From Tubulanus polymorphus (lineage: Eukaryota > Nemertea > Palaeonemertea > Tubulaniformes > Tubulanidae), in assembly GCF_964204645.1 (NCBI RefSeq), contig NC_134033.1:1380131-1444130 (forward strand): a stretch of 64,000 bases of DNA. Reading direction: 5' to 3'. The translations under genes and the position numbers were made by a program. Positions 1 through 64,000 of the stretch are shown here, one piece after another. How positions within the stretch are numbered: position 1 is the stretch's first letter; the number at the start of each line of letters is the position of its first letter. The notes beneath the pieces were generated by a model. It had not been told where the DNA came from. It saw only the letters and a list, made by a program, of their open reading frames with translations, and ran no database searches.

Positions 1-130
1 GGATTTAGCGCCTGGTCTCTCCCACCGTCAGGGGTGGATTTAGCGGCTGGTCTCTCCCACCGTCAGGGGTGGATTTAGCGCTGGTCTCTTCCACCGTCAG
101 GGGTGGATTTAGCGCCTGGTATCTTCCAGC
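1..130. repeat. 35-bp tandem repeat, about 3.7 copies
   Basis: A 35-bp unit containing CACCGTCAGGGGTGGATTTA is repeated almost head to tail from the first base. The array probably continues left of the window. No coding role is visible. Confidence 0.85.
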
Positions 131-189
131 CCTCGGCCTTTCAATTGAGATTGTTCCGTCGTGACAAAGATCATTAAAACCTTCAAAAC

Positions 190-609
190 CTTTGACGCCC
201 ACCTTCAATCATAGGGGGGGGGGGGGCTTGTAGAAACAGCCATCTTATGCAAAAGAGTTTATCTAGGCGTTGATCAAATTGATCATTTGTTGCATTGTAA
301 TTGACAATTTGATGATGTCATAAGGAGGACAGCCAAAGCTGCCATCTTGAGAAGAGTCTGTTATAGCTGAGAAAATCACAAGTAAACAATTTGATGATGT
401 CATAGGGGGATTTGTGGAAGCCACCATCTTTAAAACGGAAGGTTTCTACAGGATTTTTTTGTCGAAAGTCTGAATTCTTTGTGAAACGCAATATTCCATC
501 GCTCGGAAAGGTCGTATATTTGCATGTTATCTGATCTTTGATACCCTTTAGTACATCATCCGACTAAGGCACTTTTTATGCTTATGATCCTTGTCCCCTT
601 TTTCTGAAG
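190..609. repeat. Non-coding stretch with dispersed 'GATGATGTCATAGGGGGA' repeat
   Basis: After a G-run at about 214-226, this stretch holds two diverged copies (about 300-360 and 385-440) of a repeat seen across the whole window, recognised by TTTGATGATGTCATAGGGGG followed by a purine-rich 'ccatctt' tail. Other copies lie at about 5.45-5.66, 9.96-10.33, 14.45-15.08, 21.75, 24.85-25.0, 25.4-25.64, 26.0-26.13, 51.75 and 54.24-54.69 kb. No gene is seen. Confidence 0.6.
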
Positions 610-824
610 AAGAAATTCTCGAGTCTGAAAAAAAAATTCAAACGCGAGTTTCGTTGGTTTCGATTGTGGTCGATGACACCGGAAATACTGCTCTTAAACA
701 GCCTTCGACATCAAAGAACTGGAAAGTTAACGCAGATCTGAAGAACGTGTGCTATAAAGGAAAAGCGCCAAACCAGAACCGAATCGCACCGACTCGAAAT
801 CCGCCGGGAATGTATTTATTCTAG
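610..824 (+). CDS. Possible 3'-terminal exon of an unidentified gene
   Basis: A pyrimidine-rich acceptor (tccccttttttctgaag) at about 590-609 is followed by an open frame of about 71 codons ending in TAG at 822-824. The translation looks protein-like: a charged start (EEILESEKK) and a Lys/Asn/Pro-rich tail ending NPPGMYLF. No upstream exon can be linked, so the rest of the gene would lie left of the window. I do not recognise the family. A chance open frame is the main alternative. Confidence 0.3.
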
Positions 825-844
825 GGATAAGGCCAAAAAAAATT

Positions 845-1036
845 GATACCTCGTTTCTGCGCTCTGCTGAGCTTAAATGTTGACCCGGTCGGCCGCCTAT
901 CTACCCTATACATTACTTTTTTAAAAATCGTGATCAATTTCACCGTAACAGACCCGGCCGCTATAGAAATGAACTGTTTATAAATTTTATCATATTTTAC
1001 AAAAATGACCCGGCCGCTGCGGAGAAACAAGGTATC
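845..1036. mobile_element. MITE-like element, TIR family GATACCTTGTTTCTCC
   Basis: The left end reads GATACCTCGTTTCTGCG and the right end is its near-perfect inverse (GAGAAACAAGGTATC), about 192 bp apart. The interior is rich in CCCGGCCG-type words and encodes nothing credible. A second, shorter element with the same termini lies at 11154-11291, which supports a mobile family rather than a chance hairpin. Confidence 0.55.
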
Positions 1037-1504
1037 ATTTTTGTTTAGCCTAAAAGCAGATTTTCAGTATGAAAAGAAACGAAACGTTCTTGTTTACAGT
1101 GAACTAACACTGAGATTGTATCAATAGGCGCGTCGTGGGTATAAGATATCAGCGCTACTTACCTTTAACTGTGATAAGACCTATACGCAGATAAGCATGT
1201 AGGTGACGACATACTTTTCGTATTTGAAACGTCGCGCTTTGATATAAAAAGTAAATTCTAATCGTTTTGTAAATAGCGAGATCCCTCTTAACAGGTTTGA
1301 ATACGCCTTAATCGGTTAGGCAAGTTTACAGTAAACGGAACTGTGTGATTATTCGGGTAGGAATTTTTCGATGACGACCGGAATTTTGAAAACGTGAGAA
1401 AAATCGACGGAGCCGCGAGTCGCACTGGGAATCGAGAATAGTAGATTTTCAAATATTCGAAAAGTGGTAGATTTTCAGTTGGGATCGCGCCGAAAAAAAA
1501 AACC

Positions 1505-4500
1505 ATGAAGAGATTTTTTAGACGTATCAGAGATTTCGCGACCGGAAGTCCGGATTCGTCGAACGAAGATGCAGAGTTGGTGAGTAAATCGGCGCATTTT
1601 ACACGTATCTATCGTCATCGGGTGTCATAGCTTGACTTCACGCCTCACCCATCCTTATAGGAAATAATTTTGTTACGAAATTGCCAAGATAGTTGCCCAG
1701 CTAGTTGCAATATTTTGATTTCTACCAAAATAAATTCAGATAATAAGCCTTTTTCCAGTTTCCAGGCACCATTTTTGGGGTACCTGCCGGGTCCGCTTGT
1801 TGATGTTTTTGTCCCTATTTTGTCCCCGTTCAATTATTTCTATTTCTTTCATATCTCTGGATTGCATCAGGATAGAAACAATTATTTAATAATACTCCAC
1901 CCGTAGCCTGTTATTCAGACGATAGTTATCTTGTTTCTTATTTGTAATTTTTGTCCGGAAAAAACTTGCCCGGTCCAAACAGTCTACCGGCGCGTGGATC
2001 TCGCGAAAATGATTCTTTTATAGCGATTGAATATTCTAATCTATTTCATTGATTTTTTTTCGCAGACGAACGAACGGAAATGTCAACTAAATCAGATCAG
2101 TGAGTATTTCAAGATTTCTGGAAAAAAGATCAAATTTTCCAAGAAAAATTGTCAGAATTGATATTTAAGTGATAACACTTTGTTTCTAGGTACCGCGATA
2201 CCCGATTATCTGAAAACGCTGTACAAAGAACGCTTTGGGATGCTTAAACCGGAACCGTGGGAGGCCGAACACTCTACCCGTCAATTCGTTCCGTTTACCA
2301 GCCGTCATCCTCGCCTACAAATTGCGTTAACCAAATCGACCGGCGAGGTCTTGGAATTAAGCCTACCATCGGGTGACGTCACGAATGAACTATTCTCCGC
2401 GCGGGCGGATACGCGTGTTCGGTGCGCTTGTATCAAAGGTAATAAGGCGCTGATGATTAAACCGTTAAACCGTTAACGAAATTTGAATTTTGAAATTTAG
2501 ATATTTTCATCTCGTTCTGTAGGAAGTATTGATACTGGTAAAACTACGATGATTCGAAAGATCGCTTTAGATTGGGTCGGAAGTGAACCGTACGTGAACA
2601 AATACAAAACCGTTTACGCAGCGGACCTGGAAGATTTAAACTACAACGGCGACCAATCATTCCTCGAATTACTAGCCGAGATGCTGCCCTCTGGTGGCGA
2701 GGGCGAGAAGCTGACGGCGAAAGAAATCGAATATATTTTGGAGTCAAACTCGAACGACGAGAGTTTATTTCTGTTGGATAACATCGACCTGGTCGACGAC
2801 GAACTGAAACGCGCCGAAATCGTCGACTTCCTCGAAGAACCGCCAGGTGGCGACAAAACCGTCGTCGTGGTGACGTGCAGACGGGATCGGGTGTTGGAAG
2901 ATTTGGAGGTCGAGCACGAGTGGTTCTGTTTGCGAGGAATGACGGTGAATCAGGCTAAGAGGAATCCGTTCCCGTCCTCGCGGCGCCGATCCAGCTCAAC
3001 TCTGAGCGCGATGCTACTCGTCAGTAAAAAGTCATCGTCGAAGAAAAAATGTTTCAAAAAACCACCGACAGGCGGCGTGCAGAAAGTACCCGGATTTCTA
3101 ATCGATAAACAATTCGTGAAACCGTTATATTTGAAAATCTACGACGCTCTGTACATGCGGAAGAATTCTCGTCGCCGTCCGGCAGCCTCTATACCCGCCA
3201 TGTTGAACGATTTCATGTACCACGTGATGGGCGAATTCACCGGAAGTTTCATCGATTCGGTCACCAACTATCACGTGATCGGCGAATTGTGCATCCTGGC
3301 GCAGGAGAGTTTACGCGCCGGAAGCTGGAAACTGGCGGACGAACAGCTGAACGAGAAAAGCGGAATCGTGGCGGCGTTGTTGGAGAAACGACGCGATTGT
3401 GAGCGTCGCTTCTGCAGTAAGTCAATCCATACCTACCTGGCCGGGTTGGGTGTCGTCACCCCGTTCGATAACCGGATCCCCTTCGATCGAGTCTCATTCG
3501 ACCGAATCGATTCCGAACTGGAGAAATTCGGTAAATTATTCCTGGCTTCGATCGTCCATTCGTTGGACGCGACCGGTAACGACGCCTGGCGGACGCTGAT
3601 CGAAACAGTGCTCGATCGAACGGCTCTACCGACCGGATGTACGCACGGTCTCTACTGCGCGTGCGCGGTCGTCACGCGACAGCTGCTGAGTCACTCGGCT
3701 TCGTTCTGGTGCCCGGAAGACGACGAGCACCTGTTGACCCTTGCCAACAGTTGCGTGGTCACGTGTCGCAACTACGACGTGTATTTCCACATGCAGAGAT
3801 TGATGACGAGTTTGGTTCCGGGGGTCGGTTTGAACTGCGAAGCGACACTGGAGCTGATGTCGTCGTTCCTGTCGCCTATAGTGTATCTAAACCGCGACAC
3901 GAGCCCCGTCATACAGGCACTGGTTCCCGTACTGCTGGCCCGTCAAACCTGCCCCATCGAAATCATCTTTCTCTGCCACACGTTCAACATGACTGCCGCC
4001 TATAAGGACCGTATCGAAGACGGTCTCCGTCAAAACCGTTCGGTTCGAGGAATAGTCGCGGTAACCGTGCCCGGGGTGACGCTTCAGTGGACCGGATACC
4101 GCAAGTGCCCGACTGTCACGTGGTTTCTGACCTTGGCATTCACGACAGACGAGGATTTCTACCATTTGAAGGCCGACGATAAAAAACGGTTTCGTCTGCT
4201 CGAGAAACGGAACGACCACTGGCACGTGACCGGTCGTTCGCTCGGTATTGAAGATTTGCGCGATCGCGACGCGGAGGAGCCGTTAGAACGACTGCACCTC
4301 CGTCTACCGGCCGAACGCGGAAGCTCCACTTTGATCGCCATCACGAAGCTTTTAAAACATCCATACCCGCTGACCCACTTATACCTGGACGGAGGCGCCC
4401 CCGACGATCCGGAAGACTACACGAACCATCTCAAAAACGTCATCCCAAATCTTCGAGAATTACGTCTCGGTTCGTTGATACGTTCGAACGGTCACGTGGA

Positions 4501-5065
4501 CTTTGTCCGAGTCGTCCGATTGGCCAATAACCTACGAACCGTCCAGGTGGGCGTGGATATGAATAACACGTCTCGTAATGTCTGTCAATCAATCGGTCAG
4601 TTGGTGAATTTAACCGGATTTCACGCCGGCTTGAACACCTACCACTGGCCGACGACCTTGGGATGTTACCCGGCGCTCGCAGATTTGACTATCTACCTGA
4701 AAAACGACGAACAAACTCAAAACATCCTCGACTTCATGAATCACAGCCGATCACGTGATCTACGCGTGCTCCGACTGGAAACCGGAAGCGGTTACGAACA
4801 GCCGGAAGTGGACGACGTAACCGCCATATTGGATTCGATCGGAAATCACGAGAATCTGATATCGGCGCGATTGTGTTTCTTAGGCGTTGAACTATCGGAG
4901 GCGCAAATCGCGCAGATTGCAGAAATTATCGGCGATCACATCGGTCTCGTACATCTGAGTCTATTCACGAGAAACAGCGCCACCTTGCTAGAGCAGGAAG
5001 AACTAAAAGATGCCCTTCGCCGATCCGTTCGACCGCGCTTCGTCGAAACAAAATTCACTCGATAA
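1505..5065 (+). CDS. NACHT-LRR (NLR-like) receptor
   Basis: Model: exons 1505-1579, 2066-2099, 2190-2438 and 2523-5065, 966 aa, all GT-AG with phases closing. A short N-terminus (about 35 aa, no death-fold domain seen) leads to a YLKTLYKERFGMLKPEPW linker typical of animal NLRs just before NACHT. Walker A GSIDTGKTT (about residues 120-128) is rebuilt across the exon 3/4 junction. Walker B LFLLDNID is at about 201-208 and a sensor-1-like VVVVTCRRD at about 233-241. The C-terminal third (about 670-960) has degenerate leucine-rich repeats such as LTHLYLDGG and LRELRLGSL. By family it should be a cytosolic ATP-binding sensor or scaffold; the ligand cannot be inferred. The start is the first ATG in frame with exon 2. 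An N-terminal effector domain could exist on unseen upstream exons. Confidence 0.85.
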
Positions 5066-5104
5066 TTCAATTCCGATGACGTCATAAAATGTCTGCCTCC
5101 TGGG

Positions 5105-5440
5105 CCTAGTTCCACAGTTGTGAGTTAGAAATAATTCAGTTCTTTTTCAGTTCATTTTCAACTTCAAAGTAAAATCTTAACTCAGAACTGTGGAACTAGA
5201 TCCTGAATTCCATCCTATGTCGAATTGGTTTGTGAAGGTGATTCGATATGATGTCGTTGAAGGGGGGGGGTTATATGAAGGTGGCCATGTTTTCTGGAAG
5301 GGTCTTCATAGATCAGGTTACCAGCTGGATCCAGTTCCACAGTTGTGACATACAGTTAGTTCTGAGTTGAAGTTAGTTCATTTTTTCAATGAGTTAACTC
5401 ACAGTCAGATCTCGGAACTGTGGGCCCAGTAGATTATGAT
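5105..5440. repeat. Two foldback copies of the CAGTTCCACAGTT element
   Basis: Two elements of about 100 bp (about 5109-5207 and 5331-5430) have arms reading AGTTCCACAGTTGTGAGTTA and the inverse TAACTCAGAACTGTGGAACT. They belong to the most common short repeat of the window. The rest of 5440-5690 holds copies of the 'GATGATGTCA' repeat. Confidence 0.7.
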
Positions 5441-5692
5441 GACGTCATTAAATGGATTAATGACAAGGTTGAAACGATCTATACGAATATTTGATGACGT
5501 CAAAGGGGGATTTAGGGAGCAGCCATCTTTCCTGGTGTTTAGACGAGATTAACAGATAAATCGGTGATGTCTTAGGGAGATTTTTGGATTAAGCCATCTT
5601 TTCTGGAATCCGTTTATAGGGCAAATGTCTAGAAGGTAATTTGATGATGTCATAATTCGGTTACTAACTCCCTGGTCATTCAAACAGACAAC

Positions 5693-5875
5693 CCGATACC
5701 GGCTTCATTCATGTTCTGCGCACGCATGTCTGTCGTCTGCTGATACTAGATCCGTATCGGAAACAAGACTACATCATATTCACCCGGATATTGGAGCAGG
5801 CGAGTGTAATAATCGATATCCATCTCAACTGGTTTAGAAGAATTGTTCTATCGTGCTCAAGTCGGTGAAGATTGA
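5693..5875 (+). other. Coding-like open stretch downstream of the NLR gene
   Basis: After an acceptor-like ttcaaacag, one frame stays open for about 60 codons to a TGA near 5875, with protein-like composition (RTHVCRLLILDPYRKQDY). No partner exon or clear donor was found. It may be an exon relic of a second NLR-type gene or chance. Confidence 0.2.
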
Positions 5876-5894
5876 CCAGGCTTAATTTCCATTT

Positions 5895-6335
5895 CCGAGA
5901 AAAAAAGGTTTTGCTTGTTCCTGGGAATTGATATAGAGGTTCTGCTTGTTCCTGAGACTCAAAAGGTTTCGCTTATTCCCGAGAAAAAAGGTTTTGCTTG
6001 TTCCTGAGAAAAAAGGTTTTACTCGTTCCTGAGAAAAAGGTTTTGCTTATTCCTGAGAAAAAGGTTCTGCTTGTTCCTGAGAAAAAAGGTTTTGCTCGTT
6101 CCTGAGAAAAAGGTTTTGCTTATTCCTGAGAAAAAAGGTTTTGCTCGTTCCTGAGAAAAAGGTTCTGCTTATTCCTGGGAAAAAAAGGTTTTGCTTGTTC
6201 CTGAGAAAAAGGTTCTGCTCGTTCCTGAGAAAAAGGTTTTGCTCGTTCCTGAGAATTAATATAAAGGTTCTTGTTCCTGAGACAAAGAGGTTTACTTGTT
6301 ACTGACAAAAAAAGGTTTTGTTTCTGAGAAAAAAA
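5895..6335. repeat. About 20-40 bp minisatellite (ggttttgcttgttcctgaga)
   Basis: Roughly twenty imperfect copies of a unit built on AAAGGTTTTGCTTGTTCCTG fill this stretch. Open frames through it are by-products of the repeat period. Confidence 0.85.
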
Positions 6336-7230
6336 GGTTCTGATTATGCTTAATATTCACACTTGGCTCTACCCATTTAGTTTGTGCATATAGTGTGCTT
6401 TATGTCGAGATCCCTCTTTGCTTCTTTTAACATCTCTGTGTTATTGCATACCATAATTTTGATAACATTATTATATTATTCCTACTGAAGATGATTACGT
6501 ATTAAGAAAACAGTCAAAATGTGAAATAAACTACACTATCTCTCAATGAAACAGTTCGGATTTCTTTTTCATTATTAAAGTGGGATCTGATACCAACTAA
6601 ATCTATAAATTCAACCGAAACAACCTTGAACATTAATGTCGAGCGCCAATACGATGACCTTTACGCCCTTGCAAAGCACCCTGAAGAACAAACAACTACT
6701 CGGTCTCTAGATTCTACTGACGTATCGATTTTCGGATTGGTTTTCGCTGTTGTTGTTGTGGTGGTAACTCATCCCGCGCTCCTCCCGTTCCGCTGTTCAT
6801 TGATATTTTATGTCTATCGGAAAAAATCGAAATGACATACATTTTTACTTATCGCTTCAGGCTGTTCTTAAATTAGTAACGTTTTCGCCAATAATAACTT
6901 GCGTGTGAAATGTACTGCAGAAAGTTCAAGTACCCCCTAAACCAAGAACAAAATGGCGACTGGTTGTATTTATATAAAGCCACTCACTCTCCCCTCAGAA
7001 CTTCAGTCTCGAAGTATTACCGTTAATCTAGCTTTTAAATCCCACTTTAAGTATTCACGAATACCGCCTTGAACCACACACTCCCCTCCCCCAAATAGTA
7101 TTGGAAACCGATACGTGTGCAACTTTATCCTCGAGTCCAAAATTCTACCAGATGGTGAATGCATCGTTAAGAAACGACTGTCAGACAAATATATGATCGA
7201 GTTCAATGTTCAAAAATAGATAGGATACTT
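6336..7230. other. Intergenic, no gene recognised
   Basis: AT-rich sequence. The open frames at 6626-6835 (+) and 7003-7206 (-) show no recognisable domain, and I leave them uncalled. Confidence 0.4.
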
Positions 7231-7231
7231 A

Positions 7232-7929
7232 CTCTCCCAGTCTGGACGGTATCTCCTAATGGGTAGGGGACCACTCTCCCAGTCTGGACGGTGTCTCCTA
7301 ATGGGTAGGGGACCACTCTCCCAGTCTGGACGGTGTCTCCCAATGGGTAGGAGACCACTCTCCCAGTCTGGACAGTGTCTCCTAACGGGTAGGGGACCAC
7401 TCTCCCAGTCTGGACGGTGTCTCCTAATGGGTAGGAGACCACTCTCCCAGTCTGGACAGTGTCTCCTAATGGGTAGGGGACCACTCTCCCAGTCTGGACG
7501 GTGTCTCCTAATGGGTAGGACACCACTCTCCCAGTCTGGACAGTGTCTCCTAATGGGTAGGGGACCACTCTCCCAGTCTGGACGGTGTCTCCCAATGGGT
7601 AGGAGATCACTCTCCCAGTCTGGACGGTATCTCCTAATGGGTAGGAGACCACTCTCCCAGTCTGGACGGTATCTCCTAATGGGTAGGAGACAACTCTCCC
7701 AGTCTGGACGGTATCTCCTAATGGGTAGGAGACCACTCTCCCAGTCTGGACGGTATCTCCTAATGGGTAGGGAACCACTCTCCCAGTCTGAACGGTGTCT
7801 CCTAATGGGTAGGAGACAACTCTCCCAGTCTGGACGGTGTCTCCTAATGGGTGTAGGAGACCACTCTCCCAGTCTGGACGGTGTCTCCTAATGGGTAGGA
7901 GACCACTCTCCCAGTCTGGACCGTGTCTC
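7232..7929. repeat. 42-bp minisatellite, about 16-17 copies
   Basis: The unit CTCCCAGTCTGGACGGTGTC plus CTAATGGGTAGGGGACCA repeats with only a few substitutions. The 42-bp period is a multiple of three, so long repetitive open frames exist on both strands (251 and 210 codons), but they lack any non-repeat coding context. Confidence 0.9.
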
Positions 7930-8843
7930 CTAAATGCATGAAATAAAATAATCAACATCCCTCGTATGATTCCATTATATTAAATTGTACCTCTAAGATA
8001 AGATCAAATAAGATAATCGTTTATTTTCTCAAGACTAATGTCGTACAAATAATATATGAATCACGATAGTAGGGAATAACAATATTTGGATATATTTCAA
8101 TTTAAATTCATCGAAATAAATACATAAAATTATATATACGTCAAGATAAGATGAATTAATCGCCCAATTTCTTTATAATAAACATTTCACTTCATAGAAT
8201 ATAGAAAATTTAACAGCATTATTTTTAAATGTGTTTTGAGATTTGGAACGTTTTGGCGAAGTGCAGCAGGGTACAATCAAAATATACAATAATATACAAT
8301 TTTTCTGATGAAAAACTGTTCTCGTAATTTTCGACATTGATTCATATTTTACTCTGATTTCATCTAAAGTCAACATCATACTTTCACATTCGTATTTATC
8401 GAAGAGTTCTCGGCAACTCCTGCACAAGTTGGTGGACCCAGAGTTGGATGTATGTCATATTTTTTACTCATCGACACCACGTTTGAATTTAGGCATTATT
8501 TTTCTAGACATTGATTTCCTGGATGGAATGCATCAGTTCAGTCGTTATCTATACAAGGCAATGAATGCAAAAAATAAAGAATAAAAGGCTTAAAGACAGT
8601 ATTAAAAGAAAGGTTAGAACGCATCAAGTTGCTCTTTGCAACGCTAAAACACAGTATCTAAACATACTGCCTACTGCTTAAATTTTGCCCTATTGCAAAA
8701 ATAGGGGTAAGGGTGAGTTGAAATGTACCTCAACATTACCATTATGCCAACGTGACTGGATTGTGTAAAAAAAAAAATGCTGAAAATCGAAAATTGTGTT
8801 TTCGATTTGTATGGCGGAATTATGATAATGAAATTCAATGATC
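7930..8843. other. AT-rich intergenic with a possible coding relic (about 8173-8440, -)
   Basis: Mostly AT-rich. On the minus strand, about 8440 to 8300, a Cys-rich and charged segment (LCRSCRELFDKYE, then LDEIRVKYE) resembles the start of zinc-finger-associated proteins. It has no supporting exons, so it may be a decayed fragment. Confidence 0.25.
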
Positions 8844-11635
8844 TTACAAGAAAGTCAGTATAATAGGTTTAGTCATTGCACACCATGCGCAATACCCGTC
8901 ACATTTCACGGAAAATACCGTATCATTCGACTCCACAATGCTTAGAGTAACGCTGAAACCGTGTTTCTTGTATTGGGGCTGAAATATTTTAAAAAAATAT
9001 ATATTCATCACAACAAAATCGCAGTTTAAATCAGATATGGCAAATTTTTGTCTGACTCGCCCACAAACGAAATCGGTTTCTGGCTTCCTTAAGTGTATTT
9101 CGAAGAAATTAGGATTGCCTACTGCATTTCACAGAAATGCCGCTAGGGGACCGTACGGTGCTGCCACCAACTAGGTATCCATGGTACATGTATTTATTCA
9201 AATATAAACGAAATTCATCAATGAAATCAAAAATTGTTTTTTTCACTTTTGAAATGATGAATAAATTTTGTTTTTTAAAACGTCTTGGATTCGTGCAATC
9301 ATAGTCAGTTTAACTTCAAACTTTCAAATTACCGTTTCAGCGAATTTGAAGCCGGTTTGGTTCAAGTTCATTTTGCCCCATCCAACACTCCCTCGATCAC
9401 AGTCGCAACTATATCCGTATGGTTTCAGTATTCCAGACCACGGGTTCGTCGCGAAAGTGTAGTCGCTCGCCTCAACTTGTAGCGTCTGTAGAAATAAAGA
9501 TTGTCAATTTGATCTAAAATACTCCAGACTTCTAAACTATCTGATAGTGACTTGATATATAATTCAAAGCCTACACTAGTGATTTGAACTGTCCAGAAAT
9601 TGTATTAATCCATTCATAAAAAAATATCAAATTTTCAGAGTTCATATTTTTCAAACAACCATTTTAGTTGACACAATTGAAATGTCGATATACCCCCTGG
9701 CGGATACGTACCAGCGGATTTATCCTTATTTTAGTGAATCGGGAATAACCGTGTTGACTCCACCTGCTTCCGGGACAATTGACGAAGTTTTCGCTACTTC
9801 CGGTTGGTAAGGTCAGGAATTCGGTGTACTTCCGGTGACAGTAGAGACGCATCGGGCTGGTTCTGTTGTAGTAGATCACGTGATCCTTATCGGGCTGATC
9901 GTCTGCCAACCATAACTCTTTACAGCAACGAGGCCGATCCTGTTTCTGAAATACATTAGAAAAAATGGCTGCCTCCTTTTAATCCCCCCTATTACGTCAT
10001 CGAATTGCCCCGTGGTTTGATCTTTTAGATAATTCAAGATAAAGATGGCTGTCTTTTGAAATTCCCCTATGACATCATCAAATTGTCCAACAAATTCTCG
10101 TGAATTCCTCAATGAATTCCCATATGACGTCATTGAATTGATCTATCAACGCCGCCTATCATGATTTGATGAGACGAATAATTAATGACCGCCTCCTTAA
10201 ATCCACACGTGACATCACCGAGAAAATGCCTCTTGATCATTTTAGGAAAGATGCCTGCCTCTGCATATCCCCCCATGACATCATCAATTGCTGCCTCATT
10301 ATCTAATGCGGACCCGTTCAGGACCACCCTATGATATCATTATCTAATCCATGCGGACCCGTTCAGGACCACCCTATGATATCATTATCTAATCCATGCG
10401 GACCCGTTCAGTACCACCCTATGATATCATTATCTAATCCATGCGGACCCGTTCAGGACCACCCTATGATATCATTATCTAATCCATGCGGACCCGTTCA
10501 GGACCACCCTATGATATCAGTATCGACGTATTCAAAGTACGATATTCTTCCCTTGACCTTTAGTTGGAAAGTTCTGTTCTCCACATTTTAGTTTCGGTAT
10601 TTCTAGTTGTTGAATTATTCAAAGCTTGACACAATTCAAATTATTGCAAAAATATCGTTTTTCCGTTGACGGAGTATTTTGAATAAATAGCCAATGCTGA
10701 CATAGCTACCGAGTCGTCATGCTGGCGCTGATGAAGTAGAATGGTAGCCGATTAGGGCCACCAATTTTCTTACGAGTCCCGAATGAGTCACCTTAACAAT
10801 GCGTCCAGCTGGTGAAACGAGGCAACACAGAACAGATTCTTATAATAACCATAAATCCAGTACTGGAACCAGGATCCAGTACTGGAACCAGTTCCACAGT
10901 TCTGGATCCAGTTCCACTGTTACTGGATCAAGTTACACAATTAATGGACCCAGTTCCACAGTTCTGGATCCAGTTCCACAGGTCTGAACCCAGTTCCACA
11001 GTTCTTGATCCAGTTCCACAGTAACTGGACCCAGTTCCACAATTATTGGGCCCCAAATCCACATTTCTGGACTCGGATTTGAATTGAATTTCTCAATCGG
11101 TTAGTCCTACAATAAGTTCTATAGATTAAGAATACCTTCTCGGCTAAGAAAATGATACCTTGTTTCTCCTAATAGGCCGAGTCATGTTATAAACTGAGAT
11201 AAAATTTGTGATCAGTTCATTTCTGTAACTGCCGGGTCTGGTAAAGGCCGGGCCGACTTTAAAGCTCAGCCAAAATGAGAAACAAGGTATACGGCTAGGA
11301 CATTTAAGCCTTACCTTAAAAGCCGATATGACCGACTCGTTCCCGGATGTGACCAAACTCGCTGCGCACGCATCTCGATCGGAAAGTTGACAACGTCGTC
11401 GTATCGGCAAATAATTCGCCGACAAACAATCAGGGTGTTGACTACAATGTTTGAAACAGTCGAAGTCGTTTCTACAAGGTAGTTCCTCCAGGTAAGGTTT
11501 ATCCAGCATTAAACCGGGCATAAACCGGGCTATACTAAACCAGCCTGATGTCATAGAGCTCTGCTCGCTGATATCAATAAACCACAAGAACACGATAAAC
11601 TTGTAAAAAACGATGTAGTGAAAACCACCGCTCAT
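8844..11635 (-). CDS. Secreted PAN-GON protein, copy A
   Basis: Exons on the minus strand: 11635-11315, 9945-9712, 9485-9333 and 8978-8844; all GT-AG, phase 0, 280 aa. Residues 1-25 form a signal peptide (FYKFIVFLWFI core). Residues about 28-107 are a Cys-rich PAN/Apple-like module (CFKHCSQHPDCLSANY, then CQLSDRDAC). Exons 2-4 encode a GON-type domain: MRLYCHRKYTEFLTLP, then DYTFATNPWSGIL, then YGYSCDC, then MNLNQTGFKF, ending in CDGYCAWC. GON is best known at the C-terminus of ADAMTS9/20-type proteases; here no protease or thrombospondin repeat is present. It is probably an extracellular binding protein. Exon lengths (321, 234, 153, 135) equal copy B exactly, which proves duplication. Confidence 0.8.
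10293..10520. repeat. 45-bp minisatellite, about 5 copies
   Basis: The unit is GGACCCGTTCAGGACCACCC followed by TATGATATCATTATCTAATC, nearly identical between copies. It lies in intron 1 of PAN-GON copy A. Upstream, 9960-10290 holds dispersed 'ATGACATCATC' repeat copies. Confidence 0.9.
10857..11062. repeat. CAGTTCCACAGTTCTGGATC half-site array
   Basis: About nine tandem copies of a 20-25 bp unit made of one arm of the CAGTTCCACAGTT foldback element, in intron 1 of PAN-GON copy A. Confidence 0.8.
11154..11291. mobile_element. MITE-like element, second member of the GATACCTTGTTTCTCC family
   Basis: The ends read GATACCTTGTTTCTCC and, inverted, GAGAAACAAGGTATA, about 138 bp apart. It sits about 24 bp downstream of the exon-1 donor of PAN-GON copy A, so the insertion respected the splice site. 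Confidence 0.55.
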
Positions 11636-12558
11636 TTTAGAATCTTCGTGAAAATTTCTCTCTCTCCCTCTCCCTCTACTCCCACTGGGTTATTCGTAAT
11701 GCGCTACCGCGTCATCCGTCAACCAAAAAACTGTGTTTTTACGCAATTTATCTGGTATCGAAAATCGAAAGTCGAATGTCAGTGTTCTAGAAAACGTTAC
11801 CGAGTCATCCGTCGACCAAAAAATTGCGTTTTTACTCAATCGGGTATTGAAAATCGAAAGTCGAGTTGTTATAGAAAAGTTCTATATTTTTTGTTTTACG
11901 CAGTGTGGCTGGATACCCCCTGTTTGGCAATGGTTGTAAATATTGGAAAATTCGAGCTCGTTTGAAAAACCGATAGTGCATTTCATCATGTTATCCTATT
12001 ACGTGGAAACATAATCAATAAATCATAAACCACGTGAAACGGGTCATTTAAGGAACTAGCAACGCGACGATGGCAAGTGAGGATCCACCAGGTGTCGCTA
12101 GCATGCATCCAGACCGATGGTCTATGGTTAGAATGCTCCATTACGTGGACATATAATCTATAAATCATAAACCACATATTTCCATTTGTGGCAAGTGAGG
12201 ATCCACCAGGCGTCGCTTGTATCGGGAACGACGGTCTAGGGGTCCAATTGAACAGTGACAAAATGAAGATCCACCAGGTGTCGCTAGTATGAATCGAGAC
12301 CGATAGTCTATCGTTATCGTTATTCAATCTCGTCAAAAAGCACCGGGGGCAACATTGACAATAAAATGTTGGCCATTTATTCAAATTCGTGCCTTAGATT
12401 AATTTCAATTGCGCTACGCAACTTTGAAATTCATTTTTTAAGTCTTAAATGATGAAAACCAAAAAAGGCATCGATGACGAATTTGCAGTAAGCGTCTCAA
12501 GTCATGTACAAGGCTGCAGAATCCGTTTCCTTCTCTGCCGAGACGGTCAGAAACTAAG
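11636..12558. promoter_or_regulatory. Former divergent promoter region, copy A
   Basis: This spacer of about 0.92 kb lies between the PAN-GON start and the relic exon at 12559. It carries three copies of CCACCAGGTGTCGCTAG or a close variant (12085, 12203, 12271), each next to GGATC or GAAGATC. The motif includes the odd palindrome CACCAGGTG and so an E-box CAGGTG. The block from about 12320 to 12558 aligns by eye with about 16860-17124 in copy B (for example GCACCGGGGGCAACAT). The regulatory role is inference. Confidence 0.4.
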
Positions 12559-12624
12559 ATGATCATTCTGAGCATAGTTTCAACGTTTGACTTATCTACC
12601 AACTTATTCAAAGCTGAAAAATGA
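12559..12624 (+). pseudogene. Relic signal-peptide exon of a two-PAN gene
   Basis: The start (MIILSIVSTF) matches the first ten residues of the intact exon at 17125 (MVILSIVFTF) at 8 of 10 positions, and the preceding bases align too. Here the exon lacks its donor and runs to TGA after 21 codons, and no later PAN exons follow. Bases about 12700-12760 resemble sequence near 19580-19640 beyond the intact gene, which suggests the middle was deleted. Confidence 0.6.
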
Positions 12625-13802
12625 AATGACCTCATAATCGGCCGGGTCACTATATTTGTAAGCTGCAATAAAATTTACATTGAAAATCGTCGAGACGATT
12701 GTACGATTTAACCCTATATACAAAATATATACACATTATCAGGACAATCTAACCATAATAATCAGAAAAAAGGGACCTCTTTTTATGACTTTTAAAACAC
12801 GTCTTTTCCTTGTAAACTTTTGTCACGCCTTGTTCAGTGTACATTACGCAACGTCGACGCAATTTCTATGTACAACAAACTATGTATGTTTCCCATTAAC
12901 CCTTTCAGTGCGTCTACACCGCAAAAATTTTCAAATTATCTCCAGCACTATGGGTTATTGATTAGTCAGCGCTGAAAGGGTTAAACCAGTTTGTACAAAT
13001 GTGATGAGTAATAAATATACACTGCATATAACACAAAGTATGACAAATTATTTAAGTAAGGTTTTAATCGGACAGAGTTCGATCGGTTGTTTATTTTCAC
13101 CTGTTTCGTCGCCAGCGTCTATTTACAGCAGAAACTTTCAATAAAACAGATTTTTTCGCAATGATTTTGAGAGGAATCTTCAATTTGAGAATTGAATCTC
13201 AAATTTAAAAAGTCTTCTCAATTAATCTGCAGTTATAGGTAATTTTTCATTTTCGCTGATAGCAATGCGCCAGGCCTGAATCAACTGTGGTCACGAAGCA
13301 CATAGAAAGAGAGAGAGAGGCTGGATTTCCTGGGGTCGTCAGGTTTATCGTCTAGCACTTTTTGTATATTGCCACTGTTCATTTTGAGTTATGGGTTATT
13401 CACATGCAAATTATATAATTCAAGCAATTAAGTCCAGTTTGTAAGTTCCTAATAGTTGAATCTGATAGAATAACTGTGTTGTTGTCTTTAATCGTTTTCG
13501 CGAATAAGTAAGATTTAATCACTTAGTCTATTTAATCAGCCAATCGTTCCTGAAAGGTTTTTGAAACCGATTTCACTGAAGAAAATTTGTATTTCATAAA
13601 TGAAGAGGCTCGGAATTGAAGTGGTGACAAGTTTTCTCCCTGCCATACGCCAATTGAACAGTTGAAAAAATTTGAATGCAGATGATTTCGCCGCAGAGAA
13701 GCTAGTTACACGTTTTCGTAAATAGATATTGGAATCGAGGAGTTTCGATCATTGATCCGTTATTTGAATTAACAATATCTGCGTGCATCGATCAAACGTC
13801 AT
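12625..13802. other. Intergenic between duplicated units, with a short foldback at 12897-12983
   Basis: No gene is seen. A foldback of about 87 bp has ends TAACCCTTTCAGTGCG and CGCTGAAAGGGTTA. Related sequence appears at about 57150-57365 in an AARS2 intron. The rest is AT-rich. Confidence 0.5.
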
Positions 13803-16340
13803 TTACAAGAATGTCAGTACGATAGGTTTTTTCAACTCACACACTCCGCATTCGCCGTAACAAATAACCAGAGAAACTGTGTCGGTCGACTCCGAAATAT
13901 GCACAGACGGCCTCAAGCCGATCGCCGAGTACTGAGGCTGCAATATATAGATACAGAATATCTAGATGTGATACACATTTGCGTACGGCAGAATTGAAGA
14001 AAAAAGATCCACAAATATGGAGACAATAATAGTATAAACTGGTATCGAACGAGATCGAAAGAAATTTGGATTCTATCTTTAATGGAATTTTAGACCGACG
14101 TATGAATCATTTGTTATTTTCATTGCTCTCCGAAATCTTACAGAAAATATTGTATCGATATTACCGGCGTTTTGCGTATCTAAACTAAGGCTTCAAACGT
14201 GTTTTGAGAATCTATTCTAAATGGTTATTGTTACCGTTTCGGCGAATTTGAATCCGGTTTCGTTCAAGTTCATTTTCGATGTTCCTACTGTGCCCTTTTG
14301 GCAGTCGCAGCTATATCCGTACGGTTGCAGTATTCCAGACCACGGGTTCGTCGCGAAAGTGTAGTCGTTCGCCATAACTTGTAGCGTCTGTAGAAATAAA
14401 GATTCTAGACTTTCATTTTAGAAATCGCTGGCTACCTTCAATACCGCCTATGACATCATGTAAATTATCTATGGATCCTTATTAGAAAGAATGGTTGCCT
14501 TCTTTAATTCCTCCTAGTATAACATCATTAAATTAAGTTGACATACTCTCTACGACATTGGCACTTCCATGGCTACCCTCATCATTTCCCGTATGACATC
14601 ACAGACAAATAACCAAACGATTTGTTGATTTGTATCTAAACCTTGCTCTGGTGGATACGTACCAGCGGATTTATCCTTATTTTAGTGAATCGGGAATAAC
14701 CGTGTTGACCCCACGTGCTTCCGGGACAATTGACGAAGTTTTCGTCACTTCCGGTTGGTAAGGTCAGGAATTCGGTGTACTTCCGGTGACAGTAGAGACG
14801 CATCGGGACGGTTCTGTTGTAGTAGATCACGTGATCCTGATCGGGCTGATCGTCTGCCAACCACAACTCTTTACAGCAACGAGGCCGATCCTGTTTCTGA
14901 AATACATTAGAAAATATGGCTGCCTCCTTTTAAACCCCCCTATTACGTCATCGAATTGATCTACAAACCCATTTGGACTGCCACTATGACATGAACCTTT
15001 GCGGTTGGCTCCATCACAATTATTGATCTATAGACACAATAATGGCTGCCTCTTTAAAACTCCCTTTGACGTGGATTTAAAAAGCTCCATTCTGACACGT
15101 TAAGCCGCCCTGCGATATAATCAATAACAGCGACTCGCTCATCCCCTCATTCTCTAGCCCCCCCCCCCCTCTTCCCCACTTCCCCTCATCCCCTCTCCCC
15201 TCACCACTCACTCTCTGCCCCCTCATCCCCTACCAATGATAAGTATCTCGTTGAAATCGTCAATTATGTCTACAGTGTTCAGATATTTTTAGTTGTACCA
15301 TTTATAATTTATGTATCTACATTTTAAGAGGCTGGGCCAGTTATTGGAATATATATTAGTTATAAGAGTACACGGCTACACATAGGGTTGAACACAAAGT
15401 ACAAACCATTCTGCAAAAACGCAAACAGTTTGTAGTTGTTGAAATATCCAACAGAACAAATTTCAGGATTATTTCAGATCTCAGAAAAGGCTGGGCTTTA
15501 GTAAAATCGGCAATGTAAAACTAGCGACTAATATTTGAATTTGGCTAAGATTTTGTTCGTCGTCCCAAAAAGTTATACTAATAACAATTATAATCACTAT
15601 CCTTTTCACTCATTTCAGTAACAATAGCGACTGAAATATACAATTCTACACAAAATAACTGCAGTTGCAAGGATTCCCTTTTCCAATATAACCGTTCCAG
15701 TGAAGGCCCGGTTGGTCAGTGTAACGGTACGGTCATAGCGACACAATGGAACGCCTAGCCCGGCTAAGGGCCAAATTGCGTAGGCGTGACTGACAAAAAG
15801 TGGACTGGGCTTAAGTTTTCAGATAATCAGAAGAACCTGATCTTGAATCTACGCAATGACTGTAAAAAACTCACCCCAGGTCTATAGAACTCTTAACTAT
15901 ACCGTCATTTACCGTTAAAGGTTCCTCAATTCAGGACTCTCAGTTTTCGACCTGGAATTCCTGGCAATATCTCAATATCGCTAAGTTTTGCTAGTTCTTT
16001 AGACTTAACCTTCATTTACCTTAAAAGTCGATATGACCGATTCGTTCCCGGATGTGACCAAACTCGCTGCGCACGCGTCTTGATCAGAAAGTTGACAACG
16101 TCGACGCGTCGGGAAATAGTTCGCCGACAAACAATCAGGTTGTTGACTGCAACTCACAAAACAGTCCAACGCGCAACCGGAAGTGAAATCAGCGATATAA
16201 GGCTGGTCCAGTATCATACCGGGCGTTAACTGGTTTGAATAAAACCAGCGTGACGTCACTGAGCCCTCGCTGCCGTCTGCTGCGCACCATAACAACAACA
16301 AGGTGATAAACTTAAAATCTCCGTCTTTATAACAACGCAT
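13803..16340 (-). CDS. Secreted PAN-GON protein, copy B
   Basis: Exons on the minus strand: 16340-16020, 14896-14663, 14387-14235 and 13937-13803; 280 aa, phase 0 throughout. I chose the ATG at 16340 because it gives a clean signal peptide (KFITLLLLWCAADG) and the same length as copy A; an upstream in-frame ATG at 16424 would put a polar stretch before it. The PAN-like module has CALDCFVSCSQQPDC and CQLSDQDAC. The GON-type domain has YCHRKYTEFLTLPTG, DYTFATNPWSGIL, YGYSCDC, MNLNETGFKF and terminal CYGECGVC. Exons 2 and 3 are very close to copy A, exons 1 and 4 more diverged. It is head to head with the two-PAN gene at 17125. By family it should be extracellular, and the partner is unknown. 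Confidence 0.82.
14440..15240. repeat. Intronic dispersed repeats and C-rich tract
   Basis: Introns 1 and 2 of PAN-GON copy B contain several 'ATGACATCAT' repeat copies (14440-14620, 14930-15080) and a poly-C and pyrimidine tract at about 15150-15235. Confidence 0.6.
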
Positions 16341-17124
16341 TTTAGAACTTGTCTCGCCGGAAGCTCTGCAGTAGTTGATATTGTACATCAAAATATGTCG
16401 AATATGCGGGTTGCCCGTTGTCACACGTGATACTGCTCTAACAATCTGCGAGCCAGTAATAATTTCAGTGCCGTCGAAAAATCGGTTTACAATACGTCAA
16501 ATTAGTTAATGCTAAGAGTTACGCAATGAATTATTCATCACACACTTGTGTGAGAAAAGTGAGGATCCACCAGGTGACGCTACTGTGCAGTAGGACACCA
16601 AACACTGCGGCATTAGTGAATTCCGCTTGGCGGTAATTCACCAGGTGTCGCTAGTGAGCAGTAGGACATCACCTACTGCGGCGATAGAGGATTTCACCTT
16701 AGTGGTAATTCACCAGGTGTCGCTAGTGAGCAGTGGGACATAAATGCAGGGTTTATATTTCTAGCTCAATTTAAAATACAGCTCTTTTATGGTGATATCT
16801 AATTTGCGTTTTTATCGTGACATTTCAGGTCATTTAACATTTAACATTATGAGCTCACGATCTCATCTCGTCAAAAGGCACCGGGGGCAACATAAACAAT
16901 ATAATGTTGGCCATTTATACAAATTCGTGCATTAAATTATTAAAATTCAATTTCAATTGCGCGACGCCGCTTGAAAATTCATTTTGAAATTCATTTTCAC
17001 TTGAAATCACGGATACAAAAAAACAAATCGGTTACGTATTTGCAGTAAAGCTCGTGTCTCAAGTCGTGTACGAACAAAGCTGCATGAAAAGTTTTCTTCG
17101 CTGATGAGACGGTGAGAAACTACG
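16341..17124. promoter_or_regulatory. Divergent promoter region, PAN-GON copy B / two-PAN gene
   Basis: The 784-bp spacer separates two opposite starts. CACCAGGTGTCGCTAG or a close variant occurs at 16567, 16639 and 16711, exactly 72 bp apart, within a short tandem repeat. The same motif occurs three times in copy A. Control of both genes from this spacer is inferred from geometry and conservation. Confidence 0.45.
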
Positions 17125-19090
17125 ATGGTCATTCTGAGCATAGTTTTTACATTTGCCTCCCTTGGCGTTGGACATTCTCTGCCAATAGGTAAGATTCATT
17201 TTCGAAATTCTTTTATTTCGATCTAAAATATTGCACAGATTTTTCCACATGTGAGGTACTTCATTACGTTCTTGAGAACCATTTGTTTTAAGCATTCTTT
17301 CGGTATTCGCTCCAGGCCTCTACCGGCCTGTAGTTCAGTATTAGACAAAGTCCAACAGGTCAATTGTTAAGTTGTTAGATTGGTTGTAGAACTGAACTGA
17401 GCTCAAACTGGTCGCAAACGGATGCTTTTTTAATGTGCTTGAAAATCCTTTAAACTGGTGTCATATGTTGTAAGATTGGTTATAGAACCAAAATGAGCTT
17501 AGACTGGTCTTAAGTTCTTAGATTGGTTACAGCAGCAAAATTTGCTTAGACTGGTCTTAAGTTGTAAGATTGGTTATAGAACCAAAATGAGCTTTAGACT
17601 GGCCTTAGTTGATATATTGGTCATAGAACCATTGAGCTTAGACTGGTCTTAAGTTGTTAGATTGGTTATAGAACCAAAATGAGCTTAGACTGGTCTTAAG
17701 TTGTTAGATTGTTATAGAACTAAGATGAGCTTAGACTGGTCTTAAGTTGTTAGATTGGTTATAGAACCAAAATGAGCTTAGACTGGCCTTAGTTGATATA
17801 TTAGTCATAGAACCAAATTGAGCTTAGACTGATCTTAAGTTGTTATATTGGTTATAGAACTAAAATGAGTTTAGACTGGTCTTAAGTTGTTAGATTGGTT
17901 ATAGAACTAAAATGAGTTTAGACTGATCTTAAGTTGTTAGATTGGTTATAGAACCAAAATGAGCTTAGACTGGTCTTAAAATGTTAGATTGGTTATAGAA
18001 CCAAAATGAGCTTGGACTGGATTCATATCTAAGCCATTACTTTGCAAAAGGCCGCTCCCTGATGAAGCTCGTTGTTTAAAGAGGTCCCATCTCTTCCACA
18101 GATACGGCATGCGCCTCGGGAGACCGTCTGAAATGGAACATCATCCCTGGTTTTGCTCTTGCCGGCTTCAACGATCACTACATCGGCCAAGTGCCTGAAC
18201 CCGACTGTCTGAGATCTTGCGCTAATTCCACTAAATTCCTGTGCCGTTCCGCCGACTACGACTCGCGATTTCGGGATTGTTGGATTCAATCGGAAAGCCG
18301 ATTTACTTTTCCAGAGAATTTCAATAATTTCACTGGACTGAAAATGATTGACTGGCATTGCGAAACAGTGAACTCATTGTGTAAGTGAATGGTGGGCCAG
18401 ATAATGGGGCTTAAATTATTATCTCCAGTTCCAGTCAATGAATATCTCAGCCCTATAGAGTTTAGACTGGTCTTAAGTTTCGTAGATTGGTTATAGCTTT
18501 GATAACTTAGGAAAACAGCGGTCACCTCACAGCTGACTGACCACCTGATACAATGACTGGTCACCCACACTGACCAGACGAAATTGCAAACTCAATAACG
18601 AAATCAACTTGCGTTCTGTGGTCTAGAGTGAGGACTCGGGATTCGCAATCTGGGGACCCAGGTTCGAATCCCGGAACGGCCGGTTGTTTGGTTTAGTATT
18701 CGTGATCGGGGTTGGAACAACCGTTTTCTCTCTTTCTCATACACTCCATTTTTTAATAAAAAATAGTCAATTTCAACCAATTCGCTTTAGAATATCGAAA
18801 TTCTTCCATTAATTTTAACTCTATTAAATATAGATTTCTACGATATTCATGGCGGGCAGATTCCGTCGCCAGATGTCGCTGCGGTCGGATCCATGACGTC
18901 AGGGGGTGAATTAGAATGCGCGTTGTCGTGTCTGTCAAATCCGAGATGTGATCTGATCGTCATTAAACCGATATCGTCTGCTACCGAGGTGAACTGTCGT
19001 CTGTACGACAGCATCGTGGTACCGGATACAAAATGGCTGCCGGCCGCAGACGAACTCGTCTTCAAGGCCGATTTTAGACATAACCTGTAA
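17125..19090 (+). CDS. Secreted protein with two PAN/Apple-like modules
   Basis: Exons 17125-17188, 18102-18380 and 18834-19090; GT-AG, phases 1 and 1, 199 aa. Exon 1 is a signal peptide (MVILSIVFTFASLGVGHS). Module 1 (exon 2) has the Cys pattern CLRSC, FLCRSADYD, CWIQS and WHC. Module 2 (exon 3) has CALSCLSNPRCDLIV, NCRLYDS and KWLPAADELVFKADF, the usual PAN end. PAN modules bind proteins or glycans outside the cell. It lies head to head with PAN-GON copy B, whose N-terminal module is of the same type, so the pair may share expression and ancestry. PAN is assigned by pattern; another small disulphide domain is possible. Confidence 0.7.
17340..18025. repeat. 47-bp minisatellite (GATTGGTTATAGAACCAAAA)
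   Basis: About 13-14 copies of a unit of about 47 bp with AGCTTAGACTGGTCTTAAGT fill intron 1 of the two-PAN gene. The same unit forms arrays in ICE1 intron 13 (45251-45815) and, inverted, in ERCC5 intron 2 (26200-26680). Confidence 0.9.
18612..18684 (+). repeat. tRNA-like sequence, probable SINE head
   Basis: An A-box-like TGGTCTAGAGTGAGG and a perfect B-box GGTTCGAATCC are spaced as in a tRNA. A D-stem (GTC/GAC) and a 7-nt anticodon loop TTCGCAA (CGC) can be drawn. However, the T stem and anticodon stem each carry a mismatch, and the acceptor pairing (CGTTCTG with CGGAACG) overlaps the T stem. It is therefore more likely a tRNA-derived SINE or pseudogene than a working tRNA-Ala. It lies in intron 2 of the two-PAN gene. 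Confidence 0.45.
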
Positions 19091-19910
19091 ATACGCAGCG
19101 CACGGATCTAGAGGCTCTAATTATCGAAAGGCACCCTCACAACTTTGAGTGCTTCATTTTTTTGTGTCAAGGTGCGCAAGTTCGTCCCGTAAATCTAGAA
19201 AAGGGGTTTATAGTCAAAACACTGCACTTCGTGGTAAAACGCACATGGACTGTACATGTATTGAGAATGCACGCATAGAAGCGATTAAAATAGAGAATAA
19301 AGTTTTTCTGATGAGTACAAAAATAGTTTATTATTAACAAACGAACGTTTTCCCCTCCTCAAGTGAAATAGATGTGAATGATGAAATTCTGAATAAAACT
19401 TACAGATATTTTTAAGAGATTCATTGCGACTGAAATTGTTGTTTTAACCAAGCCTTTGATGATGCAATGAATTCATTCATGTTTTTAAACAAATTAAATT
19501 ACTCAATTAGTTCATTAATAAGTTAGATGAATTAACTATAAACATGATGTTACAATCATTTAGAATGGAGATCATCACTAATTGGACGATTTAATTCTAC
19601 CGTATTTACAAAATATATACACATATGAACACAAAGTATTACACAAGGTTCTAACTTACGGTTTTCCCAATTTCGTTTTCCATAACTTTTCTTTCTATAC
19701 CCGGATTATAAATTTTTCATACCCCTCGGTTACACATCGCCAACCTAGAACAAGCAGTGTAGACCCATAGGCATGCTGGGAGAAAAAAACAAAATGTCCA
19801 TATCTTTTCCAGGGCCTGAAAAAACATTGCCGTTTTCCAAAACCCTTTAGCTGCTAGACTATCGAATAATGTATGTAAGGTCTCAATCTGCAGCCCCCGA
19901 GCTGGGCGGG
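19091..19910. other. Convergent intergenic region, two-PAN gene / ERCC5
   Basis: AT-rich 3' flank. Short open frames at 19149-19337 and 19582-19770 have no recognisable content. Confidence 0.4.
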
Positions 19911-22900
19911 CTACCCCTTAGACGGCTCATCATCGCTACTGCTCGACTCAGAAAGCTTCACCTCTTTAACTATTTCAACTGAGGCGCGATTCGGCCGGGC
20001 GGTGCTGCCACCTTTATTCGAACTTTTTCCGCGACCTTTCCCCTTGTTGGTGCGTCTGCCGGTGGCGCCCCCACCGCACACAAGCGATTTTATACCGCAA
20101 CCGGGTTTGAGGTAATCGCCCCAGGACTCTGGACTCCCGGGCGAACAAGCCGGAAATTCGGCGCGAACTAAATTCTTTTTTTTAATCTTCGGGATTACTT
20201 CGTCGTCGTTGTCGGAGCTATCCTCCGATAACACTAATTCGCGATCGACAGTCCGAACCGGAGCGGTGCTAGTTCGTTTCGCGGCGGCTCGTCGTGAAAG
20301 TTTCAATTTATCGATCGCTTCCCGTTTCGACATCACGTTCGCGCGATTGCTCCTGCGTTTAGGAGCAGACGCGCCTTCGCTCGGGGCAGACGCGCCTCCA
20401 GGGGGCGCTGGTTTCGTAGGACTAGAATTGATTTGATTGAGAGCTCGTTTAAGCCGCTTGCTTGGTTGTTTTTTCTTCATCGCGTCGCCAGCGCCATCTG
20501 TTGAGATGAACTGCGGAGTGAAATAACTTGTGATCGTTCTTTGAACCTGAAATTCAAAAATTCAAAATGGCAGCAATTTTAACTGAAACTGGATCCGTGA
20601 ACCCCTGCCCTGCCTACAGCGCCCTGTCCTGCCCACCCCCTGTCCTGCTCACCCCTGCCCCGCCCCTTCTCTCCTCCTACCGATATTTCATTGACTTTTT
20701 TCATGACCGGAAGCAACATTTCATCCGCTTTAAGTTTCGCCCAGCCCAATTTCTGTTTCGAGTAATCTCGTAGCAGATCTAGATCGGGTCGGCTCCACGT
20801 AAACGGTTCCTGGCTCGTATCAACAGTAGGTTCTAGGTACGCCTTAAAAACCGCTTCACTCGGAAAACCTGCAATAAAAAGTGGCTGGACGATCAGTTAG
20901 TGAAAGTGTGCTGATGAAATGCCTAATGTCTGGTGTTTGTAGTTCATTTTCAATTGAAAATGTCTCAGGTGAAGCACTGGACACATGTGAAGTGTGGACG
21001 ATCAGTTTTTGAAAGTGTGCTGATAAAATGTCTAATATCTAGTGTTTGTAGTTCATTTTCAATTGAAAATGTCTCAGGTGAAGCACTGAACACATGTGAA
21101 GTGTGGACGATCAGTTTTTGAAAGTGTGCTGATAAAATGTCTAATATCTGGTGTTTGTAGTTCATTTTCAATTAGAAATGTCTCAGGTGAAGTTGTGAAC
21201 ACATGTGAAGTGTGGACGATCAGTTTTTGAAAGTGAGCTGATAAAATGTCTAATATCTGGTGTTTGTAGTTAGTTCATTTTCAATTAGAAATGTCTCAGG
21301 TGAAGCACTGAACACATATGAAGTGTAGACGATGCCCTACCTGGACTGAATTCAAGTCTGCGAAGTTTGGATTTAATTTTCGTCTCCGACGGTGGTTTTT
21401 TCTGCTTGTGAGCCTCGTCCCACCATTCTCTAAAATTAACCACATCATAATATATCAGCATCGTCGAAACAGTTTTCAATTTTTCAAAACTAAAAATATT
21501 TTACAGGCGCGTTCGACGAGACGCACTTACTTGCATCGTTTCAAACCGGTTAACTGTTCCCCGGGAAACTCGGCGAGGATTTCCAGCGCAGTAACCGGGC
21601 CGACGCCGGCCACGCCTTCCGTGTAGTCGCTGCCGCACATTACAGCGATCTGTATCAGCCGCGTACGATCCAAACCTGACGGCAAAATACAGCAAGCATT
21701 TTAAATATTCCGAAAAATAGAAAATACCCCACCTTACACTATTTTTAAAGGTGACATCTGCCTATGATGTCATCAAACTGTCTACTAGTGATTTTGACTA
21801 AACTTTGAAAAGGTCCATATAGATCAAATCTAACTAAATGTAAATCAGTATTTGAAATTTGATTAATTCCATACTGGATACAACGAACTATCGGTTATAA
21901 CGAGCAGATTTTCTGATCCCTTGAAGTTCGCTGTTACGAGGTTCAGTTGTAGGAGAGAATCGATGGTAAACAAATAAAAACCAACAGTTAGGTCTGTAAA
22001 ACAGTATATTTTCTTGACAGTTTCGAAGCTTTGACTAAGCCCCATAATCAAAAATAGGGGCTCATTTCAAGCTTCGAAATTGTCAAGAAAATAAACTGTT
22101 TTACAGACCTAACTGTGGGTTATTATTTGTTCACTCTAAACTGAGATAGATATCAGTTAATTGCAGTCACAATTGGATGGTGTCATCGGTTAATCGATGA
22201 GGCAGCTATAATGCTGACCTAGGTGTTTAGTTAAATCCGTTATTTTGAACATTTCGACGTGTTTGTCTTGGTTGAAGAAGTTTTTGTAGACGGTTTCGCC
22301 GCCGAACAGCCACACGTCGCTATCGTTCGTAACGACACCGTCGACCTGACCGGTCACGTCTAAATACGCGCACTGAGCTTCCGCTTCCATCGGGCAGACG
22401 ATGTACGGCAAACCGAATAGCTGCAACAATTCCTGAAATTATTCATAATTCGAGCCTTATTTTGAAAGTTTAAAATACCGATGAGACGAGCAGGGTGCGC
22501 CACTTTGTTTGACTAGCTATTTCCTCCTGAATATTCCCTGACATACATGTTGTTTTCCCTGACTTGATCTTGTACTATGAATCCAATCAATTAACACAGT
22601 CATAGACGGAAACTGTTTGGTTTTACGCGCGATCTATCTAATCAAATTACCCCTGACTATTCTCTGATATGCTCGTTGTTCTCCATGATTTGATCTGCTA
22701 AGAATCCAATCAATTAACACAGTCAAATACGTAAAACATAGACATAAACTGTTTGATTTTACACGCGATCAAACAATCTCAACCTAGTTCTCACACTTAA
22801 GCCCTAATTACCAGGTGAGGGCAGAAATCCAGTGATACTTACTTGGGCTTCTAAATGCATTTGATCTGTGATCGTTTTCGCGAGACGTTCCTCCTTGCCG

Positions 22901-25900
22901 CGCGTCTGCTGCAAATGTTCGCCTTCAGTTTCAAGGTCAGTGGCCATCTTCTTCAATTCGACCTGCGCGCGCACGCGTACAGAGAAAAAGCGTATTGGAT
23001 CAAAAATGTTTTCAGGACCTCAAATCACAATAATCAATTCTCCCGATTCCTCTAAAACTCCCATTCTCTTCCTTCGACTCACTTCCTCTTCGTCCCCGCT
23101 TTGCCTTTTGTCTTAGACTCCCTACTCCCTTCTCTCTTTAATGCCAAGGATCAAAAGGTCTTTTAAATCACCAAAATCCCCTTCCCTCTAAAACTTCCCT
23201 TCCTCTATGTCTACAACTCCCTCCCCTTCACCTTTTACCTTAAACTCCCCACTCCCTTCCATCCCTCGATTCTAAGGTATCCACCTGAGTCATTTGTTTA
23301 AATTCCTCTGCGATGTCACGAGAAGTCTGCTGCAAATCATCATCATCATTCTTCCTTTCCTCTATGAGATCCTCCCTCTCACCATGTTCCCCTTCGATAT
23401 CATCATCCTCGATAATCTCGGGAATGTCGTCAGTTGATTCGCTCGGTATCGTTACCACTTCACTGATCACTTCAACCAAATCATCTACAATTGAGATATT
23501 TCAAATAGTTTCAAAAATCGGTTTTAACGGGCATCATCTCAAACACCATTCCAGAAATCAGTTACTGATAATCACTATTTATCATCATTTATTATGTATC
23601 ATTATTTCATCTTAAAAACAAAGGTTTTCAATCTGGATCTGAGGCAGTTATGAGTTATTGCCCTCCTTACCATCCGAAGAATCATCCGATATTTCAGTTA
23701 CAACCGGAGCCTCCTCCTCCGCCTCCTCCTCCGCTTTTTCAAACGTTTTTTTCTTCTGTTCTTCCAACAACGGATTTTTCAAATTAGTTTCGATAGCGAT
23801 TTCGTCGACTTTCGCCGGCTGTACTCCGCGAATGGAGTCGGATTTTGTCCCGTTCTCCGAACTCTTCGTAATTTGATCAAATTTCGCGATTTTGTCCGCG
23901 TTAGTCTTCGAAACGTTTTCGACGCAATCGATGACCGTTTTTCCTCCGAACGTCTGCGGTTTTTTTGAACTCGCCGCCGACGAAACTTCGACAACAGCGT
24001 CGTCATCATCATCATCATCGGAAACTAGATCATCGTCTTTGATTTCGATCGGTTTCGCAGATTTGAAGGATCGCCGATCTGGACTCGCCGTGATCACCAC
24101 CGGTTTGATATCATCACCTGATTCGAGAGAAATCGCGACCTTCTTTCTCAAAAAATCTTCGGATTTCGACGAATTTTCGGCCGTCGATATTTTTACCTGC
24201 GTCGACGCAAACCAATCAGCGATCGCTTGCGAAGACATCGCCGCCACTTTCCTTTCCTCCTTCTTCGTTTGCTCCTCAATCTCCTCCTTTCTATCCTCGT
24301 CATCATCATCATCGTTAACAATTTTAGAACTATCAGCAGACGTGATAACATCCGTCTGCCGACTCCGTCTGTCCGTAATCATCGTCGACGGCGGCAACGA
24401 CTTATTCAAACCCTTAATTAGAATATAATGCGACGAGTCTTCTGATTGGACGCGGCGGGTTTCGATGCTCCGCCCCTTCAGATTCAAACTGTCGACTATC
24501 TCGCCCGTCTGCTGTTCGTTCATCTCGCTGCGTACGACGTTCAGACGTCGAGACAAACGACTCTGATTCATTAACTTCGATACTTGATAATTCGAAAAAT
24601 TCTGCGAATCCTAGGACGAAAAGAATTGTGTTTAAATTCAACAAACTTGTTCATCGGCAGTAGCCACAATACCGAAGTTGTCTCCTGTTTTTGAGTCCTA
24701 CCGGTAATCTATTCGTATTTCCGATTCAATTTACAATTTCTAATTCAAAGTGGAGTTTGACTACAACATTGAGCAATGACTTAATCTTCCATAGATCTCC
24801 CTACATCAACATCAATCTCTTCTAAAACAACATTGGCTACTTTAAAAATCTCATGACTTCATCAATTCCTATCATCAATTTAATTTCTAGAAAGTTTCAA
24901 GTTTCGAGTTTGTTTATTCATCATAATCAAATGACATGATCGTCAATGAACGATGGCTACTTCGTTCCACAAATGCCCTATGACATCATTTCATCAAATT
25001 GTAATACTCACCTCAGGCATCTCGTGCTGCCTGTACAGAGCCCGGCGTTTATTTTTCTCTTTCAGATCGGAGAGGATCTCGTGTTGAATTTCGGGAGGCA
25101 TCGATTTGAAATCTTCCGATTCGAAATCGATTGAATCCAAATCTTGGAACTCTTTCTACAAACGAATCATAAACGTTTAAAACTGATTTTTTCCGCGACA
25201 AAAAGAAAAATCTTTTCCTTCGACTGTAAATTGGATCTTAGAATAAAAGTGGATGTGATTGTCATGAAAGTCATGGTCCATTGATGGTTCAGTACCTGTT
25301 TCAGATGCTGTTGAAATTGTTTCTGTATCTGTTCATCTCCATCCTCCTCGGACCCGCTACCCAGCGTGTATAAACTAAAAATATCCATCACTAATTATGA
25401 TTGGCTATTAAGAGGCTAGTAGTCATTTGATAATGTCATAGGGGGATGAAATTGGTGTTAGCAATAGACGAGATCATCAAGGATTTGTGGAAGTTGCCAT
25501 TCTTGTTCTGGAAGTGTTTGATGATGTCATAGGGGGATGAAATTGGTGATAGCAATAGACAAGATCATCAAGGATTTGTGGAAGTTGCCGTTCTTGTTCT
25601 GGAAGTGTTTGATGATGTCATAGGGAGATCTATGGAAGAAGTATTTAACTATAACTATAACTTCACTTCAATCAAAGTTTAGGTAATAAGTTGTAAACTT
25701 ACGAATTAGAATCACTGTGTTGTTTGTCGTCAGTGTTGTCTGCTTCGGGTGGTAACACGTACAGATCATCGACGTCTGTTGTAGTTCGATGATGTGAGGT
25801 CGACGGCTGGACCGACGCAGCCTCCGTATCGTCACCGCCGATGACATCATGTATCGCGCGCGATTTCACGTAGTTTGTCAGGATTTTCTGCGCGTGTTTC

Positions 25901-27304
25901 TCCGAGCGTTTTTCGGCCGTTTCTTTTCGATGTCTTCGCGCGTTCTAGAAAAACGATTAAGTAGCAGGCGAGTTTCCATCAGACTCTTCGAGAAAAGATA
26001 TCTGCCTCCACAAATCTCCTAGGACATCATCAATTTCAACTTGTGATTTGATGCTCTAGACCTTTCCGGAAATGATCGCACAAAAGATCAAGTTATTATT
26101 TGGCAATTTGCTGATGTCACACATAGGGATTTTTTTAAAGTAAAAAAAAAATTTGGCAGAAAGTAAACCAGGTTGATACTAATAACTCCTACAGGGTCCC
26201 TCTGGGGTCAGTTCCACGGTCAAAACTTAAGTCAAAACGTGGACTTAAATCTTAAGACTGGTCTCAAGTTGTTAGATCGACTAAAGAACTAAGTTGGCCT
26301 TCGATTGATTTTAGGTCTAAGCCATGACTATGCAACTGGCCCCGGGGGCTAAGGGCCAAGACTTGGACATGGTCTTAGACCAACTTAATTCTATAGCCAA
26401 TTAACTTAAGACCAGACTAAGCTCATTTCAGTCTCTAAATCTCAATCTAACAACTTAAGACCAGTCTAAGATCAGTTTGCCGGTTCTAAAGCCAATCTAA
26501 CTACTTAAGACCAGTCTAAACTCACTTTAGTTTTATAGTCAATCTAACAACTTAAGACTCCAGTCTAAACTCATTTTGGTTCTATAACCAATCTAACAAC
26601 TTAAGACAGTCTAAACTCATTTTGGTTCTATAACCAATCTAACAACTTAAGACCAGTCTGAGCTCAATTTAGGCCCGTGGGCATAAGCCACGTCCGTGCA
26701 CCCAGCCCCTGGGCTAGGGTTTGGGGGCTGAGGCTTGTTCAAAACTATACGTACCATAGTATCTCGTTTGAGAGCCGGAACTCCTCCGTCGAACACAAAC
26801 ACCGGCTTGATTCGATAATAAAGCAGTTTACAGCATTTATTGAACAGTCCGATCAGATGAGCGTTTGGTAACGGGTTGCCTTGTTTATCTCGCATTCCTT
26901 TAGCCGCCTGATGCAGCCAAATACTGACATGTTTTCCGCCGTTAAGGACGGAAATAATTAAAGCTTTGCTCAATCATCGCGATTAACCGAACTGGATTAT
27001 GTGCTAGAAAGATCAAAGGGTTTGTCATTTCGAGGGCTGCAGTTGCTCAAAAGATGTTAAAAGATTTCTAATTAGCAAACAATGAAATATTTTGAACGTG
27101 CCAAACTATCAATCAGCACCTTATACCGGTGTACGGAAAAGGGCTGCCCTCAGAATGCCCAGTTTTAACATTACCCTTAAATTGAATGCGGTGTAAATTG
27201 ACGATGAAAAGGATATCGATTGCTAGAATTTTTCCTTCCAATGACTCCAGAGTCACCGGGCGCCCGATGCTCTCCAAAAGCTGCCATAGACCGAGGACTC
27301 CCAT
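19911..27304 (-). CDS. ERCC5: DNA repair endonuclease XPG
   Basis: 13 coding exons: 27304-27217, 26930-26755, 25944-25703, 25374-25296, 25155-25012, 24610-23671, 23484-23285, 22962-22843, 22432-22219, 21675-21531, 21429-21341, 20868-20681, 20546-19911; 1,086 aa (human about 1,186). It makes the 3' incision in nucleotide excision repair in the nucleus. The XPG-N domain starts [11 protein letters not shown]; metal ligands are D30 and D77 (VFVFDGG). An acidic, low-complexity spacer follows (about 245-620), with conserved [12 protein letters not shown]. The XPG-I domain has MEAEAQ (E679, E681) and [10 protein letters not shown] (D700, D702); the helix-hairpin region is [16 protein letters not shown] box QRTITSYF (877-884) for PCNA and a basic [11 protein letters not shown] stretch follow. 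Intron 1 is AT-AC (separate entry); the others are GT-AG. It is divergent from the PPM1L gene. Confidence 0.95.
20895..21325. repeat. About 109-bp tandem repeat, 4 copies, in ERCC5 intron 11
   Basis: The unit contains GTGTGGACGATCAGTTTTTG and GTAGTTCATTTTCAATT. An inverted, diverged single copy lies at about 35425-35500 in an ICE1 intron, so the unit is also dispersed. Confidence 0.85.
21971..22132. mobile_element. Long inverted-repeat element in ERCC5 intron 9
   Basis: Arms of about 65 bp (ACAGTTAGGTCTGTAAAACA and its inverse TGTTTTACAGACCTAACTGT, extended by TTTCTTGACA/TGTCAAGAAA-type pairing) surround a short loop near 22040. Arms are about 90% matched, which suggests a decaying foldback MITE. 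Confidence 0.65.
22490..22790. repeat. Dispersed 'TTCCCTGACTTGATCTG' repeat
   Basis: Two tandem copies of a repeat of about 150 bp built on CCCTGACTTGATCT, AATCCAATCAATTAACACAG and a 'cgcgatc' word. Further copies occur at about 48090-48330 (inverted) and 52900-53440. It lies in ERCC5 intron 8. Confidence 0.7.
25410..25640. repeat. Tandem copies of 'GATGATGTCATAGGGGGA' repeat in ERCC5 intron 3
   Basis: Two nearly identical units of about 100 bp (TGATGATGTCATAGGGGGAT plus a 'gcaatagacaagatcatcaagg' tail) and a partial third. They belong to the window-wide family. Confidence 0.75.
26200..26680. repeat. MITE plus inverted 47-bp unit array in ERCC5 intron 2
   Basis: The left part holds the single element body (GACTGGTCTCAAGTTGTTAG, then TATGCAACTGGCCCC). 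It is followed by about six inverted copies of the 47-bp unit (AACAACTTAAGACCAGTCTA). Element end and array in one place support derivation of the array from the element. Confidence 0.7.
26931..27216 (-). other. U12-type AT-AC intron, ERCC5 intron 1
   Basis: The donor ATATCCTTTT (27216 down) follows ...GCAATCG. The branch site TCCTTAAC is at 26948-26941, and the intron ends AC at 26932-26931, about 11 nt past the branch A. Splicing gives AIDVSIWLHQ in frame, the conserved XPG sequence; no GT donor in reach does. The boundary falls after coding base 88. Confidence 0.9.
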
Positions 27305-28158
27305 CTTGAATCCGGCCCCGAACAACTATCGACTCAGCTCACAGTTTTTTTCAACAGATAGACTTTCTTTTATTCTGAAACGAACAGAAAACAAACAGAA
27401 ACGATCAGAATTTTCAACAGATTCTTTCACTTTGCACCTTTCTGAATTCTTTCTGACTTTCAGCTGGGCCTAAACTTTTTATAACAATTCATCAAAAGAA
27501 ATAGCACTCAAAGAAATAAGACATCCACATTTTCAAAATGATATGAATTCCCCAGTAGTAATTTAATTCATGAAAAGATAAAAATGTGCTTCCTTACCGG
27601 TAAAAATGACTTATAAGCACAGTGTTTTTGAATGTGTGCAATAAAATTTAATTTGAATTTACGTTGGCTCCACACAATTTAATCAATTCAATTTATCTAT
27701 ATTGGAAATTTCTTACCGTATTTTACTGTTTTTAGCGTCACGATTTTCTACGCAAAGAAATTCGTGTAAAATAAATAAACGATGACGACGATGAAGCCGA
27801 GAAACACACATAAATTCCATAGAAAATAGAAATCGACGCGACGTCTCATTTTTGACAGTTCTCAAAGAAAAACTCAAAAAAACACGGTATTGGACTTTGG
27901 CAAAAATCAAGGAATTGGACTTAGTCAAATAGTGACGATCTTTTTTGTATTATGACCGCTACATTACATTTTAGAAATGATTTTAATGAACTGTTGCTCC
28001 TAAGATGGGTTCCTAATAATTTTCTAAAACATGGAACAAGTCTAATAGTTGGCAAGGTTTCCGGCGGTAATTAGTTCGTTCAAGATGGCGGCGTTCGTAT
28101 AAACAAAACAAAAAATTTTCGCGAAGTTTTTCGATCGAATTTCCCGGACGCGGCGATC
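27305..28158. promoter_or_regulatory. Divergent ERCC5/PPM1L promoter region
   Basis: 854 bp separate the two start codons. On the ERCC5 side an acceptor (ctgttcgtttcag, exon from 27374) and an upstream donor (ATACGgtaag, exon end 27717) suggest a spliced 5' leader. No TATA box is obvious. Sequence just before the PPM1L start is richer in CG words. Confidence 0.45.
27748..27849 (-). CDS. Possible 33-aa single-span membrane micropeptide
   Basis: ATG at 27849 to TAG at 27748. Three arginines follow the initiator Met, then come an aromatic stretch (VDFYFLWNL), a hydrophobic span (CVFLGFIVVIVYLFY) and TNFFA. A good donor lies 31 nt past the stop, so the ORF would sit in a 5' leader exon of ERCC5 or in its own transcript. 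Size and layout recall SERCA-type micropeptides, but I see no clear family signature. It could be a chance ORF or a uORF. Confidence 0.25.
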   Translation of the reverse strand: MRRRVDFYFLWNLCVFLGFIVVIVYLFYTNFFA

Positions 28159-30952
28159 ATGTCACTGGTTCACGCGTCGATAAGATGGATCCGGCGATAT
28201 CTGCTGTCGAGCCAGTCGCTTCTGACCTTACTGACGATCATCGTGATCTACGCTCTATTCCGACAGAGATCGACGTTTTGGTCGACGATAAAAAAACTGC
28301 GATCGAAGTTAAGATTCAGCAGTACCTCGTCAGCCTCCTCGACCGATGCGGATGATTCGGCGGATTTGACGCGTAAGACAAAAGCGTCGTGGGAATTGCG
28401 TAAGGGCAATGTCGGTATGTACGCGATACAGGGCAGACGCGCGACAATGGAGGACCGGTTCAACGTGGTTACCGCCGATCAGCTCGAACACACCGGAACA
28501 TCGATTTACGGTATATTCGACGGACACGGTGGACAGGTACGATTCGAAACAATCATTCTGATTTTACTCGTTGAGCCAAATACCATCCTCACTTGCCAGG
28601 GATTGATTGCCTCCCTTGATGCTCAGGCCAACATAAACCCTGGCCGCAAACCCTTTATTGTTCTTTTACACCGCCCAGGAAATCTCGAAAAAGGTTGCCA
28701 CTAAATGGTGACAAGTCTAGACATAACTGGACTTTCGGAGTGTCTGGTATTCTAGAGGGGGTTCTAAGTTAAGAGGGCTGGCAGGTGGTTAAGCAACTGC
28801 ATACGTAGTCATAGTCAGTGCCCTAACGGTGTTTTAGTTTCGGAATCGGATATTTTCACAAACCACATTAATTGGTATAAGCTCCTCCGAGTATAAACGC
28901 TTACCGCCAACAATTAGGTAGCTAACAAGATGTAACTAGTCTTAAGAGTGTCCAGTATCCAGGGCAGGGGTTTAAAAGTGGTCAGTAAGGGTGGGTTTAG
29001 GTTTGATTGTGGGGGGTTTAGTTAAGGGTTTTATTGTCTTATATTTGTTAGGTTTTTTTTTTTTTCAGTTTGCCGCTGATTTCGTCGAGAAGACATTGTT
29101 TAAAACGATTATGGTTCGATTGTTGAAGTCGGCTCTGAACGGAGGCCCCGATAATTTCAGTAAACTCCTCACCGACGAGATATTGTACGTCGACAAGCAG
29201 TTGTTATCAGTCGAGAAATTGACAAACGAAGCGTCAGGTACGAATAAACGAAATTCACAGCTTTACAGACTTTGGGTCCAGTGTTCCACAGTTTGTCTTC
29301 CTACTCCCGCTCTTCACCTCTTCTTTCCCTCTCCTCTCTCGTCCATTCTCTTCTCTCCTCTTTCCTCCATTCTCTTCCGGTCTTTCTCCTCCATTCTCTT
29401 CCTCCTCCATTCTCTTCCCCTCTTCTCTCTCCTCCATTCTCTTCCCCTCTTTCTCCTCCATTCTCTTCCCCTCTTCTCTCTCCTCCATTCTCTTCCCCTC
29501 TTTCTCCTCCATTCTCTTCCCCTCTTCTCTCCTCTCTCCTCCATTCTCTTCCCCTCTTTCTCCTCCATTCTCTTCCCCTCTTCTCTCCTCTCCATTCTTT
29601 TCCCCTCTTCTCTCCTCTCTCCTCCATTCTCTTCATCCTCCATTCTCTTCCCTTCTTTCTCCTCCATTCTCTTCCCCTCTTCTCTCATTCACTGACTCAA
29701 TTCTATTTCATTGTTGTATTTTCAGGAACGACAGCGCTGGTGATGTTATTAAGGAACGGTATTTTGACCGTCGCGAACGTCGGCGATTCTCGTGCGGTGC
29801 TTTATACAGACGACGATAAACTGATGCCTTTATCCTTCGACCATAAACCACATCAGGTAAAATCAACTAATATGTTTTACACCTATTATCAGCGTTGATA
29901 GAATATTGACTATTATTGATTGGAAATATTGAATATTTCTTTCTAAACTGCCTCACATAATTGGCATGACCCGCATGATGAAATATTCATCAACATTTTC
30001 GCAGACCCCAATCCCGGCAGTTGCGACTGATGGGTTCGTAAGGATCACGACAAATCAAGTCATTCATTCGATCAATCAACAATCATTACATAATCAAAAA
30101 CACATTGAAACTAATTTCTCCCTAGAATCAAATTCAGGTTGCGGGTTTCTGAAAATAACTAGGTCCACCAGTGTTCCTCTGCTGGGGTTTAAAAGGGGCT
30201 GTATTTATTGTTAGGTGTATGACATCGCGGCTTTCATTCCCCCAAAAATACAGAGAGATAGAATATTGACATCTACTCTGTTAGGGGCAGCTGATGTATT
30301 GTAAGGGGCGGCTGATTTTCAGAAGGTTGGATGTAAAAATGAAAGTGCTGGCCTACGCTTTAAAACCTGTTGACAGTTGTGGAGACATCTGGATCCAGTT
30401 CCACAGTTCTGAGTTAAGATTTGACTCTGGGTTAAAACATTGAAAATGAACTAACTTTAACACAGAACTGTGGAACTGGGTCCTGAAATTTTTAACCGGC
30501 AATTCTGATCTTGATTCAAATTATTAAATTATTTTCTCGTTCGTATTTTATTCTCGTAGCTGAAGGAGAGAAAGCGTATAAAAGACGCCGGTGGTTTTAT
30601 CAGTTTTAACGGGGTTTGGCGCGTAGCCGGGGTACTGGCGACCTCTCGCGCTCTCGGCGACTACCCGCTGAAAGACAAGAATCTCATCATCGCCGATCCG
30701 GACATTCTGACGTTCGATCTGAACGAAATCAAACCGCAGTTCATGATTCTCGCCACCGATGGATTGTGGGATATGTTCAGCAACGAGGAGGCGGTCGCGT
30801 ACATCAGAGAGAGGCTCGACGAGCCTCATTTCGGAGCGAAAAGTATCGTGTTGCAGGCGTATTACCGCGGCTCGCTCGACAATATCACCGTCATCGTCGT
30901 TAACTTTTTAGCCAATCAGGCGTCGGTCGTCAGGCGCGGATCAACGGCTTGA
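28159..30952 (+). CDS. PPM1L: PP2C-type protein phosphatase 1L
   Basis: Exons 28159-28536, 29069-29237, 29726-29856 and 30560-30952; GT-AG; 356 aa (human about 360). A Mg/Mn-dependent Ser/Thr phosphatase; the vertebrate protein is anchored in the ER membrane and acts on stress-kinase and ceramide-transport pathways. An N-terminal membrane span (LLTLLTIIVIYALF, about 22-35) is visible. PP2C motifs follow: GRRATMEDRF, YGIFDGHGGQ (about 117-126), NVGDSRAVLY, FISFNGVWRVAGVLATSRAL, ATDGLWDMFS and DNITVIVVNF, with the metal-ligand aspartates in place. The stretch ERLDEPHFGAKSIVLQ is the PPM1L-type C-terminal signature. It starts 854 bp from ERCC5, divergently. Confidence 0.95.
29285..29692. repeat. 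Pyrimidine minisatellite in PPM1L intron 2
   Basis: A repeat of about 17-29 bp based on CTCCATTCTCTTCCCCTCTT, almost pure C/T on the plus strand. Its long open frames are repeat by-products. Confidence 0.9.
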
Positions 30953-32740
30953 GGTCACGCGATGTTTTACGCGCATTTTTAGAAGAAAAAATTGATTTAC
31001 GTAAATATTTAAGAATTTAAAAAAAATAATTTAATCCCAGTTGTTGCTACTAATGAGTTCAACAGTTGTGAGTTAGAATCACGGTCATTAATTGTAACTC
31101 ATTAATTGTAACTCATAACTGGATCCTGAGTTCGAAGTTAACTCTTACTCACAACTGTGGAAATGGATCCTGAGTTTAGAGTTAACTCAAACTCAAAGCT
31201 GTGGAAATGGATCTTGAGTTCAGGGCCAACTCTTACATCTATGGAACTGGATCCTGAGTGCTGAGTTAACTCTTACAACTATTGAACTGGATCCTGAACT
31301 CGAGGATTCAGTTCAGCATTTGTTAACTTTTTGAAGAACCAATAATCATGGATTTACACATCCAAGTGCATGTGGCTTAAATAATAATTTTGCTCAATTC
31401 AGATAATACAGTAAACCTTGCCTAACTCAGACAAACTGGGACCGGCCACAAAAATTCGATTCTGATATGAAAGTTCAAATCAAAGATTGGAAAATACATT
31501 TATGATGTCTGGAAATGATTTTTGTCCGAGTACCGGTTGGTAAAAAAACTTGAGCAAGGCTGTGAAGTTTGCTGTACTACATGTATTTCATTTATAGTTG
31601 GTATAATTGAGGCTCTTGTCCTATTCCGATAGTAAGGCGGCCATCTTGGATTTATGTTGACTGCAATTTTTTATAAGCCATGTTCGATCGCTAATTTTTG
31701 TGTCTCTCTTAATAATTTCTTCTCTATAGAGAAAATTGTTGATATTTCTTCTTTTAAATATTTGTTGTTGTTTTCTTTTTGTTTATTGTTGAAATTTAAA
31801 ATCTAATCATGTGTACGATTGATTGAGTAAAAATTGATTGAGTTTTGTGCGGTACTCGATGAGTACTGTCTGGTACTCAATGAGTATTGTGAGTTACTCA
31901 CTATAATCATGTGTATAATTGATTGAGTTCTGTCTGGTACTCATTGAGTATTTATTGCACGATATTCTATGATGAGTTCTGTGTGGTACTCAATGAGGAC
32001 TGTGTGGTACTCATTTAGTCATGTTGTTGAAATCTGTAAGAAACTAATTGCTCATCAACTTCTGAGGTGTCTGCAACTTAACCTAAACCTGTAGAGGCTG
32101 GTTTTATAAACCAGTTTAAACTTGTACCTGCAGGGGCTGGTTTTATAGACCAGTTTTAACATGTACCTGCAGGGGCTGGTTTTATAGACCAGTTTAAACT
32201 TATACCTGCAGGGGCTGTTTTATAGACCAGTTTGAACTTGTACCTGCAGGGGGCTAGTTTTAAAGACCAGTTTTAACTCATGGTTTTAAAGACCAGTTTT
32301 CACATGAACCCTGCAGGGGCTGGTTTTTTAACCAGTTTGTTTTAACTAATTGTACCTAGGCTGCAGGGGCTGGTTCTATAAACCAGTTTTAAGGAAATTA
32401 AAGTTAAAAGCTGTGTTTCGGTAAAATTGACCCGACTCAGGCTGCGTTTTACAAGGCAGTGTCAGTTAGCCTGAATGAATTAAGAAATATGAATTTTGGG
32501 GATTTATACTTAAAAAAGGATTTTACATGCCTTGTATGAAGTGCATTTCGAATGTCTATGGTCTCTTGGGGGGAGGGGGAGGGGGGGCAGATGAAATGTT
32601 ATTCTTTTCGAATTGATAAGAATATGATAATAGTGTATGTGATCATTGTTAATAACCTAAAAAAAATGACTAAATAAATGCGTAGATTTGTTTTGTAAAT
32701 TTTCATTCGTCTCTAATGATTCTCGTATCAGCCAAGAGAT
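30953..32740. repeat. PPM1L-ICE1 spacer: several short repeat arrays
   Basis: Holds CAGTTCCACAGTT half-site copies (31050-31300), a TGGTACTCAATGAGTA-type array (about 31855-32020), and about eight copies of a unit of about 39 bp with CTGCAGGGGCTGGTTTTATA and an internal TATAGACCAG hairpin (32090-32395). No gene is seen. A further CAGTTCCACAGTT foldback at 30390-30485 lies in PPM1L intron 3. Confidence 0.75.
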
Positions 32741-32744
32741 GGCG

Positions 32745-33195
32745 CATCCGTCGTATTCCGATCCACTATCTGAAATGTCTTAAGAATACACTAGGGCTGA
32801 AGAAAACCAGAACACCAATTGTCTATGGTGAAACTTATGATAGATATCCGGTAGAAATTATGATGAAAGAAATGGTAGATTATTGGTGCATGGTCTCCTA
32901 ATGATCTAAAATGCCAGTAAAATAGAAATAGTGCCAAGTTACTCGGACGGTCAAGTAATTTTCATTAACCAGACCCCGGTTAACCGGGTAGCCCCTGGAT
33001 GAACACTACAAGCCGTGCCGCTCGGCAGGGAGCCGGCCGAATTCCTGAAGTTTATTACTGCTAAGTTTCGTTTAACTATATATACGTTGCCTGAAGAAAT
33101 AGATCGCTATACGCATGAAGATTTTGATAAATCTTGCAATAATGGTGCATTCCATGAGCTAGCTCGAATGCATGAATTCACTACGGAAAAATAAT
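32745..33195 (+). pseudogene. Non-LTR retrotransposon (LINE) 3' ORF2 relic
   Basis: The frame from about 32745 reads YLKCLKNTLGLKKTRTP, VYGETYDRYPVEI, then YW, the pattern seen after the reverse transcriptase in many animal LINE ORF2 proteins ('LG..K.T....YGE.GR.P......YW'). The frame then breaks repeatedly, and fragments such as ECMNSLRKN near 33170 may be its tail. It is dead and truncated at both ends. Confidence 0.5.
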
Positions 33196-33609
33196 TAATA
33201 GTACCGTTTGTGTCCGATTCGACGAGTGTCATTTCGTCCGCTCCACGCATCCGCAGCCGCACTTTCTACCCCTGGCAAGCGAGCACATTTTATCGGTCAA
33301 ATCGCACTAATATGTAAAAACATAGAAAACGTTTTAAAAATATAGAAGGACAGAACTTAGACTTTTTGCGAAATAACGCGTTAAATTATGTTTTAAAAAA
33401 AGGTATTTATATTGATGACAGAATCAAATAAAACAGAAATATTGAAAATACATAGACCGATTGATCCAACATGGCGGCGCCCATGAGTGTTTAAAATGAA
33501 ATTCACAAATTTTGCGTTTCCCACGTTTCAAAACTGATTTCCTACGAATTTGAGCTGGAATTCTGATCGCTTTTGGTATCAAACTATTGTTTACGACTTA
33601 ATAGTGAAG

Positions 33610-33648
33610 ATGGACGTTAGATATACGAGTTTTTCGGTTCGGCAGTGA
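33610..33648 (+). promoter_or_regulatory. uORF overlapping the ICE1 start (TGATG)
   Basis: A 12-codon ORF (ATG 33610) ends in TGA at 33646-33648, sharing its last A with the ICE1 ATG at 33648-33650. If the leader includes it, ICE1 translation would need leaky scanning or termination-reinitiation. Confidence 0.4.
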
Positions 33649-36600
33649 TGGAATTTGACGTTGTCGAAGAAGCAGGAGCCGGAAGAGGCGGCGATCACCA
33701 ACCCGAATCTCTAATGACACCCGGCGGCAGTGCTGATGACATAATGGATTTAAATTTCACCCCGTTCGATTTGGACGCCGAGTTTGATGTTATGAATTCC
33801 GTTGACGCGCCACAGCCGCCGCCGCCAGTAGCGAACTGTCAGTCTTGCATCCAGTTAAGAAATGTGAGTCAAATAGTATCCAAGTGTAGAATTTTTCAGT
33901 CCTCCTGTCGAATGCAACTTACGACCTTTCACAGGAAATAGGCCTAGGAAACTAAGCCTATCATTGTCTAAATTGCATTGACTGAATATTCAATCAGCTT
34001 GGATAAAACAGCGCCTTCAGTTAACAAATTCACTGAATTCATCCGTTTCAGGAAATGAGTAAAATGCTTCAAGATCATGAACTGAACTTCAAAACTTTAA
34101 AACAGAAAATCATCTCCACTGAGTGAGTATTTCATCCGTACTGTGACCTTCAAAAATCCCTAATTTTGCTTAAAATTCGTAAATTTTTTACACTATTTCA
34201 GTTTGTTGATAAAAAAGTATAACACAAAATCACAAGATATCCTTTTACATTAGAAATAGAATGAATGTGAGGATCCAGTTCCACAGTTCAGTGGAACTGA
34301 GTTGTGAACGGGTTCCACAGTTGTGTGAGTCAGAGTTAACTGTGAACTCAGGATCCAGTTCCACATTTCTCTCTTAAGATCCAGGTTCACAGTTGTGTGA
34401 GTCAGAGTTAACTGTGAACTCAGGATCCAGTTCCACAGTTGTGAGAATGAGTTAACTGTGAACTCAGGATCCAGTTCCCCAGTTGTGAGAATGAGTTAAC
34501 TGTGAACTCAGGATCCAGCAGTTCCACAGTTGTGACCTAGAGTTAACTGTGAACTCAGGATCCAGCAGTTCCACAGTTGCGAGTCAAATCTTAACTCGCA
34601 GTGGACGGAACTGGGTCCTTTAGTTTGATCACTGATCCTAAGTTATTCAAAATTTGTGCATTCTTCGGAAGAATCTCAGCTTTTCACCTTGACTTTGGCC
34701 ACATTATAACAACCAGACCAAACAACTGGAAGAAGTTACGAAAAAACTGGACAAAGTTAATTAGTAAGTTTTGTTGAGGAGTTAATGATGAAAATTTAAG
34801 ATAAAATGCGGAAAATAATTGAAGTTAAGAAATTTGATTTTGTTCGTTCGTTATTGTAGCGATAGTAGTATTTTGGAACGGCAGTTGAAGTCGACTCTGT
34901 CGGAAGTCGAACCGCTTCGTCAGAAACTGAAAGAATGGGATCTCGACCGCGAGAAATATTTCATCTCCGTTCAACAGTTGGAAGATAAAGTCAGCGCGGC
35001 TGAAGTGAGTTCGAAAAAAAACCTATTTTATCCATCATTGCCATTAGCAATCTGCTGCCTGGACCCAGCACACCCTTCGGGCTGGACCCTGTCATTCTGA
35101 CCCTGCACTTACCCAGCCTGGACCCTGCAACCCGATAGCCTAGACCCTGCACCCTCGTCAGCCTGGACCCTGCACCCTCATCAGCCTGGACCCTGCACCC
35201 TCGTCAGCCTGGACCCTGCACCCTCGTCAGCCTGGACCCTGTCATTCTGACCCTGCAACCCAATAGCCTAGACCCTGCAACCCGTCAGCCTGGACCCTGT
35301 AACCCGATAGCCTAGATCCTGCAACCTGTCAGCTTGGACCCTGTAACCCGATAGCCTAGATCCTGCAACCTGTCAGCCTGGACCCTGCAATCCGTCAGCC
35401 TGGACTCAGTTAATTTTCAAAAGCTAATCGTCCACACTTCACATGTGTTCAGATCTTCACTTTTTTAATTGAAAATGAACTACCAACATTAGACACTTAA
35501 TCATGCTCGCCTCCCACTTAATGGGACAGTTCCAGGCGACGTATTGCATCAGATTCGGTTAAATTCTCTGGTTTTGTTTTGTTGTTAGTTGTTTAATTTC
35601 GATGAATGTTTTCAGAGCGTTTCTCGTCAATACGAAACGGTCGGTTTAGAAGCGGAGGCCGTGCGCGAGAAAAACGAACGAAAAATCCGCGACCTCAGTC
35701 GCGACGCGAAGAGTCTCGAGGAGAAGTAAGTTTCATCGGGATAATCAACTGTCAAACTCGTCGTAGCTGTGACCATCATTGTCTCAAAGACTTATCCAAA
35801 TAACGACTTACACTTAGTAAATTGAATTAGAAATACTGAGACTCAAAAATAGAGAGGACTTCAGTAATGTGACGAGGACTTATTCAAATGATGACTTACA
35901 CTTAGTAAATTGAATCAGAATTAAAAATTGAGACTAAAAAATGGAGATGACTTCAGTAATGTGACGACTTATTCAAATCATGACTTACACTAAGTAAATT
36001 GAATTAGAATTAAAAATTGAGACTCAAAAATAGAGATGATTTCAGTGGTGCACAATGACTTATCTGATGCCAAAATTAAGCGAGTTTAATTGTTTTTTGC
36101 TGCTGATATTATAATTTTTGTCCGGTTAAACTCTTTTTTCATTGAATTTCGATTCCTTCCAGATGCAAACGGTTGGAAACCGCCGAAAAGAAATTGAAAG
36201 GTAAGAAGACACTTTTTAAGCGAAAATACGATACTTTTTTTTTATTTCGAATTATTCGTACAAATTTCATCGGTTTTCGAAAAATTACCACAAAATCTTA
36301 TTAACATCGTTTAGAACATTACACACCGAATCTGACAAAAAAAGTTTCCCCCAATGATGTCATAGGTGGAAATTTGATTACGAAAAAACGTTTGAACGGA
36401 CATTTGATTTTAACATCGTAAACATGGAACTAGATCATTGAAAATCGGACCAAATATTGGTCATTTTATTCAGCAAAAAAATTATGCGGAAGCAAAATAT
36501 TAGTTACAACAAATAAATCCCAGCGATCTACAGTAGACTCCACGCTTGTGGGACCCGATAGATACCGATCTACAGTAGACTCCACGCTTGTGGGACCCGA

Positions 36601-39600
36601 TAGATACCGATCTACAGTAGACTCCACGCTTGTGGGACCCGATAGATACCGATCTACAGTAGACTCCACGCTTGTGGGACCCGATAGATACCGATCTACA
36701 GTAGACTCCACGCTTGTGGGACCCGATAGATACCGATCTACAGTAGACTCCACGCTTGTGGGACCCGATAGATACCGATCTACAGTAGACTCCACGCTTG
36801 TGGGACCCGATAGATACCGATCTACAGTAGACTCCACGCTTGTGGGACCCGATAGATACCGATCTACAGTAGACTCCACACTTGTGGGACCCGATAGATA
36901 CTGATATTCTTCGCGAGCATGTGAAAATTGTTCAAGACGTTTTTGTCACAAGCCACTATTGTTGAAAAGGTAACTCTCAAAGCCTAAATAGAGTTTTGCT
37001 ATTTAATTTCTTTCGAGAATCTCAGAGACCTCAGTGGTCTCAAAACAAGCGAGGCTCCGATCGAGCATGAACTCATCTTAACTTGTAGCTGCAGTTGCTG
37101 AAAAGTAGGTTAAAGATAACCGACAGATAGAAACCTAAGTAACAATGAACTGTTACTTGTCACTATGTCAACTATCCACTGATTAACTGTAATCAACTTT
37201 TCAGCAGCTGCAGCCCGTGGCCTAACCGATAACTGTGTAATTAGGTCCTGGCTAAAAACCCTGAAACTCTGCGCGTAACGTTTGATGTTTTTATGCTATT
37301 GTTGCGTGACGACGATGTCGACGGCCGGAGTTTTCTCGTATTGTTGGTTTTTGCGTCGTTGACGACGGTCGTCGAGGCGACGCCGGCAGACGGATTGAAT
37401 CGAACACGCGATGAAAACGACGAGTAAAACTCCGTTGACACCGACGATGATGAGTCCTTCTCGTCGGTAATCGGGCATCGCGAACACCCGCAGGTACGAC
37501 GTCGAGTTGCCGACGGATACCGCTGTCGTCGCGACTACGCTGCACGTGTACGCTGCGGTATCCGATAACGACGCGTTAACGATTCGCAGCGTTCCGTTGG
37601 AATCGTCGACGAATCGCGCCGATTCGTTCGCGTCGGAAATTCGGGTTCCGTTTTCGAAGTACCAAGCGAGCGTCGTCGAGTTCGTCGTAGGTGGCGCTGC
37701 GCATTTGAATTCGGCGGTTTCGCCGATCTCGGTTGCGAGGTTTTTCGGCGCGATCGATGTGCACAGTTTTTCGCCGTGTTGACAAACGGACGACGGTTCG
37801 CCGCTTGACCGAGCGCCGGCGAATAACGCAACTATGATCACAGCTACCACGGTGACCATTCGTTTTATTCCTTCTCCTGTCATCAGACGTGACTCCATCG
37901 TTTTATCAATTTCAACGACGAATTTAAAATCTTCGAAACAGCAGCCTATAGTCTCAGCTCACATTCTCTGAAAAATCGGAAAAAATTAAGTGAAAAAGAA
38001 AACGGGATTCGAACCTACCTACGACACGTCAGACAGATTTGACAGAAATTGTCCCAGAATCTAAATCTCTTAATTCTGCAGACGCGATTTTTTAGTCAAA
38101 TTGTTCAATTTTCGATTTAAGAGTGAAATCAAACCGACTGCTAGTGAAACCGAGCGCCAGATTTCAAGTATTTCTTACCTTTATTTCGCTGTCAGCTGTT
38201 TCTTATCATCACGGCGGCCATTTTGATCGTGTCATATGACTTTTGTTGTGAGTTTTGCACACTAGGTGGAAGCACCTCCTGGTCTGGTAGTAATGTCGGC
38301 TAATTATCCCTTTAATTGTATAATTAGCACTTCTTGAGTGTCCAATTCCCAAATAAGATTTCAGACATAAAACGTATTTTTGCCAAGATATCCAAACTGA
38401 TAGAACGATGACCACACTCAAACGTGGTGAACGGATAATAAGATAAAATCCCACTATTTACAGATTAAAAGAATTTAAAAACCAGAATTTATTTATTAAA
38501 TCTAAAATATTTAAAAGACACGACTCACCTGACGATGATCTCTAGGGTGAGATCGATACGTCGTGTCTTTTAAATATTTTAGATTTAATAAATAAATTCT
38601 GGTTTTTAAATTCTTTTAATCTGTAAATAGTGGGATTTTATCTTAAAATCCCAACTGAATTTTAGCCATCTCGAAATCCCTGATGACAATTCCTGACTTA
38701 ATTTCGGAATTTAAAATAAATCTTCAAAATCTCATCATTATTGAAAACGGGAATTCATGGAATTCATACGTTGAACAAATTTGATAAGATTTTTTTAGTA
38801 ATTTATTCGACCCAAGATAACTGAAATCTGAATCTGAAAATTTGATATTAAATCCCCAACACTCAAAATGATATTGAGTTCGGCTAAAATGTTTCATGAA
38901 CTAGAACTTTATTAGTAGTTAATTCAACGTTTTGACTACACATCCTAAAAGTCATCTTCAGGAAAACCGCAACAGCAAAACAGAAATAGACAAATTAGTT
39001 GTTAATAAGATGTGATATAAACTTAAGAGATGACGAACAACATAAATAAAGAAAACAGTTAAAGAGCTAAAATACTTAGAATTTTTTTTTCTTAATTTTA
39101 TTTTTTCTCAACAAATGTTTCATTTTGTTTCTCAATGGTTTCACAATAATTTCCATCTTAAATTAGAAAAACATTTTTTTTTCAACTCAATTGTTTCATT
39201 TGGTGATTGCTTCAGTGATTCTGATTCCTTCAGTGATTCTGATTCCTTCAGTGATTCTGATTCCTTCAGTGATTCTGATTTCACAGGAAATGAGAATAGA
39301 ACTCAATGAAAATTTTGAAAAAAAATAATGCGGTATTTTGATATAATTGTTGCAGCGCTTTACGAAGAATCAAAGTCGAACGCGTCGAGCGAGAAGAAAA
39401 AATCGAAACAACTCGGAAAACTACTGGAAAAAGCAAACGTAAATATCAGATTTCAAATTAGTCAAATGTATTCAGGACCCAGTTCCACAGTTGTGAGTTA
39501 GAGTTAACTCTGAGTTTAAGTTAGTTCATTTTCAATTAGTTAACTCAGGGTCAAATTTTAACTCAGAACTGTGGAACTGGACCCAGAATAATAGAAAAAA

Positions 39601-42600
39601 TGTTAAAATCTTGAGAAAAAAATTCTAGGAAAAATCGATGTTTGACCGAAGAATTTTGTTTTTATCTACCAAAATTGTGATTAGCAATGGCTTATTTGTT
39701 TTTGTACCTTTTGATGAGAACATGATTTTGATTATTTTTTTTCCAGGAACGCATCCGGCAATATGAAGAAACAATGCACCAAAACGGTAAGAAAAACTCT
39801 TACATCTAAAACAAGTTTTTCTTTGTTTTAGAGCCCATAATATGTTTAATTAAATTCAAACTTCCAACAGGCAAATCAGGGTCCGGTTTCATCGGAAAGT
39901 CATAAGTTAAAAACGCTTTGAAATGTTGAATGAATGAATAAATGTCAAAATTCATATAGCGCCAATTTCATGCAATAGATGTTCAAAGACGGTCCCTAGA
40001 AATGATTATTTCAGCTGAAAATGAGTTTGGCTTCATTCAAAACATGAAGTAACTAAAAATACTTCATATTATATAAAAAATTTGAGTTTAGATTTTTTTT
40101 AGACTGGACCCCCAAATATTGAGCAATTTCAATTCTAAATTAGAAAATTTTTCTGCATGCAAATTTTGGATAGAAAATGGAATCAAATTTTGCGTCAAAA
40201 GATGATTTTTTGTTTTCAATGACAATTTAAGGAATTACAGTCCGTAAGAGAAGGCAAAGGAGGTCACTGCAAAAGGGCAATATCGATAGTGCAGGGAAGG
40301 AGATCGATGGCGATGAGAATGAAAGCGATGATAACGAGGATGAAATCGTCGCAAAGAATGATGAAAGTTTGATGACGGTCAAACAAAAAATCACCAATTC
40401 CGTAAGTCGACGTTAATGATAGTTTCTCAACCCCTTTAAATCCGTTTTAATGAATCTCACTAAAAAAATTGAATATTTAATTTTTTCTTTTTTTTCGGAA
40501 TTTCTCAGATGATGGGCGTGTCGTCCCCGGGGCGTAGAAACACGGGCCGATTCCGTCAGACGTCGCCCGTGAAACAGCCCTCGCCGAGACCGGCGCGTCG
40601 GGTTCCTCGGCAATCCTCACCGCGTGCTGCGCGTAGGGCACCACCGACTCAGGAGCCCTCGGTTCCGTCAAATCATCCGCGACAATCGATATCGAATTCT
40701 CCTAAAACCGTTCCGTCTGCTCGTCGCGATAATCAAAAATCCTCGAAAATTGCCCGAAATCAGAAACGATCAGTCGCGACCTCAGCGGAACGAGAATCGG
40801 GAATTTCAATCGGCGAAAATAATCCTCACGAGGATGAAACACTTTTATTCGACGAGGAGCAGCTCGAAGGTAAAATCATTTCAGATTCCGTAACTCATCA
40901 AAATTCAAGATTTAAAAACGGTTGAAAATTCATTTAAAGTTCGAATTATTTACATAGTTATTCAATGCATCGCTAATAGACTTTTTCTAATTTTGAAATA
41001 ACTGATTTCTCAGAAAATGATGCTCTTCTCAATCAACTACTCGGTAATGACCATGACGACGTCACCAATGACATTGCGCCACCTAGTACGCAAGCCAGTA
41101 CTAACGATACGTCCGCTCTCACCGATGATGTAGCGCCATTAAGTCCTCGAGTCGGAACTTACGATGCGTCTGCTCTCACCGACACCGAATCAGAATTTGA
41201 TCCGACCGATGTATTCTCGTGTCGATGGTTCAAAGGTTTACAAGATTTAACGGACGTTCTGTCACCGTTGCCGCCCTCACCTGCCATGGTAGGTTTCATC
41301 CGGGTGTGTTGAGGGTCAGGGTTTAAGGGTCAGGATCTAAGGGTCTAGCCAAATATTTAGGATGAATTAATCATAAATTGGCATTCAGGCAGTAGTGCCC
41401 CCCTTTTAACAGGAAAATTCCTTTCCCATGGTTTGGGTTCCTACTGCAGTCACAGAAACATTTCCGATCTCCGGATTAAAGAACAATGATTGAAGATTAA
41501 ATGATTAAGGGAATTACTACCGTAATTCTCTAATCCTAATCGTAAATCTTTTTTATGTTTCAGGAATTAGAAGAATTCGATTCTTCTCATCAGGAATCGG
41601 CGGAAACTACCGATTCAACGACGTACACTCTACCGAAAAGAATCGACTCGCTCGGATTCCTGCCGATTTGCGAAAATTCTCGCGACAATCACGTAACCAT
41701 TGGCGATGACAACGATTGTTACGATAAACGCGAAAGGACTGTCGTAACTAAGCAATCAGATGACGTATGCCGAGGGTCGGCGTTCACTTTATATCATCGG
41801 CAGTCGACGTTAGGTTTCGACGTTGAAGCGGTTAAACGGGACGTCGCCGCCGGCATCGACCAATCAGATCTCCGCGAAGAGGATGAAAATTCGAATTTCA
41901 GCCGGGAAGAATGTCGCAATACTAATAACAATAAAAACACGGACGCGAAGTCCGCGTTTAAGAAGTCGTTCGGGTTTGATTTCGCGGGCGATAAAGCTCC
42001 GTCTGGTGGTGATCGCGAGAATCGACCGAGTAAGTTCGGTCGTAACGAGGGGTTCGAGGATTTCGCGAGCGATAACGCGCTGCCTTTTTCATCGGCGGCG
42101 CCATCCGGTGGTGATCGCACGAGTCAATCGACTAGTCCGTCTGCTGGTAATGACGAACACGCCGGTGCTGCCACCTCGCGGCGATCGGCCGAAGTAACGA
42201 TGTCCGGAAACAGCGCCGAGAACTCATGGAATTCCGAGGTGGAAAAATCGAACATCGCGAAATTGGACACCGATGGAAACAACGAAACCGTTAAAACTTT
42301 AGCGGAATCGATAAATTTCGCCATAAATTCAAATGTTTTCAAGACTAGTTCTGATAAGACTTCTACTTCATCTGATAAGTTTTGTAACAATGACAATAAC
42401 GTGATAAGCTCTCATGGAAATAATCACGAAAATAGTTTTGTGAATTTTTGCGATGAAATTAAGAGTGCAAACAATGAAAATGATGATGATATCAACCGTG
42501 AAAAGGAGGAAATGGGTGGCCGGTTGAATGAGGATGAGTGTAACAGTGTTTTAGAGGATGTAAAGGATGATGAAATTGTTGAAAAGGAGAAACTTGATTG

Positions 42601-45600
42601 CGATAACGAATTAATCGACGATAATGAAAATGATGAAGATGAAAAGAATGATCTCGTCAGTGATGATTCGATTGTAAATGATGACGATGAAAAGGATGAT
42701 CGTATGGGCGATGAAGAGGAAGGAGAACAGTCCGTTTGTGATAAAACTATAACGAATGAAGATTGCGATGTTGACAATTTAGGAACTGTTCAGCGTTCAA
42801 CTCCAGGTGGACGTTCAACTCCAAGGGGACGTTCAATTCCGGATGAACTCTCAACTCCAGGTGAACGTTTCACTAGTGAACTTTCAACTTCCAGTGAATG
42901 TTTCATTCCGCGCGAATATTCGGTTTCTGGTGAACGCTTTATGTCTGGTGAGCGCTCGGCTTCTGTTGAACGTTCAAATCCGGTAAGCGAATGCCTATCT
43001 TCTCGTGAACGCTCAGCTTCCGTAGAGCGCTCGACGAACGACCAACCTTCAAACCCAATCGTATCTCGTCGAAATTCAATTCCGAATCGCACAGCGGGAA
43101 TTCTGACGTTTCGTAGCAGTCCGGTTTACGTGCCGTCGACAGTTTCTACCGTGCTGCCACCTATCATCCGCGCGAGTCAAAGCGCGATAACGATCGTATC
43201 GCCCGAAACGAGCGGTCTACCGGCGGCGATTGTTACGAGCGACGAGTCGAATTCGAGTATTCCGTCGGGTATATTCCCGTCGTCGTCGTCGAACCGGTCT
43301 CCGCCGTTGTCCCCGACGACGAGAATGACGCCGTTGTCGCCGTTGCCAATATCACCGTTTCTGATAAGCGGTCGAATAACTCCGATCTCTCCACTACCTC
43401 CATCTCCGCAGACGATCCGAGAGGAATTGTTGTCACCGTTACCCGGGTCACCGCCGTTAGATAATTCCGATTCTACTCTCACCAGCGGTTCCTCTTCCTC
43501 GTCGTCGTGCTACAGTCCAAATTCTTCCATGACTCGATTCTCTGCGACGTCGTCCATTTTCATTTCACCTTTGAGCGGCGGCAACAATGCGTCGGGTTCC
43601 GTGGTGACGCCGGCGCCTTCGATCATATCTCCGCTACCGATTACGCCGTCTGCGGCGGTAGGTGGCAGCACCGGTTCGTCCTCGTCGCTGCGCCGGCAGA
43701 CGGATGATAGCGAAAACAACGTCGTGAGCAGACGGAATTTGGAGGTGAAATTTGTAGAAGAGAAAAGGGAATCAGAGACGGAATCATCGAGGGATTCATC
43801 AGATCGGATTCTTGTAAATAATCGAGTAATCAAGGAAAGAAGTGAAGACGAGAATTATCGAGAAAATATAGAAAACTTGAGACAGGAAGAACCACAGTTT
43901 GACTCCCAGCCTAAAGAACCACAGTTTGACTCCCAGCTTGAAGAACCACAGTTTGACTCCCAGCTTGAAGAACCACAGTTTGACTCCCAGCTTGAAGAAC
44001 CACAGTTTGACTCCCAGCTTGAAGAACCACAGTTTGACTCCCAGCTTGAAGAACCACAGTTTGACTCCCAGCTTGAAGAACCACAGTTTGAGCAAACCGA
44101 TATCCATAACAGGAATTTAAATTCTGCGCCTCCTGAAGATGAAATAGAATTGGTTGAATGTCCTGCAGGTGATGAGGGTCAGACAACCTCCTGCTCGACG
44201 AAGTCATTGTTAGCAGACGGATCGAAGGTTGATGATTTAGAGACCAAACCTGCACCGACTCCGCAAATAGAAGCACAAAATTCCAAAGCTCGAAGAGTTA
44301 AAAAGCCAAACTCTGAAACTGTGGAAGTCTTGGCGCAAAACTCTCGAACTGATGAGGTACAAAAGCCACAAACTCCACAGGCCACAGGGCATAACTCACA
44401 AACTCCACTGGCTCAAAACTCTGAAACTCTGGAAGTCTTGGTGCAAAACTCCAGAAATGAGGCCACACGAGGCTCACAAACTCCACCGGTCAAGGCACAA
44501 AACTCGCAAAAGTCTTCACAGGTCCAAAACTCTGAAACACTGAAAGGGCCAAACTTGAACCGATCGAAAAAACCATCCGACGAAAAATCGGCAGTGAACG
44601 TGAGCGACGTCGGGCTGAAGAGAAACTTATCGAAACAAAAAGTCGTCGCTCCGAAAATTAGGCGAAAATCTAGCGAAAATTCGGCGGTAAAAACGAATCC
44701 CAAAACGACCGCTGAAACGGCGGAGAAAATCAATTCAGAAACCGCAATGATTTCGGATGAATCGAATCACGGCGATTCCATCCAACAATCAAAACCGTTA
44801 GAGTCATCGAGGGACGTCGGCGGTATGGGCAGACGTAAACGAATCGCTCGTCATCCACCGCCGAATATACCTCTGTTTCAACTCGGAGCCGCGTCGTCGA
44901 GAATAACCCGGCAGCAGATGCCGCAGCAGACGTCGAGAATCAATCGCTCCGAATCACCGGTCACCGCGAAAACCGTTCCTCCGCATCAACAATGCGTAGT
45001 TCCTACGAAAGTCAATCAGTCGGAGTCACCGGTTGTCGCGGAAACTATCGAGACAAAAGAGGCTGTTACCGTACAACGTTTCGATTCGGCGAAAGCGGCT
45101 GAGGACGACCATGTCAAGGTCGTCGATTGTTGCCCGTCTGGCGGCGTCAACAACAATGCGACTAAACGTAAAAAGAAAAAACAGAAGAAAAGACGCCAAA
45201 AAGAAGAAATGACGCCACATGAAAATCAAGGTATGAATTGAAATAGATCTTAAAACTGGTCTCAAGTTGTTAGATTGGTTATAGAACCAAAATGAGCTTA
45301 GACTGATCTCAAGTTGTTAGATTGGTTATAGAACCAAAATGAGCTTAGACTGGTCTTAAGTTGTTAGATTGGTTATAGAACCAAAATGAGCTTAGACTGG
45401 TCTCAAGTTGTTAGATTGGTTATAGAACCAAAATGAGCTTAGACTGGTCTCAAGTTGTTAGATTGGTTATAGAACCAAAATGAGCTTAGACTGGTCTTAA
45501 GTTGTTAGATTGGTTATAGAACCAAAATGAGCTTAGACTGGTCTCAAGTTGTTAGATTGGTTATAGAACCAAAATGAGCTTAGACTGATCTCAAGTTGTT

Positions 45601-48600
45601 AGATTGGTTATAGAACCAAAATGAGCTTAGACTGGTCTTAAGTTGTTAGATTGGTTATAGAACCAAAATGAGCTTAGACTGGTCTCAAGTTGTTAGATTG
45701 GTTATAGAACCAAAATGAGCTTAGACTGGTTTCAAGTTGTTAGATTGGTTATAGAACCAAAATGAGCTTAGACTGGTCTCAAGTTGTTAGATTGGTTATA
45801 GAACAAAAATGAACATAAGACGGGTCTTAAATCTAAACTATGACCCCTAAATTAAATGTATTTGCTGTTTGTAGGGATTTCAGCTGCAGATGAATCTATG
45901 GAACCACCGGCTAAACGAATCTGTAGCCCGGAACCTGCACCAGCAGCACCGGCGCCATTGGTAGGTGAACTCAAGAATCATCCTGACATAAGGAAGCAGA
46001 CGGAGCTACAACCAAATCACCAAACCTCGGTGATTGTTAAAACAATGGCGGCGCCAGAGACAATCACAGTGAATCCAGGAAAACAGAGCAGAGGTTTGAA
46101 AAATGCAGCCTTTGGTTGCATACAGCAACAGCAACAGCAGCAGCATCAGCAACAAACTGGTGTTAATGCAGCCCCTAGTCAAGTGCAGCAGCAACTTCAG
46201 CAGCAGCAACAACAACAGACAGGTGTCAATGCAGCCCCTAGTCATGTACAGCAGCAGCAGCAACAGCAACAGCAGAGAGCTGTAAAGACTTTAGCTCAAT
46301 TAGTCCCACTACCAAAGAGGAAAAACAAACGTGATAAAACAATATTGGAATGTAAGTTTTACTTGTTTCTGAACTCAGTTCCACTGTTCTTAATTCAGTT
46401 CCACAGTTGAACTGTTGAATTGGATCCCGATGTTTCAGACTATTTTGCAAAAGGTTTTTTCTTCAAAATCTATTAATTTTGTTCACAGATTTACAAACGG
46501 AAATCATGAAATTCGTTAAAACCCCAAACGTCACCGGGGGCAGCAGCAGCGTTGAGACGATTGTCGAAAAGTTGAAAAATTCCGACCCGTTCAGAACGGA
46601 ACTTTTAGTTGAAGCGATCATCAAGGTAAACTGTTGAATCCCACTCACTCTCCCATTTTGAATTTGTTGAAATTTTACTAATTAGAAATTTTTGTTCATT
46701 CCTACGTACGTGAATTGATTTGTATTTATTTCAGGTATTGTTGATGTTGCCTAGCGATCTGTTGGCGTTGTTGTACGGTTGTGAGATGTTGTTGAAACCG
46801 TGTTTGTCGCAGGCTGAACGCAAGATGGCCGATTTCTGTCGACAGTTTTATCCGCTGATGGTAAGAGTTTGTTCGTAGAGATAGTGGGAGAGGGGAAGGA
46901 GACAAAGGGATGAGAGAGGGAGAGGGGAGTGAAGAGAGGGAGAGGGGAGTGAAGAGAGAGAGGGGAGAGGGGAGTGAAGAGAGGGGGAGAGGGGAGTGAA
47001 GAGAGATATAGTGGGAGAGGGGAAGGAGACAGAGGGATGAGGGAGGGAGAGGGGAGTGAAGAGAGGGAGAGGGGAGTGAAGATAGAGATAGTGGGAGAGG
47101 GGAAGGAGACAGAGGGGTGTAAGAGGGAGGAGGGGGAGTGAAGTGAAAGGGGAGAAGATAGAGGGGAAAAGAGACAGAGAGAGAAAGGAAAGAAAGAGAA
47201 GAAAATGAAAAAGAGCAGAGAGAGGAGAGAGTAAGAGGAAGAGTACCTGCCGATTGGGAGAGTTCATTCATAGAGCTAGTGGGTGAGACAGAGATGGGGA
47301 TGGAGAGAGAGGGAGAGGAGTAAGAGAGAAAGAGGGGGAGAGAGGAGATGGAGAGGGAAGGGGTAGAGGATTAAGTGAGAAAGAGGGGGAGATGGCGAGT
47401 TCTGGTCGCAGATTAACTCAATTTTCGTTATTTTTTCATTTCTAGGCGTCGTTGAAAGAACAGTTACTAAAATCATTGAGCAAAAGAATTCTATTCGACA
47501 AAACAATTCCTGAAGTTCCGCGAATGGGTCTCTGGTAAGTGAAGTATTACCTTCAGGTTGCTCAGAGATTCCGTGATTTTTTGAAATTTGAATTTTTGAT
47601 TTTTTTCAGTCGTTTTTTCGGCGGCTTATGCCACGACGACGGCAGCGATTTAGAAATCGCGCGGGTTCTGATTTTCGATCTGATCTATCACGACGTCACG
47701 CATTACCCGCAGTTCATACTGAGCGTGATCAGCGGCTGTCCGAGGGTTCTACGCAAAACATTCATCAAACTAAATCCAGGTACGAGATGAACGAACAACT
47801 GTGACGGTCGAACTAGGTAGTCAGGGGGGGTCGAACTAGGTAGTCAGGGGGGGTCGAACTAGGTAGTCAGGGGGGTCGCTTACCTGGAAATCACGGAATT
47901 TTGTTTAAAAAAAAGCAAAATATTCAGGGAATTTTGTGAAAATGCTAAATATCAGGGAAAAGTCAGGGAAATTGTTAGATCATGCCACTGCAGGGACTTG
48001 ACACAAAAGGATTTTGACCCCAGTATCCTAGGTACCGGTACTATATAGGATACTGGGGTCAAAATCCTTTTGGATCATGCGTAAAATCAAAGAGTTTCTG
48101 TCTTTGTCTTATGTATTTGACTGTGTTAATTAATTGGATTCTTAGCAGATCAAGTCTGGGAAAACAACGAGCATGTCAGAGAATAGTCAGGGGTAATTTG
48201 ATTAGATAGATCGCGCGTAAAACCAAACAGTTTCCGTCTATGACTTACACATATTTTGACTGTGTTAATTGATTGGATTCATAGTACAAGATCAAGTCAG
48301 GGAAAACAATGTGCATGTCAGGGAATAGTCAGGAGGAAAGAAAGCTAGTCAAATAAAGATGGCCTACCGATTGGTGTTGATATTCGAACCCTGTGCATTC
48401 TGATCTAAGATCTTCAATCTTTAATTGATTATTTTACAGATACGGTCTCGTTGGTGACGCTGATGGAATGGATGATACCGAAAAAATGCGACTTGTTACC
48501 GCAACAATACGACCGCCATAGCAACGTAAGTTACCGCGCGAATTGCTACGAACTCAAATATATCTCAGTAGAAAATATTGCAAAGATTCTTTTGAGTTCT

Positions 48601-50464
48601 AGACATTTGCCCCCCCCTTCGACAATTTTTTCATATACATTAAGCATTACAGTACGCAATTGCACTGACCACTCCCCCTTCCCCTAATGCGTACGTAATA
48701 AATGAATGATCCCATATACTTTTAAACATTGAATTGTTTGAATTCAGGTGAAGAAAGCGTTTATGGATTTGTGTCGATGGAAAGAATCGAAGCAGACGCC
48801 GGAAACATTCATACAAATAATCGTCTGCCAAATCATCAACTCTACTCAACCTCAACAACAGCCAAACGGTAATTACTTCTACAGTGGACTCACTTCCTCA
48901 GTTCTACACCCTGTTTCACAGTTACTGGACTCGGTTCAACAGTTACTGGACTCAGTTCCACAGTTACTGAACCCAGTTCCACAGTTACTGAACCCAGTTC
49001 CACAGTTCTGTGCCAAGTTCCACAGCTCTGTGCCCAGTTCCATAGTTCTGGACTCAGTTCCACAGTTCTGGACTCAGTTCAACAGTTGCTGAACCCAGTT
49101 CAACAGTTACTGAACCCAGTTCCACAGTTCTGTGCCCAGTTCCACAGTTCTGGACCCAGTTCCACAGTTCTGGACTCAGTTCCACCGTTCTGGACTCAGT
49201 TCCACAGTTCTGTACCCAGTTCCACAGTTCTAGACTCACTTCCACAGTTCAGGACTCAGTTCAATAGCTAGTGGACCTTGTTTCAAAGTTCTGTATCTGA
49301 TTCCCAGACGTTGCTGAAGCTTTTATTTGTATTTTTCAGAGGTTGAATTGTACCAGAATTTACGCTGTATTGAACTATTGTGCTCGTATCAAGGCTGGGA
49401 ATGGACGAACTCGTATTATATTCGGAATATCGTTTGGCCGAAACTACAAGCGTGGAGTGTTTCACCGATAAACAACCGAACAATGTCCGACCGTGCCATT
49501 GCTTCACTGCTACAATCTTTAGGTAATCTTTCCCCCTCTCTCTCTCTCCAATCTTTATCACCCATCTCTTCCCCCTCTCCCTACCCTCCCAATCTCTCTC
49601 ACTCCCTCACTCCTCTCTAGCTCCCCATCTCTTCCCTCTCTCACTCCCCATCTCACTCCCCCTCACCTCTCTTTCCCCTCTCCCTACCCTCCCAATCCCT
49701 TCCTCACTCCTCTCTTCAGCTCCCCATCTCTTCCCCCTCTCACTCCCTTACTCCCCTCTCACTCCCCCTCTCCTGTTCCCTTCCTCCCTCTCTTCCCCTC
49801 TCACTCCCTCCTCTCTTCATTTCTTCCATTTCTTTTGGCTCCCCATCTCTTCCTCCTTGTTCCTCTCATCTCTCAGCATCTCCTAAAATATGAATCAGAT
49901 GTTTTTGTTATTTTGCTATAACAAATTCTGTTCTCATGTTTCAGGACCGGTATGTTTGAAATGTCCGACGAAAAACAAGATGGCCGTCGTTGAGACGATG
50001 AGCGTGCTGAAGATACTCTTACAGTCGATGGGCGGCTCGGAAACTAGTGAGTATAAATATCATCCCTGAAACCATCAAGCTTCACTTGAATCCGATTGGG
50101 GGAGAGGCCTGGAGAAACATATCGAGCCCTGAATCGATGAGAGACCAGTGAAAGACTGGCGGGTTGATCAGTATCCTCGCCCCTGAAGGGTTTGTACTTA
50201 CACCGTTTACTGGTATTTCTATTTGTAGTTCCGGTTGCTGTCCAGGAGGGGGCGCTGTCAGCGTTATTGATGTTAAGCGCGTACGATCCTCAGTTAGTCG
50301 GTATGGTAACCGTTGCCTGGGTCGATCAACACCGTGCAGAAATATCGGAAACATTGCGTCGAAATATCTATCAATTCGTGATCGCGTTTTTACCGGTGGC
50401 GCCCTATCTGTCGAGTCTGTTAAATATTATAGAACCATCGGAACCCAGTTCCACATTTGCGTGA
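33648..50464 (+). CDS. ICE1: Little elongation complex subunit 1 (ICE1-like)
   Basis: 23 coding exons: 33648-33863, 34052-34122, 34202-34236, 34703-34763, 34860-35004, 35616-35725, 36163-36200, 39356-39438, 39747-39786, 40241-40401, 40509-40869, 41014-41288, 41564-45230, 45875-46351, 46489-46625, 46735-46860, 47446-47534, 47610-47779, 48440-48525, 48748-48868, 49340-49522, 49945-50046, 50229-50464; 2,329 aa (human about 2,266). The N-terminus (CQSCIQLRNEMSKM, LKQKIISTD) and its coiled coil (about 73-330) match ICE1, scaffold of the complex that drives Pol II snRNA transcription. Next come a short FKGLQDLTDVLSPLPPSP motif, a long acidic Ser-rich region, a 9-aa EEPQFDSQL repeat, poly-Q and a helical C-terminal domain. 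Intron 3 is AT-AC. The last residues and stop lie in a CAGTTCCACA repeat word. Exon structure is solid; the name rests mainly on the N-terminus. Confidence 0.8.
34237..34702 (+). other. U12-type AT-AC intron, ICE1 intron 3
   Basis: The donor ATATCCTTTT follows ...CACAAG. A branch-like CACCTTGAC is at 34685-34693 and the intron ends AC at 34701-34702, 10 nt past the branch A. Joining gives a continuous coiled-coil frame (KYNTKSQDYNNQTKQLEE). The GT-AG alternatives, ending at AG 34715-34716 or skipping exon 3, give the wrong phase. Confidence 0.85.
34262..34625. repeat. CAGTTCCACAGTTGTGA minisatellite inside the ICE1 AT-AC intron
   Basis: Six or seven units of about 45-50 bp with GTTAACTGTGAACTCAGGAT and CCAGTTCCACAGTTGTGA, derived from one arm plus the inner part of the foldback element. 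Confidence 0.85.
35085..35410. repeat. About 24-bp minisatellite (CAGCCTGGACCCTGCAACCC)
   Basis: About 13 imperfect copies in ICE1 intron 5, followed by an inverted copy of the ERCC5 intron-11 repeat at about 35425-35500. Confidence 0.85.
36525..36902. repeat. 42-bp satellite-like array, 9 near-identical copies
   Basis: The unit GATCTACAGTAGACTCCACG plus CTTGTGGGACCCGATAGATA repeats exactly every 42 bp with one or two substitutions in total. Such homogeneity indicates recent expansion. It lies in ICE1 intron 7. Confidence 0.95.
37296..37898 (-). CDS. Single-Ig-domain membrane protein nested in ICE1 intron 7
   Basis: One uninterrupted frame of 200 aa, antisense to ICE1. A signal-type segment (MVTVVAVIIVALFAGA; the ATG at codon 14 may be the real start) is followed by one Ig domain. 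It has FKCAAPP for the first Cys, LAWYFENG for the core Trp, and LSDTAAYTC with the DxAxYxC signature. Six N-glycosylation sites (NST, NGT, NES, NGT, NAS, NST) follow the extracellular prediction. A membrane span (GLIIVGVNGVLLVVFIACSI) leads to a short basic tail with YEKTP and a VVTQQ end. The coding exon has no intron; 5' leader exons cannot be excluded. It is probably a cell-surface adhesion or recognition protein. The family is unrecognised. Confidence 0.7.
   Translation of the reverse strand: MESRLMTGEGIKRMVTVVAVIIVALFAGARSSGEPSSVCQHGEKLCTSIAPKNLATEIGETAEFKCAAPPTTNSTTLAWYFENGTRISDANESARFVDDSNGTLRIVNASLSDTAAYTCSVVATTAVSVGNSTSYLRVFAMPDYRREGLIIVGVNGVLLVVFIACSIQSVCRRRLDDRRQRRKNQQYEKTPAVDIVVTQQ
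38441..38643. mobile_element. 84-bp perfect inverted repeat element
   Basis: The left arm (38441-38524, starting AGATAAAATCCCACTATTTA) and right arm (38560-38643) are exact reverse complements, separated by 35 nt. Both arms are AT-rich and end in GACACGAC/GTCGTGTC at the loop. No ORF. It lies in ICE1 intron 7. Confidence 0.85.
39474..39592. repeat. Complete CAGTTCCACAGTT foldback copy
   Basis: Arms GGACCCAGTTCCACAGTTGT and its inverse (ACTGTGGAACTGGACCC) flank an inner segment with GTTAACTC words, about 118 bp in all, in ICE1 intron 8. This is one of the best single copies of the family. Confidence 0.75.
45251..45815. repeat. 47-bp minisatellite, about 12 copies, in ICE1 intron 13
   Basis: Near-identical copies of GATTGGTTATAGAACCAAAA plus TGAGCTTAGACTGGTCTCAA, more homogeneous than the arrays at 17.3 and 26.2 kb. 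Confidence 0.95.
46865..47395. repeat. Purine (GA)-rich minisatellite in ICE1 intron 16
   Basis: Repeats of GAGAGGGAGAGGGGAGTGAA and relatives, almost pure G/A on the plus strand. A candidate for triplex DNA by composition. Confidence 0.9.
47820..48340. repeat. ICE1 intron 18: short tandem, palindrome and dispersed repeat
   Basis: Three copies of GTCGAACTAGGTAGTCAGGG (47808-47875), a 25-bp perfect palindrome pair (48005-48029 with 48047-48071, AAAAGGATTTTGACCCCAGT), and inverted copies of the CCCTGACTTGATCT repeat (48090-48330). Confidence 0.8.
48885..49275. repeat. CAGTTCCACAGTTCTGGACT half-site array in ICE1 intron 20
   Basis: About 17 units of about 20-23 bp, one arm of the foldback family in tandem. 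Similar arrays lie at 58020-58235 and 59525-59960. Confidence 0.9.
49525..49880. repeat. Pyrimidine-rich tract in ICE1 intron 21
   Basis: Degenerate repeats of CTCTCACTCCCCATCTCTTC, almost pure C/T. Confidence 0.85.
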
Positions 50465-51954
50465 GGTTTGATTCCACGGTGGATCCATTTCCACAGTTGT
50501 GTGAGGGCTTTTCCTGCTGTGGATATAGTTCCACAGTTGCATGGGTTTAATATGACTCAGAAACTTGTTAAGTCCAACTTGGCTGAAGTCATCATAGCTG
50601 TCGATGATCACTTTTCCAAATGACTTATTCAAATGACTTATCAATTGAATTGCGAATAAAAATTGGGACTGAAAAACCTTATCAGATGATGACTTTAAGG
50701 AGTTGGACTTTATAATTCCATGACAATCTTCAAATACTCAAGAAAATAGATAGAATTACGTAATCATGTAGTGAAAGAGGTTTTGTATTTTATCCTACGG
50801 CGTCTGGTAATGAATTTATGTTCTATTCGAGTCAAAATCATGTTGTTGAAAAATTTTTCATAGGTTGCGGGGGAGGGTTGGTAACTTGTGCCGATGAATT
50901 TCCAACCGATTGTTCTGTCGAATGAATGATTGAGGTATTGTTTTGTTGTTACTGTGATTAAGATAATGTTGTTGTCGAATCAGCATTTTATATTGTTGTT
51001 TTTCTTACTCTTGTGATAAATATTTGTGAATAAAAAATGTATCGAATTAAACGCAGTTAATTCCTACTTAATGCGGACAAACAAAAACTTTTCATTGATT
51101 CATTTATCATATTTATTCATCTATATGTAAGCTTGGTTCTGATTGGTCAGTTTGTTACTATCTTAGTCATTCACAGTCTGGCAGTCAATTCAATGACAGT
51201 CATGAGTGGCTGTGATGTCACTGGTCAGATGACCTAGGGTTAGGGCTAGCTGGCAGTCATGAATGGCTATGATGTCACTGGTCAGCTGACCTAGGGTTAG
51301 GGTTAGCTGGCAGTCATGAATAGCTATGATGTCACTGGTCAGCTGACCTAGGGTTAGGGTTAGCTGGCAGTCATGAATGGCTGTGATGTCACTGGTCTCC
51401 TGACCTAGGGTTAGGGTTAGCTGGCAGTCATGAGTGCCTGTGATGTCACCGGTCAGCTGACCTAGGGTTAGGGTTAGCTGGCAGTCATGAATGGCTGTGA
51501 TGTCACTGGTCACCTGACCTAAGGTTAGGGCTAGCTGGCAGTCATGAGTGTTTGTGATGTCACTGGTCACCTGACCTAGTTAGGGTTAGCTGGCAGTCAT
51601 GAATGGCTGTGATGTCACTGGTCTCCTGATCACCTATTCCTTTAATTCCTTCATCATTCCAATGATCAAAATTTCAAAAGAACTTTTCATTTATTTATTT
51701 ATTCATCACAGCAACAAATATTACACCTTATCATAACATTTCTGTTGATACAAAGATGTCTGCCACCATAAATCCCCCTATGACATCATCAAATTAGAGG
51801 CAGCCATTTAGGCAGTCCAGGATCCATTGCCATGGTTGTGAGTTAGAGTTAACTCTGAACTCAGGACCCAGTTCCACAGTTGTGAGTTAGAGTAACCAAT
51901 ACCATTCGAGGTAGAAAGAGTCTAATCATAAAGAAGTTTAATCCATTCCTTACA
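50465..51954. repeat. ICE1/AARS2 convergent spacer with 57-bp tandem array (51190-51625)
   Basis: Both genes end here. Eight or so copies of a 57-bp unit contain CCTAGGGTTAGGGTTAGCTG and GCTGTGATGTCACTGGTCAG. The TTAGGGTTAG words resemble telomere repeats but recur only as part of this unit. A partial copy lies at about 52460-52530. No gene is seen in the spacer. Confidence 0.85.
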
Positions 51955-60251
<8,297 letters not shown>

Positions 60252-62009
60252 GTCGATCGTTTCAAAACCTAATTCGCATCGATTCACATCGATATCCGTC
60301 CAGTTTCCACTCGAAAAGCCACGATTCTAAGAATAATCGACGTTTTTGTACAAAATCTTCCTCGAAATCGGGAAATATTTTTCGGCTGGCTCGACGACCT
60401 TGAGATTGGAGTCGTGTCGTAACCAATTTCTGTAATTGTCATTTTTTTCAAAATTTGTTCAAGAATCATTTAATAAGTTGGTCGATGTGTTTTTGTTTTT
60501 TTTTTTCTTTAACATAAACCGGTAACAACCGTCCATCTACAAACCGTAATGATAAACTAACTTCGTTGCAACAATAACGCATCTTATAAACACTGATTCC
60601 GGAGGAGCAAAGATAATAGTGCATCTTATAAACGCTGACTCAGGAGCAGCTACTAGGGTTGTCAGTTGATTGTCAGTTGATCGACAATTTGTGTAACTTG
60701 TAACGGAGCTCAAACCTTAATTTCGTCACCTTGTAACCATGGGTACGGAATACACGTATGTCTTAGGGGGTATACTAAATTCACGGACACAATTTCGTCC
60801 GTGAATTACGCTTTGAAACTGAAAGGCACCCATACGTTTATTTGGTATTTTTTGCTAGCTCAATGGCTAGTTTCAGATTTCGGCGAGGTTACTGTACATG
60901 GTACCGTAAATACATATCAACTTCATATCGTGTATAAGCAATATAATTTTTATTCGAATTTCATTATTGTGGAACTATTTACTTATTCGGGATTATCTCT
61001 GAGAAATAAATTTAGGAAATTTGTTTGTTCTTTCATTCGGATCTTGGTTTCAAAAACTACTTTTCTTCCAACGAGGGAAATACTATTCGCAATGCTATCA
61101 ATTACTATCAGGGGGCGGTCACTTCAACAGAAACTCTGACTGTATGCGATCTAGCAATCTCAACATATTTCCAGAACTTTCCTCAATTTTGTTTAATTTG
61201 TCTCACTTTTCTCATTAAGTGTCTGCCCTCATTTGGGTGTCACCCGGCCCCGACGCGTAACTACTCAGTGCCCTTATGTGGATGTTCCGAGCAGTCTTCC
61301 GCTAATGCTTGGGTGCCCCCATTTGGATTCCAGCCAGTGTCTCGAGTGAATTAATGGCCACCCTCGTGAATATTGGATTGAATATTCTGAGTCTCCCAAG
61401 CAGACTGGCAAGCCCTGTGCTGCGGCCATAGTCTCTGGCCGCCCGTGACTGCTACCCTCATTTGGATATTCTGAGTCATAGTATTAATTTGTATTATAAC
61501 TATTTCGTCGAAAAGTGCGGTTGATAAAGCGCTTTAGTGACTTAATTCAATAATTCCGGATATTTCGCCGCCCCTGTCCCATCACGGATATTCCCCGGTT
61601 TGGATATGAGAGCACTGCCGCGATGTGAATGCTCTGATTTAGATATTCTCGGAGCTACCCATTTTGTGACAGAGTTCAGGTTGTCGGGTTTCCGATCTAG
61701 TATTATTTACAGTTTCGAGGGCTATTTTCATTTCCGGGTTTCTGTCAAAAGTTTAAGTTGCGACATTGTGTAAGAATAAAGGAATAAAGCAGGAATGTAG
61801 GTAAGTTTGAAATACGAGGGAGAGAGAGAGGGGGAAGGGATGCACTTACTTTAAAAACCGTCTCTTTCTCTCTTCACCACAGACAGTCAATATCCGTCTT
61901 TCTGTTTCTATAGGTGAAGTCTTTCTGAATTCGTGTTTGTAAATGTTAGACGTCTTCCCTACACTCACATGCCAGTGCCTGCTGCGATCATGTTCTGCTG
62001 ATTCGAAGG
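60252..62009. promoter_or_regulatory. Divergent AARS2 / TMEM255-like spacer
   Basis: 1.76 kb. Contains an 11-bp perfect hairpin (AATTCACGGAC, 60778-60788, with GTCCGTGAATT, 60797-60807) and a degenerate series of CCCTCATTTGGATATTCTGA words (61225-61660). The open frame at 60801-61139 has no recognisable content. Promoters for both genes are expected here, but none is identifiable. Confidence 0.4.
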
Positions 62010-63865
62010 AATGTCTTCCACAACCTGTCTATACGAGACGTCCGGTAAGGTTGGGGGATCATGAGTCTAGTGCACAGCCACAGGGGCTCGTTACGATAGC
62101 TGGGGGTCCAAAATCAAAGATTTGACCCAGTAACCTAGTTTGTGACGAGCCCTTGTGGTTCAGAGGGTGATAATCAGTGTCTTCAATGTTTTCGATTTCA
62201 GTAATGACTCCCAGAAGTCTATATTGTTGTTTTTACTGTATATTTCAGTGACTCACGGAAGTCTCGTTAAAATCCGTAAGAGAAATGCTGTGATAACGAC
62301 GGTGCTTCAGTTGTTAGTTTCTGTAGCAGGATTCGCCATCAGTTTGACAGCTTACCTTTACACTAACAACATCAAAGCAGGTTCATTCTGGGCGCAAACT
62401 GCGGTAAGTGAGGGGCTGCAGGTTACAGGCTGTGAGGGTGCAGTTACAGGCTGTGAGGGGCTGCAGGTTACAGGCTGTGAGGGTGCAGTTACAGGCTGTG
62501 AGGAGCTGCAGGTTACAGGCTGTGAGGGGTGCAGGCTACAGCCACAGGGACCTGACACAAAATTTTTGACCCCAGGATCCTTAGGTACTATATGAAAAAT
62601 ACAAAATTTTCAGAGATACTTGGGTTAAAATGCTTTTGTGTCAGGACCCGGTGGCAACGGCCTGTGAGAGGGTACAGTTTCTAGGTTGTGAGGGGGTACA
62701 GTTTCCAGGTTGTGAGGGGGTGCAGGTTACAGGTTGTTAGGGGTGCAGGTTACAGGTTATGAGGGGGTGCAGGCTACAGGTTATGAGGGGGTGCAGGTTA
62801 CAGGTTATGAGGGGGTGCAGGTTACAGGTTATGAGGGGGTGCAGGTTACAGGTTGTGAAGAGGTGCAATTTACAGGTTATGAGGGGGTGCAGGTTACGGG
62901 TCATTATCTTTTTATTTCGTTTCTTGATAAGTCTGTTTAATCTCGTCGGTTCTCAATGATTCTTCAGATGTTCGTCGCGGCAATCGTTTTGTTGATCGGT
63001 ATTTTACAGAACAGCGAAGGAAAAAACTGGGTACGATTTTCTCAATATTCTAATGAAATTTCACAGTTTTACGTCATATAAACTTTGTCGCCGTTGAGTG
63101 TAGAAATTATTCGTCGTGATATTTCAGATGATAGCTGGTTTATTTATTTGCGGATTGTCGATATTCGCGGCAGTGATCGGCGCTATCATCGACGCCGTCC
63201 AGGCCGGGTATATTCTTGTAAGTTGATTCAAACAAAAAGTGATTCTCAAATCATTTAGATTCGTAACTTTTTTTCGAAGATCTTCAACGCGCAGATCTAC
63301 GGTTCTGGTTTCGGATCAATAAAAAATGCTAGAGTTAATTCTAATTCAAAACTACATGGACTCGGATCCTCAGGTCAAAGTTAACTCTAACTGCAGAACT
63401 GGATCCTGAGTTCAGAGTTAACTCTAACTCACAACTGTGGAACTTGATCCTGCGTTCAGTGTTAACTCATACTCACAACTGCGGAAATGGATGCTGAGTT
63501 CAGAGTTAACTCTAATTCACAATCTGGAACTGACCTCTGATTTCTATTTTCAGAACACAGATTTCTCACAGTGTAAATATGAATTACTCCCCGGTAGTTT
63601 GGGTTGTCAAAAAGCTGGTTGTATTCTGAGCCACGGCTCGAGATCCTGTATCTGCTGTAAACTTCACGTAAATCGATATTGTTCCGGGTCGGTGAGTTTG
63701 TTGAATTCGAAGCCGACCAGCTACGACGGCGTCGAATCTTGCGAATCGGTGGATACCGAATTCCGGAGATATCTGTGGATATCGTGCGCTCTGTGCGCGA
63801 CGTCTGCCGTGTTCGGAATCATCACCTGCGCCTTAGTCAGTCTTTATAAATCAGCAGTCACTGTT
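62010..63865 (+). CDS. TMEM255-like four-span membrane protein (partial)
   Basis: Exons 62010-62043, 62249-62403, 62968-63030, 63128-63217 and 63554-63865; GT-AG, in phase, 218 aa to the last donor at 63866. At least one more exon must lie right of the window. Start MSSTTCLYETS, then TM1 (AVITTVLQLLVSVAGFAISL), TM2 (FVAAIVLLIGIL, exon 3), TM3 (IAGLFICGLSIFAAVIGAII) and a Cys-rich loop (CKYELLPGSLGCQKAGC, then CICCKLHVNRYC). TM4 is LWISCALCATSAVFGIITCA. The short TM2-TM3 link, the 'C.CC.L' loop motif and a Cys before TM4 fit TMEM255 (FAM70). No biochemical role is established. A CD20/MS4A-like relationship is the alternative. Confidence 0.65.
62077..62159. mobile_element. Short TIR element CCACAGGGGCTCGT
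   Basis: The ends CCACAGGGGCTCGTTAC and its inverse (GTGACGAGCCCTTGTGG) are about 83 bp apart, in intron 1 of the TMEM255-like gene. A partly similar foldback with CCTGACACAAAA ends is at about 62550-62650. Confidence 0.6.
62405..62925. repeat. Minisatellite GGGGTGCAGGTTACAGGTTA
   Basis: Two sub-arrays (62405-62540 and 62660-62905) of a unit of about 21 bp flank the decayed foldback element at 62550-62650, in intron 2 of the TMEM255-like gene. Confidence 0.9.
63315..63540. repeat. GTTAACTCTAACTCACAACT half-site array
   Basis: About four units of the inner and right arm of the CAGTTCC foldback family, in intron 4 of the TMEM255-like gene. Confidence 0.75.
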
Positions 63866-63879
63866 GTAAGTATAAACAT

Positions 63880-64000
63880 GTACATGTGACTCCTCGACAT
63901 GTACATGTTGAGGAGTCACATGTACACGGCTTCTTAACATGTACATGTGACTTGCTCCTTTACATGTACATGTGATTCCCCTATCCTTGACATGTGCATG
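63880..64000. repeat. ACATGTACATGT palindrome cluster
   Basis: At least five ACATGTACATGT or close copies, several in hairpin-forming pairs such as GACATGTACATG, directly after the last visible donor. Confidence 0.8.

Follow-up and report, generated by a model that had tools for sequence, protein, structure and literature searches.

Gene content of the locus

The window analysed here is a stretch of 64,000 nucleotides from Tubulanus polymorphus (contig NC_134033.1, positions 1,380,131 to 1,444,130 of the forward strand); all coordinates below refer to it. The main gene is a plus-strand coding region (33648..50464), predicted by splice-site reading, with 23 coding exons and a product of 2,332 aa. 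The model extends from an ATG at 33648 to a stop codon ending at 50464 (6,999 nt including the stop), and a script check of the frame found no internal stop. The gene had been called ICE1-like in a sequence-only reading of the same DNA, and its identity as ICE1 was upheld by a Pfam search in which residues 268-407 of a 438-aa C-terminal query matched ICE1_C (PF25817; Little elongation complex subunit 1, C-terminal domain), scoring 54.5 bits where the cut-off is 27. All matches of the C-terminal part in the 268-Mb assembly were at one locus, indicating a single copy. For the N-terminal part, Pfam gave only sub-threshold matches of the generic coiled-coil type; comparison with an approximate human ICE1 query gave 50.1 bits (maximum of 200 shuffles, 37.7), and is used as a lead only. 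Searches against solved structures with both protein ends returned nothing useful.

Intron 7 of ICE1 holds a 42-nt tandem repeat (36524-36905; 9.1 copies, 99% matches) and, at 38443-38648, a long near-perfect inverted repeat noted by eye. Nested antisense in the same intron is a single-exon frame on the minus strand (37296-37895), whose product has an immunoglobulin domain and probably a membrane segment. Elsewhere in the window, a long open frame on the plus strand (2501-5065) is NLR-like, its NACHT match being sub-threshold.

Splice signals of ICE1 intron 3

Coding intron 3 of ICE1 (34237..34702, plus strand, 466 nt, phase 1) begins with AT and ends with AC, and its removal keeps the reading frame; the remaining 21 introns of the model are GT-AG, so that the AT-AC intron is one of 22. 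It is flanked by coding exon 3 (34202..34236, 35 nt), which encodes (D)LLIKKYNTKSQ(D), and by coding exon 4 (34703..34763, 61 nt), both on the plus strand. Exon 3 had been described as a 35-nt micro-exon; its boundaries and length held, and the term itself is loose, the exon being short and not extreme.

The 5' splice site ATATCCTTTT (34237..34246, plus strand) matches the U12-type consensus RTATCCTTT at 9/9 positions, compared with 7/9 for the best of the other 21 ICE1 donors. The U12-type branch site TTCACCTTGACT (34683..34694, plus strand), with the core CACCTTGAC at 34685-34693, resembles TTCCTTRAC. Its branch A, at 34692, stands 10 nt from the end of the intron; a spacing of about 10-13 nt is expected. 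Scored with an approximate matrix, the site reached 12.6 of 16.7 bits, a good but imperfect value with its mismatches in TTCACC versus TTTTCC. The AC 3' splice site is at 34701..34702 (plus strand).

The intron has donor, branch, spacing, phase 1 and its standing as a lone minor intron among major ones in common with U12-type AT-AC introns generally (PMC10639083). Minor introns are biased away from phase 0, and the phase 1 of ICE1 intron 3 fits that bias (PMC10639083). No substantial difference from the class was found; a local tandem repeat occupies the body of the ICE1 intron. This repeat has a 44-nt unit, takes up much of the intron (34378..34583, plus strand) and belongs to a family spread over the window. 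With up to 3 mismatches allowed, words like GGATCCAGTTCCACAGTT were counted at 73 places where 0.03 would be expected, both dispersed and in tandem and in many introns (for example 34271-34484, 48948-49229, 58024-58224 and 59545-59910).

Chance expectation and the XPG/ERCC5 intron

The window has two occurrences of the donor pattern RTATCCTTTT where 0.52 would be expected, and two or more were also seen in 8 of 100 shuffles; by itself the donor 10-mer is weak evidence. CCTTRAC followed by AC at the right distance was found at about the frequency expected by chance, and this stricter pattern fitted the XPG/ERCC5 intron only. The combination of donor, branch and acceptor is convincing: in a simulation that asked for a 9-nt U12 donor inside 55 nt and also for branch and acceptor inside 60 nt, the joint chance was about 1.5e-5, and the frame requirement adds a further factor of about 3 beyond that figure.

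Besides the ICE1 site, the window has one further full U12 donor, at 27216 on the minus strand, in XPG/ERCC5, where it opens an AT-AC U12-type intron (26931-27216, minus strand, 286 nt, phase 1). Used as a positive control, AT-AC splicing of this gene restored the XPG_N domain over the junction with 103.4 bits. This is presumably the first U12-type intron of the sequence-only reading. Human XPG/ERCC5 also carries AT-AC introns; a literature search for an AT-AC intron in XPG found no paper. The AT-AC introns of XPG and ICE1 are 7 kb apart. Taking some 300 minor introns per genome, their density is roughly one per Mb, and on this rough estimate we regard the closeness of the two as coincidence.

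Minor spliceosome components and pairing

Matches above the Rfam cut-offs were obtained in the genome for U11 (one), U12 (one), U4atac (one) and U6atac (three, the third being weak and possibly a pseudogene). The U11-59K protein PDCD7 is also encoded (228.9 bits). Nucleotides 16-27 of U12 pair with the branch site at 10 of 12 positions with the A bulged, and no equally good U12-pairing site was present in 33001-36000 among positions with an A in the branch place. Of nine positions in the donor at 34237, 8 pair with the U6atac of this genome; with U11 the donor pairs only partially, at 6 of 7 positions, one of them a G-U. A score combining U11 and U6atac pairing did not single out the donor: 6 of 3000 positions scored as well, and two of these six are its neighbours at 1-2 nt.

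These signals suggest that U11 and U6atac would recognise ATATCCTTTT and that U12 would pair with CACCTTGAC, leaving A34692 bulged. Exon 3 (ending at 34236) would then be joined to exon 4 (beginning at 34703) in phase 1, within the putative N-terminal coiled coil. The proposal of a U12-type AT-AC intron at 34237-34702 is thus sustained by the donor, the branch, the AC end, the frame and the minor snRNAs in the genome.

Competing splice junctions

All pairs of GT, GC or AT donors in 34203-34289 with AG or AC acceptors in 34560-34754 were enumerated, with the frame required to stay open into exon 5. Every one of the 29 frame-keeping junctions uses an AT donor, and the U12 consensus is present only for those starting at 34237; no GT-AG or GC-AG junction among the pairs enumerated in these intervals keeps the frame. 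The GT at 34217 and the AG at 34716 were further scored with a matrix built from the 21 other introns of ICE1. The donor scored below those of 20 of the 21 introns and the acceptor below all 21, and use of the pair shifts the frame and introduces stops in exon 5. The earlier remark that GT-AG rules mis-split the exon at this place is supported.

An ordinary U2-type intron from GT 34217 to AG 34716, beside which the U12 motifs would be accidental, has the required dinucleotides in its favour; given the frame shift, the stops and the weakness of both sites, this explanation is close to negligible. The same GT-AG pair encloses the AT-AC pair, lying 20 nt and 14 nt outside it, and the two could be used in a twintron-like overlap, the U12 pair yielding productive and the weak outer pair unproductive mRNA. 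Twintrons are known in animals (PMC3564746), but the outer sites are weak and a nearby GT and AG are expected by chance, which makes such an arrangement very improbable. We consider, with a probability of about 0.95, that 34237-34702 is a bona fide U12-type AT-AC intron of ICE1, most likely inherited, shared with mammals and lost in flies.

Relation to known minor-intron genes

Mouse Ice1 was named earlier among minor-intron genes (PMC8034651), and a minor intron in ICE1 is not in itself new. As far as that text goes, gene and intron class match those described here; it states neither where the mouse intron lies nor its terminal dinucleotides or phase. Ice1 is absent from the 19 minor-intron genes listed for Drosophila (PMC2952598), and minor introns are widely conserved among animals (PMC10639083). 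The kind of intron and the gene are already known, and the case is an ordinary one. ICE1 (little elongation complex subunit 1) would most likely have inherited its minor intron in common with the mammalian gene, the intron having gone in flies; its ancestral position is inferred, like the use of the 34236/34703 junction.

Predicted consequences and the feedback proposal

Translation of the model with intron 3 retained gives a stop about 112 codons in. Exons 3 and 4 together measure 96 nt, and a transcript without both is predicted to stay in frame and encode a protein shorter by 32 residues; an in-frame sum is a one-in-three coincidence and is only noted here. Under inhibition of the minor spliceosome, flanking exons are commonly skipped (PMC8034651).

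The sequence-only reading had also stated that ICE1 promotes snRNA transcription, which agrees with the fall in snRNA levels on ICE1 knockdown (PMC3937775), and had speculated about feedback. In such a loop, low minor-spliceosome activity would reduce ICE1 and with it Pol II transcription of snRNA genes, including those of U11, U12 and U4atac. The knockdown result and the early stop on retention are in its favour, as is the finding in flies that raised U12 snRNA levels are restored once the LEC/SEC subunit Ell is knocked down (PMC6199344). The loop would, however, be self-reinforcing and not homeostatic, and nonspecific because the Pol II snRNA genes served by LEC include those of either spliceosome. 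The fly list lacks Ice1, and the U11-knockout mouse showed no evident effect on NMD, which is also linked to ICE1, despite Ice1 being a minor-intron gene (PMC8034651). We hold the feedback to be unlikely, and it would matter only if supported by experiments.

A homeostatic loop has been documented for the minor spliceosome and runs through the U11-48K and U11/U12-65K mRNAs (PMC5473595). Both cases tie minor-spliceosome activity to a gene affecting minor snRNP supply; in the documented loop, U11 bound to a conserved splicing enhancer leads to unproductive isoforms, whereas ICE1 has an intron that needs ordinary removal only. It is more doubtful still that the ICE1 minor intron has been selected as a coupler of minor-spliceosome capacity to snRNA transcription, with an ICE1 skipped for exons 3 and 4, and so lacking 32 coiled-coil residues, behaving differently.

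The bona fide U12-type intron makes ICE1 a minor-intron gene in an animal beyond the species named in the cited papers. Its exact junctions are useful for automatic annotation, which is prone to overlook AT-AC introns. If the position is common with vertebrates, the minor intron of ICE1 would be ancient.
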